Positions 1 to 64,000 of a stretch of 64,000 nt of DNA are shown here, piece by piece. Every line of letters starts with the position of its first letter. Positions within the stretch are counted from its first letter, which is position 1. The notes below the pieces were generated by a model. That model worked only from the letters and a program-made list of their open reading frames with translations. It was not told the DNA's origin and made no database searches. The stretch comes from an uncultured Spirochaetia bacterium (GTDB lineage: Bacteria; Spirochaetota; Brachyspiria; Brachyspirales; Brachyspiraceae), in contig CAMRBQ010000006.1 of NCBI GenBank assembly GCA_947040495.1, positions 1 through 64,000 on the forward strand, written 5' to 3'. The position numbers and the translations under genes are program-made.

Positions 1-45
1 GATCGAGTAATGTGACTGGAGTTCAGACGTGTGCTCTTCCGATCT
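1..45 (+). other. Illumina TruSeq adapter/index contamination
   Basis: Bases 12-45 match the Illumina TruSeq read-2 adapter (GTGACTGGAGTTC through CTTCCGATCT). Bases 4-11 (CGAGTAAT) match the i7 index of TruSeq HT D701 as written in the P7 oligo, and bases 1-3 are the end of the P7 arm. This is library-preparation sequence left at a contig end, not genome. Translation through it gives the CSSDL peptide often seen in contaminated protein entries. Genomic sequence starts at about base 46. Confidence 0.97.
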
Positions 46-286
46 GTCAGTTGTAATTATTATCTGTTTAGTCGCTCGTTTTGCTGCTCCTCCAATATTA
101 TCTATACTCACTTCATTTGAAAACATAAAAAAAATTGTACCTTATGTACTATTTTATAACACTGATTTATCCAAATATATTAATAATAGTTCAAAAATAT
201 GGTTTTCCATTGTTATTTTATTAGTATATGTAGCATTGTTTGTATTTATCAGCTATAAAATGTATTGCAAAAGAGATATATATTAG
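46..286 (+). CDS. C-terminal fragment of a membrane protein
   Basis: This is the open 3' end of a gene whose 5' part lies beyond the contig edge. The in-frame ATG at 29 is inside the adapter and is not a real start. About 80 residues remain: a hydrophobic segment immediately after the adapter, a polar loop, a second clear membrane helix (about the last 30 residues) and a short basic tail. Two helices with a terminal Lys/Arg tail would suit an ABC-2-type permease or another polytopic membrane protein, but no diagnostic motif is left. The family is therefore not called. Confidence 0.5.
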
Positions 287-438
287 TAAAATTGTATACT
301 TACTATTATTTTACTACACTAATAGTATTTCATAAGGAAAAACAGCTCTTGGTTATATATTAAGAGAATAATCATATGCATCACAGGTCAACTTAGGTTC
401 GTAGCGGCATTAGATATAAAATGGTTGCTACTTCTAAG

Positions 439-1581
439 CTAAGATTTAAAATTAAAAATAGGGGTAAGCCTTTCAATTATCGTAGCAGTTGGTTCAATGT
501 TTTCAATAATTTCTGTGTAGTTTTTATAAGCAAATGGGCTTTCATCTATTGTCCTTTTACATACACAAGTAGAATAAATGCCTTCCATAGATTTTTGATA
601 ATCCTCAAGTTTAAACATATCCTTTGCCTTGCCACGAGAATAAAGTCGCCCCGCTCCATGTGGTGCTGAATAATTCCAGTCTTCATTGCCTTTACCTTCA
701 CAAATTAAAACGCCATCACGCATATTAAGAGGGATAACAAGTTTCTTATTTTTCTCAGAAGCTATTGCCCCCTTACGCAAAATAAATGTTTCAGTATCTA
801 TATAATTATGAGTAGAAATTATTTTATCAGTGGAAGTTAAATTTAATTTTTCGATGATGACTTTCAGCATGCTCTCTCTGTTCTCTTCTGCAAACTGCTG
901 AACTATTTTCATATCATGCAAATAGTCTTTCATATTCTTGCCAGTAAGATAAGCCAATTCTTTTTCTGTAAAATTTTTATTGTTGTTTAACCACTCTTGT
1001 TTTTTTATGTCTTCTATTTTTTCTAAAGACTCAAGTTTAACATCTTTTATAGTTTGTTCAGCGAGCCTTTGATAATACACAGCCACAGCCTGTCCCATAT
1101 TTCTTGAACCACTATGCACAGCAACTGCATTTTTATAAGCTTCAATAAAATGATTGCCACCGCCAAGAGAGCCTAGCGAATACTGCGAACGACTTTTTGT
1201 CTCATCATCAAGATACTTAAAGCATTTCATCTCTTCAAAAGGATATTTTTTTTTAGACTTATGAATATTAAATCCAAACGGAATATATTTTCTTATAATC
1301 TCATCAAGAGCCTCTACTTTACCTGCCAAATTTTCTTTGACAAAAACAATATTTACTCCGCAGCCAATATCGACACCAATTAAATTAGGGCAAATTTTGT
1401 CGGTGATAAGCATAGTCGTTCCAATAGTACAACCTCGACCTTTATGAACATCAGGCATAATTCTTATATGGGCATTTTCGCCGAGTCTACTATTACTCAT
1501 CTTCACAATTTGGGAATAAGCAGCCTCTTCTATATTTTTAGTAAATATTTTAATTTTTCCATATTTAGTGTCTAGTTCCAT
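439..1581 (-). CDS. rtcB: RtcB family RNA-splicing ligase
   Basis: RtcB joins RNA 2',3'-cyclic phosphate (or 3'-phosphate) ends to 5'-OH ends using GTP and Mn2+, in RNA repair or tRNA healing. Family motifs visible in order are GVDIGCG, a GSLGGGNHFIE metal/nucleotide-binding motif, VHSGSRNMG, the guanylylated-histidine motif APHGAGR and the C-terminal ERLTPIFNFK. At 380 aa it is the short bacterial form. I start it at the ATG at 1581, which has GGAAAG a few bases upstream; the in-frame TTG at 1605 has no ribosome-binding site. No archease gene is adjacent, and the gene appears monocistronic. Confidence 0.93.
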   Translation of the reverse strand: MELDTKYGKIKIFTKNIEEAAYSQIVKMSNSRLGENAHIRIMPDVHKGRGCTIGTTMLITDKICPNLIGVDIGCGVNIVFVKENLAGKVEALDEIIRKYIPFGFNIHKSKKKYPFEEMKCFKYLDDETKSRSQYSLGSLGGGNHFIEAYKNAVAVHSGSRNMGQAVAVYYQRLAEQTIKDVKLESLEKIEDIKKQEWLNNNKNFTEKELAYLTGKNMKDYLHDMKIVQQFAEENRESMLKVIIEKLNLTSTDKIISTHNYIDTETFILRKGAIASEKNKKLVIPLNMRDGVLICEGKGNEDWNYSAPHGAGRLYSRGKAKDMFKLEDYQKSMEGIYSTCVCKRTIDESPFAYKNYTEIIENIEPTATIIERLTPIFNFKS

Positions 1582-1785
1582 AATCTTTCCATTTAAGTAT
1601 TTCAATCGCTATTATGTTCGCTACAGTTTACACAAGAATCAAGTATGTAAACTTTTACTATATCTAATTATACAATAGCATAATGAAAATATAAATAGAA
1701 GTTACTTATGATAATTTTATTGTGATATAGTAAAATTGTAATACATTTTTTGGAAAAAGTATTAAATAAAAAAACAAGGTATAAG

Positions 1786-1935
1786 AAATGAGGCAAAAGT
1801 ATAGCAATATTTAAAGAAAGAAGTAGTAAAAGAATATTTAAGCAATGGCAAAAAAATATAATTCAGAGCATGAGTAAAACTGGCTATCCTTATAATAATG
1901 CTGTGATAGAGTAATTTTTGCAGCGGGGTTATAAA
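1786..1935 (+). mobile_element. Decayed IS3-family transposase remnant
   Basis: The gap 1582-2045 has no intact gene, but the plus strand at 1864-1911 reads QSMSKTGYPYNNAVIE followed by a stop and then FF. This is the conserved IS3-family OrfB signature (QSMSxxGxPYDNAxIESFF). Just upstream another frame reads KEVVKEYLSNGKKI, reminiscent of IS3-type transposase sequence, so the remnant carries stops and frameshifts. No terminal inverted repeats or target duplication were found. The 63-aa minus-strand ORF across this place (1762-1953) is a shadow. The rest of the gap is AT-rich, and its 3' end carries the oadG ribosome-binding site. Confidence 0.55.
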
Positions 1936-2045
1936 TTTGCTTGATGGGGACAATAAACAAATTGTTAAGTGTTTTATCTTGTTTTATTTATTCAAATAAT
2001 GTATATTATTAGAACATAAAAATTATAATTATGGAGATCATACTT

Positions 2046-2279
2046 ATGGATAGTGTTATTTACGAAGGAATACAGATAATGGTTCTCGGTATGGGGACTG
2101 TGTTTATTTTTCTGGTAATAATGATAGTTGTGATGGGTTTAGTTGCAAAGGTTGTAGCCGTTATAAACAAGCTTTTTCCTGAAAAAACAGAAGAAATGTC
2201 AAGTAAAGCACAGCCACAATCAACAAACAATGAGATGCTAGCAATTGCAATAGCTGTCGCTAGTTCAAAACAAAAATAA
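2046..2279 (+). CDS. oadG: Oxaloacetate decarboxylase gamma subunit
   Basis: A small membrane protein of 77 aa with one N-terminal transmembrane helix (about residues 8-34, very Met/Val-rich with a GMGTVF motif) and a polar tail, typical of OadG. In the Na+-pumping decarboxylase, gamma holds the alpha and beta subunits together and aids Zn binding by alpha. I place the start at the ATG at 2046 because GGAG at 2033-2036 is well spaced for it; the ATG at 2031 overlaps that ribosome-binding site. It is followed 22 bases later by oadA and then oadB, a complete operon. Confidence 0.85.
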   Translation: MDSVIYEGIQIMVLGMGTVFIFLVIMIVVMGLVAKVVAVINKLFPEKTEEMSSKAQPQSTNNEMLAIAIAVASSKQK

Positions 2280-2301
2280 CAAATATTAGGAGCGTATAAA
2301 A

Positions 2302-4107
2302 ATGGCGAAAAAACGTATAAATTTTATGCTAACAGCATTTAGAGATGGTTTTCAATCTGTCTATGGTGCAAGAGTTTTGTCAAAAGACTTTATGCCCGCA
2401 GTTGAGGCAGCTAAACATGCTGGAATAAATTATTTTGAAGCAGGCGGTGGTGCAACATTTCAAAGTGCCTTCTTCTACAATAATGAAAATGCATTTGATG
2501 TAATGGATAAATTCCGTGAGGTGGCTGGAAAAGATGCTGACTTACAAACACTTGCCCGTGGTGTAAATGTTGTTGGTCTTGAATCTCAACCACGTGATAT
2601 GATTAAACTACATGCACAATTGTTCAAAAAGCATGGTATATCTACAATAAGAAATTTTGATGCCCTTAATGATATAAATAACCTTATATATAGTGGTCAA
2701 TGTATCAAAGAAGCAGGCTTAAATCATCAAGTTACAGTAACTATGATGGCTCTACCTCCAGGATGTGAAGGTGCTCATGATGCAGAATTTTATCTTAAAG
2801 TATTAAAGCAAATTAAAGACAATGTTGATTATGATTCTATTGTCTTCAAAGATGCATCAGGAACTACAACACCACAAGTTGTATATGATACACTAAAAAA
2901 AGCCCGTGAACTTGTTGGCAAAGACATGCGTTTACAATTCCATAGCCATGAAACAGCTGGTATTGGTGCACTTCAATATAGAGCAGCCATCGATGGTGGT
3001 GCTGATTGTATCGATTTATCTATGGCTCCAGTAAGTGGTGGAACTTGCCAGACAGATTTAATGGTTATGTGGCATGCACTTCGCGGAACTGACTTTGAAC
3101 TAGGTATAGATATTGATAAAATACGTGATGCTGAAGAAACATTCAAAACATGTATGAAAGACTATTTCTTACCACCAGAAAGTAGAACAGTAGAACCACT
3201 TATCCCATTCTCACCAATGCCAGGTGGAGCATTAACGGCAAATACTCAGATGATGCGTGATAATGGTACAATGGATAGATTCCCTGAAGTTATCAAAGCG
3301 ATGACTGATGTTGTTAAAAAAGGTGGATTTGGTACATCTGTAACACCAGTATCTCAATTTTATTTCCAACAAGCTTATAATAATGTTATGATTGGCCCTT
3401 GGAAAAAGATTGCTGATGGTTATGGAAAAATGGTACTTGGATATTTTGGTAAAACACCAGTTGCTCCAGACCCTGAAATTATAAAAATTGCAGGCGAGCA
3501 GTTAAATCTAGCACCTACAACAGAACTTGCTATGGATTTAGATGATAGAAATCCTAACAAAGGTAGAGCATGGGCTGAAAAGACACTTAAAGAAGCAGGT
3601 GTAACTGATATATCTGATGAAAATGTATTTATAGCAGCTTGTTGTAAAGAAAAAGGGATACAATTCCTTAAAGGTGAAGCAAAACTTGGAATTAGAAAAG
3701 AATCTCCAAAATCTGCTGATGGTAGCAGTAATGTTACAGTTACAATAAATGGTTCAGAATATGGTGTATCTATGTCTGGAACAAAGGCGACTATAAATGG
3801 TAGCACATATGATGTTTCTGTAAAAGATGGTCTACCTGTTGGTGGTGCTTCTACCCCTCAGGCTTCTAGTGCCCCTTCAACATCTGGCGGTGCTGGTGCT
3901 CCTATAACAGCAGGGCTTCCTGGTACTGTATTTAAAATCCCTGTATCAATTGGTACATCTGTCAAAAAAGACCAGACTGTTCTAATTGTAGAAGCTATGA
4001 AAATGGAAGTAGAAATAAAATCTCCTAGTGATGGTACAATAAAATCTATCGATGTTAAAATCGGTGATCAGGTTGTCGTAGGTCAAACTATTGCTACTAT
4101 TGGCTAA
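2302..4107 (+). CDS. oadA: Oxaloacetate decarboxylase alpha subunit (biotin carboxyltransferase)
   Basis: The carboxyltransferase subunit moves CO2 from oxaloacetate to its own biotin, which the membrane beta subunit then decarboxylates to drive Na+ export. The 601-aa protein begins with a TIM-barrel carboxyltransferase (RDGFQSVYGARV near residue 14; QFHSHETAG metal-site region near 215). A conserved carboxylase domain follows, then a Ser/Thr/Gly/Ala-rich linker (about 510-535) and a C-terminal biotinyl domain with EAMKME and Lys567 as the biotinylation site. The ribosome-binding site is TAGGAG. It differs from pyruvate carboxylase in lacking a biotin carboxylase part, and the flanking oadG and oadB support the Na+-pump role. 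Confidence 0.93.
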   Translation: MAKKRINFMLTAFRDGFQSVYGARVLSKDFMPAVEAAKHAGINYFEAGGGATFQSAFFYNNENAFDVMDKFREVAGKDADLQTLARGVNVVGLESQPRDMIKLHAQLFKKHGISTIRNFDALNDINNLIYSGQCIKEAGLNHQVTVTMMALPPGCEGAHDAEFYLKVLKQIKDNVDYDSIVFKDASGTTTPQVVYDTLKKARELVGKDMRLQFHSHETAGIGALQYRAAIDGGADCIDLSMAPVSGGTCQTDLMVMWHALRGTDFELGIDIDKIRDAEETFKTCMKDYFLPPESRTVEPLIPFSPMPGGALTANTQMMRDNGTMDRFPEVIKAMTDVVKKGGFGTSVTPVSQFYFQQAYNNVMIGPWKKIADGYGKMVLGYFGKTPVAPDPEIIKIAGEQLNLAPTTELAMDLDDRNPNKGRAWAEKTLKEAGVTDISDENVFIAACCKEKGIQFLKGEAKLGIRKESPKSADGSSNVTVTINGSEYGVSMSGTKATINGSTYDVSVKDGLPVGGASTPQASSAPSTSGGAGAPITAGLPGTVFKIPVSIGTSVKKDQTVLIVEAMKMEVEIKSPSDGTIKSIDVKIGDQVVVGQTIATIG

Positions 4108-4151
4108 TATAGAATAGAAGCAAAGTTAATAACTAAAGGAGAAAATAAATT

Positions 4152-5588
4152 ATGAAAAAGATAATACTTTTGTTAGCCTTATTTATATCGCTTGCAAGTA
4201 TATCGTTTGCCCAAGATGATGGTGGACACTATGAAGGAGATGGTAATTATTACGGTGAAGCACCAACTGTGCAAAATGAGAATGAAAGTATCAGTTTTGG
4301 CAAGTCTATTAGATCCCTTATTCAAAGTACAAGTATAGGCTCAAGTATCCTAAAACCTACAGAAGAGGAAATTCTTGACAAACAAGAAGCTCAAGTACAA
4401 CAAATAGAAAATGCATATAAAACAAAATTAAAAGATATACAAGTTACCACTGCCCCTATTTGGCAGAATATAATTATGATACTCGTTGGATTATTACTTG
4501 TATGGCTTGCTATTGCGAAAGGATTTGAACCATTACTACTCATACCTATTGGAATGGGTGGAATATTGGCGAATGTCCCTATAGCAAATATAGGAGCAGC
4601 ACCTGTTATAGTTTCAATCAATGACTTGGTTGTAACTATAACTCAAGGTGGCTTTCTTGGACAGATATATGCCCTAGGTATAGAAACTGGACTATTCCCA
4701 TTATTTATATTTATGGGTGTAGGGGCAATGACAGATTTTGGTCCGCTTATAGCAAATCCAAAGACTGCCTTATTAGGTGCAGCAGCCCAATTCGGTATAT
4801 TTTTCACTGTATTTGGTGCTATATTTATGTCAAAATATTTACCTATTATATCATTTACATTGAAAGAAGCAGCAGCTATTGGTATAATTGGTGGAGCAGA
4901 TGGTCCTACAGCTATATTCTTAGCCTCAAAACTAGCTCCTCAACTACTTGGTGCAATTGCTGTTGCCGCATATTCTTATATGGCTCTCGTACCAATAATA
5001 CAACCGCCTATAATGCGTTTGCTAACTTCAAAAGAAGAGCGAATGATAACAATGAAACAGCTTAGACCTGTAACTAAAAGAGAAAAAGTAATTTTCCCTC
5101 TTACTGTCATACTACTTGTTTCATTTCTTCTACCAGATGCAGCTCCACTTATAGGGGCTTTGATGTTTGGTAATTTGGTTAGAGAATGTGGTGTTGCAGA
5201 GAGACTTTCAAAGACTTTACAAAATGAGTTTATAAATATTGTTACAATATTACTTGGTCTTGCTGTCGGTAGTAAACTTGCCGCTGATAAGTTCTTACGT
5301 TTTGAAACATTGGGTATTATTGTACTCGGTCTTATAGCGTTTTCAATTGGAACTGCAGCTGGGCTAATCCTTGCAAAGATTATGAACCTATTCTTAAAAG
5401 AAAAAATAAACCCACTTATAGGGGCTGCTGGTGTTTCTGCAGTGCCTATGGCCGCACGTGTTGCTAATAAGGTAGGTCTAGAAGCTAATCCTCAGAACTT
5501 CCTACTCATGCATGCGATGGGTCCTAATGTATCTGGTGTTATTGGTTCAGCCGTAGCAGCTGGTGTACTACTTGCGATATTAGGATAA
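4152..5588 (+). CDS. oadB: Oxaloacetate decarboxylase beta subunit, Na+ pump
   Basis: The polytopic inner-membrane subunit decarboxylates carboxybiotin and pumps Na+. The 478-aa protein has the characteristic glycine-rich segments ([46 protein letters not shown]). Unusually, the conserved body is preceded by a cleavable-looking signal peptide ([20 protein letters not shown]) and about 70 polar residues, with an acidic stretch and a probable short coiled coil (about residues 70-95), before the first family helix. It is the last gene of the oadGAB operon and is followed by a strong terminator. Confidence 0.92.
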
Positions 5589-5614
5589 TATAATTTACTA
5601 AAAATATGATTATA

Positions 5615-5648
5615 AGAGAGGGTATGTTTTGCATACTCTCTCTTTTTT
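5615..5648 (+). terminator. Rho-independent terminator of oadGAB
   Basis: Bases 5615-5626 (AGAGAGGGTATG) pair with the segment ending at 5642 across a TTTT-containing loop. This makes a 12-bp stem with one G-T pair, followed by six T residues. It lies 26 bases after the oadB stop and before the convergent FkbM gene, so it ends the oad transcript. Confidence 0.85.
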
Positions 5649-5689
5649 ATTATCTAATATATTATTAAGAATATAAATATTGTTGTTTA

Positions 5690-6688
5690 TTAATCATTAG
5701 GAACACAGAAAAGTATTGTTTCCCATGCCCATGGTGTAAATGTTTTTATATAGTATCTATAGTTTTCAGTTATATTTTTCACATATAATGGAACTGTATA
5801 AAAATCTTCCATAAACAAATCTCCACCATGATATATAGCAATAGCCAAACGTGGTCGATATTTTTTTATAGTATTTTTGGCACCCTTAAGTATTGACAAT
5901 TCAGCACCCTCTACATCCATTTTTATAAAATCTATTTTTTCTATATTATTTTCTTCTATATATTTATCTATAGTTGTAGAGTTTATTACAACTTTATCTT
6001 TTAATTTATTATATTCATATATACTATACATCATCGGTTCAAACAATGTGTCTTCATTTTTATCTGAAAAAAATATATTTTTTGTTATGACATTATGAAG
6101 ATTATGTTTTTTACATATGCTATTTAATATATTAAAAACATTGGCATCGGGCTCAAAGGCATATATCTTTGCATTTTCATTTGTGTTTTTTGAAAAGAAA
6201 ATAGCTGTATCACCTTTAAATGCACCAATATCAAAAACAACACTATTATTTCTTACCTCAAATATATCTTTCACATCATATTGCTTGCATACGAATGTCT
6301 GAAAAATAAAAGAGCTACCTATCCTTTGGGGATAGAAAAATTTGTACATCATTAAAAACAATGAGTATTTAAAAACATATTTATATATATTTATTGTGCT
6401 ATACTTAAAAGAAAATAATAATTTCCTCTTTACGCTATAAAAAGATTTTGGATAAAAGCTAAGCATATATCTATGTATAATTAATTTATCATAAAGGCTC
6501 TTAGATATTTTATCATCCAACATTTCATACAATTTATTAAAACTATCACCATCTATTAAAGCCTTAATAAAACTATCACAAGACTCTTTTTCTTTTATTT
6601 GCTCTTCTATAAAATATTTTGCGGCTGTTTTTCTACATTTCTTTAATAAATAAGATGCTCTATCGTTTTCATTATTAAAATTATTCAT
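5690..6688 (-). CDS. FkbM family SAM-dependent methyltransferase
   Basis: A 332-aa protein. The C-terminal two thirds carry the FkbM methyltransferase fold: VVFDIGAFKGDTA (SAM-binding loop, about residue 150), YAFEPDA (acidic residue binding the SAM ribose), and IDFIKMDVEGAELSILKGA (the DVEGAE signature). The first 130 residues are helical, Lys/Tyr-rich and not recognised. FkbM enzymes usually O-methylate sugars or polyketides, often in glycan clusters. No glycan genes lie beside it here, so the substrate is unknown. It is divergent from uppP and convergent with oadB. Confidence 0.85.
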   Translation of the reverse strand: MNNFNNENDRASYLLKKCRKTAAKYFIEEQIKEKESCDSFIKALIDGDSFNKLYEMLDDKISKSLYDKLIIHRYMLSFYPKSFYSVKRKLLFSFKYSTINIYKYVFKYSLFLMMYKFFYPQRIGSSFIFQTFVCKQYDVKDIFEVRNNSVVFDIGAFKGDTAIFFSKNTNENAKIYAFEPDANVFNILNSICKKHNLHNVITKNIFFSDKNEDTLFEPMMYSIYEYNKLKDKVVINSTTIDKYIEENNIEKIDFIKMDVEGAELSILKGAKNTIKKYRPRLAIAIYHGGDLFMEDFYTVPLYVKNITENYRYYIKTFTPWAWETILFCVPND

Positions 6689-6846
6689 ATTAGATAACCC
6701 AAGAACAAATATTTTTTATGGTATATATAAAATATAAAATGTCAATTATAATATTTTTTAAAAATGTATTAAAAAAATTGTTTTATTTAATTTTTTTTGA
6801 TTTTTTTCCGAAAATGTAAGCAGTATACTAAATTAGGAAATATATT

Positions 6847-7650
6847 ATGTTTGATGCAGTAATTCTTGGTATAATACAGGGTATTACAGAGTTTATACCG
6901 ATTTCTAGCTCAGCCCATCTAGAGTTGGCACAATATTTTTTAAATTTTAAAGTCCCTAATTCTATATCATTTACTATAGCATTACATCTTGGTACATTAT
7001 TTGCTGTATTAATTGTTTTTTTCAAAGATATAAAAAATATATGCATTGGCTTTTTGAAAGGATTAAAAAATGTCAAAACTTCTTGGTATAATAATACTGA
7101 GTTTAAAACAGGCATTTTAATTATAATCGCCACCGTCCCAGCTACTATTGTAGGATTACTCATACATAAATATATAGACATGATATCATTTTCTAAAATA
7201 GGTACAAATCTTTTTATTTGTGGTTCTATACTATTAGCGACAAGGCTCTATGATAAAAAGAATACAGACAAAAAAGAAATAAAAGATATAGAAATTTGGA
7301 TGGCAGTAGCTATCGGTATCGCTCAATCTGCCGCAATATTTCCGGGAATTTCACGTTCAGGTATGACTATATCTATAGCATTATTTTTGGGTATTGCAAG
7401 AAAAGATGCAGGCGTGTTTTCATTTCTATTGTCTATCCCTGTGATACTCGGTGCTTTTATACTTGAAATAAAAAGTATAACTAATATCGATTTATCTATA
7501 ATAATACCCGGATTTTTAGCAGCATTTATAAGTGGGCTCATCGCATTAAATATACTTATGAATTTTTTAAAGAAAGGTAAACTATTTTACTTTGGTTTTT
7601 ATTGTATGATAGTCGGATTTGGAGTATATTTGTATTTTTTTATGTTATAA
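6847..7650 (+). CDS. uppP: Undecaprenyl-diphosphatase (BacA/UppP)
   Basis: This integral membrane enzyme removes a phosphate from undecaprenyl pyrophosphate to recycle the lipid carrier for peptidoglycan and other glycans, and confers bacitracin tolerance. The 267-aa protein has both signature loops. The first is QGITEFIPISSSAHL (residues 11-25, with Glu15, the Ser cluster and His24; the usual SSSGH is SSSAH here). The second is FPGISRSGMT, carrying the catalytic-site Arg. Multiple hydrophobic helices fill the rest. The start has TTAGGAAA upstream, and ftsK follows 26 bases later on the same strand. Confidence 0.93.
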   Translation: MFDAVILGIIQGITEFIPISSSAHLELAQYFLNFKVPNSISFTIALHLGTLFAVLIVFFKDIKNICIGFLKGLKNVKTSWYNNTEFKTGILIIIATVPATIVGLLIHKYIDMISFSKIGTNLFICGSILLATRLYDKKNTDKKEIKDIEIWMAVAIGIAQSAAIFPGISRSGMTISIALFLGIARKDAGVFSFLLSIPVILGAFILEIKSITNIDLSIIIPGFLAAFISGLIALNILMNFLKKGKLFYFGFYCMIVGFGVYLYFFML

Positions 7651-7676
7651 TATTTTTTTTTATTTGGGATATTTAA

Positions 7677-10600
7677 GTGGACAAAAATTATAGAGAGAAG
7701 AAGCAATCTAATATAGAACATTTATCTTTATTTGTTAAATCGAAAGTAGAAGATATAGGCAATAAGACAAATGCATCTATGAATGAAATATTTGCTATAT
7801 TATGCTTTATAGCCTCTTTGGCTTTACTACTATCATTTGTAAGTATGGATATTGGGGATAGTGCCCTTCTATCTGAAAAAGCAAATGCAAATATAAAAAA
7901 TATTCTTGGGCAATTTGGCAGCACTATATCGTCATTTTCTTTTTTATCATTTGGGTTAGCATCATATATAATGGTGGCATTTTTAATTTGGTTTGGCTTA
8001 AACTCGATAGCAAATGGTGAACAAAAAACATATTTGGGTATAATTATTTTTAATTTTATAGCCATTTTAATAGCAGCAACATTTTTTGATTTTGTTTTAT
8101 CAGAATCTAAGGCAAACTATTTGAAAGGCGGTTTTGTAGGCAATGCTATAAACTCAAAACTCAGGTCATTTGCAGGCTTATTTGGTTCATTTATGGCAAT
8201 AATTACAGCTTCTATAATAACTGTTGTATGTAGCCCTAAATTGTATATAAAAGAAAGCATCCAAAATATAAAAGAAACTTTTCAAAAAAACCTTATTAAT
8301 AACAATAATCATAATAAGCCCATAAAAAACAAAAATCCAAATAATAATCATAAATCAGAAAAAGAAAAATATTCATTCTATAAAAATAAAACAAATAATA
8401 AAAAAGTGAAAACATATGAGCAAACTGAAAATGAAATACCTATAATAGACAAAAAAAATGTTAGCCCATTACAGCTTCATATAATACCCTTTATAGAAAA
8501 AATAAATATATCTAAAAGTGATGATCAGCCTAATAATAACAATAAACAGAGCCAAAATAGAAGTTTTATGGACGATGATGAAGGCTATGATTATATAAAT
8601 AGAGATGATAATATAAACCTCGATAAAAATATATTTATAAATGATGATGATGATAAAGACTATAAATATAATGAAAATAAAGAGCATAAAGAAGAAACTA
8701 TATACAACTCTAACATTAGAAACAATAATCCCCAAAATGATATAGCCTCACTTATGAAGAAAAAGATATTATCATCAAACGATATTGAGACAAATAATAT
8801 TGATGATAATGATTATCAAAGAAATCATATAAGACCTAATCCAAATCAAGAGAGATATGAAAATAATAATGGCCCTCAATATCAAAATAATATAGATAAT
8901 AATAGCAGTATAGAATCGATGGGCTATACAAAAAACAAGCCATACAATAGAGAAGAGCATTTTGGTAGTACGCTAGTAAAAGATAGAGAATATGATAGAA
9001 GCGACAATGGCGAAAACAGTAGTAGCGAATATGTAGATACTGATTATAATCCATATAATACAGAAAATGAAAATAAAAATGAAGTAGACGAAAATATAGA
9101 TATACCAAAATATTCAATGGGATATGCAAAACAACGCCCATATGATAGACGTGAACATTTTGGATATTCTTCTGATGATGTCGAAAATAACATTGATGAA
9201 GAGGGCACTATAGAAAGTGATTATAATGATAATAAAAACATATCGAAAAATGGATTTGAAAACATTGATAATAATTATAATGAAGAGAGAAATAATAAAG
9301 AAAATAACTATGAAGCATATTATCAAAAACCTGTAGAGATAAACATAAATAAACCTATAAAAAGCGAGATAGGTTCTACAAGTAAATTAGAGGAATATAT
9401 ACGCTCAAATATAGACAGCGAAAATATTTCAAATAATAATATAAGCGATGCTGATATAAATAATAGCGATATAGAAGAAATAAAATTTAATGATGGAAAA
9501 TCATTTTCAAATGTAGATAAAGAATCTAGCAATCATACATCGACCTTGCCTATTATAGAAAAGCCTAGCGACAAAAAACTTTTTCATCCAAAAAAAAGAT
9601 ATGATGAAGATGATTTTATACAAACTAATTTTGATAAAGAATATGTGAATGAACATTATAGACATCCTATGCTTGATTTGCTAAAGCGTTCAATTCCAAT
9701 AAATACTGAAGAAATAAATGAATCGATAAGACAAACGGCTATACGATTAGAAAATACATTGCTAGATTTTAGTATAGAGGCACATGTTGTAAGCGTATCT
9801 CGTGGTCCTGTAATTACTCGATATGAATTAGAACTATCTGCAGGTACACGTGTATCAAAGATAGTAGGTCTTACAGATAATATAGCATTAGCATTAGCAA
9901 GCGAGAGTGTACGTATAATTGCCCCAATACCCGGTCGTTCTGTGATAGGGATTGAAATACCAAACAAAGTGAGAACTGCTGTATATTTACGTGATGTACT
10001 CGAAAGTAGCGATTTTCAAAAAACAAAAAGTGAGATTCCTTTTGTACTTGGTAAGGGAATATATGGAAATAATGTTGTAACTGATTTGGCAGAAGCACCA
10101 CATTTACTCGTTGCGGGTACTACAGGAAGTGGTAAAAGTGTATGTTTATCTACAATAATACTATCATTTTTGTTTAAATTCCGCCCTGATGAGCTTAAAT
10201 TTATTTTCATTGATAAAAAGCGTGTTGAACTTTCTATATACAATGGTATACCACATCTTATGGCACCTGTTGTTTCTGATGAAAAAAAGGCAACAATAGT
10301 ATTAAGGCATATTGTTGATATCATGGAAAGACGCTATGAAAGAATGGAGAAATTTTTTGTCCGTAATGTAAAAGCATATAATGAAAAAGTTAATCAACTA
10401 CTTTCAAATGGTGAAACCGATTTTGAAGATGAGCCACTTGAACTTTTCCCTTATATTGTTTTGGTAATTGATGAGCTACATAATTTAATGGTAGTATCAT
10501 CAAAAGAAGTTGAAGATTTGATTTCAAGACTAGCTGGGATGAGCCGAGCGGTTGGTATACACTTGATTATAGCCACACAAAGACCATCTGCTGATGTTGT

Positions 10601-11111
10601 TACAGGTGTCATAAAAGCAAACCTTCCAACTAGAATGGCGTTCCAAGTACCTAATAAAACAAATTCTAGGATTATCATAGATATGTCTGGGGCAGAGCAG
10701 CTACTTGGTAAAGGTGATGGGCTATTTTGCTCTACATCAAGCCAGATGCCCGAGCGTGTACAGGGTGCTTTCGTTTCCGATGATGAAGTAAAGCGTGTTG
10801 TTGATTATTTATCTGTACAGATGCAGCCTTTGTATGATAGAATATTAATATCTTCCCTTCAAAAAGGTGATAACACTGACAATAGCACAGCAGAAGATAT
10901 AATGGATGAAGAACTTTGGGATGATGCTATTGACGTTGTAATGCGTACAGGAAAAGCCAGTGCTTCATTTTTACAGCGTAAATTAAAAATAGGTTATAAT
11001 AGAGCCGCCCGTATAATTGAGCTCATGGAAGCTCAAAGATATGTTGGTCCTGAAAATGGCAGCAAGCCACGCGAAGTTTATATAGGTAATGCTAGTGATA
11101 ATATTTATTAA
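7677..11111 (+). CDS. ftsK: FtsK/SpoIIIE DNA translocase with long Asn-rich linker
   Basis: A septal DNA pump that moves chromosome ends into daughter cells. The 1144-aa protein has four predicted membrane helices (about 37-57, 85-108, 118-138, 166-186). A roughly 450-residue low-complexity linker rich in Asn, Asp, Glu and Tyr follows (about 200-650). The RecA-like motor has Walker A AGTTGSGKS near 813-821 and Walker B IVLVIDE near 927-933, and a C-terminal winged-helix gamma domain (about 1075-1135) would read polar DNA motifs. The start is a GTG at 7677, since no ATG with a better site precedes the first helix. The linker contains a 17-residue block present twice. Confidence 0.92.
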   Translation: MDKNYREKKQSNIEHLSLFVKSKVEDIGNKTNASMNEIFAILCFIASLALLLSFVSMDIGDSALLSEKANANIKNILGQFGSTISSFSFLSFGLASYIMVAFLIWFGLNSIANGEQKTYLGIIIFNFIAILIAATFFDFVLSESKANYLKGGFVGNAINSKLRSFAGLFGSFMAIITASIITVVCSPKLYIKESIQNIKETFQKNLINNNNHNKPIKNKNPNNNHKSEKEKYSFYKNKTNNKKVKTYEQTENEIPIIDKKNVSPLQLHIIPFIEKINISKSDDQPNNNNKQSQNRSFMDDDEGYDYINRDDNINLDKNIFINDDDDKDYKYNENKEHKEETIYNSNIRNNNPQNDIASLMKKKILSSNDIETNNIDDNDYQRNHIRPNPNQERYENNNGPQYQNNIDNNSSIESMGYTKNKPYNREEHFGSTLVKDREYDRSDNGENSSSEYVDTDYNPYNTENENKNEVDENIDIPKYSMGYAKQRPYDRREHFGYSSDDVENNIDEEGTIESDYNDNKNISKNGFENIDNNYNEERNNKENNYEAYYQKPVEININKPIKSEIGSTSKLEEYIRSNIDSENISNNNISDADINNSDIEEIKFNDGKSFSNVDKESSNHTSTLPIIEKPSDKKLFHPKKRYDEDDFIQTNFDKEYVNEHYRHPMLDLLKRSIPINTEEINESIRQTAIRLENTLLDFSIEAHVVSVSRGPVITRYELELSAGTRVSKIVGLTDNIALALASESVRIIAPIPGRSVIGIEIPNKVRTAVYLRDVLESSDFQKTKSEIPFVLGKGIYGNNVVTDLAEAPHLLVAGTTGSGKSVCLSTIILSFLFKFRPDELKFIFIDKKRVELSIYNGIPHLMAPVVSDEKKATIVLRHIVDIMERRYERMEKFFVRNVKAYNEKVNQLLSNGETDFEDEPLELFPYIVLVIDELHNLMVVSSKEVEDLISRLAGMSRAVGIHLIIATQRPSADVVTGVIKANLPTRMAFQVPNKTNSRIIIDMSGAEQLLGKGDGLFCSTSSQMPERVQGAFVSDDEVKRVVDYLSVQMQPLYDRILISSLQKGDNTDNSTAEDIMDEELWDDAIDVVMRTGKASASFLQRKLKIGYNRAARIIELMEAQRYVGPENGSKPREVYIGNASDNIY
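8914..9163 (+). repeat. Duplicated block within the ftsK linker
   Basis: The FtsK linker contains SMGYTKNKPYNREEHFG (coded about 8917-8967) and SMGYAKQRPYDRREHFG (about 9115-9163), 12 of 17 residues identical and nearly 200 bases apart. Inside otherwise Asn/Asp-rich sequence, these two Tyr/Arg/His-containing blocks look like a conserved short linear motif. Confidence 0.7.
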
Positions 11112-11195
11112 AAAAGAATAATTATTATCTAAATATATTTATATAACAAAAAAAATAAAAATATTATTATCATGCAACTAAAGCATATATATCTA

Positions 11196-11223
11196 TTGAC
11201 AAAATAGTATTTAAGAATATATT
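11196..11223 (+). promoter_or_regulatory. Candidate sigma-70 promoter of the flagellar operon
   Basis: A perfect -35 TTGACA at 11196-11201 is followed, after 16 bases, by TATATT at 11218-11223. It lies in the gap between ftsK and fliF, about 160 bases before the fliF start. The match is good, but AT-rich DNA produces -10 look-alikes easily. Confidence 0.5.
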
Positions 11224-11259
11224 ATATCGTAAGTGTTATGTAAACTTTATTATGGGAGA

Positions 11260-11308
11260 GCATCTTGTTTTAAAGATGTTAAAAATTATGTAGGTAACAT
11301 AATTTTTT
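11260..11308 (+). promoter_or_regulatory. Leader hairpins upstream of fliF
   Basis: Two inverted repeats sit in the presumed leader. CATCTT...AAGATG (near 11261-11278) makes a 6-bp stem. AAAAATTATGT (11281-11291) and ACATAATTTTT (11297-11307) form a perfect 11-bp stem with a 5-base loop, followed by T. The second could act as a weak terminator or attenuator, or end leftover ftsK transcription. Confidence 0.4.
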
Positions 11309-11385
11309 ATTAAAGTATACATAATATATACCGACAAAGTAAGCAGTAGCTTTTTTATAGCTCTATATTGTTGAGGAGGAATCCT

Positions 11386-13080
11386 ATGAATGAGATTTTC
11401 AAAAATCTTACTGTGCAAGTTAAAAATATTATAACAAAACTGACCCTAGTTCAAAAAATAATTGTAGGTGCTGTCATAGTTATAGGCATCGCTGCTATTA
11501 TTTTTGTATTTGTATTTTCGACTAAGAAAAGTGGCGTACTTTTATTTCAAAAGCCATTAAGCCAAGCAGAAGCAAGAAATGTGATGTCAGTTCTTGATGC
11601 TTCAGCTATTAGCTATGACTATTCTAATGGTTTTATAACATTAGATCCAACAGACAGAGCACAGGCAGAATTAGACCTTGTCAAAGAAAATAAAATGCCT
11701 TCTGTAGTCGATGGTTGGGAAATATTTGATATACAACGTATCGCTATAACAGATGCTGAATTAGATATAAATAAGCGTCGTGCTTTAACAAAGGCGATCA
11801 CTTATCATTTAGAGCAGCTTGATTTTATACAAGAAGCCACAGTGCAGCTAACATTTCCAAAAAAAGAATATCTTACAGATGTAGATGCCCCTGTAACAGC
11901 TTCGGTAGTTATAGTAGCAAAGCCATTTATGGATGAAACTTTAAAAAACAGAAAAACTATACGTGGTTTGCAACAACTTATTGCTATGGGTGTTGATAAG
12001 TTAAAACCAGAATTTGTAACTATTAGTGATTCATATGGTGTTGTATTAACCGATATAACAGATGAAGATGCTGATTTAAAAATAAGGCTCGCACAAGAAG
12101 AGCTTAAAATTGTAGAACGAGAACGTAAAAGAATAGAAGCACAAATCTCTCAAACACTTGGAAAAATATATAAGGACAGAGTTGAAACTACAATTGCCTT
12201 AGCTATTGAATGGGATGATATATATATAACAAATGAGCTTATTGTTCCTATTGTTATAAAAGAAGATAATCCGCTTACACCATATGATGACAGTCAAGTC
12301 GTTGAGAAAGTTGGTATAAGCAGCATGAATATATCAGAAGAATGGAAAGGGCAACAGCTTGTTCCACAGGGAGCAGCAGGGGCTGAAGAGAATATACCAG
12401 CTGGATATAAAGATAAAACAGACAGGTGGCAGACATATACAAAAGATAGCAAAACAGATAATTATGATGTAAGCCGTAGGTTTGAGGCTATCAAAAAAGG
12501 TGCTTATAAAATTGCTAGAGTATCAGCTGCTATTGCCCTAGACGGTAGATGGGAAAAAATTTATAATGATAAAGGCGAAGCTGTTATTACAAATAATAGT
12601 TATGAGCGTAAATATATACCTGTAGATAATACTGAATTAGCAAATGTATCTTCACTTGTACAGGCTGCTGTAGGCTATGATGCTAAACGTGGAGATATAG
12701 TAACAGTCACTCATTTGTCATTTGATCATTGGGATCAATTTAGAGCAGAAGATGAATCTCTTATGCGTCAAAAATTTATCAAACGAGTACTTTTATTATC
12801 ACTACTATCACTATTATCATTTTTTGTATTAGCATTAGTAATAAGAGTGATACAGAAAGAATTTGCTCGTCGTCGTAGACTTAGAGAAGAAGAACAAGAA
12901 CGTAAACAGATGGAACTTCGTAGACAGGCTCTACTTGAAACTCCAGATGATGCTATAACAGAAGGTTCTATTGAAGATGTCGCTAAAAAGAAACTACTTG
13001 AAGAAGTTAGTAGAATATCACATGAAAGACCTGAAGATGTTGCCCTTCTACTACGCACATGGATGGCAGACGATAAATAG
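11386..13080 (+). CDS. fliF: Flagellar M-ring protein FliF
   Basis: FliF forms the MS ring of the basal body in the inner membrane. The 564-aa protein shows a first membrane helix (about 22-45), ring-building motifs after it (LDASAISYDY, LDINKRRALTKAITYHLEQ, TASVVIVAKP), and a second membrane helix near 465-490. The charged cytoplasmic tail ending HERPEDVALLLRTWM is the FliG-binding segment. I choose the ATG at 11386, preceded by AGGAGG; the in-frame TTG at 11368 lies before that ribosome-binding site. It is the first gene of fliF-fliG-fliH-fliI-fliJ. Confidence 0.95.
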   Translation: MNEIFKNLTVQVKNIITKLTLVQKIIVGAVIVIGIAAIIFVFVFSTKKSGVLLFQKPLSQAEARNVMSVLDASAISYDYSNGFITLDPTDRAQAELDLVKENKMPSVVDGWEIFDIQRIAITDAELDINKRRALTKAITYHLEQLDFIQEATVQLTFPKKEYLTDVDAPVTASVVIVAKPFMDETLKNRKTIRGLQQLIAMGVDKLKPEFVTISDSYGVVLTDITDEDADLKIRLAQEELKIVERERKRIEAQISQTLGKIYKDRVETTIALAIEWDDIYITNELIVPIVIKEDNPLTPYDDSQVVEKVGISSMNISEEWKGQQLVPQGAAGAEENIPAGYKDKTDRWQTYTKDSKTDNYDVSRRFEAIKKGAYKIARVSAAIALDGRWEKIYNDKGEAVITNNSYERKYIPVDNTELANVSSLVQAAVGYDAKRGDIVTVTHLSFDHWDQFRAEDESLMRQKFIKRVLLLSLLSLLSFFVLALVIRVIQKEFARRRRLREEEQERKQMELRRQALLETPDDAITEGSIEDVAKKKLLEEVSRISHERPEDVALLLRTWMADDK

Positions 13081-13181
13081 ATTTTATAATATAAAATTAA
13101 TTATAAAAAATAATAGGTGTAAATATATAGAAAACCGATTATTATCATGTATATTGTATAATAATCTTGGAGGAAAAAACG

Positions 13182-14207
13182 ATGGCTAGTGCACAAGACA
13201 AAAAAGTTAAGGTACTTACTGGTAGGCAAAAAGTTGCTGTATTTCTAGTATCAATAGGTACAGAGGCTTCGAGTGAAATATTTAAATATCTTAGAGAAGA
13301 TGAAATAGAACAAATTACTTTTGATATTGCAAGAATTGAAAGTATTGAAAGTGCTGATAAAGATAAAGTATTTCGTGAGTTCCAAGACATGATGGTAGCT
13401 CAAGATTTTATCACACAAGGTGGTATAGACTATGCCCGTGATTTACTTGAAAGATCTCTTGGTTCTCAAAAAGCAAGTGATATTATAAATAGACTAACAT
13501 CATCGTTACAAGTTCGTCCATTTGATTTTATTAGACGTACAGACCCCGCACATCTATTAAACTTTATACAAGGGGAACATCCTCAAACGATAGCACTTAT
13601 ACTAGCATATCTTGAGGCACAAAAAGCAGGTAATATTTTATCAAGCCTACCCGCAGAGATTCAATCTGACGTTTCAAAACGTATTGCAACTATGGATAGA
13701 ACTTCACCAGAGGTTTTACGTGAAGTTGAAAGGGTACTAGAAAGAAAACTTTCTACACTTGCAAGTGAAGACTTTACAAGTGCAGGCGGTATCGACTCTA
13801 TTGTAGAGATAATAAACAGTGTTGACCGTTCTACTGAAAAAAGTATTATCGAAAGTCTTGAGGAAGAAGATCCAGAATTGGCAGAAGAAATCAAGAAACG
13901 TATGTTCGTATTCGAAGATATTGTACTTCTTGATGATAGAGCTATACAGAAAGTTTTACGTGAAGTAGATACAGCCGATTTATCAAAAGCCTTAAAAAGT
14001 GTTGATGCTGATGTACAAGATAAAATATATAAAAATATGTCAAAACGTGCAGCAGCTTTACTTAAAGAAGACATGGATTATATGGGACCTATACGCCTTA
14101 AAGATGTTGAAGAATCGCAGCAAAAAATTGTTAATGTTATTAGAAAACTTGAAGACAGTGGGGATATTGTTGTTGCCCGTGCTGGTGAAGATGAGATGGT
14201 TGTTTAA
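13182..14207 (+). CDS. fliG: Flagellar motor switch protein FliG
   Basis: FliG is the rotor protein that contacts the stator and sets rotation direction. The 341-aa protein shows the N-terminal FliF-binding region (TGRQKVAVFLVSIG), the middle domain with the EHPQTIAL signature, and the C-terminal torque helix region (MFVFEDIVLLDDRAIQKVLREVD) with its charged residues. The start is the ATG at 13182 behind GGAGG; the TTG at 13167 precedes it. Spirochaetes often encode two FliG proteins; this one, in the fliF operon, fits the motor-essential copy. Confidence 0.96.
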   Translation: MASAQDKKVKVLTGRQKVAVFLVSIGTEASSEIFKYLREDEIEQITFDIARIESIESADKDKVFREFQDMMVAQDFITQGGIDYARDLLERSLGSQKASDIINRLTSSLQVRPFDFIRRTDPAHLLNFIQGEHPQTIALILAYLEAQKAGNILSSLPAEIQSDVSKRIATMDRTSPEVLREVERVLERKLSTLASEDFTSAGGIDSIVEIINSVDRSTEKSIIESLEEEDPELAEEIKKRMFVFEDIVLLDDRAIQKVLREVDTADLSKALKSVDADVQDKIYKNMSKRAAALLKEDMDYMGPIRLKDVEESQQKIVNVIRKLEDSGDIVVARAGEDEMVV

Positions 14208-14246
14208 TCTCGACATAAGTAATAATAATAATACAAGGAGAAGCAA

Positions 14247-15149
14247 ATGTCTGAGAATGTATTTAAAGCAAAAGGTGTTATGGAACTTACCACTAGAATA
14301 CCGATAGATGTTCCAAGATTTAAAACAGCTGATGATATTAGAGTTGTAGAAGAAGATAATGTATATAGAGGTCCTAGCATTGAAGAAATCGAGGAAGAAA
14401 TAGCGAAACTACGTGCAAACTGGGAGGATGATCTTACTACTATACGTAAACGTGCAAGTGATGATGCTGCCCGTATACTTGAAGATGCACGTACACAATC
14501 TTTTGAAATATATAAAGCCAAGCAAAATGAATCAAGAAACCTTGTTGATAATGCCAAAGAGGAATCTTCACGTCTAATAAAAGAAGCAACTGAAGAGGCT
14601 GAAAATATACTAAAAGATTCTCAAAGCATACAAGAAGATGCCAAGCGTAATGGATATAAAGAAGGACATGCGGAAGGCTTTGAAAGTGCCATTAAAGATG
14701 GTGGCGTAGAAGTACAGAATATGGTAGAAAAACTCAAAAGAATTCTTGGTGAAACTATAAACAAAAGAAATGAAATAATTGATATTTCAGAATCACAAAT
14801 TATAGAAATAGCTGTGCTTATCGCAAAACGTGTTGTAAAGATGATTACAGAAAAAGATAAAAATGTAGTTGTCAGAAATATTCAAGAAGCATTGAGAAGG
14901 GTTAAAGGGCGAGCAAAGGTTACTATTAGAGTAAACATTGATGACCTCGAGGTTTCGGCAAGGCATAAAGATGAGTTTTATCAAATGCTTGACAAAATCG
15001 AAGGTGTTACTATCCTCGAAGATCCAAATGTAGATATTGGTGGATGTATTATTGAAACAGATTTTGGTGATATTGATGCTAGAATAAGTACACAACTCAA
15101 TGAAATAGAGACGGCTATAAAAGAAGTAGAACCTATAAAAGGTTTTTAA
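14247..15149 (+). CDS. fliH: Flagellar assembly protein FliH
   Basis: FliH is the peripheral stator-like subunit that regulates the FliI ATPase of the flagellar export apparatus. The 300-aa protein has a short N-terminal region, a long charged helical section with Glu/Ala/Lys periodicity (about 45-140), and a C-terminal FliH/V-type ATPase E-like domain (IIEIAVLIAKRVVKMI, then the IGGCIIETDFGDIDARI motif). The ribosome-binding site AAGGAGAAGCAA is strong. Its position between fliG and fliI supports the call. Confidence 0.9.
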   Translation: MSENVFKAKGVMELTTRIPIDVPRFKTADDIRVVEEDNVYRGPSIEEIEEEIAKLRANWEDDLTTIRKRASDDAARILEDARTQSFEIYKAKQNESRNLVDNAKEESSRLIKEATEEAENILKDSQSIQEDAKRNGYKEGHAEGFESAIKDGGVEVQNMVEKLKRILGETINKRNEIIDISESQIIEIAVLIAKRVVKMITEKDKNVVVRNIQEALRRVKGRAKVTIRVNIDDLEVSARHKDEFYQMLDKIEGVTILEDPNVDIGGCIIETDFGDIDARISTQLNEIETAIKEVEPIKGF

Positions 15150-15194
15150 TTTATAAATTAATTATTTTTAAAATAGTGTTTTGTATAAAAAATT

Positions 15195-16664
15195 ATGAAT
15201 GATTACACATATGAAAAAAAAGAAAACCTATCATCTAGGTTTAATAAATACCTACATATAGTCAATAATTTGCCTATACTATCTTTAAATGGAAAAGTTA
15301 AAGATGTTATTGGTTCACTCATTATTAGCGATGGACCTAATGCTAAAATAGGCGATATTTGTAAAATATATGCATCATCTGGAAAAACTATTGATGCTGA
15401 AGTTATTGGCTTACGTGGTGAAAATGTTTTACTTTCAACATATTCTCATATAGATGGTGTTACATATGGCGATAGGGTTGTTAGTTTTGAAAAACCTCTA
15501 TCTATTATGTGTTGTGAAGAAATGCTTGGTTGTATTATAAATGGAAAAGGACAAATGCTTGACGATAGCAATTTCCCTTATTATGCCCCCTCCATACCTG
15601 TTTTGAGAGAGCCTGTAAATTCACTTTTTCGTAATCGTATAAGTGAGCCTATACAAACTGGCGTGCGTACTATCGATGGACTACTTACAGTTGGCAAAGG
15701 TCAACGTATTGCGATAATGAGTGGTACTGGTGTTGGTAAATCTACACTACTCTCAATGATAGCAAGAAATACTAATGCTGATATAAATGTTATTTCACTT
15801 GTTGGTGAAAGAAGGCGTGAAGTCTTAGAGTTTATAGAGCGTGATTTGGGTGAAGAGGGATTAAAAAAAAGTGTTGTAGTTATTGCAACTAGTGATGAAG
15901 CCCCACTTATGAGACTTAGAAGTGCCTATGTCGCAACAACTATCGCAGAATATTTTAGAGACCAAGGTAAAGATGTAATGCTTATGGTAGACTCTGTAAC
16001 TCGATTTGCTTTGGCTCAAAGAGAGATTGGACTTTCACGTGGAGAGCCGCCTACAACACGTGGATATACCCCTAGTGTTTTTTCTGAGCTTGCACAACTA
16101 CTTGAAAGAAGTGGTAATTCAGATAAAGGTAGTATCACAGCATTTTATAATGTACTTGTTGAGGGCGATGATTTTGATGAGCCTATAAGTGATGCTGTCC
16201 GTGGTATACTTGATGGACATATTGTATTATCACGTACTATAGCTAGTAGGGCAATATATCCTGCTATTGATGTGAATCAAAGTATATCGAGGCTTACACC
16301 AGAGCTTGTGAGCCAAAGGCATCTAGCCTCTATTAAAAAATTTATGCGTATGAGTGCTGATTATAATGAGGCAAGAGAGCTTATTATGATTGGTGGATAT
16401 GCAAAGGGTAGTATGCCTGAAGTTGACGAGGCTATACGATATAAACCTATTATGGATAAATATGTACAACAGGGGGTTTTTGAAAAATTCCATTTTAATG
16501 ACAGTAAGACATCATTACTATCTATGTTTTATTCACAAAACGATATAGAACTTGAAATGGCAAATACCTCTATTAAAAATGATAGTGCATCAGAAAACAT
16601 GGTCGAAAATAATAGTTTAGAAGTACATAATACAGATGATGTTAACAATGAAGTTATACTATAG
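15195..16664 (+). CDS. fliI: Flagellum-specific export ATPase FliI
   Basis: This F1-beta-like ATPase energises the flagellar type III export gate. The 489-aa protein has an N-terminal barrel, Walker A GTGVGKST (177-184), the GERRREV motif, Walker B LMLMVDSVTRFA, and the export-ATPase block GEPPTTRGYTPSVFSELAQLLER. The last 45 residues are an extra polar Asn/Asp-rich tail not needed for the fold. It is separated from fliJ by only 12 bases. Confidence 0.95.
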   Translation: MNDYTYEKKENLSSRFNKYLHIVNNLPILSLNGKVKDVIGSLIISDGPNAKIGDICKIYASSGKTIDAEVIGLRGENVLLSTYSHIDGVTYGDRVVSFEKPLSIMCCEEMLGCIINGKGQMLDDSNFPYYAPSIPVLREPVNSLFRNRISEPIQTGVRTIDGLLTVGKGQRIAIMSGTGVGKSTLLSMIARNTNADINVISLVGERRREVLEFIERDLGEEGLKKSVVVIATSDEAPLMRLRSAYVATTIAEYFRDQGKDVMLMVDSVTRFALAQREIGLSRGEPPTTRGYTPSVFSELAQLLERSGNSDKGSITAFYNVLVEGDDFDEPISDAVRGILDGHIVLSRTIASRAIYPAIDVNQSISRLTPELVSQRHLASIKKFMRMSADYNEARELIMIGGYAKGSMPEVDEAIRYKPIMDKYVQQGVFEKFHFNDSKTSLLSMFYSQNDIELEMANTSIKNDSASENMVENNSLEVHNTDDVNNEVIL

Positions 16665-16676
16665 GTTTTATGAGAT

Positions 16677-17129
16677 ATGAAAAAATTTCATTTTAAATTA
16701 GAAGCACTTGAAAAAAAGCGTAAACAAATTGAACGTGAAAAACAAAGCGATTTAGCAAAAGTTTCTACTCTCTATAATAAAGAAGAGAATTATAAGTCAT
16801 TATGCTTTGAGACCATAAAAGAAAATATTAGTTATTCTGATAGTCTTGATTATACAAATGAAGATGACATGAATATAATTATACAAATCAGCGAAAGTAA
16901 TTTTGCCTTGCATAATCGAGCAGAAGTTCATGAAAACAATATGAATAAGATTAAACCTGAACTTATCAAAAGGCAAAAAATATTGGCAGAGGCGAGTAAA
17001 CAAAAGCGTGCTGTTGAAATACTTCGTGAGCGTAAATATAAAGAATATAAAAAATATGTATTAAAAGAAGAGCAAAAAATTCTTGATGACTGGTCTAATG
17101 AAAAAATCGAAGGCTCTGTTATTTTATAA
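16677..17129 (+). CDS. fliJ: Flagellar export protein FliJ
   Basis: A 150-aa, highly charged, all-helical protein starting MKKFHFKLEALEKKRK, as FliJ proteins do (FxLexlLelrk). FliJ is the central stalk of the FliI ring, comparable to ATP-synthase gamma. The sequence alone is low-complexity coiled coil; the identification rests on the N-terminal signature, the length and its place directly after fliI. Confidence 0.85.
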   Translation: MKKFHFKLEALEKKRKQIEREKQSDLAKVSTLYNKEENYKSLCFETIKENISYSDSLDYTNEDDMNIIIQISESNFALHNRAEVHENNMNKIKPELIKRQKILAEASKQKRAVEILRERKYKEYKKYVLKEEQKILDDWSNEKIEGSVIL

Positions 17130-17157
17130 AAATTAATCTTTTGAGAGGGGTACTAAA

Positions 17158-17844
17158 ATGATAGAAAATATAAAAGCTATAAATACTAGAATAGATGAAA
17201 TACAAAAAGGCTTTTCCAATCTTGGTTATGGTAGCCCTATCGATAGTAGAGTAAAAAGTTTTGCTGTTTATATGCAAGAGGCTAACAGCGAAACAAATAA
17301 AGTTGCTACAAATAATGGTATCAATAATATTACTAATACAAATGGAATAGAAACATATACTATTGATATGATTAATAATGATATCGAACAAGCAGGATTA
17401 AATAATAATACTATATCATTAAACAAAGGCTATGAAGTATATAAAAATACGGGTGAAAGTTTTCCAACAAAATATGATAGTATAATCAACGAAGCGTCTA
17501 AGTTATACAATGTACCCGAAGCACTTATCAAAGCAGTTATAAAGCAAGAATCAAATTTCAATGCTGATGCTATAAGTAAACGTGGTGCTATGGGGCTTAT
17601 GCAACTAATGCCTTCGACAGCTAGTGAACTTGGAATACCATTAGAAACGCTAACTGATGCAAAAACTAATGTATTTGGTGGAACAAAATATCTCTCTGAT
17701 ATGCTATCAAAATATAATGGGCGTGTAGACCTCGCTTTGGCTGCATATAATGCAGGCCCTAATGCTGTTGATAATGCAAAAGGCGTTCCAAACATAGAAG
17801 AAACACAAGATTATGTAAAAAAGATACTAAGATACTTAATGTAA
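17158..17844 (+). CDS. Lytic transglycosylase (SLT domain)
   Basis: A 228-aa protein with an Asn-rich N-terminal half and a C-terminal SLT/lysozyme-like domain that cleaves peptidoglycan glycan strands. The catalytic Glu131 sits in AVIKQESNFN; the following GAMGLMQLMPSTASELG and ALAAYNAGPNAV motifs are the family markers. No signal peptide is evident. Lying last in the fliF-J operon, with GAGAGGGG as ribosome-binding region, it probably opens the wall for the flagellar rod. It could be exported through the flagellar apparatus, as FlgJ is; that is inference. Confidence 0.88.
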   Translation: MIENIKAINTRIDEIQKGFSNLGYGSPIDSRVKSFAVYMQEANSETNKVATNNGINNITNTNGIETYTIDMINNDIEQAGLNNNTISLNKGYEVYKNTGESFPTKYDSIINEASKLYNVPEALIKAVIKQESNFNADAISKRGAMGLMQLMPSTASELGIPLETLTDAKTNVFGGTKYLSDMLSKYNGRVDLALAAYNAGPNAVDNAKGVPNIEETQDYVKKILRYLM

Positions 17845-17885
17845 GTTTGTAATGTTTTTAAATTAAATTATACGGACAAAAAATA

Positions 17886-19100
17886 ATGTGTAAAGTTAAT
17901 TTTGATAAAATAGTTGAAAGAAGAAAAAACGAAACTAATAGTGTAAAATGGAATTATGGTTTTGATGGCAATGCCCTAAAAGAAAATCAAATACCCATGT
18001 GGGTTGCTGATATGGATTTTGAAGCAGCAGAAGATATAGGCAAGGCTATTATTGAATATATAAAAACCTATAACTCTTATGGCTACTTTACATTTGATGG
18101 ATATCATCAGATTGTTATCGACTGGTGTCAAAAAAGATATAATTGGAATATAAAAAAAGAATGGATCTCATTTACACAAGGCTTGGTTCAAGGCTTCAGT
18201 TGTGCCATAGCCTCGCTTGCCAAACAAGGCGAAAATGTTATTTTACTTACGCCAACATATTATCCTATGTTTAATGCTATCAAAATGCAAGGATGCCAAG
18301 TTGTAGAAAGCAACCTGCTCTATAATGAAGATACTCTTTCATTTACTATCGATTATGAAGATATAGCAAAAAAAGCATCTGATAAAAATACTACAGTTGC
18401 ATTGATAGGCAATCCACAAAATCCTACAGGTAGATTATATTCTATTGAAGAGATGAGCAAACTTGCTGATATTCTAATAGAAAATAATGTTAAAATAATA
18501 TGTGATGATATACATTGCGATATTATCGTTGATAAATCAAAAAAATATATACCACTCGCTTCTATAGAAAAATATAGCGAACATACAATATCGATGAATG
18601 CTCCTTCAAAAACATTTAATCTGGCCGGCTTAAAAATATCAAATATTATAATTAAAAATGAAAAAATACGTAATGCTTTTGCATTTGAATGTGAAAGGTT
18701 TTGTGTTAATACAAATATTTTATCGCTTATAGCATGCTCTACAGCATATTCAAAATGTGAATATTGGCTCGACGAAGTTGTCGAATATATTTGGAATAAC
18801 TATCTTTATGTGAAAAATTATTTGGAAAATAGTATATTAAAAGACTATATAAAACCGGTCCCACTAGAAGGGAGCTATCTTTTATTCCTTGACAACATAA
18901 CACTTATGAAAGAGTTTAACATGAGTGTTTCCAATCTAAAAATATTTTATACCAACAAATGCAATCTATCTCTTGATGATGGTATAGCATTTGGCGAAAC
19001 AGGCAAATCATTCATGCGGCTCAACCTTGCTACTTCAAGGCATTTTATAGAAGTGGCTATGGATAATATGCTAAGTGGATTTAATAAAATTAAAAAATAA
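17886..19100 (+). CDS. MalY/PatB family PLP-dependent C-S lyase/aminotransferase
   Basis: A fold-type I PLP enzyme of 404 aa. Markers include PMWVADMDFE near the N-terminus, the NPQNPTGR motif, DDIHCDI (the Asp that pairs with the pyridine nitrogen), and APSKTFNLAGLK with Lys242 as the Schiff-base lysine. MalY/PatB enzymes cleave cystathionine or cysteine (C-S lyase) and some act as aminotransferases. The stop lies 3 bases from the convergent greA stop. The precise substrate cannot be read from sequence. Confidence 0.9.
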   Translation: MCKVNFDKIVERRKNETNSVKWNYGFDGNALKENQIPMWVADMDFEAAEDIGKAIIEYIKTYNSYGYFTFDGYHQIVIDWCQKRYNWNIKKEWISFTQGLVQGFSCAIASLAKQGENVILLTPTYYPMFNAIKMQGCQVVESNLLYNEDTLSFTIDYEDIAKKASDKNTTVALIGNPQNPTGRLYSIEEMSKLADILIENNVKIICDDIHCDIIVDKSKKYIPLASIEKYSEHTISMNAPSKTFNLAGLKISNIIIKNEKIRNAFAFECERFCVNTNILSLIACSTAYSKCEYWLDEVVEYIWNNYLYVKNYLENSILKDYIKPVPLEGSYLLFLDNITLMKEFNMSVSNLKIFYTNKCNLSLDDGIAFGETGKSFMRLNLATSRHFIEVAMDNMLSGFNKIKK

Positions 19101-19103
19101 TAT

Positions 19104-19571
19104 TTAACCTAATTCTATAGCAATTATTTCTAAGATTTTATCACCAGCTGGTACTTTTATTGTAACAGTATCGCCTACAGTTTTGCCTACAAGTCCACGG
19201 GCAATTGGTGTTGTGATAGATATTATTCCTTGATTTATATCAGACTCAAGGTCACCTAATATTTTATATGATGTTGTTTTCCCCGAAGTTTTATCATTGA
19301 CAGTAACTTTTTTTCCAAATGTAACTGTATTTTCTGGTAATGTTGCGGGGTCAATAATTTCAGAGCCTGCGATGTCTGATTCAAATTTTGAAATAGAAGC
19401 TTGAAGCATACCTTGCCTCTCTTTTGCAGCATGATACTCGGCATTTTCTTTTAAGTCCCCCTTCTCTCTTGCCTCTGCTATAATTGCTGGTAATTTTTCA
19501 AACTCTTTTTTTAATTCAGCAAGTTTTATTAAAGCATTCTCATATCCAGATTGTGTTATTGGTCTTGACAT
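19104..19571 (-). CDS. greA: Transcription elongation factor GreA
   Basis: GreA rescues backtracked RNA polymerase by stimulating transcript cleavage. The 155-aa protein has an N-terminal coiled coil with the tip motif GDLKENAEYHAAKE (acidic Asp/Glu pair) and a C-terminal FKBP-like domain with TPIARGLVGKTVGD. Length is normal. The ATG at 19571 has TAGGA upstream. It is convergent with the PLP enzyme and divergent from the DUF3810 gene. Confidence 0.95.
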   Translation of the reverse strand: MSRPITQSGYENALIKLAELKKEFEKLPAIIAEAREKGDLKENAEYHAAKERQGMLQASISKFESDIAGSEIIDPATLPENTVTFGKKVTVNDKTSGKTTSYKILGDLESDINQGIISITTPIARGLVGKTVGDTVTIKVPAGDKILEIIAIELG

Positions 19572-19747
19572 ATCATAAAATCCTATTTAATTTTTCTAAG
19601 TATTTTATAATTATAACAAATTATAATTTTTTATCTATAGCTATTATATTATTATGCACAGTAGTTTTTTTCCAAAAAATAAATGATATTTTTCTATTTT
19701 ATGTTATTATTGATGAAATTAAATACAAGTGATATAGTCTTTATAAT

Positions 19748-20893
19748 ATGAATAACATCAAACGAAATTTGAATTTTTTTATGCGTGGATTTTCTAAGCA
19801 TTCTTTAAATCATCTAATCGTACTTATTATTCTCTATGTGCTTATAAATATATTTAGTATGTATGAAAATGCTGTAGAGACATACTATTCTAGATTTTTA
19901 TTCAAATACATAAGCGCTGTTCTTAATCGTATATCAAGTTTAATACCTCTCTCTTTATCTGAAATATTTTTATTCATTTTTATTTTATTTATTTTTATTT
20001 ATATAATACTATTTATATTAAAACTAAAAAAACTTAAACATAAAGTATTTATATTAGGTTTTTTAGGTTCTTCACTTTATAAACTAATGTGTTTTCTTCT
20101 ATTTATTTATATTAGTTTTATGCTGCTATGGGGGCTTAATTATTACAGAGTACCTTTGGCATCATATTTAGACGATGCCGAAATGAACGATGAAAATGTT
20201 GCTATTGTTGTTAATATGCTTATAGCAGAGGCTAATAGTCTAAAAAGTAATATAAAAAATGATACTCAAATACATAACATGAATTTATTTATTTCTATAT
20301 TTAAATCTATGAATTCAAATTTTGAATCAGTCTATAATGAATTCAGTTTTTTAAAAGGCTTCTTTTATTCAAATCCAAAGCCCATTTTTATATCAAAATT
20401 ATTTTTATATATGCAAATATCGGGTATATATAGCCCATTTACAGGCGAGGCTAATATCAATTATCCAACACCTTCATATACATTAGCATTTACTGTATCG
20501 CATGAAATGGCTCATCAAAGAGGTATTGCCTATGAGGATGAAGCAAATTTTATAGCATATGTTGCAAACTATAATAGCAAAGATCTAGATATACAATATT
20601 CAGCAGCACTTGGGGCTTTAATGTATTGTCTTAGTTCACTAGATAAAGGAATATTGTATAATTCTATTGTGAAAAATATTGATAAAAAAGTTATTGATGA
20701 TATTAAATATATATCGAATTTTTGGCGAGTATACGATGGCCCAGTTTCCACTGTTGCAACAGAAGTTAATGATACATATTTGAAAGCCAATGCACAAAGC
20801 GATGGAGTGAAAAGTTATAGCAAGGTTGTAAATCTAATAGTGAAATATAGATTATCAAAAACTAAACTTCTTCATCAGCTAGATATTCATTAA
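19748..20893 (+). CDS. DUF3810 family membrane zinc metallopeptidase
   Basis: A 381-aa protein with three N-terminal membrane helices (about 20-45, 70-95, 110-130), followed by a domain with SGIYSPFTGEANIN and HEMAHQRGIAYEDEANF. The latter is a HExxH zinc motif (His252, His256) with downstream acidic residues. These are hallmarks of the DUF3810 family, whose biological role is not established. It has no evident ribosome-binding site close to the ATG. Its last 32 bases overlap the end of the convergent TPR gene. Confidence 0.82.
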   Translation: MNNIKRNLNFFMRGFSKHSLNHLIVLIILYVLINIFSMYENAVETYYSRFLFKYISAVLNRISSLIPLSLSEIFLFIFILFIFIYIILFILKLKKLKHKVFILGFLGSSLYKLMCFLLFIYISFMLLWGLNYYRVPLASYLDDAEMNDENVAIVVNMLIAEANSLKSNIKNDTQIHNMNLFISIFKSMNSNFESVYNEFSFLKGFFYSNPKPIFISKLFLYMQISGIYSPFTGEANINYPTPSYTLAFTVSHEMAHQRGIAYEDEANFIAYVANYNSKDLDIQYSAALGALMYCLSSLDKGILYNSIVKNIDKKVIDDIKYISNFWRVYDGPVSTVATEVNDTYLKANAQSDGVKSYSKVVNLIVKYRLSKTKLLHQLDIH

Positions 20894-22547
20894 ATTGACT
20901 TTTAGAAAATACTGTTATTCTATTATCACGTCTTATATATGATTTTGCTGATTGGCTCATATCTACAGGTACAAAAAGAATACCATATTGTGCATCATTT
21001 TGATTCATTAGAGATACAAAGTCATAAAGGGCTATTTCTCCAATAATATCTGTATTCCATCTTCTAAAGGATATTAAAGTTTTATCTCTATTAAATTTCA
21101 TCATCGACCTTGTAATAAAATTTAGATCATTTTTGTTTGATGTAGCATTATCATCTATCTTAGCTTCTTCTATTATATTATATTTTAATTTTTTCTGTAT
21201 AATATTTTTGCATACTTCTTCAAATTTATCATGCTTTAAAGAATATATTTTATCGATATCAAGTGATTTATCTTTTTGTTTATTATTTTGATGATAATAC
21301 TTATCATTATTTTTAGTCGTACTAGAATTTTCTGCTTCCTCTAAGAAAATATTTTTAGTATTACATGTCTGCTCTACCTCAAATAGTGAATCTGATAAAT
21401 TTTCATTTATTATACTATCTTGCCATATATATAAATTTTTATTCCAAAGTCTAGATAGTTCTCTATCAATATATTCATTTTCAATATTTTTTATCATTTT
21501 TTGCAAAGAAGAAACCTGATCTTTATTATGCTTAGCAAGTACAGAATTAAGAACTCTAAGATACTCTTTCATCTTTTCAATATTAATATCATGTAAAGAT
21601 TCTAAAGTAACACTTTCAATATACTCCATTGCTTTTTTTATCTCATCATGAAAATATGAATATACAGCCATATCTAAATATAAAATTGCTGAATTTTTTT
21701 TTGTATTTATGACATTTTTTAATTTATCAAATTCTTTATATATTTCATTTTTAAGATTAAGTTTATGAAGTATAAATAGATGCATCCTCAAAAATTTTAA
21801 AAAATTTTTATTATCAGTTTTATTGCTTTTAAAAAGTAAAATAAAATCCAATGCTTGCTGATACATCCCTGCCAAAATATATTCATGTATAAGCATAATT
21901 TCTGTATCAATGTATTTGGGAGAACTACTATCTATCGCATCTAATACTTTTTTTAAATATTCTATGGCAAGCGTATATCTTTTATCATTATGATAACATA
22001 GATAAGTCGCATTTAATAGCTCTACATCTTTCTTAAAATGCTTGGAATGTGCTATCCTTTCAAGATAACTTAAAGCATCTTTAAACATAGATTCTTTTAA
22101 AAGTGTTAAACCAATATTTCTGATAGCATATTTATTTTTTTTATCGAGCAAAAGTATACGAGAAGAATAACGTAATACATTTTCATTGTCTTTCAGCGAT
22201 ACACTAAGGTCCGCACATTTTTTTAATACATCTAAATCGAACAAGCCGATATTTTCCGCATGATAGCCAATAAGTTTTTGATAATATTCTCTTGCTTCAT
22301 ATAAATCGCCATTTATCTCATATAAACTGCCAAGTTTTTGCCAGATGTTTATATCTCCAACTTGAGAATAGCCTTGATTTATTAATTTTTTATATTCTTT
22401 AATAGCACTTTTGTATTTTGCACTATATTCATACTCTGATGCTTTAGTTAATATATACTTTTTAGAATTAAAAAAAACTCTAGATACTACAATTAACCCA
22501 ACTATTAATAAGAGGGCAAATAATACAAGAGAAATTATCAAAGTCAT
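20862..22547 (-). CDS. Membrane-anchored TPR protein with Mrr-like C-terminal domain
   Basis: A 561-aa protein with one N-terminal membrane helix (about 2-25) and a run of TPR-like helical repeats (about 35-330, e.g. DINIWQKLGSLYEINGDLYEAREYYQKLI). An Asn/Lys-rich linker is followed by a C-terminal domain (about 430-560) with KFEEVCKNII, then YGILFVPVDMSQSAKSYIRRDNR. The last part has the strand-helix pattern of the Mrr/restriction-endonuclease fold, where the D-QxK catalytic triad is not evident. I use the ATG at 22547 with GGGTG upstream; the track-like GTG at 22556 has no site. It follows the TolQ-like gene by 64 bases. Confidence 0.7.
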   Translation of the reverse strand: MTLIISLVLFALLLIVGLIVVSRVFFNSKKYILTKASEYEYSAKYKSAIKEYKKLINQGYSQVGDINIWQKLGSLYEINGDLYEAREYYQKLIGYHAENIGLFDLDVLKKCADLSVSLKDNENVLRYSSRILLLDKKNKYAIRNIGLTLLKESMFKDALSYLERIAHSKHFKKDVELLNATYLCYHNDKRYTLAIEYLKKVLDAIDSSSPKYIDTEIMLIHEYILAGMYQQALDFILLFKSNKTDNKNFLKFLRMHLFILHKLNLKNEIYKEFDKLKNVINTKKNSAILYLDMAVYSYFHDEIKKAMEYIESVTLESLHDINIEKMKEYLRVLNSVLAKHNKDQVSSLQKMIKNIENEYIDRELSRLWNKNLYIWQDSIINENLSDSLFEVEQTCNTKNIFLEEAENSSTTKNNDKYYHQNNKQKDKSLDIDKIYSLKHDKFEEVCKNIIQKKLKYNIIEEAKIDDNATSNKNDLNFITRSMMKFNRDKTLISFRRWNTDIIGEIALYDFVSLMNQNDAQYGILFVPVDMSQSAKSYIRRDNRITVFSKSQFNEYLADEEV

Positions 22548-22562
22548 GACAAACACCCAAAT

Positions 22563-22587
22563 AACTATGATTTTTTAAATCATAGTT
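22563..22587 (-). promoter_or_regulatory. Perfect 11-bp hairpin before the TPR gene
   Basis: AACTATGATTT (22563-22573) and AAATCATAGTT (22577-22587) are exact inverted repeats with a 3-base loop. The hairpin lies between the TolQ-like stop and the start of the TPR gene, just upstream of its ribosome-binding site. It is not followed by a T-run on the minus strand, so mRNA stabilisation or translational control is more likely than termination. Confidence 0.6.
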
Positions 22588-22611
22588 CCTATTAAAAATA
22601 ACAAAAACCTA

Positions 22612-23232
22612 CTAAAATTGTTTCACTTTAATAATATTTTCGGCAATATCATTACTAACATTTTCCATATACGATATACGTGCATTCGCCTTGTTTACAA
22701 AATAATTGTACATTATAACAGAAGGAATAGCCACTATAAGCCCCGCTGCTGTTGTAAGTAAAGCATTTGATATACCATTTGCCAAAGCCTCACTCTGCCC
22801 AGTACCTTGAAGTGCTATAACAGCAAATGCCTCAATCATACCAAATATTGTACCTAATAATCCAAGTAAAGGTGATACAGTCGATATAGTTGATAATATA
22901 CTAACAAACCTTTCTATATTAACTATCTCTCTATTTGCCTGGGCAAGCATTTTATCATGTATATTGAGTTCAGATGCAAGCCCTGTTTTTATTATATTTG
23001 AAAGTGGACTATTTATGCCATCACAAAAGCCTATAGCTTCACTTATAGTACCCTTAGCTATAAAATCAGAAATTTTTTCAACAAATGCCTTCTCTTTATT
23101 ATTTAAACGCTGAAAGTAGATAAACCTCTCTATAATAACAGCAAGCATTGTTATAGAACAAGCCAATAGCCCTACCCATACAGTTGTCATTCCAACATTT
23201 AATATTGAAACATTTGAAAAAATTAAATCCAT
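22612..23232 (-). CDS. MotA/TolQ/ExbB proton-channel family protein
   Basis: A 206-aa inner-membrane protein with three helices (about 12-32, 108-135, 150-178) and the family core STVSPLLGLLGTIFGMIEAF plus GISNALLTTAAGLIVAIP. Such proteins form the pentameric proton channel that energises TonB, Tol-Pal or related systems together with an ExbD/TolR partner. No ExbD/TolR gene is adjacent. It begins 16 bases after the upstream flavoprotein gene, so they are probably cotranscribed. Confidence 0.88.
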   Translation of the reverse strand: MDLIFSNVSILNVGMTTVWVGLLACSITMLAVIIERFIYFQRLNNKEKAFVEKISDFIAKGTISEAIGFCDGINSPLSNIIKTGLASELNIHDKMLAQANREIVNIERFVSILSTISTVSPLLGLLGTIFGMIEAFAVIALQGTGQSEALANGISNALLTTAAGLIVAIPSVIMYNYFVNKANARISYMENVSNDIAENIIKVKQF

Positions 23233-23248
23233 AATAAACTATTTTGTT

Positions 23249-24067
23249 TTACATGCTCTCCACAACTTTACATTCATGGTTTTTATATGTAGCCTGACGC
23301 TGCATAAGTAAATCAAAGTCTATAAGATGTCCGTCAAATTCAGGACCATCAACACATGCAAACTTCGTTTCGCCACCAACAAGCACCCTACATCCACCAC
23401 ACATACCAGTACCATCTATCATAATAGGGTTTAAGCTTACAGTAGTTTTAAGATTGTACTTTTTTGTAAGCAAAGCAACAAATTTCATCATAATAGCAGG
23501 ACCAATAGCGATAACCTCGCTTATTTTATCCCCTCTTTCATATATTTTAGTAATCATGTCTGTAACAAGCCCTTTTTCACCATAACTACCATCATCTGTA
23601 CATGTTATCACTTCTTCAGATATTTTTCCCATTTCTTTTTCCATAGAAATTAAATCTTTTGAACGTGCACCGATTATTGTAATAACTTTATTGCCAGCCT
23701 TAAAATGACCTTCTGCTATAGGATGCATAGGTGCCACACCTATTCCACCACATACACATAAAATAAGACCATCTTCTTTATGTATTTCAGTAGGTTTACC
23801 AAGCGGTCCAACAACATCTAAAATGCTATCACCTACTTTCATCTCTGAAAGTTTAATTGTAGATTTACCAATCGCCTGAACTACAAGCATTATAGCACCT
23901 TTCTCTATATCAGCATCTGCTATTGTTAGTGGTACTCTTTCGCCACCTTCATACAACCTTATAATAACAAAGTTACCAGGTTTACGTTTTTGAGCTATCA
24001 TAGGGGCTTCTACCCAAAGCATAAATACTTTTTCTGACCATTGTTCTTTCGCTATAATTTTATTCAT
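23249..24067 (-). CDS. NfnA/SudB-like FAD and NAD(P)-binding oxidoreductase subunit
   Basis: A 272-aa flavoprotein of the ferredoxin-NADP reductase superfamily. It has an N-terminal FAD barrel with ERVPLTIADAD, the NAD(P)-binding loop CVCGGIGVAPMHP, and a C-terminal cysteine cluster GTGMCGGCRVLVGG...FACVDGPEFDGH that binds [2Fe-2S]. This is the layout of the small subunit of NADH-dependent ferredoxin:NADP+ oxidoreductase and of sulfide dehydrogenase beta. The larger GltA-like partner normally next to it is absent here. The start has TAAGGA upstream. Confidence 0.87.
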   Translation of the reverse strand: MNKIIAKEQWSEKVFMLWVEAPMIAQKRKPGNFVIIRLYEGGERVPLTIADADIEKGAIMLVVQAIGKSTIKLSEMKVGDSILDVVGPLGKPTEIHKEDGLILCVCGGIGVAPMHPIAEGHFKAGNKVITIIGARSKDLISMEKEMGKISEEVITCTDDGSYGEKGLVTDMITKIYERGDKISEVIAIGPAIMMKFVALLTKKYNLKTTVSLNPIMIDGTGMCGGCRVLVGGETKFACVDGPEFDGHLIDFDLLMQRQATYKNHECKVVESM

Positions 24068-24300
24068 TATGTAAATATCCTTATAAATATTATAATTATT
24101 TCAACTTTATACCGCTTCAAGATTAACATATTTTAGAAAATTATCAAGCTAATTTAACCCCATCATTTAAATTCAATTGCACTTTATATAATCCTTTTTA
24201 TAAATTAAACTTTATTTTATAGGATATTCTTGCTATTTTTCACCATATATTTCCACATTTTTAAGCATTATTTCATATATTTAACAAATATAAAATACAA

Positions 24301-24756
24301 TTATATTTTACTAGTATTATTTTCTTTTAACTTCGATAATAAAGTTTGAAATGTTTTATGACTTTTGCTATCATCAAAGAAAAATTGTTTATCAACAGCC
24401 TCAACCGCTTTGATTGCTTTTTTAAGTAAATTAGTCCCTGCTTTCATATTGCTGATTTGATTAGCCCTTATGTCATTTTCTTGAGGTGTTTTTTTTGTTA
24501 GCCCTTTTTTTTCAAGTAGCTTCAAAGTAGATGATATAGTCATAATATCAATCATAGAAAAGTCTGAAATTTTTTTCTGTGTAATCTTTTCGTCCATTTG
24601 CTGCAATTCTTCTAGCACAGCCAAAATAACATATTGTGTATGTGTAAGATTATATTTACGAAGTGCGTCTTTAATCGCTCTTTGCCAAAGGGTCGACACT
24701 TGCCAAAATACAAGCCCTATGCTTTCTTCAGGAGATTTATGTTCAGAATATTTCAT
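24301..24756 (-). CDS. MarR family transcriptional regulator
   Basis: A 151-aa winged-helix regulator: LTHTQYVILAVLEEL is the entry to the DNA-binding domain, IMTISSTLKLLEKKGLTKKTPQENDIRANQI the recognition helix and wing. It starts one base after the stop of the SRPBCC gene, so the two form an operon, whose promoter overlaps two palindromes. Autoregulation through those sites is the likely arrangement, which is typical of MarR proteins; the ligand is unknown. Confidence 0.88.
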   Translation of the reverse strand: MKYSEHKSPEESIGLVFWQVSTLWQRAIKDALRKYNLTHTQYVILAVLEELQQMDEKITQKKISDFSMIDIMTISSTLKLLEKKGLTKKTPQENDIRANQISNMKAGTNLLKKAIKAVEAVDKQFFFDDSKSHKTFQTLLSKLKENNTSKI

Positions 24757-24757
24757 G

Positions 24758-25156
24758 CTATTTTCTTGATAAGCAAAGTAATGTATTCATATTTTCAGCA
24801 ATATGCATTGTTATTGCTTGCCCTAGCCCTTCTACTTGTTTATCATCATCTCCAACAATATTAACTGTATGCTTAATAGTTTTAGATGTGAGTATATGTT
24901 TAAATGTGACAACAATGGCACCAAGATTTGAAACAGTACTAAATTCAACCATCGGCACGACACTATCTAAGACAAAAGGTAAAGATTGACCATTCTTCAT
25001 ATTCATTATACCAACACTACCTTTGACAAACTGCTCTTCTATTGTAACGCTCTCAAGTTCTTTATCCCATTCCGTCCAACGAGAAACATTAGAATATAAA
25101 GCCCATGCTTTTTCCAAGTCAATATCTCCATTAATGCTATGTTCAAAATTAAACAT
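24758..25156 (-). CDS. SRPBCC (START-like) ligand-binding protein
   Basis: A 132-aa protein with the helix-grip signature of polyketide cyclase/START-like proteins: DLEKAWALYSNVSRWTEWDKELESVTIEEQFVKGSVG near the N-terminus, then alternating beta strands. Such proteins bind small hydrophobic ligands. I start at the ATG at 25156, which has a near-perfect AGGAGGTG four bases upstream; the TTG/ATG further upstream would lie in the operator. It is the first gene of a two-gene operon with the MarR regulator. Confidence 0.8.
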   Translation of the reverse strand: MFNFEHSINGDIDLEKAWALYSNVSRWTEWDKELESVTIEEQFVKGSVGIMNMKNGQSLPFVLDSVVPMVEFSTVSNLGAIVVTFKHILTSKTIKHTVNIVGDDDKQVEGLGQAITMHIAENMNTLLCLSRK

Positions 25157-25173
25157 TTTACACCTCCTACATA

Positions 25174-25202
25174 ATAAGTACACTTATAATAAGCATACTT
25201 AT
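25174..25202. promoter_or_regulatory. Two tandem MarR-type operator palindromes
   Basis: ATAAGT-AC-ACTTAT (25174-25187) and ATAAG-CATA-CTTAT (25189-25202) are consecutive inverted repeats of the same sequence with centres 15 bases apart. They lie between the promoter and the ribosome-binding site of the SRPBCC-MarR operon. They have the size and symmetry of MarR-dimer sites. Confidence 0.7.
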
Positions 25203-25228
25203 AGTACAATATAAAATATATTTGTCAA
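25201..25228 (-). promoter_or_regulatory. Promoter of the SRPBCC-MarR operon
   Basis: On the minus strand a perfect TTGACA (25228-25223) is followed after 16 bases by TACTAT (25206-25201). The -10 box abuts the distal operator palindrome, so a bound dimer would block polymerase or start-site clearance. Confidence 0.6.
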
Positions 25229-25262
25229 TATTTTATAACTAATAATACCTTACAACTTTACT

Positions 25263-25971
25263 TTACTTCAATTTTTTATAAATACCATCAAAACCAGCCC
25301 CCATTCCATGCATTATCTGTGGATTTGTTTCTTCAATTTCAATAGTATTTTTATTCAAAATTTTTACTGCTAGTTTATAATCGCTCTCATTATTTTTATA
25401 AATAAGCTCACCATTATTATAGCCAATCACAAAATCATCCAATTTACCAATATTACCAGTAGATGTAACGACCATACCATTAATATACATCTGTGCTCTA
25501 CCTTTCAATATTAGTTCCACTTCAGTACCATATTCATTTTCAAAAGTACCCGCAAGTTTTTCTAATGATATATCATCTTTTGTATTACTAACTTTTCCTG
25601 TAGTTGCTTTTTGAGTAAGATTAAATGACATATATTTTTTTGATTTTGGGTCTCTCCAAGCACCTGTAAAAACTATATTTTCTTTATCAAAAGTCCCAAT
25701 AAATTTGCCCATTAGCTCACCATCAACACTCTCTTCTAATATAAGAGGCATTTTACTACTAGAATTTATTATAATATCTTTTTTATTCTTATCATAATAA
25801 TAACTACCAGTCGCTCTGCCATCTTTATTAATAGTCAAAGACATTGTTACAGGATATTTATTATCAATTAATCCTGTCATCTCATAAATTCCTGAAGATT
25901 TATTACTTTCCCCACAAGCAGATAAAGTAAACATACATATTGCAACCAAAACTAAAAATAATTTTTTTCAT
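25263..25971 (-). CDS. Lipoprotein, frameshifted in its signal peptide at an A7 tract
   Basis: The main frame (from 25949 down) codes a secreted lipoprotein of about 228 aa with a lipobox LSAC, Gly/Ser-rich beta-strand segments and two similar halves (GSYYYDKN, GTFENEYGTEVEL). The open frame lacks a credible start. A good start, ATG at 25971 with GGAGTGGG just upstream, lies one base out of frame, separated by seven A residues (minus strand, 25968-25962). With six A's the protein would begin MKKLFLVLVAICMFTLSAC, an excellent lipoprotein signal. So the gene is shifted by +1 through a sequencing error, a slippery tract or a real mutation. The function is not recognised. Confidence 0.75.
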
Positions 25972-26007
25972 AACCCACTCCATAAATAATATCGTATAAT
26001 AATTATT

Positions 26008-26937
26008 TTATTTTAAATTACAGTAAGCACTATATTTTTCTATAAACTTTATTGGATTATAAGACATCTTTGCCTTACGTAAACCCTCATCACCAACATC
26101 CTGTTCTCTATTTATAAAATTATATTGTCCGCCATCATTTCTCAAAAACGTCCTATTTATTGCTTGATATGCTCCTTTATGCTCTCTATCCGCCCTCTCC
26201 GTATGTACGACAAATGTATCGCCCATAGTGCCGCATGCGACTGTATAGGCAACAACTTTATCATCAACAGTTAGAAGCCCACCTTGTATACCAATAATAT
26301 CCTGCCAATTGTCAAAAATGGTATTTATCATCACCATGTCAGCCTCAGCTCTAACCTCATGGCTGATAATTTTTTTGCTATCAAATGATTCTTCATCTTT
26401 ATCATGTTCTGGTGTATTTTTCATCTCATTTTCATACCATTTAATCTCAAATTCTCTAAGCCTATCTATCCAAGAAATATCTATACGATGATACTCTGCA
26501 TTATAAAGATTATCAAATTGATTACAAAGATTTTTCTTTTTATGATATTTTTTGCCACTTAGATTAACCAATGCCTCTCTATCATATACATATTCCCATT
26601 CATCACGCATTTCAGTTATAGATATATCTTTATTTTTTTCTAATTCCATTGCAAGCATTTTTGGTATACGTATTATAGATTTTGTATCAGATTCGCATAA
26701 GCAATTTGAAATACAATCTAGCTTATCCCAGTTACCCACAGGTGACCATAAAATTTTATACGGAGATAGCTGCTCAATCCAAACAAGCTCATCTGTGAAA
26801 GCCCATTTTAATGAATATATATCTTTTAATCCAAACAAATTAATGAAAGTATAATCAGCCGATTTCTCGGGCATCATATCAAAATATTTTAAATATTTTT
26901 TTTGTTTTTCTAATGTTATAGGTTCAAATTTAAGCAT
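26008..26937 (-). CDS. DUF2156 (phosphatidylglycerol lysyltransferase C-domain-like) protein
   Basis: A 309-aa protein with the GNAT-like fold of DUF2156/LPG-synthase C-terminal domains: YVYDREALVNLSGKKYHKKKN in the middle, GGLLTVDDKVVAYTVA, and the C-terminal block FINREQDVGDEGLRKAKMSYNP. It lacks the membrane part of MprF, so lipid lysylation is not implied. Stand-alone members are thought to be aminoacyl- or acyltransferases with unknown substrates. Its start overlaps the end of the upstream SRPBCC gene by 8 bases, showing an operon. Confidence 0.82.
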   Translation of the reverse strand: MLKFEPITLEKQKKYLKYFDMMPEKSADYTFINLFGLKDIYSLKWAFTDELVWIEQLSPYKILWSPVGNWDKLDCISNCLCESDTKSIIRIPKMLAMELEKNKDISITEMRDEWEYVYDREALVNLSGKKYHKKKNLCNQFDNLYNAEYHRIDISWIDRLREFEIKWYENEMKNTPEHDKDEESFDSKKIISHEVRAEADMVMINTIFDNWQDIIGIQGGLLTVDDKVVAYTVACGTMGDTFVVHTERADREHKGAYQAINRTFLRNDGGQYNFINREQDVGDEGLRKAKMSYNPIKFIEKYSAYCNLK

Positions 26938-27481
26938 TATTTATCCTTTGTGCTGCCTTTTTTAATAGATGTAATATATTTTTAATTGACTTTTTTTTGT
27001 TTAATAAAAGTCTAGAAAAAAAACGTAGATATGGATGTGTCAAATATAGCGTTTCTTTTATATTTAATTTACAATGTTGCTCATCTTTTTCTTCTATTTC
27101 AAAACTACAGACGCTTGCATATTCCTCTGTTAGATTCGAAAATATTAAAAGAGAATTTTCTATTTTTTTTGTTTCAATAAATGTATTTTTTATTTTCCAT
27201 TTTTTATGAAATTCTACCCAAGTTGTTTTTCCCTCTTTATTTATAGAAACTTCTACACTTTTTAAATATGGTTTCCACGATGTATAATTTTTGTAATCTA
27301 CAAGTAAATTATATAAATATTCTCTAGGCAATTGTATATCTAGCGATTCTTTTATACTATATGAAGGGGGCATTTTTTTGCCTATCATAAATGGTAAAAA
27401 TACAATTACAATAGTTATAAATATAGTGCCTATAAAAAATATGATAAATGGCAATAAAATTTCTAAAATAGTTATACTCAT
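26930..27481 (-). CDS. Membrane-anchored SRPBCC domain protein
   Basis: A 183-aa protein with one N-terminal membrane helix (about 5-32) and a START/SRPBCC-like domain: SLDIQLPREYLYNLLVDYKNYTSWKPYLKSVEV (helix-grip entry), followed by beta strands and a Lys-rich C-terminal helix. Proteins of this kind bind lipids or other hydrophobic molecules at the membrane. It is translationally coupled to the DUF2156 gene (8-base overlap), suggesting a shared lipid-related task; this is inference. Confidence 0.7.
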   Translation of the reverse strand: MSITILEILLPFIIFFIGTIFITIVIVFLPFMIGKKMPPSYSIKESLDIQLPREYLYNLLVDYKNYTSWKPYLKSVEVSINKEGKTTWVEFHKKWKIKNTFIETKKIENSLLIFSNLTEEYASVCSFEIEEKDEQHCKLNIKETLYLTHPYLRFFSRLLLNKKKSIKNILHLLKKAAQRINNA

Positions 27482-27509
27482 AATAGCCCTTGATTTTTAT
27501 ATTCCATAT

Positions 27510-28787
27510 CTATCTTCTTTGATAAAAATTAGAATCATAATAGCGACCTACATACCTCTTGATAATTATAGTTACAATACCAACAAGCGGTACAGCCACA
27601 AGTATTCCAATAAACCCAAACATAACACCTCCAATGATAGTTGCAAACATAACAGTAATAGGACCCATCTTTACATTGTCGCCTATTATATTGGGGGCAC
27701 ATACGCCTGTATCAAGAATCTGCCCAATGCCATAGATTATACTCATTTTTATAATCCCATGCCACCATACAACCTCCGTAGCAGAGCCCACCACCAATGC
27801 TATCAAATAAGCAACAAATGGACCTACAAATGGCACAATATTAAATAGCCCCCGAATAAAAGCAAGCAGTAATGCATATTTTGCTGATGCAATAGAGAGC
27901 ATGATGAAAAAAATCAAAAACAAAGTAGTCGATAATATAAGCATGCCACGTAAATAATTATTTATAAGTTTACTAGAGCTAAGTAATATCTCTTGTACTG
28001 TTGTTTGCCAGCGAATAGGCAAAAGATTAACAAAACGCCTTCTGATATTATTTATATCAATCATAAAATAAAATGTCAAAAGAGGCATTATAAAAAGATA
28101 AGAGAATACTACGCTAAATATTGTAGTAATATTTGGAGTTTTAAAATTTGAATATGGAGATAAGAATTTAAGAAATATACTATTTTCTTCCATGATATAA
28201 TTTGCCATACTAGATTTATTTTTTATAAAATCAATTTCTATAGTTTCAGGCAATATAGATTTTAATACAATTTCAATATTTTCTATTAATACAATAATAT
28301 CATCTAATAACCTATTAATATAGTCAGGCATAGTCGATATAAGACCTTGTGTTTCTCTAATAATCGCAGGCAATACTAATATAATAAAAAGTGTCATAAT
28401 TGTCAAAAATGGCAAAAATATTAACACAGCTACAACAGCTCTTGGCATACGTCTAGATAATTTAGTAACCAAAGGGTCAAATAAATAGGCAACAAGTATT
28501 GCAACGATAAAGGGGACAATTAAATAACCAGACTTTTGAACAACCCATATAATAAAAAATGTTAATGTTAGCCCTAAGAATACCCTACCCCATGAATATT
28601 TCCAAAATGGTAGCAGAAGCACTATTAAAATTATAAATAAAATTATTGGTGAGAGGCTCTCCTTGACACTATAAGCAAGTAAAGCAAAAAATATAGTTAT
28701 AACTAAAAATACCAATACCTCACCATATACATGGATTCTATCTGTAAAGTGACTTACTATACCTTGCTTTTTATTATCTTCATCCAT
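27510..28787 (-). CDS. AI-2E (YdiK/PerM) family transporter
   Basis: A 425-aa polytopic membrane protein with about eight helices. The family marks are VAYLFDPLVTKLSRRMPRAVA near the first third and the C-terminal RGLFNIVPFVGPFVAYLIA...GQILDTGVCAPNIIGDNVKMGP...GIVGVPL-like block. Members include permeases of unknown substrate and Na+/H+ antiporters; AI-2 export is proven only for a few. GGGGAG lies upstream of the ATG. The gene starts 30 bases after kdsA ends, in the same direction. Confidence 0.88.
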   Translation of the reverse strand: MDEDNKKQGIVSHFTDRIHVYGEVLVFLVITIFFALLAYSVKESLSPIILFIILIVLLLPFWKYSWGRVFLGLTLTFFIIWVVQKSGYLIVPFIVAILVAYLFDPLVTKLSRRMPRAVVAVLIFLPFLTIMTLFIILVLPAIIRETQGLISTMPDYINRLLDDIIVLIENIEIVLKSILPETIEIDFIKNKSSMANYIMEENSIFLKFLSPYSNFKTPNITTIFSVVFSYLFIMPLLTFYFMIDINNIRRRFVNLLPIRWQTTVQEILLSSSKLINNYLRGMLILSTTLFLIFFIMLSIASAKYALLLAFIRGLFNIVPFVGPFVAYLIALVVGSATEVVWWHGIIKMSIIYGIGQILDTGVCAPNIIGDNVKMGPITVMFATIIGGVMFGFIGILVAVPLVGIVTIIIKRYVGRYYDSNFYQRR

Positions 28788-28816
28788 AAAATCACATACT
28801 CCCCTATAACTTAATA

Positions 28817-29653
28817 CTAATTTTCAATACTAATATCTTCCAAAGAAGAAGCCACTTTATGTAAAGCTAAAACATTTTCTAACATAGATTCAACTTTATC
28901 TAATGGAAAGATGGTCGCCGAATCTGACTTGCTTTCTTTTGGATTCGGATGCACCTCCATAAATATTCCATCTACACCGAGAGCAGTAGTCGCTCGAAGC
29001 AAGGATGGTATAAACTCTCTACTGCCACCACTTACTCCACCAGCTACCGAAGGCATCTGTAGCGAATGTGTTGCATCATAAATCACAGGGGCAAATCTTT
29101 TCATTATCTCTAAGTTTCTCATGTCTACTACAAGATTACCATAGCCAAACATCGTCCCTCTTTCACATAATAAAAATCTTTTTTCTTCTATTGCTTTACT
29201 ACATTTGTTTGCTATAAACTCTGTATCATAGCCACTTATAAATTGACCTTTTTTGACAAGCATCGCAAGATTCGAATCTTGTACTGTTGTGAGCATATCT
29301 GTTTGACGACATAGAAAAGCCGGCACTTGAAGTATATCAACATATTGCGAAACCATCTCTACTTCATTTGGCGTATGCACATCTGTTAGCACAAGTAGCC
29401 CTGTTTCCTCACCAATATCTTTGAGTATCTGTAATGATTCTTTCATCCCAATACCACGAAACGAATCGAGCGAAGTTCTATTTGCTTTATCATAGCTACC
29501 CTTAAATACTAATTGTATATTAAGTTCATCGCTAATACTTTTTAACTTTCTAGCTATAAGGAATGCAATATCTCTACTTTCTATAACACAAGGACCTGCA
29601 AAAAATATCATATTTTTATTTTGGGTTGTTATTCCTTTATAATCAAAAACCAT
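28817..29653 (-). CDS. kdsA: KDO-8-phosphate synthase
   Basis: KdsA condenses phosphoenolpyruvate with arabinose 5-phosphate to give 3-deoxy-octulosonate 8-phosphate, the precursor of lipooligosaccharide Kdo. The 278-aa TIM barrel shows FFAGPCVIES, FKGSYDKANRTS, GLLVLTDVHTP, VPAFLCRQTD, DATHSLQMP and MEVHPNP. Cys22 in AGPC marks the metal-dependent class (Asn in the metal-independent one). Its presence argues for a Gram-negative-type envelope with Kdo. Confidence 0.95.
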   Translation of the reverse strand: MVFDYKGITTQNKNMIFFAGPCVIESRDIAFLIARKLKSISDELNIQLVFKGSYDKANRTSLDSFRGIGMKESLQILKDIGEETGLLVLTDVHTPNEVEMVSQYVDILQVPAFLCRQTDMLTTVQDSNLAMLVKKGQFISGYDTEFIANKCSKAIEEKRFLLCERGTMFGYGNLVVDMRNLEIMKRFAPVIYDATHSLQMPSVAGGVSGGSREFIPSLLRATTALGVDGIFMEVHPNPKESKSDSATIFPLDKVESMLENVLALHKVASSLEDISIEN

Positions 29654-29729
29654 TATTATTATTCCACCTTAACTATAAAATCAGACCGTAGTAGTATAAT
29701 TTTTAATGCTAAAATTGCAATGAACTAGA

Positions 29730-29758
29730 TAGTAATTATAAAAAAATAATCTATAATT
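29730..29758 (+). repeat. 29-bp direct repeat, left copy (before GNAT gene)
   Basis: Identical over 29 bases to 30353-30381, starting TAGTAATTATAAAA and ending CTATAATT. It carries a TATAAT box (29752-29757). The GNAT gene lies exactly between the two copies. Confidence 0.9.
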
Positions 29759-29832
29759 TAATAATATCATAAATAAAGGACTTAATCAGTAGGGTAATTT
29801 GAATAGACTACTAATTTTATAAATTAAATACG

Positions 29833-30351
29833 ATGAGTATTATGAAACTAAAACTTGAAAAAATCAGACTGGATATGGAAAAATCTTATCTATGCTTTAT
29901 CGATGAATGGAAAAAATATAATGAAAAAATAATTCCTGTTTCAGCACTGTTAGATGGGAAAAAATATTCTGAGTTTGTTGCATATACAAAGAACATGGAA
30001 ACAAATGCCCCTTCTGGATTTGTCAATGCAACGACATTATTTTTAACTTTAGATGATGAAATCATAGGTGCCATAAGCATTCGGCATAGTCTAAATAAAT
30101 ACCTATTCGATTTTGGTGGCCATATTGGTTATGGGATAAAACCATCTAAGCGTAAATGTGGATATGCAAAATCTATGGTAAAAATGTCTTTCCCAATATT
30201 AAAAGAATTAGGGCTTACAACTGTATTAATCACTTGCCATGCTAGTAATATAGCCTCTGCTAAAACAATAGAAAGCCTTGGTGGAATACTAGAAAATATA
30301 TCTACAGATGAAAACAACATTCAATATAAACGATATTGGTTAGATGTATAG
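29833..30351 (+). CDS. GNAT family N-acetyltransferase
   Basis: A 172-aa acetyltransferase with the acetyl-CoA binding segment GYGIKPSKRKCGYAKSMVKMS (motif A, Q/RxxGxG/A variant) and the C-terminal CHASNIASAKTIESLGGILE motif, where a neighbouring asparagine-containing turn is typical of RimJ/RimL-like enzymes. The substrate is unknown. There is no clear ribosome-binding site; an ATG at 29842 is an alternative start. The gene sits between two exact 29-bp repeats, so it may have been inserted or arisen with a local duplication. Confidence 0.85.
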   Translation: MSIMKLKLEKIRLDMEKSYLCFIDEWKKYNEKIIPVSALLDGKKYSEFVAYTKNMETNAPSGFVNATTLFLTLDDEIIGAISIRHSLNKYLFDFGGHIGYGIKPSKRKCGYAKSMVKMSFPILKELGLTTVLITCHASNIASAKTIESLGGILENISTDENNIQYKRYWLDV

Positions 30352-30352
30352 G

Positions 30353-30381
30353 TAGTAATTATAAAAAAATAATCTATAATT
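30353..30381 (+). repeat. 29-bp direct repeat, right copy (promoter of DUF58 gene)
   Basis: Exact copy of 29730-29758. Its TATAAT (30375-30380) ends 7 bases before the DUF58 ATG at 30388. There is no Shine-Dalgarno sequence, so transcription may start at or next to the start codon (leaderless mRNA). Confidence 0.85.
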
Positions 30382-30387
30382 ATATTT

Positions 30388-31284
30388 ATGGAAAATAATA
30401 GTACATCAAAAAAATCAAAAGATTTATTAAAATCTATAAAAAAAATAGAGATAAAAACATCTCGTATTGTAAATAATTATTTTGTAGGCGAATATCATTC
30501 CATGTTCAAAGGTCGTGGAATGGAGTTTGATGAAGTTAGAGAATATAGTGTATTCGATGATATAAGGGCTATGGATTGGAAAGTCACTGCAAGATATGGC
30601 AGACCTTTTATCAAATGCTTCAAAGAAGAGAGAGAACTTACCGTATTTATTATGGCAGATATATCGGAATCAAATAATTATTCTAGTGTAAATAAATTAA
30701 AAAAAGATATTATTGTTGAACTCACCGCATCATTTGCTTTTTCGGCTGTCAAAAATAATGATAAAGTTGGGCTTATTCTTTTCACCGATGGAATAGAAAG
30801 ATTTGTACCACCAAGAAAAGGGCGTAACCATATACTCCGCATTATAAAAGAAATTCTAGAATATAAACCACATAGCAAAAAAACAGATATTGCAAATTCA
30901 CTACTATATTTTAACAAAATACAAAAGCGTCATTCAATTCTAATTTTAATAACAGATTTTTTCTCTGATATGCCAAAGAGAGAAATTGAAATCGCTTCAA
31001 AAAGGCATGATGTCATCGCTTGTATAGTTGGCGATAAGAGAGAAAAATATATAGATGATATGGGTATCATTTCTATTGTCGACCCAGAAACAAATGAAAG
31101 TATGTATATAGATACTTCAAATAAACAGATACGAAATAAATATAATAATAAAATAAAAAAGTATATGGATGATAAAATATCTTTTCTAAGGCGTCATAAT
31201 ATCGATACTTTAGAAATATCAACAGAAGGTGATTATACAAAATCTCTAATGAACTTTTTCAAAAAAAGAGCACATAAAAGATAA
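30388..31284 (+). CDS. DUF58 domain protein (vWA-like)
   Basis: A 298-aa protein with the DUF58 signature: GEYHSMFKGRGMEFDEVREYSVFDDIRAMDWKVTARYGRPFIKCFKEERE, followed by a von Willebrand A-like domain with FIMADISESNNY (a DxSxS metal site variant) and ILITDFFSDM. DUF58 proteins usually work with a MoxR AAA+ ATPase and CoxE/BatA-type partners in chaperone-like systems, but none of these is adjacent here. The gene is convergent with the sugar permease, 5 bases apart. Confidence 0.87.
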   Translation: MENNSTSKKSKDLLKSIKKIEIKTSRIVNNYFVGEYHSMFKGRGMEFDEVREYSVFDDIRAMDWKVTARYGRPFIKCFKEERELTVFIMADISESNNYSSVNKLKKDIIVELTASFAFSAVKNNDKVGLILFTDGIERFVPPRKGRNHILRIIKEILEYKPHSKKTDIANSLLYFNKIQKRHSILILITDFFSDMPKREIEIASKRHDVIACIVGDKREKYIDDMGIISIVDPETNESMYIDTSNKQIRNKYNNKIKKYMDDKISFLRRHNIDTLEISTEGDYTKSLMNFFKKRAHKR

Positions 31285-31289
31285 AACCA

Positions 31290-32141
31290 TTACTTGCCCT
31301 TTGATGCACTCGATAAACCATGCATTAAAAATCTATGGAAAAATATAGATATAAATATAGCAGGAACTACAGCTAAAAGCCCTGCCGCAGTTGTGATGCC
31401 ATATTTTATACTATCCTTTGATACAAACTCTGAAACCACTATAGATATCGGTTTTGTCTCATATGAGCTTGCAAGTATTAATGGTATTTGAAATTGGCTC
31501 CATGTCATGAGAAATACTAAAAGTAATGATGCAAATATAGAAGGCAAAGAAAGTGGCAGTATTATCTTAAAAAATGTACATAGCTTACTACAACCATCTA
31601 TGAATGCAGCATCCTCTATTTCTTTGGGTATGGTATCAAAAAAGTTTGACATTATCCATGTGTTCATTGGCAAAAAGCTTGTTACATATACAAGTGAAAG
31701 AAAAAAGAAATTATCGAGCACCCTTAATGACGCAAATATTTTATATAATGGTATAATTGTTGCAAGCACTGGTATCGCCATTGTACTAAATAATATAAAT
31801 TTTATAAATCTTTTGCCCCGAAATGGAACCTTTGATATAGCATAAGCAAAGAATGATGCAAGTGGTAATGTAAGAAAAATTGTAATGACAGATGTCTTTA
31901 ATGAATTACTTATACCATTAAAAAATATCTTAGAATCTCTACTACTAAAATCAAGTAGCGATTTATAATTATCAAATATAATAGTTGTTGGCAAAAACTT
32001 TTTTGTATTCTTAAACATCTCATATTCTGGTGTTATACTTACTATAAAACCCCATACAAAAGGTATCAATATTGCTGTAATAAAAAACAACAAACAAATA
32101 TAATATAATATCGAAGGCTTACTATATTTTTTTATTTTCAT
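31290..32141 (-). CDS. Sugar ABC transporter permease, MalG type
   Basis: A 283-aa inner-membrane permease with six helices and the cytoplasmic EAA loop DAAFIDGCSKLCTFFKIILPLSLPSIFA that docks the ATPase. It belongs to the carbohydrate-uptake CUT1 class. It overlaps the MalF-type gene by 4 bases (translational coupling) and ends the three-gene operon binding protein-permease-permease. The ATPase is missing, so a shared MsmK/MalK-like ATPase elsewhere must serve it. Confidence 0.9.
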   Translation of the reverse strand: MKIKKYSKPSILYYICLLFFITAILIPFVWGFIVSITPEYEMFKNTKKFLPTTIIFDNYKSLLDFSSRDSKIFFNGISNSLKTSVITIFLTLPLASFFAYAISKVPFRGKRFIKFILFSTMAIPVLATIIPLYKIFASLRVLDNFFFLSLVYVTSFLPMNTWIMSNFFDTIPKEIEDAAFIDGCSKLCTFFKIILPLSLPSIFASLLLVFLMTWSQFQIPLILASSYETKPISIVVSEFVSKDSIKYGITTAAGLLAVVPAIFISIFFHRFLMHGLSSASKGK

Positions 32142-33043
32142 ATATAATGTACCTTTTTAGATAATGCTTTAATATAAATAACAGCAAATATAGTTGATAT
32201 TAAAATTATAATATATGTAAATGCACTACCAAGTCCAAAATCTAAAAATGTAAATGTTATCATATAATCTTCAAGTAGTAATGTTTTGGCAATATTACTA
32301 TAGCCAGATAATGAAACAACCTCATCAAAAACATTTATAGCTGTGATTGAGGTAAATGTAGATACTATTGCTAATGAAGAAATAAGCAGGGGCAATGTCA
32401 TTCTGAAAAATGATTGAAAAACACCCGCCCCATCAATACTTGCAGCCTCATATATACTCTCTGGTATAGCCTTGATAGATGAAAGTAATATAATAGTACC
32501 AAGCGGCACACTTCTCCATGCTATCATAATAGACAAAATAATTATTAAATAGAGCCTACTAGAAAGCCAATTAATAGGCTCATCTATAATACCAATATTT
32601 ATTAAAACTTTATTGACAAAGCCAAAGCCTGGGTGAAACATCCATCGCCATAATATGCCATTAACAATAGGGGGTAATGCCCATGGTATTATTGCTATAC
32701 CTATTAATATATTATTTATTTTGACATTAACATTAAACATCAATGCCATAATTATAGAGCATACACAACAAAACAGTACAACTAAAACCATAATAGACAT
32801 AGAATTTTGTAGTGAATACCAAAAACTTTCAGAAGCAAGTATATTCTTATAATTATCTAGCCCAATAAATGAAGCATTACTTAAATTTGTAAGCTTCATT
32901 TTTTTTAGGCTATATAAAAAAGTAGTTAAAACTGGTATCATAACCAACATAACCATAACAGTTACAGAAGGGAGCATTAAACAATAAGCTAAAATAGTCT
33001 CTCTAAATTTTTTGCTTCTATTAAAATAAAATATTTTTTTCAT
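32138..33043 (-). CDS. Sugar ABC transporter permease, MalF type
   Basis: A 301-aa six-helix permease of the CUT1 family with EAA loop YEAASIDGAGVFQSFFRMTLPLLI and the segment GILWRWMFHPGFGFVN typical of MalF/UgpA. It forms a heterodimer with the downstream MalG-type permease. The upstream neighbour is the binding-protein gene, 67 bases away on the same strand. The substrate is not predictable from the permeases. Confidence 0.9.
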   Translation of the reverse strand: MKKIFYFNRSKKFRETILAYCLMLPSVTVMVMLVMIPVLTTFLYSLKKMKLTNLSNASFIGLDNYKNILASESFWYSLQNSMSIMVLVVLFCCVCSIIMALMFNVNVKINNILIGIAIIPWALPPIVNGILWRWMFHPGFGFVNKVLINIGIIDEPINWLSSRLYLIIILSIMIAWRSVPLGTIILLSSIKAIPESIYEAASIDGAGVFQSFFRMTLPLLISSLAIVSTFTSITAINVFDEVVSLSGYSNIAKTLLLEDYMITFTFLDFGLGSAFTYIIILISTIFAVIYIKALSKKVHYI

Positions 33044-33110
33044 CTATTTATTGCTATTTCTATAATCATTATTATATAGCCACCATTAAATTTATAATAT
33101 ATACAAATTA

Positions 33111-34343
33111 TTAATTTTCTTTTATAAGTTTATTTACAACACTATCCATATAATCAAATGCCTCTTGAGGTGTTTTCACTCCCAAAACCATTTCACTTAT
33201 AGTATTAAAGATATGGGTACTCATAACAGCATAATATACAGGGACACCATTTGGAAAGACAGATACTATTCTCTTAGACTCTTCAAGTAATGCACCTGGA
33301 TTTTTAAGTTTACCTGCATCAATAATCTCTTCAAGTATGGTAGTTCTTGTTGGCATAGTATTTTGTGCATAATTTAATTCTTTTTGTATCTTAGGAGAAT
33401 TAAACCATTTTACAAATTCCATCGAAGACTCTTTATTCTTACTCATTTTTAAAACACCAAGCCCCTCAGGCAAAGCAAATGTTTTTTCAGATGGGGCATT
33501 AGCACCGGGTAGCAATATTGCATCAATCTGACCTAATACGCTAGTTTCTTTTGGATCATTTATCCTACTGACAAAAGAAGTAGGCCCTACAATAAAACTA
33601 GCCTCTCCTGATGTGATTTTTCTATAAGCATCCATTCCCGATGAGGTGGTATTAGCAGGGTCTACTAGTTTATCAACATTTACAGCATGATTTATAAACT
33701 CTAAGCTCCCAAGTATAGCCTCTTTGTTTAAAGTATTATCATCATTAAAAACAACACCGTACTTTGAAAGAGCAAGCCATATTAATGTTGTAGTTGTAGG
33801 CTCTGTTGCACTCAAAGGTATAGATAAAGGATATTTCACAATATTTTTTTCTTTTATGGTTTTCATATTCTGATAAACTTCGTCCCATGTTTGAGGCTCT
33901 TTATTAATGCCCGCATTTTTAAATTGCACTCTATTATAATAGGCAAGACGGAAATCATTTGCATATGGAAGGGCATAAACATTGCCATCTACAACAAATG
34001 GTACAATAGAAGGCATTAAATCTCTATCTTCTTGGCTAATATCTATAGGCTCAAGCCAATTAGCCGCATTAAATTCACCAATCCATGACCAATCAACTTC
34101 AACTACATCAGCAGCAGCATTACCGCCTATAGCAGCTATAGATATTTTATCACGGATATCATCCCATGAAACAACATTTATAGTAACTTCTATTCCAGTT
34201 TGCTCACTAAAAGATGCTAACATCTGTTCAGTTGGAACAGCCCAATCGGGAATCATCACAGTGATACTATTTGAAACTTTCTCTTCTTTTGGAGAACAAG
34301 ACAAAACAGAGATAAGACCTAATATCAGTAATATTTTTTTCAT
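33111..34343 (-). CDS. Extracellular sugar-binding lipoprotein (ABC transporter)
   Basis: A 410-aa family-1 solute-binding protein. The signal peptide ends in a lipobox (LSVLSCSPKEEK), so it is anchored in a membrane. The body shows the typical order: VTINVVSWDDIRDKISIAAIGGNAADVVEVDW-like N-lobe, YALPYANDFRLAYYN, PQTWDEV, and C-lobe FALPEGLGVLKMSKNKE followed by MEFVKWFNS. It delivers sugar or a sugar phosphate to the two permeases downstream. TAGGA precedes the start, and the 304-base gap to the divergent chemoreceptor must hold the operon promoter. Confidence 0.9.
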   Translation of the reverse strand: MKKILLILGLISVLSCSPKEEKVSNSITVMIPDWAVPTEQMLASFSEQTGIEVTINVVSWDDIRDKISIAAIGGNAAADVVEVDWSWIGEFNAANWLEPIDISQEDRDLMPSIVPFVVDGNVYALPYANDFRLAYYNRVQFKNAGINKEPQTWDEVYQNMKTIKEKNIVKYPLSIPLSATEPTTTTLIWLALSKYGVVFNDDNTLNKEAILGSLEFINHAVNVDKLVDPANTTSSGMDAYRKITSGEASFIVGPTSFVSRINDPKETSVLGQIDAILLPGANAPSEKTFALPEGLGVLKMSKNKESSMEFVKWFNSPKIQKELNYAQNTMPTRTTILEEIIDAGKLKNPGALLEESKRIVSVFPNGVPVYYAVMSTHIFNTISEMVLGVKTPQEAFDYMDSVVNKLIKEN

Positions 34344-34647
34344 ATTTTATGACATCCTATTTTATATATTTCTAATAATATAAACTATATTTAAAAATAA
34401 TAAATAGGAAAATAAAAATAAATAAAACAACCTTAGTTTGAAATAAACTTTTTTACTTAAAATATTAGAATAATTATGCAATTAAACAAAAATAAAAACA
34501 ATTATATTTTTTACAAAAATCAACCGATAATTACAGAGCTATCTTGTTTTATCGCTAAAATTATATATTATTATGTATGTATTATTATTATGATATATTT
34601 ATTATAAAAAACAATATAGCATTTAACTTTATGAGGCAAAGTATAAT
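34344..34647. other. Intergenic region between divergent ABC operon and chemoreceptor
   Basis: 304 bases, extremely AT-rich, with no ORF or RNA gene. It must contain promoters for both divergent genes. A CCGATAA at 34524-34530 resembles a flagellar sigma-28 -10 box, but no TAAA -35 box stands at the right distance. GAGG at 34631-34634 is the chemoreceptor's ribosome-binding site. Confidence 0.6.
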
Positions 34648-37518
34648 ATGACTCTAAAAAAAAGAATAATGATTGTAATTATATTGGTTATGTTGGTAAC
34701 AGTTGTTCCTGGTGTAATCTTTACTATTTATCTTATAACTCAAGAACAGCAGAATGTAAAAGAAAAAGAAGCTATGCGTGCTAATAAGAATTCTTTACAC
34801 CTGTTGCAAAAAGAAACAGAAAGTAATATAAATACTGTTATATCTTTATCTGAAATTTCATCCATACTGTATAGCCTGTATGAAAATGCATCTGAACAAA
34901 CTATAAAAGAAAATATTCCAAGATATTTAAATAATTTTTATTCAAAGCAAGATTCAGAAATAATGTATAGTGTCGCTATATTATTTGAACCAGACGTATT
35001 CGCTAATATTGAAGGGCTATACTCATCTTATGCTGAATACGATGATAATATGTTATTAAATAGCAACTATAATAATAACTATGTAACAAATCAATATTAT
35101 AAATTAGCAATACCACAAACATGGGATAGAACAAAAAAAAGAGATGAACTCTATTTTATATCAGATATACATAATTTCTACGACCCTCTAACAGACAGTA
35201 TAATCCCCACTATTACAATATCTGTACCCATTTATAATAATCAAAACAATATCATAGGTATAACTATTGTGAACATTGATATGAATAAAGTCAATGATTA
35301 TATATCTACAGTAAATCAAGAGCAGCCATTTAAATTTATTTTAATAAATGAAGCAACAGAAACAGTTATACTACATTCTGATAAATCAAAAATAATGAAA
35401 AAAATAAAAAATATTCCAGAAAATATTTTATTTAACAAAAGCATGGTAGATAGATACAAAGAAAAGATTATATTAGATGATATTGAATATAGAGTTTATG
35501 CATTAGATACTACTATTATAGAAAATACTAAGCTTATATTCTTAGCACCAGAATCTTATTTTTCAGAATATATGGCATATGCCAAAAATACTTTACTTTT
35601 TGTAATTATGACATTTCTAGCATTTATAACATTAGTTATTGTTGTGCTCAATATTTTAATATCTTTACTATTTAAGTCTATAAGAAATGTTGCTGATGAT
35701 ATTGAATACAGCATAAGTAATAGCGATTTATCAGTCAAATTTAAAAGCACAAAAACAAATGATGACCTTGATGAAATAGTAAAATGGAGTGATATATTCC
35801 ATAATACAATACAAAGTCTAATATATAATGTTATGAATACATTAAATACATCCAAAGATCAAAGTGGTACTCTAAGAATACAAATGAATGAGGCTTCTAG
35901 CACATTGAGAAATATGATAGATAAAATACATTTGCTTATAGAAAATATCACATCACAAAAAGCTCATATAAATAATACAACCAATGATAATAACCATATT
36001 AATGAAAATATTAATATGAACCTTAAATCATTAAATAATATAAGAAATGAAACCGGCAACCTACAAAAAAAGATAAATACACAATTAGTCTCTGTAGGTG
36101 ATATGCTTGAGGCAATAAATAATATAGGACAACTTATAAATAATGTAGACTCTGTTGTAAAGGATGCCAATGAATTAACAGAAAGTAAATATAAAACACA
36201 TGATAGTAATAAAGAACATATAAAACTGATGGATGAAAATGCAGATGAATTTACAAAATCAATAACAGCCATAACAGAATTTGTTAGCTCTATCACAGAA
36301 ATAGCACAACAAACAAATATGCTAGCTATGAATGCTGCAATAGAAGCCGCCCATGCAGGCGAACATGGAAAAGGCTTTGCTGTTGTGGCAGAAGAAATAC
36401 GTAAACTATCTTCTATGTCAAATAAACATGCAGAAAATGCAAAAGAATCTTTAAAAAGTATAACGAAAAGACTAAATACTACCATAGATGAATTCAAACA
36501 AAGAAGTGAATATTTTTGGGAAATGTCAAAAACTATAGGTCAAATTGATAACATACTGAGCTCTCTAAATGATAGCAGTAGTGGAACTGTAATATCTCTC
36601 AACATTATTAAAAATTCAAGTAATTTGCTTTCTAACACATCAAGTGATATAAAAAGGTCATATGAAGTGCTTCTAAATCAAATTGAAAACATCGAAAATG
36701 ATACAAAAATTTTAAGCGAATTTTCTAATAATACTACAGAATCTATGGATGATTTAAAAAACATGTCAGATGATGCCATAGCAGAAATAAGTAATATAAA
36801 TGTTATGATTAAAAATATTAATGACATTACATTAAGCGTAGAAGAACTTGTAATTAAGACAGACACGTCTGTAACTAATTTAGAAAACCAGATATCCAAG
36901 TATAAAGTATCTGACTTAAATACTATAAAAGAAAAAATGATAGAAAAAGAAAAAAAGACATTTAAAGTTCGAGCCGATATTATACTAAGTGAAATTGTAT
37001 ATGTAAAGGATAATTTTGGTGATGAAGCATTTGAAAAATTACTAGAGCAACTGCCACCTGATGTATCTTCTATTATTGAAAATTATGATAATATCGCATT
37101 AAAAAGCTACTTCACATTAGATACTATATATAAATTAGAGACTGCAATATCTGATTTATTTTTTAAATCAGATGAAAAAAGCACATATGAAATGGCTAAA
37201 AATTATATAATAAAATCAATACCTCTAGGAGTAAAAATTCTAATAAAAATTGTCCCCGAGCAAGTCTTTTTCAATATGATAAATAAAATGTTTTCAAAAA
37301 TATATACAGCTGCTAGATTTGAAGTTGTAAAACTAAGAAAAAACCGAGCCATTTTGCATGTTAAAGATGTGGCAAGCATGACAGCATTTACAGAAAATGG
37401 TATGCTTGGAGCAATCGAAGGGATTGTGATAATGAGAAGATCAAAAACAGCAAATGTTATAAAAACTCATTCTCTAACAAAAGGTGATCCATATACAGAA
37501 TTTGTTATAACTTGGTAG
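34648..37518 (+). CDS. Methyl-accepting chemotaxis protein with extra C-terminal domain
   Basis: A 956-aa chemoreceptor. It has a first membrane helix (about 8-30), a periplasmic double-Cache-type sensor (about 35-300), a second helix (about 312-338), a HAMP-like segment, and a long cytoplasmic coiled coil. The highly conserved signalling tip [38 protein letters not shown] is near residues 550-588. After the coiled coil there is an additional globular domain of about 185 residues (about 770-956) containing [14 protein letters not shown], and ending [11 protein letters not shown]. This resembles V4R/heme-NO-binding-like or DUF2378 folds, which is a tentative reading. The gene is monocistronic and convergent with hydE. 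Confidence 0.88.
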
Positions 37519-37529
37519 TAATATATTTT

Positions 37530-38627
37530 TTATTGCCAGTGTTTTTTGCCACCACGTTTGACATAATGCTTCGAATCACCTTGTAGCCCATAGCCCACAG
37601 ATTCCCCTATAGATAAAGCTATTTTATCAATGGATTGTAATGCTTTCTTATATGTAACATGTTTTGTTTTGCCTTCATATAAATTATAACCGTAACGATA
37701 GCTGTCATCTGTTACGTTTGGCATTATAATATTTGCACCAGAAAGTAGAGCATGCTTTTTACCATCCTCATCAAGTGTTTCAAGTGCTGTACTTGCCGCT
37801 ATGTTTATATCTTTCATTATTATTCGCATGAGCGATGTAACAATTAATGTAAGTTCTACCCTTCTATCAATATCTATTATACTACCCTTGAATTTATATA
37901 ATGGGGTATCTTTATGTGGAATAAATGGACCAAAACCCAACATATCAATATTAAAATTAAACATAAATATTATATCATCGGCAATATTTTCCATGCTCTG
38001 ATTTGGAAGCCCCACCATAAAACCACTACCAGTATGATAACCTATCTCTTTTAACATATATAAACATTCAAGCCTTTTTTCATAATCATCACAAGATTTG
38101 GTGTGTATATATTTAAATAAATCTCTATTAGATGTTTCTATTCTGAGCAGATAACGCTTAGCCCCAGCATCAAAAAATTTTTTGTATGTAGAAAAACTTT
38201 GCTCCCCTAATGATAAAGTAATACCAAGATTAGGGTATTTTGATTTTATTTTATCAAGCAGTCTAACAATTCTATTTGTGTAACTATCATTTGCTATTTC
38301 TCCCGACTGAAGAACAATAGAACCTATATCTTCATCATGGGCAAATTTTACAGCATTTAAAACATCATCATCATTTATAATATATCTTTTAATATTATTA
38401 TCGTGCCTTATACCACAATACAAACAATTTTTATCGCATATATTAGATATCTCTATCAAAGCACGTAAATATATATTTATCCCAACATGTTCCTTTTTTA
38501 TATTGTAGGCAAAATTAAATAGAGATGAGATTATCTTTTTATTGTCTGTATTTAGAAAGAATAACAAATGCTCTTTAGAAAACTTATTATCCCTAATATC
38601 AGAAATTATATTTGTTGTATCTAACAT
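37530..38627 (-). CDS. hydE: [FeFe] hydrogenase maturase HydE (radical SAM)
   Basis: A 365-aa radical SAM enzyme with CDKNCLYCG (Cys64, Cys68, Cys71, the CxxxCxxC site for the SAM-binding [4Fe-4S] cluster). The HydE/BioB-like barrel follows, and the C-terminus GYGLQGDSKHYVKRGGKKHW is HydE-like. HydE takes part in building the di-iron subcluster of [FeFe] hydrogenases together with HydG and HydF. hydF lies 2.3 kb further along the same strand, which strongly supports HydE over biotin synthase or PylB. HydG is not in the window. Confidence 0.85.
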   Translation of the reverse strand: MLDTTNIISDIRDNKFSKEHLLFFLNTDNKKIISSLFNFAYNIKKEHVGINIYLRALIEISNICDKNCLYCGIRHDNNIKRYIINDDDVLNAVKFAHDEDIGSIVLQSGEIANDSYTNRIVRLLDKIKSKYPNLGITLSLGEQSFSTYKKFFDAGAKRYLLRIETSNRDLFKYIHTKSCDDYEKRLECLYMLKEIGYHTGSGFMVGLPNQSMENIADDIIFMFNFNIDMLGFGPFIPHKDTPLYKFKGSIIDIDRRVELTLIVTSLMRIIMKDINIAASTALETLDEDGKKHALLSGANIIMPNVTDDSYRYGYNLYEGKTKHVTYKKALQSIDKIALSIGESVGYGLQGDSKHYVKRGGKKHWQ

Positions 38628-38663
38628 TTATCATAACACAAAACAAATTTTTTATAGATAATA

Positions 38664-39389
38664 CTACTTTGGTAAAATAGTGTTTGTAAGTCGCTCATAA
38701 ATATATTTACAAAGTACATTAAGGTCAAAGTCAGATATCTTATGAAAAAGAACCGCACATGCTGAACCTTTCTTCGCAGTAACTAATGCGGAGCTAGATA
38801 CCCTTGCAGAACCAATTTGCATCTGAAAATTATTAACAATTTGCCTTATTTGTATTTCACTATCCTCTACTGTGGATGTCAATGTAAATGCCACTCCACC
38901 AACAGAAATATCTGTAGCCTTACCACTTACTATCTTATGAGTAACAGGCGAACGAAAAGCTACTGTTATAACCTCTGTAGGCGCAGGTTTGACACGCACA
39001 TGTTTTCTTTGAGGCATATCTACATTTGCCTTTTCTAATATAGTATGTAGTCTTTGTACTATCTCCTTCTCATTGAAAGGTTTTAATAGATAACCAACAA
39101 TACCAAGTTTCAACATATCTATAACAAATTGTTTTGATGGATCTAATATATGCACAATAATTTTTATATTTTCATACTTCTCATCTGATCTTAATATTTT
39201 AATTAATTGAAGCATCTCTTTATCTGTTTCATCAACCTCTATAATAGCAAGAGAAAAAGGTTTCTTTGCTAAGGATGTCAACAGCTCTCTTTTGTCTTTT
39301 ATTACGACAACCTCATATCCAGAAGATAAAAGCGTAATTATAAAGCCTTCTCTAACCTGTTGAGAAGAATCATAAACAAGAAGTCTCAT
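38664..39389 (-). CDS. Atypical response regulator with PilZ domain
   Basis: A 241-aa protein: receiver domain (about 1-118) plus PilZ c-di-GMP-binding domain (about 128-240). In the receiver the switch lysine (GYLLKPF) is present, but the usual phosphoacceptor position in strand 3 (LAIIEVDE) reads Glu51 and the acidic pair is reduced to Asp7. Phosphorylation is therefore doubtful. The PilZ part has the RKHVR motif (RxxxR) and the ATDISVGGVAF motif (D/NxSxxG), so c-di-GMP binding is likely. AAGGGGA precedes the ATG. It lies between hydE and rseP with no obvious partner kinase. Confidence 0.85.
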   Translation of the reverse strand: MRLLVYDSSQQVREGFIITLLSSGYEVVVIKDKRELLTSLAKKPFSLAIIEVDETDKEMLQLIKILRSDEKYENIKIIVHILDPSKQFVIDMLKLGIVGYLLKPFNEKEIVQRLHTILEKANVDMPQRKHVRVKPAPTEVITVAFRSPVTHKIVSGKATDISVGGVAFTLTSTVEDSEIQIRQIVNNFQMQIGSARVSSSALVTAKKGSACAVLFHKISDFDLNVLCKYIYERLTNTILPK

Positions 39390-39459
39390 CTCATTTTCCC
39401 CTTATGTTTTATGTGAAAAAACAATAAATCTATATTATATTGCGTTTTCATTTATTTTC

Positions 39460-40806
39460 CTATTTAAATAGGAATGTTATATCATTAGCTGTAATAAGTA
39501 TAGCCAATGTTATTAAAATTGAAGCACCAACAATCTGTATCTTAGAAAGTATTGCTCTATTCACTCTACGCCTAGATATTATCTCAATCAAAGCAACAAC
39601 AATCATCCCACCATCAACCACAGGCAATGGCAAAAGATTCATAAAAAACAATATCAAACTTATTATAGCACCTAATTGTAAAAAGGTATATATACTACTC
39701 TTTGCAATTTGAGCTGTCATCTGTATTATACGTACAGGACCTCCCAAACTCTCTCTAATAGGAAGTTTACCAGTAAATAATAAGCCAAGTCCATTAACAT
39801 ATTGAACTAGATAATTTTTTGTTTCAACAAAAGATTTACCTACAGCACTAAATATTGGCAAGCCTTCTATAATCTCTTCATCTAGCACATCTATTTTAAA
39901 CATAACACCGATAGAGCCCATACCATTATTTTCGCCAATCATTATCTCTCTATCTATTTGCTCACCATTTCTTAGAATAGTTAATGTAGCTTTTGTATTT
40001 GCATTATCCATAACATATGGACGAAACTCTGATACATATGATATATTTGTACCATTTATTGCAAGTATGGTATCGCCTTCTTCAAGACCAATGTCTTGTG
40101 CGGGGGAATCATCAATTATATTTTCAAGTGTAAGCGAATGACCAAATGTAAAACCCAAAGAACCATTTGCACTATTCAGTAAAGCCATAACCTCTTTCGA
40201 TGGCATTAATATATCAACATTTCTATCATTTCTTAAAACAGTAAATTTAACATTATCATTATCAACTATAGTATTTATATCAGATAATGCAAGCATAACA
40301 TCTCTATCTGTTTTTACACTCTTATCATTTACAGATATTATTGTGTCACCTGCTCGCATCCCATATTTATATGCAAATGATTGAGTATCATCACCACCAA
40401 TATAACTAGCATTTTCATACACATCTACTGTTGGCAAAAATGTTATTTGCTTTGTTGGCAACATAAAAAGTGCAGTAAATATAAAAACGGCAAATACATA
40501 ATTAAAAAACGGGCCTGTGAAATATATAAATATTCTTTTGATAGGCGATATATTTATAAAATTATCTTCATCATCTTTACTATTGGCATCATCAGCATTT
40601 TCACCCTTAAACTTACAATATCCCCCAAAAGGAAGTACCGCTATTTGAAAACGAACATCTCGTATTGTCTTCTTTAAAATAGTCGGCCCAAAACCAATTG
40701 AAAAAACTTCAACAGGAACTTTCATTGCAACGCCGGCTAAAAAATGCCCCAACTCATGTATAAATACTAAAATGCCTAGTAGCATAAAAGCTGCTATTAT
40801 ATTCAT
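39460..40806 (-). CDS. rseP: RseP/site-2 protease family intramembrane zinc protease
   Basis: A 448-aa membrane metalloprotease with HELGH (His17, His21) in the first helix, two PDZ domains (about 130-200 and 215-295; GMRAGDTIISVND and GLEEGDTILAINGT), and the C-terminal LLPLPVVDGG motif that supplies the third zinc ligand. It cuts membrane-bound substrates such as anti-sigma factors or signal-peptide remnants. Members in this arrangement are also called RIP metalloprotease. The start is the ATG at 40806. Neighbours give no information on the substrate. Confidence 0.93.
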   Translation of the reverse strand: MNIIAAFMLLGILVFIHELGHFLAGVAMKVPVEVFSIGFGPTILKKTIRDVRFQIAVLPFGGYCKFKGENADDANSKDDEDNFINISPIKRIFIYFTGPFFNYVFAVFIFTALFMLPTKQITFLPTVDVYENASYIGGDDTQSFAYKYGMRAGDTIISVNDKSVKTDRDVMLALSDINTIVDNDNVKFTVLRNDRNVDILMPSKEVMALLNSANGSLGFTFGHSLTLENIIDDSPAQDIGLEEGDTILAINGTNISYVSEFRPYVMDNANTKATLTILRNGEQIDREIMIGENNGMGSIGVMFKIDVLDEEIIEGLPIFSAVGKSFVETKNYLVQYVNGLGLLFTGKLPIRESLGGPVRIIQMTAQIAKSSIYTFLQLGAIISLILFFMNLLPLPVVDGGMIVVALIEIISRRRVNRAILSKIQIVGASILITLAILITANDITFLFK

Positions 40807-40920
40807 ATTTGTTAATTATATCTCCATTTTATTAGTAATGAATACTATATACTAATTTTACATTATAATCAATTTATTTTTACTATATAAATATGTATTA
40901 AAGCAAAGAAAAAGAAAAAT

Positions 40921-42090
40921 CTATTTATCAAAAATATTCATAGACCTATCAAGTATACCATTAATATAGGCAAATACCATACCATAATTAGTAATATTTA
41001 TATTACTATTCAATATTACTTGCAACCTATGATTTATCTCTGTTCTAGTTTTCATGCATCCGCCACATTGTATTATAAGGCTATATTTTTCAATATCTTT
41101 TGGTATAGCAGTATCAGCCGAAATAAAATCAAAAACTATATTTTTATTTGTTCTTTTTTTTATTATATTAGGAATTTTTACCCGACCTATATCTTCACAT
41201 GTATGTTTATGAGTACATGATTCTAAAATCAATACATTGTCATTATCTTGTAGTCTATCAATTTTATATGCCCCTTCTTTATATCTAAAAATGTCTCCCT
41301 TTTGTCTTGCAAATAATATACTAAAACTTGTTAGGGCAATGCTATCATCAAATGCTTTTGCAACCATATCAAAAACTTGGCTATCTGTTATGATAAGGTT
41401 TACATCTATATTTTTTTTCTTGAACAATTCTATCTCTGTTTCTTTTATAACAATAGCAATAGAGTTGTTATCTAGCAGTTCTCTCAATACATTAACCTGT
41501 GGCAATATCAGTCTTCCAACTGGTGCGGATATATCGACTGGAACAACTAAGAGCACTGTGTCGCCTTTATTAACAATATCATATAAAAGTGAATTTTCAG
41601 CTTTTGGTTTTAATAATTTCAATCTATCAAGCAGAGAGTCTATTCCCTCATGCGTTTTGCTACTCACATAAATTAACTTACTACCATACTTTTTTATAAT
41701 TTCATCTTTTGGCTTTGATAAATCTATTTTATTATAAATAATCAGATATGGAATTTTATAATAATCAAATATAGAAATGAGCTCACCCTCATATTCGCCA
41801 TATATATTATCAGTTATAACGACAAGAGCAATATCTATAGATTCTATAATATGCTTTGTTTTTTCAATTCTTTTTTGTCCAAGGCTCGTGTTATCATCAA
41901 TACCCGCCGTGTCAATTAAAACACTCGCTCCTATTCCATTGAGCTCAATTGTTTTTTTTACAGGGTCTGTTGTAGTGCCCTTTTCTTCTGATACTATAGC
42001 AATATCTTGACCTATCAATCTATTCAAAAGTGAACTCTTGCCTGTATTTGTTCTACCAAATATACCTATATATGTTCTTGCAATAGACAT
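40921..42090 (-). CDS. hydF: [FeFe] hydrogenase maturation GTPase HydF
   Basis: A 389-aa protein: a Ras-like GTPase with P-loop GRTNTGKS (12-19), DTAGID switch and NKID recognition motif, a dimerisation part, and a C-terminal Fe-S domain with CTHKHTC and IIQCGGCM that supplies cluster ligands. HydF is the scaffold on which HydE and HydG products are assembled before transfer to hydrogenase. The strong ribosome-binding site GAGAGGGG supports the ATG at 42090. Confidence 0.92.
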   Translation of the reverse strand: MSIARTYIGIFGRTNTGKSSLLNRLIGQDIAIVSEEKGTTTDPVKKTIELNGIGASVLIDTAGIDDNTSLGQKRIEKTKHIIESIDIALVVITDNIYGEYEGELISIFDYYKIPYLIIYNKIDLSKPKDEIIKKYGSKLIYVSSKTHEGIDSLLDRLKLLKPKAENSLLYDIVNKGDTVLLVVPVDISAPVGRLILPQVNVLRELLDNNSIAIVIKETEIELFKKKNIDVNLIITDSQVFDMVAKAFDDSIALTSFSILFARQKGDIFRYKEGAYKIDRLQDNDNVLILESCTHKHTCEDIGRVKIPNIIKKRTNKNIVFDFISADTAIPKDIEKYSLIIQCGGCMKTRTEINHRLQVILNSNINITNYGMVFAYINGILDRSMNIFDK

Positions 42091-42146
42091 AAATATACCC
42101 CTCTCTCTTTCGTTGATTCTTAATGTAGATTATATATACAAAAAAA

Positions 42147-42797
42147 TTATTTCAAAAAACAAACTATAGAAAAATCATTTTGCGAATAACTATCTACAAT
42201 AGAAATATGTTTTAGCCTACTACTGTATGTGTTTTTTATTTTATTTAAAATGTTATCTTTGTCATAATAAAAATATTTTGGACCAAATGTATTTTCAGAT
42301 TTTTTATCGAGCAAGTTAAAACAAATTCCATCGACAGCTAATTCAAAAAACTTTTTTATAGCATTATCCAAGAAATCCAAATTACAACCCATGTCCAAAT
42401 TAAATATTCCAGATGAATATATATAATTATATTTTTTATCAGAAGAAGCATTGCATATATTATCTTTATAAAAAATATCTCTATCAAAAAAATTAGCATC
42501 TATATTTTTAAATTTTTTCTTGGCCGACAAAACAACCATTTCTTTAAGTATATCAATTCCAGTATATATTATTTTTTCATCTAATTTGTCTAAGTATTGT
42601 GCAAAATTACCAAGACCAGAACCTATATCTAAGACACTTTTATTTTTAATATATAGCCCAAAATTATCTACAAATATTTTAAACCTATCCTCTTGTGCAT
42701 CTTTAGATTCCCAATCGAGTATTTGATAATCCTCTAAACCATTTTTATCAATATTTTTTATATAATGATTATAAATTATATTATATCTATTATCCAT
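42147..42797 (-). CDS. Class I SAM-dependent methyltransferase
   Basis: A 216-aa protein with the Rossmann SAM loop SVLDIGSGLGNFAQYL (motif I), YTGIDILKEMV (motif II acidic residue) and NFFDRDIF. The C-terminal half is Lys/Asn-rich with few conserved residues. The substrate is unknown: it could modify a small molecule, lipid or protein. It ends 57 bases before hydF begins, so it may be cotranscribed with it. Confidence 0.83.
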   Translation of the reverse strand: MDNRYNIIYNHYIKNIDKNGLEDYQILDWESKDAQEDRFKIFVDNFGLYIKNKSVLDIGSGLGNFAQYLDKLDEKIIYTGIDILKEMVVLSAKKKFKNIDANFFDRDIFYKDNICNASSDKKYNYIYSSGIFNLDMGCNLDFLDNAIKKFFELAVDGICFNLLDKKSENTFGPKYFYYDKDNILNKIKNTYSSRLKHISIVDSYSQNDFSIVCFLK

Positions 42798-42893
42798 AAT
42801 TAACTATTAGTATATATAATTAATTAACAAATTAAAACAGCTACATCTTTAATTAAATTGAAATAAGAGAAAAAATTGTTTATAATCTAATCT

Positions 42894-44063
42894 ATGAAAA
42901 GTAAACAACAATTTTATACAAAAATACTTGAAAACTTTGACAGGCTTTCTCATGATGAGATAAAGCGTGTTTTCACCCAGCTTAGCAATTTATATAACAC
43001 ACAACTATTAGTAGCAGAGAATCTTGAAGAAGGTGTCATCGCTATAAACAATGAAGAACAGATACTCTTCCTCAATAAAAAAGCAATGTTTTTTCTAAAT
43101 ATAACTCAAGATATTGAAGGCAAAAATTTGGATGAATGTATAAGCTCTGATTCATTTGCATATATAATTGTAGAACTAAGCAAATCAAAAACAACCATAG
43201 AAAATACTATACTCCAAGATAAAAACAGTGGACGTATTTTGCAAATAAATATACTGCCACTTGGACATGAAGGGCGTATAGAGGGCTCACTTATATTAAT
43301 ATTTGATATAACTAATTTATGGCTACAATCTCAAAAATTAAAAAGAGTAGAACAATTGGCATCGCTTACAACAGTGGTTGCAAGTGTAGCTCATGAAATA
43401 AAAAACCCGCTTGGTTCAATATCTATATATATACAACTCATAGAAAAAATACTTAATAGATTAGAAATAGATAAAGACAATAGCGAGGAGCTACATCAAT
43501 ATTGTTCTATTGTAAAAGAAGAAATAAATAGGCTTGAAGACACTGTAAACTCTTTTTTATTTTCTGTGCGCACTATTAACTTAAACTTAGAAGAACATGA
43601 TATATGCAAAATCATGACAAATACAGTAACATTTTTACAACATGAAATAAAAGAAACTAATATAAAAATAGAAATAAATTCTAAAGAAGAACATATCAAT
43701 ATGATGCTCGATATAAAATATATTAAACAAGCATTTATAAATATAATACAAAACTCAATAGATGCTTTGAAAGATAAAAAAAATAAAAACATTAAAATAA
43801 ATCTACATAAAGACAATTCTAATGTATTTATTTATATATTAGACGATGGAGACGGCATAAAAAAATCAAATATATCAAAGGTATTTGAACCATATTTCAC
43901 AACAAAAGACAATGGCACAGGGCTTGGTCTCACAAATGTTATGCGTATTATAGAGGCACATAATGGCACAATGGAAATATCAAGTGAACAAAATATTGGC
44001 ACAGAGGTTTTAATTAAACTACCCATTATGTCTATGGATAAAAGACTAGTTTCTGTAAAATAA
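42894..44063 (+). CDS. PAS-domain sensor histidine kinase (NtrB-like, soluble)
   Basis: A 389-aa kinase without membrane helices. A PAS domain (about 50-150) is followed by HisKA with the phospho-accepting His167 in VAHEIKNPLGS, then a HATPase domain with the N-box (INIIQNSIDAL), G1 (LDDGDGI) and G2 (DNGTGLGL) boxes. The build resembles cytosolic NtrB/AtoS-type kinases. No response regulator is next to it. It is divergent from the methyltransferase and convergent with the 597-aa gene. Confidence 0.9.
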   Translation: MKSKQQFYTKILENFDRLSHDEIKRVFTQLSNLYNTQLLVAENLEEGVIAINNEEQILFLNKKAMFFLNITQDIEGKNLDECISSDSFAYIIVELSKSKTTIENTILQDKNSGRILQINILPLGHEGRIEGSLILIFDITNLWLQSQKLKRVEQLASLTTVVASVAHEIKNPLGSISIYIQLIEKILNRLEIDKDNSEELHQYCSIVKEEINRLEDTVNSFLFSVRTINLNLEEHDICKIMTNTVTFLQHEIKETNIKIEINSKEEHINMMLDIKYIKQAFINIIQNSIDALKDKKNKNIKINLHKDNSNVFIYILDDGDGIKKSNISKVFEPYFTTKDNGTGLGLTNVMRIIEAHNGTMEISSEQNIGTEVLIKLPIMSMDKRLVSVK

Positions 44064-44079
44064 TAATTCAAATTATTTT

Positions 44080-45873
44080 TTAGCTATCCTCATTTTTGGT
44101 TGAATCATAAACCAAAAGTTGGGCGGCATCATTAGCTTCTTCTTTACTATCATCTGTATCAACAACTACTTCGCTAATGCTATCCACTTCATCATCATTG
44201 TTATTATCATCATCTACAAATATACCATTACCAGACAATTCTCCTTGAGTAATTAAATAATGTAAAGCAGAGACATAATAGAATGTCTCTGTCAAAGCCT
44301 GTATAACAGTATAGCCCGATAATTTTTTATTTTCACCTGTCATAATCAAATCAAGTTTTAATACATCATCTGGATTTGCAATAACTCTTTCTCTTTCTTT
44401 TTTATCAAGCATAAGTTTGTCCATAGACATTTTTAATGATGATATAATCGAATAATATGAATCCCTTAATTTTTTAGATGCTATAGACCTTTGAGAATTT
44501 TTATCTCTTAATAGCTTGCTCTTGCGAATATCTGTTATATTCATATCCTTTTCTATAACGCTTATATTTTTAGAAACAGCAATATATTCATTAAGCCTAT
44601 TTCTTAAATCAGAAACTGAAATAGTAGCATTAGTAAATTCTCCTAAATAATCAATTTTTTGATGGTCATCGAAAAGCATATTATATTTTACATATTTTGC
44701 TAAAAATACTATAGAATATTCTTTATCTAATAAATCAAACAAAACCTTAATTCTAAATACTTTGTCTCTCTCATCCAAAAAACACATGTCATCAAAATTA
44801 GATATATTAGATTTTATTTTTTTATAATCCACAATATTATTTACTAATTTTAATCCTATATCTACTATCTTATCATGTTTGTTGCGGTTTTCTTTACCAA
44901 TATTTTTTTTAGCCTCTTCAACCATTTTATTTTTTAAATCTTCTTCCCTTATTCTTTTTATAGTATAATAACCAAAAACATCCTCTTCTCCAATATTAAG
45001 AAGCGTGATAATATCCTTTTCCAAAGAATCAATAGATGCATATTCCAAAAGAGAAAAAAGTTTTTTATAATAGACATTATATATAGTATCTACATTTTTT
45101 TTAAAAGTAGAAATTTGTTTATTTATTGATGAGTTGCCTATCTTATACAATTTAGCATATGCTAGAAAAGATTTTTCTGCCGCAATTTTTATTCTACTTG
45201 AATAATTTTTTGTAATATATAATGGCTTTATTATGGATATAATAGCATCCAAATAATCACTTGCTTTTAGATACTTCCCATTTGTCTCATACAATCGTAA
45301 AAATATTATATATGAACCTTCATTATAATTATCAATATATCTTTGAATCAATTCCAAATCTTCATCGCTTGTAAGTGCTTTTAATATTGTTTCATGATTT
45401 GTCTTTGCCACATCTGAACTCATCGCTGGTGGATATAAAGAATTAATTAATAAATTCTGACTTTCTAACATTATATTTGTTATATTTCCATTTACATAAT
45501 TATAAAATTTCTTTGAAACCTTAGAGCCAAACAATGTAATAACCTTATTTTTCCAAGCATTAAACCATAAGTCAAACTTTTTACCTATAGGAATCTGGAT
45601 TTTTTTTGTTGGTGTTTTTATAACTACAGGATTATCTTTAGTTTTAAGGACGGCTTCATTGTTATCTCTATTTAATAAAGAGCCCCCTTTTGATTTATCA
45701 TTTTCTACTAGAGCTCTATCTGTTTTTTTTTGAACTGTCCTCTTAGGCCTAGATTTTTTATTTGTAATAACCTCCCCACCACCCTCTACAAATTTATTGA
45801 ATAATTTTTTTCTATCCAATAAATCAATATTATCAATCTGTAATTTATCCTTCATAGCATCCAAGTCTTTCAT
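44080..45873 (-). CDS. Conserved-type hypothetical protein, 597 aa, function unknown
   Basis: I do not recognise this protein. It is cytosolic, with a Lys-rich disordered N-terminal 95 residues, a long mostly helical body (about 100-540) with regular Leu/Ile spacing, and an acidic Asp/Asn tail (about 550-597). There is no signal peptide, membrane helix or nucleotide-binding motif. Its length, intact frame and codon use match the neighbours, so it is a real gene. It may be one of the large spirochaete-restricted hypothetical families, but this is not established from the sequence. Confidence 0.7.
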   Translation of the reverse strand: MKDLDAMKDKLQIDNIDLLDRKKLFNKFVEGGGEVITNKKSRPKRTVQKKTDRALVENDKSKGGSLLNRDNNEAVLKTKDNPVVIKTPTKKIQIPIGKKFDLWFNAWKNKVITLFGSKVSKKFYNYVNGNITNIMLESQNLLINSLYPPAMSSDVAKTNHETILKALTSDEDLELIQRYIDNYNEGSYIIFLRLYETNGKYLKASDYLDAIISIIKPLYITKNYSSRIKIAAEKSFLAYAKLYKIGNSSINKQISTFKKNVDTIYNVYYKKLFSLLEYASIDSLEKDIITLLNIGEEDVFGYYTIKRIREEDLKNKMVEEAKKNIGKENRNKHDKIVDIGLKLVNNIVDYKKIKSNISNFDDMCFLDERDKVFRIKVLFDLLDKEYSIVFLAKYVKYNMLFDDHQKIDYLGEFTNATISVSDLRNRLNEYIAVSKNISVIEKDMNITDIRKSKLLRDKNSQRSIASKKLRDSYYSIISSLKMSMDKLMLDKKERERVIANPDDVLKLDLIMTGENKKLSGYTVIQALTETFYYVSALHYLITQGELSGNGIFVDDDNNNDDEVDSISEVVVDTDDSKEEANDAAQLLVYDSTKNEDS

Positions 45874-45990
45874 AATTTCACATCCATATTTGTATATTTT
45901 ATATCACTAAAAAATGTTAAACCTATTGACTTAAATTATATATAGATTTATCATTTTCTACAACAATATAAATTTCAGGATGGTATCAAT

Positions 45991-46464
45991 TTGTCAAAAT
46001 TAAAGGCAATAAAAAAATATATTGACAATGCTTATGTTTACCTAGATATAAAATCTAATAATAAAGAAGATGCATTAAAAGAAATATTGCTAGATTTGAA
46101 AAAAAAAGGTATAAACTTAGATACAAATAATATAATAACAAATATTTACAAAAAAGAAGGGATTAGTTCAAGTGGTTTAGGTTATGGCGTTGCCTTCCCT
46201 CATACATACACAGAAGATATCAATGATGAGATGATTATATTTGCCACATCAAAAAAAGGACTCACTTACAACTCTATCGATAATAAGCCCGTTCATTTAC
46301 TGATAATGTTTCTAACACCAAAGGCTCAATCTGGACAATATTTAGAACATTTGTCTATTTTAGCAAAGGTGTCACATTTTGCAATGCATGTTGTCCTTCT
46401 ACTCGAAGCAAAAACAGAAGAACAATTCAAAAAAGAAATTATAACCTTTATAGAAAACATTTAA
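45991..46464 (+). CDS. PTS EIIA (fructose/nitrogen type) domain protein
   Basis: A 157-aa single-domain EIIA of the fructose/PtsN class: GYGVAFPHTYT carries the phosphorylated His71, followed by VHLLIMFLTPKAQSGQYLEHLSILAKV. Such stand-alone proteins either pass phosphate to a sugar permease or act as regulators (PtsN). No EIIB/EIIC or HPr gene is near, which favours a regulatory role. The start is a TTG at 45991 with AGGATGG about 9 bases upstream; no ATG fits before the conserved part. Confidence 0.82.
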   Translation: MSKLKAIKKYIDNAYVYLDIKSNNKEDALKEILLDLKKKGINLDTNNIITNIYKKEGISSSGLGYGVAFPHTYTEDINDEMIIFATSKKGLTYNSIDNKPVHLLIMFLTPKAQSGQYLEHLSILAKVSHFAMHVVLLLEAKTEEQFKKEIITFIENI

Positions 46465-46482
46465 AAATAAAAACTATATCTA

Positions 46483-47199
46483 CTACCTTATAGTAACAAA
46501 GGAATGCTTAACATCCTTATCACTTGTTGCTATATTATAGTTCATAGGGTCTACTTCCCACTGTCCATCTACAATAAAATTATAGTAATATGGCCCAGGC
46601 ATTAATGATACTGTAATACGCCATATATTATCATCGCCCTTTTCCATTCTATATCTATCAGTATCAAAACCATATTTATTCAAGGCAAAGTTCACCTCTA
46701 AAGCATGTTCATTTTCATAAAAAAACGTTAGAGTGCCATCATCATTATAAAGAGGATTTGATCTATAATACTCTATATCTTCATCAATAGTGAAATAGCT
46801 AAGCTCTTGATTTTGAGAATCAAACATCATATTAGTCTGTAATGGATCATTTATCCATAAACCATCAACTCTATATTTATAGGGATATCGACCTGCTTTT
46901 ATTGGATTTTGGTATAAATAATAATATACACCATATCGCCCTTTTATTAGAGGGATACTATATTGCCAATCAATAAAATCACCAGACAATTCTACAATCC
47001 CATAATCTTCACCAAATGTAAATAGTATACCATCAGCAACCATCTTTGGTGGGCCGACTTCTTGTACATAGTAATATTTTAAAAGCCTTTCATAGCCTTT
47101 GTCTTCATCCGAAAACTCTAAAAAAGTTACTTCCTTTTCGGAACATCCGAAAAAAGCAAATATGCATAGTATAAAAAAGATATATTTTAGATTAAACAA
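46483..47199 (-). CDS. Lipoprotein with two glycogen-binding (CBM48-like) domains
   Basis: A 238-aa lipoprotein: signal peptide with lipobox FFGCSEKE, then two consecutive AMPK/isoamylase-N-like carbohydrate-binding modules. The first contains WQYSIPLIKGRYGVYYY and RYPYKYRVDGLWINDP; the second contains NIWRITVSLMPGPYYYNF and VDGQWEVDP. It would sit in the outer membrane or periplasm, probably binding alpha-glucan or interacting with proteins. It starts at a TTG (47199) with AGAGG upstream, 21 bases after fliS. Confidence 0.8.
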   Translation of the reverse strand: MFNLKYIFFILCIFAFFGCSEKEVTFLEFSDEDKGYERLLKYYYVQEVGPPKMVADGILFTFGEDYGIVELSGDFIDWQYSIPLIKGRYGVYYYLYQNPIKAGRYPYKYRVDGLWINDPLQTNMMFDSQNQELSYFTIDEDIEYYRSNPLYNDDGTLTFFYENEHALEVNFALNKYGFDTDRYRMEKGDDNIWRITVSLMPGPYYYNFIVDGQWEVDPMNYNIATSDKDVKHSFVTIR

Positions 47200-47220
47200 T
47201 TAAAAAAACCTCTGAGAAAT

Positions 47221-47658
47221 TTAACCAACAACATCCAATTTACTTGTACCATCTTTTGGTTTGTTATTAGTAGTATTTGTAGCACTATTCTTACTTACAA
47301 CAGAAGCCCAAGCCACTCTCAATTCTTTCAAATGGTCAATAATTTCAATAATTGGCTTCTTTTCTTTTGATATATTCGCCTCACTAAGCCTTTTATTCAT
47401 ATATATATAAATAGAAGAAAGCCTATGAGCAATGTCCCCCGCATCAAAATTTAATGAAGAAGAAAGTTCATATATAATATCCTGTGCCTTTACAATATTA
47501 TTATGAGCATCCTCTGTGCCATGCTTTTTATCTATGGATTTAATAGCATTTTCTAAATAAAGAATAGCCCCATCATATAGCATAACTATAAGTTTATCTT
47601 GTGAAGCCGTCACTATATCAATTTTTTTATAACGTCCCATAGCATTATTAGTATCCAA
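47221..47658 (-). CDS. fliS: Flagellar secretion chaperone FliS
   Basis: A 145-aa helical protein with the FliS signature (ASQDKLIVMLYDGAILYLENAIKSID; IVKAQDIIYELSSSLNFDAGDIAHRLSSIYIYMNKRL). FliS keeps flagellin unpolymerised before export. The start is a TTG at 47658 with AAGGAG seven bases upstream. The last 25 residues are an extra polar tail. fliD, the usual neighbour, is absent. Confidence 0.88.
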   Translation of the reverse strand: MDTNNAMGRYKKIDIVTASQDKLIVMLYDGAILYLENAIKSIDKKHGTEDAHNNIVKAQDIIYELSSSLNFDAGDIAHRLSSIYIYMNKRLSEANISKEKKPIIEIIDHLKELRVAWASVVSKNSATNTTNNKPKDGTSKLDVVG

Positions 47659-47675
47659 AATATAACTCCTTATAT

Positions 47676-47912
47676 TTAATCACTATTTATTTCTATATAA
47701 TCTATTTCTAAAAGACTTGCATGTCTAAAATTTTTATCAAACACAGTATTATCTTTAATATGAAAATCTGTCATCTCTATAACTAAGCCATGTTTCATAG
47801 TAAATTTTAAGCTTGGCATGAGAGAATCTTTGAAGTCATCGTTCTAAAAAAAATCATAAGAATAATACTCCGATAAATATCTTATCGATATTTTACAGAA
47901 ATCTATTAGCAT
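47676..47912 (-). pseudogene. Small ORF before fliS interrupted by an in-frame TAG
   Basis: In the 334-base gap between the sigma-factor gene and fliS, the minus strand has a 79-codon frame from ATG at 47912 to TAA at 47676. It is broken only by one TAG (after about 22 codons, right behind a T8 run). The downstream part can start at ATG 47819 and reads MPSLKFTMKHGLVIEMTDF, giving 47 aa. The stop is followed directly by the fliS ribosome-binding site, as in an operon. It could be a nonsense-mutated small gene, a 47-aa real gene, or chance. No family is recognised. Confidence 0.35.
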
Positions 47913-47992
47913 TTTCTTTAACTTTAATTTTCTAATTTTTGCTATTAATAGAGTATTAAATTTAAAAAATCAAGCCTATTTTATAAAAAAAA

Positions 47993-49111
47993 CTAATCCC
48001 ATAAAAAGCCTTTGAGTTCCTTAGACAAACTAAGCTTTCTTATCTTTCTTAAAGCTTTTTCTTGAATTTGTCTTACTCTTTCCCTTGTAATGTTTAATTG
48101 TTCCCCTGTACTTTCTAATGTCAGAGGTTTTTTTCCATTAAGACCAAATCTTAGTATTAAAATATTTCTTTCTTTTTCATTTAATTCTTTTAATGCTTCA
48201 TCAATTGTCGATTTCAAACTATCCATAAACACTTGCTTTTGTGGCGATGGATATTTTTTATCCTCGATAAAGTCAGTAATATTAGTCGGCTCTCCATTTA
48301 TATTTATACTAGACTCTATCGATATAGTGCCACTTGAAAATATTGAAATAGACTGCAAAACTTTTATACTCACACCCATATCATCTGCAATTTCTTGTGG
48401 GAATGGGTTTCTATTGAGCTTTTGCGAAAGTGCTTTTGATGATTGTATATATTTTTTTATGAGCCTTGCTATATGCATAGGATAGCGTATAACATCACGT
48501 TTATTGGCTATTGTTTTTGTGATACTTTGCTTTATCCACCAAGCACCATATGTAGAAAATTTAAACCCTCTAGTATAATCGAACCTGCAAATCGCCTCTA
48601 TAAGACCAATATTACCCTCATCAATTATATCTATAAATGGAACACCACTATTATAATAACGTTTTGCCATACTAACAACCAAACGTAAATTTGATTTCAC
48701 AAGTTTATTACGTATAATATTAATTTTATCGTCTATCCTTTTTTGAGATTCCATATCATTTTCAAAAAGAATTTTCTCATCATTATAATCTTTTAGTTTC
48801 TTCCAAAGAACAAGTTCTTCTTCTTCACTAAGGCGTTTGAGCGAACCAACCTGTCTAAGATATACGCCAACAGCACCTTCACTTTCACTTAATATTTCAT
48901 TTTTTTTTGTTTTTTTAAATGTCGTATCAATATATTTTACATTATTTATTTCTATTTCTTTTAATAGATAATCAAGTTTATCTTTTTCTATAATGTTTTT
49001 CTCTATGGCACGATCTATATCTAATGATGTAATTGAGCCTTCTTTTTTAGCACACTTTAACAAACTATCTACATCATAAATATCTTGGCCATATTTTTTC
49101 AATATATTCAT
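47993..49111 (-). CDS. RNA polymerase sigma-70 family factor (group 1/2 type)
   Basis: A 372-aa sigma factor with all regions. There is an N-terminal 1.1-like segment, 1.2 (VGVYLRQVGSLKRLSEEEE), 2.1-2.4 (NLRLVVSMAKRYYNSG, IDEGNIGLIEAICRFDYTRGFKFSTYGAWWIKQSI), 3, and 4.2 (ITRERVRQIQEKALRKIRKL). Region 2.4 reads DVIRYPMHIARL where primary sigma factors have RTIRIPVHM, so promoter -10 preference may differ. This may be a second, stationary-phase or stress sigma rather than the housekeeping RpoD. The stop is near the small ORF and fliS on the same strand. Confidence 0.85.
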   Translation of the reverse strand: MNILKKYGQDIYDVDSLLKCAKKEGSITSLDIDRAIEKNIIEKDKLDYLLKEIEINNVKYIDTTFKKTKKNEILSESEGAVGVYLRQVGSLKRLSEEEELVLWKKLKDYNDEKILFENDMESQKRIDDKINIIRNKLVKSNLRLVVSMAKRYYNSGVPFIDIIDEGNIGLIEAICRFDYTRGFKFSTYGAWWIKQSITKTIANKRDVIRYPMHIARLIKKYIQSSKALSQKLNRNPFPQEIADDMGVSIKVLQSISIFSSGTISIESSININGEPTNITDFIEDKKYPSPQKQVFMDSLKSTIDEALKELNEKERNILILRFGLNGKKPLTLESTGEQLNITRERVRQIQEKALRKIRKLSLSKELKGFLWD

Positions 49112-49237
49112 ATTAAGTTATTATATACCTAATCAATAAGTTTTCAACGATTTATTATAGATAATATAGAAAAATTATATTGCAATTAAAAACTTATAAA
49201 TATAATATATGAAAATATAATATATAGGACAACCATC

Positions 49238-50293
49238 ATGTACAATTCATTTACACCAAATTACAATAACCTATTAGATGCTTCATATAATAAAAAATCG
49301 CAATACTTATCACTATATGAACATAATATATCTGAAAACATAATGCAAAAAATAATGAATAAACAATTTAGTGAGCTTATAAATGGAGACTATAAAGATA
49401 AAAAAGAATATTTCAATAATCTATGTAAATTTTGGTATTCAATGGGCTATGATGCTATATCATATGAAGCATGTATTGTAGAATTTGTACAAGGTGGACA
49501 GGCTCTCTCTGGTATAAAAGATGGCATAATAAAAACACAAGAAGATTTTGATAAATATGATTTTAATGAAATAGAAAATAATTTTTTTAATAAATACACA
49601 GAACAATTTACTATATTTAGAGAATGCTTGCCAAAAAGCATGAAAATTATTGGGGGGCTTGGCAATGGAGTATTTGAAATCATCCAAGACTTCGTATCAT
49701 ATGAAAGATTATGTATGATGCGTGTTGATGACCCCATACTATATAAAAATTTATTTGAAAAAATTGGCGATATTATGTTCAATATTTGGAAAAGATTTCT
49801 TACCGAATTCCAAGACATAATAGGCCTCCCTAGATTTGGAGATGACCTCGGATACAAAACTTCAACTATGCTTATGCCCGATGATATAAGAAATCTTGTT
49901 ATACCACAATACAAAAGAGTTGTTGCTCTTATAAGAAGTTTTAATAAACCATTTATACTTCATAGCTGTGGCTCTATATTTGAAGTCATGGATGATATTA
50001 TTTCAAATGTAGATATAACAGCCAAGCATTCTAATGAAGACCAAATAGCACCAATAGAACGCTGGATAAATGATTATAATGATAGAATAGCTATATTTGG
50101 GGGAGTGGATATGGGTATGCTCTGTCAATTAGAAGAAAAGGAACTTAAAGAATATGTAAAAGATATACTTAGAAAAACTGAAAATGTTAAAAATGGATTT
50201 GCAATAGGCTCCGGCAATTCTATTCCAGACTATGTGCCTGTAGAAAATTATATAACTATGGTAGAAACTATACGCGAATATAGAAATTTTTAA
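49238..50293 (+). CDS. Uroporphyrinogen decarboxylase (URO-D) family protein
   Basis: A 351-aa TIM-barrel protein of the URO-D/MtaA superfamily, with GDDLGYKTSTMLMPDDIRNLVIPQYKRVV and the zinc-binding LHSCGS motif (HxC), then HSNEDQIAPIERWINDYNDRIAIFGGVDMG. The HxC motif, and the absence of a UroD-like N-terminal arginine signature, indicate a methyl- or methylthiol-transferring relative rather than haem synthesis. No corrinoid protein lies near. It is the last clearly chromosomal gene before the island. Confidence 0.82.
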   Translation: MYNSFTPNYNNLLDASYNKKSQYLSLYEHNISENIMQKIMNKQFSELINGDYKDKKEYFNNLCKFWYSMGYDAISYEACIVEFVQGGQALSGIKDGIIKTQEDFDKYDFNEIENNFFNKYTEQFTIFRECLPKSMKIIGGLGNGVFEIIQDFVSYERLCMMRVDDPILYKNLFEKIGDIMFNIWKRFLTEFQDIIGLPRFGDDLGYKTSTMLMPDDIRNLVIPQYKRVVALIRSFNKPFILHSCGSIFEVMDDIISNVDITAKHSNEDQIAPIERWINDYNDRIAIFGGVDMGMLCQLEEKELKEYVKDILRKTENVKNGFAIGSGNSIPDYVPVENYITMVETIREYRNF

Positions 50294-50746
50294 CTACTAT
50301 ATGGGCTTTACTTACATATTATAAATTAATTAATATTTTACGAGACACGAATTAGTCCTATTGCCAGATATGGTTTTCCTGAAGCATGCTGCCATGATGC
50401 AAATTTAGTATATCAGAACAAACACTCAGACGTCTATCCAAAGTCTTTTTTGAGTAGTTAAGTTAAATATAATTAACTTAACGCCCATGATAAAAACGCA
50501 AAAATACAATACTAAACATAGCTAGTATATTTAATTAGCTAAAAAAGTCAAGCATGAAAATAATGATGATGAAACTTGCTTGTAAAGAAAATGAAAATGC
50601 AAACTAGCATTGCGATAATAATTTTTCACAAGAGCGATGAACACTTGCTTAGCCATAATAAACAGTTGTAAATAAAAAATATCCTATACTCAAAAATAAA
50701 ATTCATATGTAATAATTGATGATGAAAATAATTGATGGAGTATAAA
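50294..50746. other. Gene-poor junction with probable gene debris
   Basis: This 450-base stretch marks the change from core to island. On the minus strand at 50338-50412 one frame reads WQHASGKPYLAIGLIRVS then stops. An adjacent frame upstream (to about 50470) reads TLDRRLSVCSDILNLHHGS, so a frameshifted remnant of an unknown gene is likely. Bases 50457-50482 form a perfect 10-bp inverted repeat (GTTAAGTTAA/TTAACTTAAC, 6-base loop). No tRNA gene or obvious attachment core was found. Confidence 0.4.
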
Positions 50747-51523
50747 ATGCCAAACAAAAAAAGAGAATGCATAATTATAGCGAATGGTTGCAGCCATAGC
50801 AAAAATAGTGGCGAGCAATTTCATATGGCATATTTATACCTGCTCGCTTATGTCGATTTGCAAAATCCAACTACAATAAAAAATCCTGATTTTCCTTCTA
50901 GCGATAGCGATGATTTTAATTCGCTACATTGGTATGTCGATACGGATAAAAATATAGAACAGTCGAGATTGCGATTTGCAAAGCATGGCATTTACAAAGT
51001 TACTATTGAAGAAAAAATATTTGATGGCAAATATGGACTTTATTTTATTGTCGATAATTCGGAAGCGATAGTTGAAAATAAAGTGCTCGCAGATTTTTTG
51101 AGCGACTATAACAAGCCCACGATTATTGAAGATGAGTTGTTGGGTACGCTTGTTGCAGAAAATGCAGGGGCTTCATTGAGTGGCAATATTATGTGGAATA
51201 ATATTGATCTAAATATTTCTCTCGATATAGAAGCCATCGATAAAATGAAAGAGTTGGTCGGCTCAAGTAAATCTTGGAATGAAAAATTTAGCACCGCCTT
51301 GAGCGAAGAGTTTTTTGAAAGTGCCAAACAATATTTTGAAGGTGGTCAAAAGTCGATGAGCAAAGAACAGTTTGCACAATATTTTATTCTTGAAAGATTA
51401 TACATCGATGAGCAAGGCGAGTTTTATGCGAGCTTTAATAGCAAAATATATTTGCCCGACCATAATCTCGAAGTCAACGGCAGTTTGGACGAGGGCATCA
51501 GCAACATATCACTCGAAGGCTAA
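50747..51523 (+). CDS. DUF2262-like protein
   Basis: A 258-aa cytosolic protein. The middle and C-terminal parts (DELLGTLVAENAGASLSGNIMWNNIDLNISLDIEAIDKM, then WNEKFSTALSEEFFESAKQYFE, FILERLYIDEQGEFYASF) have the strand pattern and wording of DUF2262 proteins, a family of unknown function often present in several copies in gut anaerobes. The ATG at 50747 is chosen because GGAG lies 7 bases upstream; the TTG/ATG at 50732 would include it. Its codon spelling (gcg, agc, gat) is like the prophage rather than the core. Confidence 0.6.
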   Translation: MPNKKRECIIIANGCSHSKNSGEQFHMAYLYLLAYVDLQNPTTIKNPDFPSSDSDDFNSLHWYVDTDKNIEQSRLRFAKHGIYKVTIEEKIFDGKYGLYFIVDNSEAIVENKVLADFLSDYNKPTIIEDELLGTLVAENAGASLSGNIMWNNIDLNISLDIEAIDKMKELVGSSKSWNEKFSTALSEEFFESAKQYFEGGQKSMSKEQFAQYFILERLYIDEQGEFYASFNSKIYLPDHNLEVNGSLDEGISNISLEG

Positions 51524-51564
51524 AATATTAATTTTTTAAAATATAAAAATATAATTTGCAAATT

Positions 51565-52248
51565 TTATATTTGGCTTTTACTTCGATTAATTAATTTCAA
51601 AAATTTATTATCGATAAAATAAATTAAATAGCCCATAAGTAAAAAGCAAAAAGCAAGCAATAACAAATTGAGAGAAATTTGAGCCATGCCATATTTATCA
51701 ATGTCAATAAAAAAATATGGATAGCGGCTGCCGTCAGAAAAAGGCTTGCCAAGAGCCCCCCTTATAATAGAAAAAATAAAATAAACAAGAGGGATTAAAA
51801 ACCATATAAGAGGGTCGCTTTTTTTGTAAACACCCTTTTTATCAAAAATTATAAAATCAATCATCGACATCATCGGCACAATATAATGAACAAGCATATT
51901 TGAAATATTGTAGCAACGATAAGGCTCGCTCATCGCAAAATTATTATTGCTAAGTACAAAATGATAAACCAAAAAAGTAATGCTAATACACATAGTCACC
52001 GCACCTTTAACTTTTGGAAACACACTAATAATATTTTTATAACTATTATTTTTGATATAGGCAAGCGAATAAATAATATTAATTATAAAATAAATGAACA
52101 CAAATAAATTACTAAGATATGTAAAATAAGCGAGCTCTTGAAAATGCGCCCCTCCCCTCGTAGCACCCATGCCGATGGCAAGACCTGTCGCAGCAAATAT
52201 TACGATGAAAGATTTGTATATAACAGAAAAAATAATATTGGCAATCAT
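51565..52248 (-). CDS. Pr6Pr-like six-helix membrane protein
   Basis: A 227-aa polytopic protein with about six hydrophobic helices and the pattern AYFTYLSNLFVFIYF, NMLVHYIVPMMSMIDFIIFDKKGVYKKSDPLIWFLIPLVYFIFSIIRG, and RYPYFFIDIDKYG. This matches the Pr6Pr/FAR-17a-like membrane family, whose function is unclear. It is convergent with the DUF2262-like gene; a nearly palindromic AT stretch around TTTGCAAA (51556-51563) between them may act as a two-way terminator. Its codon use suggests it belongs to the island. Confidence 0.7.
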   Translation of the reverse strand: MIANIIFSVIYKSFIVIFAATGLAIGMGATRGGAHFQELAYFTYLSNLFVFIYFIINIIYSLAYIKNNSYKNIISVFPKVKGAVTMCISITFLVYHFVLSNNNFAMSEPYRCYNISNMLVHYIVPMMSMIDFIIFDKKGVYKKSDPLIWFLIPLVYFIFSIIRGALGKPFSDGSRYPYFFIDIDKYGMAQISLNLLLLAFCFLLMGYLIYFIDNKFLKLINRSKSQI

Positions 52249-52510
52249 AGACTTTTTAAAACTCCAAAATAATTTTTAATATTTTTAATATTATTATCAA
52301 AAAACAAAACAATTTATACTACATTAATTTTATATAATTAGAAATATTTTTAAAAAAGCAACAATTTATAATAGATATTTTTTTTAAAAATAGTATTTTT
52401 TGATAAAATAATATTTATTAGGTTGAAATTAAAGATTAAGTATCTTTCTAACGACAATTAGTGAACTATATATAGTTTTTTCGGGGAAATAAAAATAAGG
52501 ACTATATATT

Positions 52511-53431
52511 ATGCAAAAGACATATAAACCCGACTATCAGGGTTTTCAAAATTACTACAAAAATATCAAGGCAGACTCTACAGTTGCCATTTATCAAAAA
52601 TGTTTGAAAAAGTTTTTTGATTATTATCGCCATAGCCCATGCCGTATCACAAAACAGGATTTGATAAAATATATAATATTTATCAAGACCAAAAATTATT
52701 CGGCAATATATTTGAAGGTAATAATTTTTGCATTGAAAGCATATTTCAAATATTTAAATAACATTGGAAGCAAAACATTTCTCAACATGAATATTTTTGA
52801 AGATTTACAATTGCCAAAAGTACAACATCATAAACAAAAAATTACGAGGTATAAAGAATTAAAAAAAATATTTAATTATATCGATGAGAATAGCCAAAAT
52901 GATTTTGTAAAGCTCCGTGACAAAACTATGCTCATGCTCTATGCAACAACGGGGGCTCGTCATAGTGAAATATCGGAACTCAAATTGGAAGATGTTGAAC
53001 TCGATTCTAATATAATTTATTTTTTAAAAACAAAAAATAATAAACCTCGTGTAACATATCTCAATGAAAAAACAAAAAAATATTTGAAACGATATTTAAC
53101 AATGAGGGCAAAACTTAAACATAGCAAGGCAAGCGATAGTCTTTTTATACCCTTTGTTTTTTACAATAACAAAAAAAATACCAAAAATAATATGGGCTAT
53201 TTGCTCTATTCCAAAATACGAAAGTTTATGCCAACATTTACTCTTCATAGTTTAAGGCGTGGTTGTGCGACCGATTTATATGATAATGGTGCGAGCATAT
53301 TGGGCATCAGTCAAATCCTTGGCCATTCAAACATTGCTATCACTGCCAAATATTATATACAGGCGGATTTCAAAAATGATATTTATAAGCATCCAAGTTG
53401 TACTTTACAAAGTCCGCCAAATGTTAGATAA
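52511..53431 (+). CDS. Tyrosine recombinase/phage integrase
   Basis: A 306-aa site-specific recombinase, XerC/D-sized. An N-terminal SAM-like core-binding domain (about 15-95) is followed by the catalytic domain with Arg150 (ATTGARHSEIS), His246 and Arg249 (HSLRRG), His272 (LGHSNI) and the nucleophile Tyr281 (AKYYIQ). It would integrate and excise the prophage or resolve its dimers. The 262-base upstream gap is AT-rich with an ACTATATATAGT palindrome near 52466. The ribosome-binding site is weak (ATAAGG). Confidence 0.9.
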   Translation: MQKTYKPDYQGFQNYYKNIKADSTVAIYQKCLKKFFDYYRHSPCRITKQDLIKYIIFIKTKNYSAIYLKVIIFALKAYFKYLNNIGSKTFLNMNIFEDLQLPKVQHHKQKITRYKELKKIFNYIDENSQNDFVKLRDKTMLMLYATTGARHSEISELKLEDVELDSNIIYFLKTKNNKPRVTYLNEKTKKYLKRYLTMRAKLKHSKASDSLFIPFVFYNNKKNTKNNMGYLLYSKIRKFMPTFTLHSLRRGCATDLYDNGASILGISQILGHSNIAITAKYYIQADFKNDIYKHPSCTLQSPPNVR

Positions 53432-53510
53432 ATAACAAGCCTTAAATATATAATTTTTTATAAAAGCAATATTATATTATAAAATCAAAATTAATATAAT
53501 ATTGTTTTTA

Positions 53511-53598
53511 TTATATTTTGTGCATAAATTTCATGAAAATTAGATTGTTTTTTTTTATATTTTGTGCATAAATTTCATGAAAATTAGATTGTTTTTTT
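53511..53598 (+). repeat. Two tandem 44-bp repeats upstream of the scaffold gene
   Basis: The unit TTATATTTTGTGCATAAATT...TTAGATTG plus a T-run occurs at 53511-53554 and again at 53555-53598, identical except for the T-run length (9 against 8). Each unit contains the palindrome TTTCATGAAA. They lie 60 bases before the head-gene promoter and may bind a phage regulator. Confidence 0.85.
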
Positions 53599-53658
53599 TA
53601 AAAAAAACTATATTCTTATCAGCCTAGTCATGAAATATTAACACGATTTTTTTCTTTT

Positions 53659-53694
53659 ATAACTATTGACTTTATACACAATAGTTATTATTAT
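53659..53694 (+). promoter_or_regulatory. Head-module promoter overlapped by a perfect inverted repeat
   Basis: ATAACTATTG (53659-53668) and CAATAGTTAT (53679-53688) are exact 10-bp inverted repeats around a 10-base centre. TTGACT (53666-53671) and TATTAT (53689-53694), 17 bases apart, form a sigma-70-like promoter whose -35 is inside the left arm. A repressor dimer bound here would block the promoter, which drives the scaffold gene at 53731. Confidence 0.6.
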
Positions 53695-53730
53695 ACTATA
53701 TATAAATACATTACATCATAAGGAGATGAT

Positions 53731-54417
53731 ATGCTTGAAATATTAAAAAACTTTTTTGATTCTGAAGTCGACAAAACATTTGAAAACTTTGAAAACTTTT
53801 GTCATGACAATAAAATTAGACTTGCCGATTTATCGAGCGGTCAATATATTAGCAAAGAAAATCTTGAAAATCAAATACTATTATTGAGAGAAGCGGGCAC
53901 TAATAATAGAAAGGCCAGTAATGAGTTGATAGAAAAAATGAATATACTAAAGCAAGATTTGAATAAAGAACAATTAGAGCAAGCTATGATTGAAATAAAT
54001 ATTGCCAAAGATAATTTCAAAAATGTGAAAGAAGATTTTGAACAAAAATATAATTTCAAATATAAAGAAAATGACCAACAATATTTAGAAGAGCAAGATG
54101 AAGTCAAAGAGCAACTTCTCAAACAAGCCATTAGTGATGCGGGCATAAATGTTAAATTTGCTAATCCATATTTGCTAATCCATAAATTATTCAATAATTT
54201 GTCCATTGATAAACATGGCAATTTACAGGGCATAGATGAGCTCATTTCTGTTTTGAAAAAGAACAAGGAAACTATGATTTCATTTTTGAAGAGCATTGAT
54301 TCTAACATGGATAATTTTGCTCTCAATATTAGTGGCATCAGTGGTGGTACGACAAAAGCTATGGAATTAAAAAGTGCTAGTGAGCAAGCCAAAAAAGACC
54401 TCCAAGGTTTTTCATAG
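53731..54417 (+). CDS. Phage capsid scaffolding protein (GP20-like)
   Basis: A 228-aa, highly charged protein with a long predicted coiled coil (about 45-130, Glu/Lys/Gln/Asn heptads) and a C-terminal region ending ASEQAKKDLQGFS. Directly preceding the major capsid gene, and rich in Glu and Lys, it fits the scaffold/minor structural GP20 class, which fills the procapsid and is removed on DNA entry. The ribosome-binding site AAGGAGATG is strong. The assignment is mainly by position and composition. Confidence 0.65.
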   Translation: MLEILKNFFDSEVDKTFENFENFCHDNKIRLADLSSGQYISKENLENQILLLREAGTNNRKASNELIEKMNILKQDLNKEQLEQAMIEINIAKDNFKNVKEDFEQKYNFKYKENDQQYLEEQDEVKEQLLKQAISDAGINVKFANPYLLIHKLFNNLSIDKHGNLQGIDELISVLKKNKETMISFLKSIDSNMDNFALNISGISGGTTKAMELKSASEQAKKDLQGFS

Positions 54418-54752
54418 GCCTGGCATACGCTTTAGTTGCGGATTTCAAAAATCATATTTTTTCTAATTACATATTTAAAAATCAATATTCATATAACAAA
54501 AAAAAATATTTCTACATTTCAAAAATCAATATAACAATACATTTTCACACTGTTATAATACACCATATAATGGAAGAAAAAAACAAATAATTCAATTATT
54601 ATAATGCTTTCAATTATGTCACAAAAGAAATCATGCAACAGCAAGTCTACAATTAAAATATCTACATCAAAATATTTTCACATTTCAAAATTTATATAAC
54701 AAATATAATAAATAAAAATTAATATCATAAGTCAAATAACAGGAGAACAATT
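54418..54752 (+). repeat. Repeat-containing gap between scaffold and capsid genes
   Basis: There is no ORF in this 335-base gap. Bases 54421-54441 (TGGCATACGCTTTAGTTGCG) are an inverted, diverged copy of the arm of the palindromic elements found later in the tail module. Four degenerate copies of ATTTCAAAAATCAATATAACA follow (near 54442, 54476, 54515 and 54681). A TATAAT at about 54554-54559 could be a -10 box. AGGAG at 54741-54745 serves the capsid gene. Confidence 0.6.
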
Positions 54753-55739
54753 ATGTCATTAACAACAAGCGAATATTCAACAGTCTTAAGAGGCGAAGGT
54801 CAAGAGGTCATGGAACGCGAACCGCTCACAGCAATGCTCGGCAATCCAACTATGATTTCTCGTGACAACGAAAGCATTGCCAATTACAAAGAAATAAAAA
54901 AATATGTGATGGACTATTCCAAAATTGGACTGCTCGATTATGATGGCGAATATCCCGAGGGCAGCCTAACGGGTCAATGGGAAACTCATATGCTAGAATA
55001 TGACAGGGCATTAAAATTTAGTTTTGACAAAATCGATTCACGTTTTGGCTCGCCATATAGCGGAGTGTCGGTGGGTTCGATTATGGGCAACATTCAAAGA
55101 AATAAAGTTATACCAGAAGTCGATGCTACAAATATCGAAAGATGTTTTAATGTTATCGAAACTACAAAATTAAAGCCATCACCAACATCTGTAAATATTT
55201 TGAGTGAAATAGAAAAAGCAATAAATGAAATATGTGAGCTTGGTCTTGATGAAAGCAACCTACAATTATTTATGAATTATGAAACAAGGCAAATGCTTAT
55301 CGAATGTATCGGCACAAAAAATGCTCAATATATTGCGGACTTAAATTTTGTTGCCCATAATGGCGTTTCATATACATTGCCTAGTATCAACGGGGTCGCA
55401 ATTCAAGTGATGCCAAAAAATAGATTCTATACTAAGATAAAAAGATTTGTAAAATCTGATTATATTAGCAACCCTCTTAACAATGGTTATGCCAAGGCAG
55501 ATGATGGCAAAGATATCGCATGGATGATAGTTCCAAAAAATTATGCGACACCTGTAAGTATATTGACTGATCTCAAAATAAAACTTGATAATGTTGAGAA
55601 TACAAAAAACAGAAATAATGAAGCTGCTTATAATATCGTTTTTGATTGTATTATAGAAAAGAATGTTCCAAAGATAGCAGATTTATTTAAGGCTGCTGTT
55701 ATGCCTCCTGCTGCTTCAAAGACTGCTAGTAAAAGTTAA
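54753..55739 (+). CDS. Phage major capsid protein
   Basis: A 328-aa protein consistent with an HK97-fold capsid subunit. It has an N-terminal arm, a spine-helix region (about 140-170), DESNLQLFMNYETRQMLIECIGTKNAQYIADLNF, and a domain with VSYTLPSINGVAIQVMPKNRF near two thirds of the length. Late segments DGKDIAWMIVPKNYATPVSIL and FDCIIEKNVPKIADLFKA match phage capsid proteins that encode an integral axial domain. It follows a scaffold-like gene, has AGGAG upstream, and is the expected size (about 36 kDa). Confidence 0.75.
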   Translation: MSLTTSEYSTVLRGEGQEVMEREPLTAMLGNPTMISRDNESIANYKEIKKYVMDYSKIGLLDYDGEYPEGSLTGQWETHMLEYDRALKFSFDKIDSRFGSPYSGVSVGSIMGNIQRNKVIPEVDATNIERCFNVIETTKLKPSPTSVNILSEIEKAINEICELGLDESNLQLFMNYETRQMLIECIGTKNAQYIADLNFVAHNGVSYTLPSINGVAIQVMPKNRFYTKIKRFVKSDYISNPLNNGYAKADDGKDIAWMIVPKNYATPVSILTDLKIKLDNVENTKNRNNEAAYNIVFDCIIEKNVPKIADLFKAAVMPPAASKTASKS

Positions 55740-55740
55740 T

Positions 55741-55840
55741 TATTAGAGAACATAGTTATTTATTAAAGAACAACATTAATTATTAAAGAACATCAATATC
55801 TATTACAAAATAACATTCATTATTAGAGAACAATAGGGGT
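55741..55840 (+). repeat. Five 20-bp tandem repeats after the capsid gene
   Basis: Bases 55741-55840 divide exactly into five 20-base units beginning TATTAGAGAACA, TATTAAAGAACA, TATTAAAGAACA, TATTACAAAATA and TATTAGAGAACA, with variable last eight bases. The fifth unit contains AGGGGT, the ribosome-binding site of the next gene. No spacers are present, so it is not a CRISPR array. The constant phase suggests protein binding along the helix or repeated RNA structures. Confidence 0.9.
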
Positions 55841-55845
55841 AAAAA

Positions 55846-56247
55846 ATGCCAGTAGATAAATCAATTGTAGAGCAAGAGCAATCACAAATTATATTAGAGT
55901 ATTGCGAGTTCAAAAATATTTATCCACAAAGTAGATTAAGCGAGGGCGAATATGCTTTGATGTATTATGAGACTTTGCTTAATTTCAAAAATTATATTGT
56001 TTATAGCAGCAAAGAAATTTTGGCTATGGGCGAAGTTTTACAAGAGTTACGTTGGATACTTGCAAAGCAGATATTCCATGTCGAAAACCATGGCATTGAA
56101 GTTGTTGGCGATGCTATTGTTTCTCAAAATGCAAATGGTATTTCGATGACTGTCAATAATAATAAAATTTATGGCAGTTATAATTGGAATGATGTTGTGC
56201 TACAATGGCTCAAGACTTCCTCTTTGCAAATAAAATTAAAAATATAA
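55846..56247 (+). CDS. Phage head-tail connector-like protein (position-based)
   Basis: A 133-aa protein. It starts with an acidic helical part, LEYCEFKNIYPQSRLSEGEYALMYYETLLNFKNYIVY. A second helical part, ILAMGEVLQELRWILAKQIF, is followed by a beta-rich end. Being right after the capsid gene and of connector size, it may be a head-completion or connector protein. No family motif is clear. Confidence 0.45.
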   Translation: MPVDKSIVEQEQSQIILEYCEFKNIYPQSRLSEGEYALMYYETLLNFKNYIVYSSKEILAMGEVLQELRWILAKQIFHVENHGIEVVGDAIVSQNANGISMTVNNNKIYGSYNWNDVVLQWLKTSSLQIKLKI

Positions 56248-56292
56248 AATATTTATAACTTATCTAATATTAAAATATGCAATAGGAAAAAA

Positions 56293-56847
56293 ATGTATAA
56301 TATACCTAACAAATTAATTTGTAATAATCATATTACATTTTTCGCAAGACATGCAAATGCAAACGAAAATGATAGCGAGTATATACAAAATTATAAAAAT
56401 ATTTTGCTGCCAACATATATTGAAAATGTGTCGCTACAAATTAAAAATAATAATAATGCTTCTATCATATCGAGAAATAGTTGTGCGAGTTTTAGTCTCT
56501 TGTTGTCGCTTGAAAATAACATCACAAAAATATATCGCAACATCGATGGCAAAAAATATTATTTACAATATATCGATTATAGCAAATATAAATCTCTCGA
56601 CTATGAGAGCCAGCAAAAATTATATTTTACAATTAGAAAAAATTATTTTTTTATTAGCCCGATGATTAGCGACTTGCCAATGCCTTTGACAGATGAAGAG
56701 TTTAATATCAATATCAAAAATAAAAATTGTTGTGAATATAAAAAATATAATATCGATGATTTCAAATATTCTTATGCGGCCAATAATAATTCTAATCATA
56801 GGCATTTATGTTTGCTAACTTGTACGGGTGTGAGCAGTAGTAATTAA
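56293..56847 (+). CDS. Phage head/tail-junction protein of unknown function
   Basis: A 184-aa protein rich in Asn, Tyr and Lys, apparently beta-rich, with no recognised motif. The start has AGGA 6 bases upstream (AATAGGAAAAAA). It lies between the connector-like and the tail-tube genes, so a stopper, minor capsid or tail-terminator role is expected from position only. Confidence 0.45.
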   Translation: MYNIPNKLICNNHITFFARHANANENDSEYIQNYKNILLPTYIENVSLQIKNNNNASIISRNSCASFSLLLSLENNITKIYRNIDGKKYYLQYIDYSKYKSLDYESQQKLYFTIRKNYFFISPMISDLPMPLTDEEFNINIKNKNCCEYKKYNIDDFKYSYAANNNSNHRHLCLLTCTGVSSSN

Positions 56848-56898
56848 TTTTATACAATTGAAAAAATGAAACGGCAAATAAGCCGAGGAGAATAAAAT

Positions 56899-57405
56899 AT
56901 GAACAATCTTATGAGAGAACAATTTCGAGTATATATGAAATGTGCCGATCAAAAATATCATGTGATTGGCAAGAATGCAAGTGAGGGGACGCTAAGTTTT
57001 GGTACGACAAGCGAGAGCAAAAATTCTATCACCAATGAGCTTGCCAAAAGTGTTGCAAAAAAAGGGGCTTGGAGTTTACCGATTTCGACAATCGTTGATG
57101 CTGATGACCCGACCATGAGCGAATTATTGAAAGACACTCTTGACATGAATATTTCTCGTGAATATGAAATTTTGATGACATGGGAATTTATGCATAAAGA
57201 TAGTGATGTCAATTTTATCAAGACGCATATGTTTAAGGCTGTTGTTCCACTTTCAGAAATTGGTGGTTCTGGGCAAGCAGAGCTTAACACAAGTTTTACA
57301 ATTTCAAATAGTGGCGATATCAAAGTGGGTTATGTCGATGTGAGCGAGGCTACTGGCATTTATGATGCGAGCACTGATACCTATTTTTTTCCTAGTACTA
57401 CATAA
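56899..57405 (+). CDS. Phage major tail tube protein
   Basis: A 168-aa protein with the beta-sandwich wording of siphoviral tail tubes: KNASEGTLSFGTTSESKNSITNELAKSVAKKGAWSLPISTIVDADDP, then MTWEFMHKDSDVNFIKTHMFKAVVPLSEIGGSGQAELNTSFTISNSGDIKVGYVDV. Such proteins stack as hexamers to form the tube. Immediately upstream of the tape measure, with GAGGAG as ribosome-binding site, the position agrees with the call. Confidence 0.7.
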   Translation: MNNLMREQFRVYMKCADQKYHVIGKNASEGTLSFGTTSESKNSITNELAKSVAKKGAWSLPISTIVDADDPTMSELLKDTLDMNISREYEILMTWEFMHKDSDVNFIKTHMFKAVVPLSEIGGSGQAELNTSFTISNSGDIKVGYVDVSEATGIYDASTDTYFFPSTT

Positions 57406-57416
57406 ATTTAAGTTCT

Positions 57417-57435
57417 ATATATTAAATGCATTAAT
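57417..57435 (+). repeat. Fragment of the palindromic intergenic element
   Basis: ATATATTAAATGCATTAAT, 19 bases, is identical to 58808-58826, 59881-59899 (one mismatch) and, reversed, 63641-63659. Here only this core is present, in the gap before the tape-measure gene. The ribosome-binding site GAGG follows at 57482. Confidence 0.75.
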
Positions 57436-57489
57436 AATAATTAAATATATAAAATTAAAGTATATGCAGACTCTAGGTAATGAGGAAAA

Positions 57490-58785
57490 ATGGAAAAGCA
57501 AAATATAGCAATAACAATTGACACCGCACAATTTGACAAGAGCATAAAAGAAATAGATAAAAAAATTATTGAGCTCACCAAAAGTCGAAAAATCATCATT
57601 GCCAAACCCAAAACAAAAGAGACTGAAGATGCGGTCAAAAAAATTGAAAGCCGATTAACTCAACTGTCCAATCAAAAAATTGAAATTGAAACTAACATCG
57701 CAGAAATTGCAAATGAAGGGACACTCGCATTAGACAGCCTCGCAAATAAAAATACAACAACAACAAAAATATTTTCAGAGCAATGGAAAAAATCAACCGA
57801 TGAAACTCAACAAATATTTGATAGTTTTTTGCAACAAGCAGGCGACCTCGGAGATGCGATTGTCAATGCACAGAACAATAAAATTGATGGCCAACTTCAA
57901 TCGACAGAAAGTGCATATAAAACAGAAATAGAATTACTAGAAAAAAAATATGAACAGGAGCAAGAGTCTTATAAAAATCATTTGGAAAATATTGATGAGC
58001 AACGTGCTGAGCATGAAGAAAAGTTAAACGAGGCTAACATTGAACGTGAGGAACTTGAAGCCGAAAAAGAAACTATCATGGTCGAAGATGATTATCTCGC
58101 TTTACAAGAAAAAATAAAAAATAAAGAAAATGAAATCGCAGCACAAGAAGCACTCATCAATCAAATTAATGAAGTCGAAAAAAACACATTGCTTTCCAAA
58201 GAAATTTCTGAGAAAGAATATCAAGCTCGAAAGGAAGAACGTGAGCATCAATATTTAATTAAAAAAGCGGAGCTCGAACGCAAGCAAGCTATCGCAAATA
58301 AAGGTATGCAAATATTTAATGCTTCGATGAATATGGCATCTGCGATTATGGGCGTGACTGCGGGTAGTAGTTTGCTGCCTTGGATGATACCCATACAAAT
58401 TGCCATGGTGTCTGCCATTGGGGTGGCTCAAATTGCGGCTATTATGAATGCGCCACTTCCAGAGATTCCGAGTTTTGCTATGGGGGGCATGGTGCCTCGT
58501 GCAAATAATTATTTGTACCCGGGCATTCCGCAAGCAAAAGATGAGCGTGATAAAACTTTGATTTGGGCTCGGCAGGGCGAGATGGTTTTGACGCCTACTC
58601 AAGCTTTGGGCTATCGTGATTTTCAAATGTGGCAAAATCAAAGCAGCATCAATAATATGACCACTAGTAATAATTTGAATAATAGCAGTGTCAATAATAA
58701 TTATGAAATTGCTCTCAACATTGCTAGTAATAAATCGAACCCTCATGAAATTGCCAAGGCTGTTGTAAAGGCTATTGGTCATTAA
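57490..58785 (+). CDS. Short phage tail tape measure protein
   Basis: A 431-aa protein with a long coiled coil rich in Lys, Glu and Gln (about 1-280). A hydrophobic/Met-Ala-rich segment follows (NMASAIMGVTAGSSLLPWMIPIQIAMVSAIGVAQIAAIM), then the C-terminal block PEIPSFAMGGMVPR and GEMVLTPTQA that is characteristic of tape measure proteins. It is very short for a tape measure; at the usual ratio of tail length to residues it would specify a tail of only about 65 nm. The ribosome-binding site is GAGGAAAA. Confidence 0.82.
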   Translation: MEKQNIAITIDTAQFDKSIKEIDKKIIELTKSRKIIIAKPKTKETEDAVKKIESRLTQLSNQKIEIETNIAEIANEGTLALDSLANKNTTTTKIFSEQWKKSTDETQQIFDSFLQQAGDLGDAIVNAQNNKIDGQLQSTESAYKTEIELLEKKYEQEQESYKNHLENIDEQRAEHEEKLNEANIEREELEAEKETIMVEDDYLALQEKIKNKENEIAAQEALINQINEVEKNTLLSKEISEKEYQARKEEREHQYLIKKAELERKQAIANKGMQIFNASMNMASAIMGVTAGSSLLPWMIPIQIAMVSAIGVAQIAAIMNAPLPEIPSFAMGGMVPRANNYLYPGIPQAKDERDKTLIWARQGEMVLTPTQALGYRDFQMWQNQSSINNMTTSNNLNNSSVNNNYEIALNIASNKSNPHEIAKAVVKAIGH

Positions 58786-58788
58786 GTG

Positions 58789-58941
58789 CTACGTACGCTT
58801 AAGGTGCATATATTAAATGCATTAATGACATGCTAATATATTAGAATATTATATAAATATTTGAATGTGCGACTAAAGCCTACGCAGTAGTGCAACTAAA
58901 GCCTACGCAGTAGTGCAACTAGGAAAAAATGTACAAACAGG
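58789..58941 (+). repeat. Palindromic intergenic element, copy A (before dit)
   Basis: The left arm CTACGTACGCTTAAGGTGC (58789-58807) is an imperfect inverted partner of the right arm ACTAAAGCCTACGCAGT (58872-58888). Between them lie ATATATTAAATGCATTAAT and the perfect palindrome CTAATATATTAG. The 23-base right arm is then repeated in tandem (58895-58917) and is followed by a leader with GTACAAACAGG. A near-identical copy is at 59861-59992. Confidence 0.85.
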
Positions 58942-58966
58942 AAAAGTAGTGCAAACAGGGAGAAAT

Positions 58967-59857
58967 ATGAGAGATGTTTTAAATAACTTAAACCCAAACC
59001 TCCAAATAAGTGAACTCTTTTTTATTTTAAAAAAAGATGATGACACAATATTAAAACTCGGTGGTGAAAAATATCCGATAGTCAAAAGCAATAAATTATT
59101 TAATAGCCTATTTACATTTGAAAACCTCGATAATAGCCGCGACATTCCCATTGAAGTTTATATTAATAGCATTAGCGATGTCGATGAGTTCACCAATTTT
59201 TTTGAGGCGACAAAGTATAATCAAACATATACATATAAAATGGACATTCATTGTAATGGCAAAAAATATAATGCCAATATTATCACCGCAGAACGCCCGC
59301 TCGAAATTACAAACATCGAAGATTTATACGGCACGCTCACGCAACCCTCGGCAACGATGAAAATCGAACTCATCATGGAGAGCCCGTATTTTTATAGCGA
59401 CTACAGTTATGATGTTGCGATTGGTGGGGGCACTGAGCCTTTGATGAAATATCCTTTGCCATGGCGTTGGGGCGATACTAGTGGATTTGCTGTTTCAAAT
59501 GCACAGGCGATTATCCCGCATATTGTTGAAAATTATGGCAATGAAAATAATGGAATTATTATAAATATTCATAGTGGCAAAAATTTGAAAAACCCTCGCG
59601 TCATCAATGAGAGCACTGGTTTCATCATGGGCTTTGATATGACTGCGAACGCCAATGATATTATCGAAATAAATACTATCGAAAAAACTGTTTATAAAAA
59701 TGGAAAATTTATGCCCAATGTGAAGAGGCTTTTTGACAAGTGGCTTATGCTCACCGATGGGCTCAATGTGATTGCTTTTAATGCCGACAGTGGTGCTCAA
59801 TCATGTAAAGTCAATTTGAAATTTTACAACAAGTATCGAGTACTAAGCATACTCTAG
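58967..59857 (+). CDS. Distal tail protein (Dit-like)
   Basis: A 296-aa protein of the phage tail family: the N-terminal domain includes RDIPIEVYINSISDVDEFTNFFEATKYN, and the C-terminal galectin-like domain has IIPHIVENYGNENNGIIINIHSGKNLKNPRVINESTGFIM, the typical Dit pattern. Dit forms the hub at the tail tip connecting tube and tail fibres. I start at the ATG at 58967 with GGGAG upstream; an in-frame GTG at 58913 lies within the repeat element. The tape-measure gene precedes it and the Gp37-like gene follows. Confidence 0.78.
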   Translation: MRDVLNNLNPNLQISELFFILKKDDDTILKLGGEKYPIVKSNKLFNSLFTFENLDNSRDIPIEVYINSISDVDEFTNFFEATKYNQTYTYKMDIHCNGKKYNANIITAERPLEITNIEDLYGTLTQPSATMKIELIMESPYFYSDYSYDVAIGGGTEPLMKYPLPWRWGDTSGFAVSNAQAIIPHIVENYGNENNGIIINIHSGKNLKNPRVINESTGFIMGFDMTANANDIIEINTIEKTVYKNGKFMPNVKRLFDKWLMLTDGLNVIAFNADSGAQSCKVNLKFYNKYRVLSIL

Positions 59858-59860
59858 GGT

Positions 59861-59992
59861 ACTGTGCACACTTTAATTACATATATTAAATGCATTGATA
59901 ACATGCTAATATATTAGAATATTATATAAATATTTGAATGTGCAACTAAAGCCTACGCAGTAGTGCAACTAGGAAAAAATGTACAAACAGGA
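59861..59992 (+). repeat. Palindromic intergenic element, copy B (before Gp37-like gene)
   Basis: The left arm is ACTGTGCACACTTTAATTAC (59861-59880) and the right arm GCAACTAAAGCCTACGCAGT (59942-59961), with the same two-palindrome core as copy A between them. The following leader (AACTAGGAAAAAATGTACAA) is also shared. It matches copy A over more than 100 bases but has only one copy of the right arm. Confidence 0.85.
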
Positions 59993-59997
59993 GAAGA

Positions 59998-61125
59998 ATG
60001 GTAGAGAAACCAATAATTTATATACTCGATGAAAAATTAAATGTCATAGCAAACATAAATGATTTTATCAAAATGACTTGGATTGAAAACTTCTTTGAAG
60101 CAGATAGTTTTGACATGGAGATACATTTTGATATTACAAGCAATGTCAAAAATAAATCTTATGAAAAAAATAAAATGATATTTGAAGCCCTCGACAGCAT
60201 GTATCAAAATAATATATTTAAGCCTCGATTTGTTGTGGCAGATTTTTTCCAAAAAGATAAAATAAGAATCGCCATGATTGATAGTTTTCATATTAATGAA
60301 ACAAATGCCAGCATGGAAATAAATGCTCTTGGCATGCTCTCTATTTTTCAATTTAAATATGCTTATAATAAAGAGTATATTCCGAGTGCAAACAGCAATG
60401 ATAATATTGGTATAGTCGCTTGTCGCATTTTGGCTGATGGCTTTGCAGCTGATAACATTTTGAAAAATATTTTTATAGCCGATGAGAGTAGCAATAAAAT
60501 TGGTCATGAAGTTTTTTATAAGACAGAGGATAGCCAAAATATTTATGAGGCAACAACGGCATTGCTTTGTGCTTTTAATATTGGATTTGAAACTATATAT
60601 AATCATGATGAAAAAAAAATATATTTTAATACTATTGATAGCAGCGGTAAAATTATTGATACTGCCATAAGTACTGATGATGAAAATCTTATGGAAAATA
60701 AATATACATTTGAGTTTTCAGAATATAGAAATTATATATTTATCGAAGGCGAGAATGGCATCAATGAAGTGATTAACAAAAGCGATGGTAGCATAATATT
60801 TTCTATCAAAGCAAAAAGCAAATCGAAACAGGGCAACCTAAGCAATGATGCATATAGGCAAATCTTAAAAACAGAGGCTGCCATTGAACTCGACAAAAAT
60901 AGCACGTCAGAGCATTTCGATATTTCAATTCATGATGATGTAGATGTGGCTCTTGGCGATACTTGTGTGGTGAAAATATTTGTGGGCTACAAAGAAATTG
61001 TGAAGCAAATTTTAATTACGTCTATAGAGCATGAGTTTGAAGATAAAAAATATAATCGTAATATTGGATTTGGTAAACCCTATAATGCCAAAAACCAATT
61101 AAAAAAAATCTTAGGAGTTTTATAA
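59998..61125 (+). CDS. Phage tail protein, ReqiPepy6 Gp37-like
   Basis: A 375-aa tail-tip protein. It starts with IYILDEKLNVIANINDFIKMTWIENFFEADSFDMEI, the opening of Gp37-like siphoviral proteins (a lead tip strand followed by an FxLE-like strand). The middle reads YEATTALLCAFNIGFETIYNHDEKKIYF, and the end VALGDTCVVKIFVGYKEIVKQILITSIEHEFED. It is expected at the tail hub. The ribosome-binding site AGGAGAAG is within the shared leader of copy B. Confidence 0.7.
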   Translation: MVEKPIIYILDEKLNVIANINDFIKMTWIENFFEADSFDMEIHFDITSNVKNKSYEKNKMIFEALDSMYQNNIFKPRFVVADFFQKDKIRIAMIDSFHINETNASMEINALGMLSIFQFKYAYNKEYIPSANSNDNIGIVACRILADGFAADNILKNIFIADESSNKIGHEVFYKTEDSQNIYEATTALLCAFNIGFETIYNHDEKKIYFNTIDSSGKIIDTAISTDDENLMENKYTFEFSEYRNYIFIEGENGINEVINKSDGSIIFSIKAKSKSKQGNLSNDAYRQILKTEAAIELDKNSTSEHFDISIHDDVDVALGDTCVVKIFVGYKEIVKQILITSIEHEFEDKKYNRNIGFGKPYNAKNQLKKILGVL

Positions 61126-61126
61126 A

Positions 61127-62311
61127 ATGAAAGTCAATGGCAAAGAACCAGATATTGGGATGAGATATTTAAACAGCGTAAGTAGCATGATTGTCCATGG
61201 ATTAGTTAATGAGCAAATTGTCGAGCAATATTTTGAAGTCAATACCGAAATAATTTTAACTATCGATTATGAAGAAACTATAGGTCTTGTCAAAAGTTAT
61301 AATTCGATGCTGAGCCAAAATAATCAAATAATTGCTGTACCTATTAATAGCGATGTTACAAGAGTGAGCGATAGTTTTCGAGGGCATACAATTTTTACCG
61401 AAAATAATAATTTAGATATTTTGTATGATGCCTCTGATATTCAAGAGCATACTTATCTTACAAATGCTGATGGCTTTAACAGTGTCAGTGAACATGATAT
61501 TACTGTGACGGGCAAGATGGTGATGACGCTACTTCCTCAAAGTGGGATTATCGATGGGCTCACTTTTTCGATGTCGCAGCCGCAAAATGTTGCTTTTGAA
61601 GTTGGTGAAGATGGCATGCGAAGAGATTTAATCTTGCTTCGTAAGGACCAGCACAGCCGTAGCATTAGTATTGTTCTCAGACGGGGCATACCTGCCATGC
61701 GACCTGAGCTACCGCCTTATGAGCAAAATCATTTTGGTATATATGAGCTGCCGATATTTTCGGTTTTTATTGATTTAGGTTTTGACCCTGTAAAGCGAAT
61801 ACATGTTTTAGATTTGCGTCGTAATCTTGGCAAGGAAAATTATACCACACAAAATAACCTTTGCGGTTGTATCATGGCATTCTCTGGTGGTGCGGAAGAG
61901 TATTTGCCACCCAATAGTATGGTTTGTGATGGGCGTGCTATTAATCGTATTACTTATGGAAATCTATATAGTAAATTTAGTACATTATGGGGGGAAGGTG
62001 ATGGCTCAACGACTTTTAATATTCCAAATCTAAGTAACCGTATTATTCAAGGTGGCAGGATTTCTCATTCTAATAGAAATAATCAAAATGACGAGGCTGC
62101 TCAAAATAATCAAAATGACGAGGCTGCTCAAGATACTCAAACTTATGTGCCTGCTCAAAATAATCAAACTTATGTGCCTGCTCAAGATACTCAAACTTAT
62201 GTGCCTGCTCAAAATAATCAAAATGACGAGGCTGCTCAAGATACTCAAACTTATAATCCCGCTCAAAAAAGTTTTCAGAGTTCTATTCTTGAATGGATAA
62301 TTTTTTATTAA
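61127..62311 (+). CDS. Tail fibre/tip protein with collar domain and C-terminal repeat
   Basis: A 394-aa receptor-binding candidate. The first 220 residues are beta-rich and unrecognised. Next comes a phage tail collar domain (about 245-310: GCIMAFSGG, PPNSMVCDGRAINRITYGNLYSKFSTLWGEGDGSTTFNIPNLSNRIIQGG). The protein ends with seven 9-residue repeats (NNQNDEAAQ, DTQTYVPAQ types) and a hydrophobic end, SILEWIIFY. It overlaps nothing and begins 1 base after the Gp37-like stop. The repeat tail can lengthen or shorten by recombination without changing frame. Confidence 0.78.
   Translation: MKVNGKEPDIGMRYLNSVSSMIVHGLVNEQIVEQYFEVNTEIILTIDYEETIGLVKSYNSMLSQNNQIIAVPINSDVTRVSDSFRGHTIFTENNNLDILYDASDIQEHTYLTNADGFNSVSEHDITVTGKMVMTLLPQSGIIDGLTFSMSQPQNVAFEVGEDGMRRDLILLRKDQHSRSISIVLRRGIPAMRPELPPYEQNHFGIYELPIFSVFIDLGFDPVKRIHVLDLRRNLGKENYTTQNNLCGCIMAFSGGAEEYLPPNSMVCDGRAINRITYGNLYSKFSTLWGEGDGSTTFNIPNLSNRIIQGGRISHSNRNNQNDEAAQNNQNDEAAQDTQTYVPAQNNQTYVPAQDTQTYVPAQNNQNDEAAQDTQTYNPAQKSFQSSILEWIIFY
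62078..62266 (+). repeat. Seven-unit 27-bp coding tandem repeat (tail fibre)
   Basis: Seven in-frame 27-base units. Each begins AATAAT or GATACT followed by CAA, then either AATGACGAGGCTGCTCAA or ACTTATGTGCCTGCTCAA (AATCCC variant in the last). The half-units combine freely: N-E, N-E, D-P, N-P, D-P, N-E, D-N/P. The near identity of DNA, not just protein, points to recent expansion. Confidence 0.95.
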
Positions 62312-62317
62312 GTTTTC

Positions 62318-63571
62318 ATGGATTTATTTAGCATCAAACAAAAAAGCATCATAAAAAATGCGAACCAACGCTATAATATTTTAAGCGGGGCTACTCGTAG
62401 TGGCAAAACTTATATCGACATCAGTTTTCGGATTATCGATAGGCTGCTCTCACTCAAAAATAAAAATGGGATTGCCATCATTTGTGGATTTAGTTATAGC
62501 ACAATCGAACGAAATATTATTATCCCCATGCAGCAAAAATATGGTGGCCTTGTTGGCAATATTGAATCTGGCAATAATAAAATAAAATCTACTCATGTGA
62601 ATATCATGGGCGAAAATTTTATTTTATTTAATGCGAGTGACAAGAGTAGAATTGATAGCATCCGTGGTAGCAGTGTCAAATATGCATATTGCGATGAGGT
62701 GGCTTCTTATGATAGCAATTTTTTTGCCATGCTCAAAAGTAGGCTCGACAAAACTTATAGCATTTGCGATTGTACTTGTAATCCACATTCGCCAAATCAT
62801 TGGTTTAAACAATTTATGGATAGCGAAAATATTGATAAATATGTAGAGCATTTTTGCCTCGATGACAATCCTTTTATCTCTGAAACTTTTAAAAAAAATA
62901 TCAAAGCCGAATATGAAAACACCATTTTTTATGACCGCTATATTTTGGGCAAATGGGTAAACGCAGAGGGCTTGGTTTTTACAAACTTTGCTAATGACAA
63001 AAATCGCTGGCTTATAAATTATAATAATAAAAATCATTATCGCCGAATTAATATTGGTGTCGACTTTGGTGGCAACAAATCGAAAACTATGTTTATCGCA
63101 ACTGGGCTTTTTTATAATAATCAAAATCAAAATTATGAGGCACATATTCTCGAAGAACATCATGTACATGCGACGAGTAGTAGCGGTGTCGATTGCCAAA
63201 AAATTGCTGGCGAGCATTTTGAGTTTTTTAATATGATAGCAAAAAAATATAATACTGTGCCCGTTCAAACTTACTGCGACCATGAGATAAACTCGATTAA
63301 TACTATTCGCAATTTTCATCGAACAAATGGCAGCAAGCATTTTGTAGACAAAGCCGACAAGCATAGCATGAGCCTCAATGATTGGATTATGTTTCTCAAC
63401 TCATTATTTAATTTTGACAGGATAAAAATTAGCAGCCATTGTAATATGCTCATCGATAGTTTGGCCACACTTATGTATGACATCAATAAGCCCGATTGTA
63501 TTTTGGATAATAATTGTACTGATGTTGATTCCTATGATGCGCTTAGGTACGGACTAGTCAAGATTTTTTAG
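62318..63571 (+). CDS. Phage terminase large subunit
   Basis: A 417-aa packaging motor of the terminase_3/PBSX type: Walker A GATRSGKT (24-31), Walker B YAYCDEV (about 120-127), CTCNPHSPNHWFKQF (coupling motif region), and the RNase H-like nuclease starting INIGVDFGG (Asp near 248) with later acidic residues. The gene starts 6 bases after the tail fibre stop. A small terminase was not seen. The 246-aa minus-strand frame inside it is a shadow. Confidence 0.9.
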   Translation: MDLFSIKQKSIIKNANQRYNILSGATRSGKTYIDISFRIIDRLLSLKNKNGIAIICGFSYSTIERNIIIPMQQKYGGLVGNIESGNNKIKSTHVNIMGENFILFNASDKSRIDSIRGSSVKYAYCDEVASYDSNFFAMLKSRLDKTYSICDCTCNPHSPNHWFKQFMDSENIDKYVEHFCLDDNPFISETFKKNIKAEYENTIFYDRYILGKWVNAEGLVFTNFANDKNRWLINYNNKNHYRRINIGVDFGGNKSKTMFIATGLFYNNQNQNYEAHILEEHHVHATSSSGVDCQKIAGEHFEFFNMIAKKYNTVPVQTYCDHEINSINTIRNFHRTNGSKHFVDKADKHSMSLNDWIMFLNSLFNFDRIKISSHCNMLIDSLATLMYDINKPDCILDNNCTDVDSYDALRYGLVKIF

Positions 63572-63589
63572 TTTTATGTTTTGCCTGAT

Positions 63590-63680
63590 AGATTAATAAC
63601 ATGCTAATATATTAGAATGTTAGATTGATATTTGCATTTTATTAATGCATTTAATATATACAACTTAAACGTACATAGTA
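63590..63680 (+). repeat. Palindromic intergenic element, copy D (before portal)
   Basis: Here the element is rearranged: AACATGCTAATATATTAG (63598-63615) is in forward orientation, but the ATATATTAAATGCATTAAT core is reversed (63641-63659). The right arm is CAACTTAAACGTACATAGTA (63661-63680), matching the GCAACTAAAGCC arm of the other copies. AGGAGAAA follows for the portal gene. Confidence 0.8.
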
Positions 63681-63695
63681 CCAAATAGGAGAAAT

Positions 63696-64000
63696 ATGAA
63701 TATCACAAATAAAGCAATTGAGTTTCTAAGCAAAAATAATATCACAGTTTACAAAGAGCATATCCCCTTTGTCAATGAGTACCGTGCATTTTTTAATATG
63801 AACGATGACAGCTATACGAAGGAGCAAGTTTTTGTGAACCGTGCGGGTGATGAGCGTATCCATAAAGAGATGGCTCAAAAAGTTCGCTACATCACAAATA
63901 TTCATCTGAGCCCTTGTAAGGAATTTGCAAAATTGCTCTTCAATGAAAAAGTGGATTTTAAAAGCGATGATGAAATAACAAATCAAATTAATATATTGCG
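63696..64000 (+). CDS. Phage portal protein, N-terminal part (cut by window end)
   Basis: An open frame from ATG 63696 (AGGAGAAAT upstream) continues without a stop to base 64000: 101 complete residues. MAQKVRYITNIHLSPCKEFAKLLFNEKVDF is like the SPP1-type portal/minor capsid family, where a Lys/Arg-rich helix is followed by 'A-K-LLFNE-V'. Its place directly after the terminase supports a portal, the dodecameric DNA gate of the head. Confidence 0.7.
   Translation, partial: MNITNKAIEFLSKNNITVYKEHIPFVNEYRAFFNMNDDSYTKEQVFVNRAGDERIHKEMAQKVRYITNIHLSPCKEFAKLLFNEKVDFKSDDEITNQINIL

Follow-up and report, generated by a model that had tools for sequence, protein, structure and literature searches.

A lineage-specific family of hairpin-tipped, probably mobile repeats in a spirochaete genome and its resident prophage

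Introduction

Palindromic elements recur between the genes of a phage head, tail and packaging module (major head protein, Dit, minor tail, collar, terminase) in the window, i.e., the whole stretch of 64,000 nucleotides of spirochaete DNA that was analyzed. The locus raises the question whether such elements belong to the phage, serve as RNA signals, or are mobile repeats that entered the module from elsewhere. The reading favored here, at a probability of about 0.6, is that they are members of a lineage-specific, REPIN- or MITE-like mobile repeat with hairpin ends, which acts at the DNA level, occurs in the prophage too and has a RadC-like gene as its resident or partner.

The repeats in the phage module

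An earlier note on this DNA described three palindromic copies, at 58789-58941, 59861-59992 and 63590-63680. They are confirmed, together with the words that they were said to share. Scored with a 38-nt covariance model of a single arm, the features of the window are the following:

58785..58891, no strand: copy A from tip to tip (39.5 and 43.2 bits with the arm model; word positions)
58785-58822: left arm of copy A, tip hairpin GTGC-TAC-GTAC
58833-58844: center of copy A, CTAATATATTAG
58854-58891: right arm of copy A, tip hairpin CTAC-TGC-GTAG
58892..58914, minus strand: tandem extra right tip of copy A, a 23-bp duplication (direct repeat; arm model 25.9 bits at 58892-58913)
58914..58942, plus strand, also 59964-59992: 29-bp flank TGCAACTAGGAAAAAATGTACAAACAGGA common to copies A and B (exact match)
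59858..59964, no strand: copy B from tip to tip (15.9 and 47.6 bits with the arm model), with a degenerate left arm (59858-59895), center (59906-59917) and right arm (59927-59964)
63590..63682, minus strand: copy C, inverted (arm model 41.0 bits; inverted repeats), with its center at 63604-63615 and a sole intact arm at 63645-63682 (tip hairpin GTAC-TAT-GTAC), the other arm being lost
57394..57431, plus strand: degenerate single arm that overlaps with the stop codon ending the gene 56899-57405 (15.9 bits with the arm model; window E 0.02)
50293..50330, plus strand: further single arm, beginning at the last stop-codon base of the ORF at 49238-50293 (arm model 26.5 bits, E 6e-6)
54421..54445, plus strand: fragment proposed in the earlier note, just past the stop at 54417 (inverted repeat; resembles the box of the arm only)
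11159..11193, minus strand: weak match that may be an arm, away from the phage module (18.4 bits with the arm model; window E 0.003)

The center CTAATATATTAG has three exact occurrences (58833, 59906 and 63604), where base composition predicts 0.04. The word ATATATTAAATGCATT is found at 57417, 58808 and 59881 and, inverted, at 63644, and GCAACTAAAGCCTACGCAGT at 58892 and 59942. Of the two fragments that had been claimed besides the copies, the one at 57417 corresponds to the weak arm listed above, whereas the one at 54421 was missed by the arm model: it is absent among 34 matches in the window at E up to 10, and its membership is unsupported. Copies A and B are 97% identical across 92 bp (BLAST). 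That the copies precede ribosome-binding sites, as had been stated, holds true, the 29-bp flank itself containing an AGGA ribosome-binding motif; a sharper regularity is that the tips abut the stop codon of the preceding gene. An additional element (C6:66287-66444) lies 2.3 kb beyond the window.

The module has other repeats and peculiarities of its own. About seven 27-bp direct repeats at 62079-62268, in the tail collar/fibre-like gene 61127-62311, give a 9-aa protein repeat. Three 20-bp direct repeats of the TTAATTATTAAAGAACA type (55736-55815) lie between the major head gene and the one that follows, and a tandem pair of 44-bp repeats that are 98% alike (53505-53592) is located upstream of a scaffold-like gene. 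The gene order of the module (54753-63700) is unusual, as head and tail genes lead and the terminase large subunit follows after the tail collar gene.

Architecture of the arms and pairing of the tip hairpins

Each arm has the same architecture. From the outside inward, it consists of a tip hairpin, G-Y, the box TTAAGTTGCAC and then ATTATAATGCATT or ATTATAAAGCTAT, often followed by CTAACATTTAAATATATTT. The commonest tips are CTAC-TGC-GTAG or GTAC-TRC-GTAC; rarer ones are GACATGCATGTC, GACAC-GCG-GTGTC, CAC-TGGCT-GTG, CCACCGCGGTGG and GACAG-GGCTTT-CTGTC, and tips of a second type, TTTTTCCTAGTTGCAC, lack a hairpin. At one contig end of the host genome (L099:13-91, contig C29), three arm tips are arranged in tandem with a 21-bp period, comparable to the tandem tip at 58892-58914 in the window.

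The sequence of the tip hairpin varies while its pairing is retained, as illustrated by a covariation of 0.576 versus 0.170 in shuffled sequences. In total, 92% of the hairpin cells are paired and there are 37 double changes versus 11 in shuffles, slid controls being far lower. Since the alignment first used had been picked with the hairpin in mind, the test was redone on 134 tip-blind arms, picked solely by the 24 nt inside the tip; this selector has a background of 1 match per 152 kb of control loci and 0 in 50 kb of the window. At least three of the four pairs are kept in 87 of these 134 arms (44 expected), in 37 arms outside the training set (18 expected) and in 20 arms with non-canonical tips (11 expected).

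The two ends of an element are distinct. In 22 complete elements, the left tip resembles its own right tip less than tips of different elements resemble each other (0.455 versus 0.534, permutation 0.9995). For the boxes and inner arms, similarity within an element does not exceed that between elements. Each end keeps its own hairpin, although a C-G to G-C switch breaks the pairing between the ends, and co-variation sought between the two long arms of an element was absent. The compensatory changes that the earlier note had named as proof of a hairpin in the arms are therefore present in the tip hairpins but absent between the long arms. Because the ends differ in tip and yet each retains its own pairing, this pattern fits hairpins that are used singly rather than as one long RNA stem.

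Distribution of the family

The family extends throughout the host genome, whose assembly comprises 165 contigs and is 96.6% complete. With the arm model, approximately 120-135 arm copies were found on 48 contigs (at E up to 1 there are 144 matches; 135 of them entered the analysis, and 119 score at least 20 bits), and 26 inverted arm pairs were read out among the 135 arms. Independently of the model, a BLAST search with copy A against the window's own genome gave 37 matches on many contigs, and 39 sites in this genome match the tip sequence with three mismatches or fewer, versus 0 for a reversed-pattern control. The view of a phage element is hence not borne out: the phage carries members of a host-genome family.

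Outside this genome, copy A yielded at most one chance-level match in each of 24 genomes of the same family, and the exact arm patterns were unmatched in public genome and viral contig collections. The covariance search over spirochaete genomes that had been suggested recovered the host-genome copies, whereas 40 relatives and 296 genomes of the phylum gave isolated single weak matches only. Because of these weak or missing matches, the arm family seems to be confined to the host genome or its genus, as far as the compared genomes show. Single arm-like matches with E of about 1e-5 to 3e-5 occur in two Brachyspira-size genomes (G008 C1:1169557-1169594 and G009 C1:1675304-1675341) and in another genome of the phylum (G251 C65:26111-26148), and may be due to chance or to a distant relative of the family.

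Placement at stop codons

Arms are placed at gene ends with great precision. Depending on the score cut-off, 60-64 tips face the 3′ end of a gene, versus 33 arms facing a 5′ end. Of 60 tips facing a gene 3′ end, 27 are located within 2 nt of the stop codon, versus 3 expected under uniform placement in the same gaps (5000 simulations, maximum 10). In six cases, the TAG inside the tip is the stop codon of the gene, which results in a C-terminus of TTA* or similar. The C-terminus of PurA is SVGADRKETFTTA in the host genome and SVGAAREATITCATDLF in the sister genus, a difference consistent with insertion of an element into the final codons, which would have made the present end of the protein. One locus of the host genome (L127:1866-5721, contig C3) encodes two similar secreted proteins of 491 aa, with a family arm exactly at each stop codon. 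As REPs have been reported downstream of genes, where they often supply a TAG stop codon (PMC3733652), the placement is best regarded as REP-like behavior and not as proof of an RNA function.

The RadC-like gene within longer units

Longer members of the family, of approximately 0.8-0.9 kb, hold a gene between the arms that encodes a RadC-like JAB protein with an Rpn-like tail. The host genome (2.5 Mb) has about 23 RadC-like JAB genes (e.g., L050:1246-1941 on the minus and L048:1408-2100 on the plus strand, among loci L042-L065) in addition to one ordinary RadC. In Brachyspira-size relatives, a single RadC and a single fragment were matched per genome, compared with 5 to 8 matches in the sister genus. 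Of the 119 arms scoring at least 20 bits, 29 are located within 700 bp of a RadC domain (1.9 expected). Conversely, 13 of 24 RadC domains have an arm nearby, about half of the RadC-like genes being without one.

The gene is held in a fixed register with the arm. At seven loci (contigs C1, C7, C23, C37, C58, C85 and C111), 4-5 nt separate its stop codon from the inner end of the 3′ arm, and at C64 this distance is 1 nt. Distances from inner arm ends to other genes scatter, the fixed register being unique to the RadC-like gene. The flank tga-TAGATAGCTTTATAATGTGCAACT recurs, with changes, 3′ of RadC-like proteins that are just 30-45% identical, so that the 3′ arm has persisted through deep divergence. 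C37:6525-7416 is a complete unit of 892 bp with both of its arms, inverted arms flank the gene on both sides at C7, C23 and C64, and several contigs terminate within RadC-like genes, as near-identical repeats would cause. Other genes situated between inverted arms, i.e., PadR with a membrane protein (C47) and a lipoprotein (C61), were set aside as cargo because the adjoining arms are separate solo elements or lack a fixed register.

The RadC-like proteins consist of a RadC JAB domain joined to a C-terminal tail with a match to that of the Rpn family (TIGR01784, E down to 9e-11); this match falls below the family cut-off and concerns the tail only, the N-terminal domain being RadC/JAB. The HxH motif is lost in several paralogues. 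In mobile anti-phage genes of the Rpn family, the tail is reported to be a variable domain with an antitoxin role (PMC10327210). PADLOC gave marginal tail matches of the RadC-like proteins to one family only. They possibly form a new Rpn-like toxin/defense or mobile-gene family. Paralogues in the sister genus were checked and none has arms beside it. Two RadC-like proteins from two genera, at L060 (host genome, contig C144) and L114 (G001 contig C110), have an identical N-terminal sequence, MPKEIKDMPREIKILLPTTKIKESVKCENTKQAYKIFRE, which would reflect either recent transfer or contamination of one assembly.

A Y1/RAYT transposase (PF01797) was unmatched in the host genome, while it was matched in 5 of 14 control genomes. 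No transposase was found, the direct searches being those for Y1_Tnp and for the Rpn nuclease; the latter gave one broken copy and one weak match in the host genome, on contigs without arms. The paired tips listed show no shared flank that would represent a target-site duplication, and a terminase-based search for related phages with empty sites found none in the viral contigs or relatives compared.

Comparison with known repeat systems

The likeness of the palindromes to REP elements is a point that the earlier note had not made. REP and REPIN sequences associated with RAYT (TnpA-REP) are likewise small, dispersed intergenic hairpins that occur as inverted pairs (PMC3116915, PMC3733652), and both kinds favor the 3′ ends of genes, to which they supply stop codons (PMC3733652). 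In contrast to REP systems, which have a RAYT gene, the present family has the RadC-like gene instead. Moreover, the foot of the REP hairpin has an unpaired GTAG/CGTC tag, whereas GTAG is here inside the paired tip, where it is replaced elsewhere by GTAC, TGTC, GTG and others, and the arms are about 40 nt long with the conserved TTAAGTTGCAC box. On our analysis, the lack of RAYT and of the tag places the family outside REP/REPIN proper, while the statement that it works like them stands.

The Correia, ERIC and RUP MITEs are also palindromic intergenic elements of about 100 bp with inverted-repeat ends and longer, gene-bearing relatives (PMC2229807). Like MITEs, the short elements here are without a gene and have terminal inverted repeats, with ends that share the box and differ in tip. 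Target duplication was not seen, and a transposase-bearing parent was not found in the fragmented assembly with the direct searches for Y1_Tnp and the Rpn nuclease. Unlike in these MITEs, the tip sequence varies with pairing kept, and the two ends differ. In 'TIRtrons', i.e., tyrosine transposase units flanked by TIRs, a single gene similarly lies between self-complementary inverted repeats, and these repeats also form a family of solo copies (PMC3733652), but their gene encodes an HUH transposase rather than a RadC/JAB protein with an Rpn-like tail. Finally, the Rpn (recombination-promoting nuclease) family shares the TIGR01784-matching tail and the multicopy single-gene units (PMC10327210). 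Here, however, the RadC JAB domain replaces the PD-(D/E)XK nuclease domain, and the genes are bounded by hairpin-tipped repeats.

Alternative explanations

The best rival, although an unlikely one, is that the repeats are RNA elements selected at gene ends, as barriers at transcript 3′ ends, processing sites or terminators, which would explain why they abut stop codons. Both the tips at stop codons (27/60) and the excess of arms facing gene 3′ ends (64 versus 33) agree with this explanation, as do the paired tips and the near-perfect palindromes formed by certain copies elsewhere in the genome (z -8.0). The copies in the window, however, fold weakly as RNA (z -1.7 and -0.8), partnerless single arms are common, an Rfam scan of window positions 50000-64000 gave zero matches, and inspection of the copies read revealed no T-run after the distal tip, so that they do not resemble an intrinsic terminator or a described structured RNA. 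Because of this weak folding and the lack of co-variation between the two long arms, the RNA-processing or termination role that the earlier note had considered is disfavored.

It is less probable still that the elements are ordinary MITEs, i.e., internal-deletion derivatives of a DDE-type insertion sequence with the same inverted repeats that are mobilized in trans, with the RadC-like gene as a mere passenger. Inverted-repeat ends, intergenic spread and gene-less short forms beside longer ones all agree with this explanation, and a repeated insertion sequence could hide in an assembly of 165 contigs. Yet a fixed distance to the inner arm ends is held by the RadC-like gene alone, target duplication was not seen, and variable but paired tips with unlike ends are atypical of DDE inverted repeats. 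That a single intergenic gap was just duplicated locally in the phage is extremely improbable: one of copies A and B was probably copied from the other, given the 92 bp and the 29-bp flank that they share, but the 120-135 arms elsewhere in the genome refute duplication as the full explanation, and copy C and the element beyond the window differ in arms and orientation. The earlier note had linked such a duplication to a lack of copies elsewhere and of compensatory changes, and the genome-wide copies and the compensatory changes in the tip hairpins are the opposite of this. The same two results support its option of a MITE- or REP-like interspersed repeat.

Proposed mechanism and implications

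According to the preferred reading, that of a mobile hairpin-ended repeat, the family would consist of non-autonomous elements, each with two unlike hairpin-tipped ends that face each other, and would work like REPIN or MITE elements. We infer from the sequence that the elements have moved; they would have spread through the host genome and into the resident prophage, where the phage may tolerate them because they are sited between a stop codon and a ribosome-binding site. The short palindromes would be the gene-less form of the members of 0.8-0.9 kb, which hold the RadC-like gene between the same arms. A mobilizing enzyme may read the tip hairpin as single-stranded DNA, and the RadC-like protein could take part in movement or could be an addictive or defensive passenger. 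Against the preferred reading argue that no transposase was found with the direct searches for Y1_Tnp and the Rpn nuclease, that RadC/JAB is not a known recombinase fold, that several paralogues have lost the HxH motif, that the sister-genus paralogues are without arms and that about half of the RadC-like genes have no arm close by.

A more far-reaching proposal, which is doubtful at present, is that the longer members represent a new IS-like unit, consisting of a RadC-type JAB protein with an Rpn-like tail and without a known transposase, or else a mobile toxin or antiphage cassette with REP-like ends. If the former is true, inverted hairpin-tipped arms would spread both a gene and its gene-less derivatives at gene ends. 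REP-like palindromes are usually attributed to RAYT transposases, and the RadC/JAB gene described here is a concrete candidate for an alternative partner. This would also hint at a role for RadC-like proteins, which are widespread yet poorly understood. For the phage, the copies in the window indicate that host repeats can enter a structural module at stop codons and leave its genes intact.
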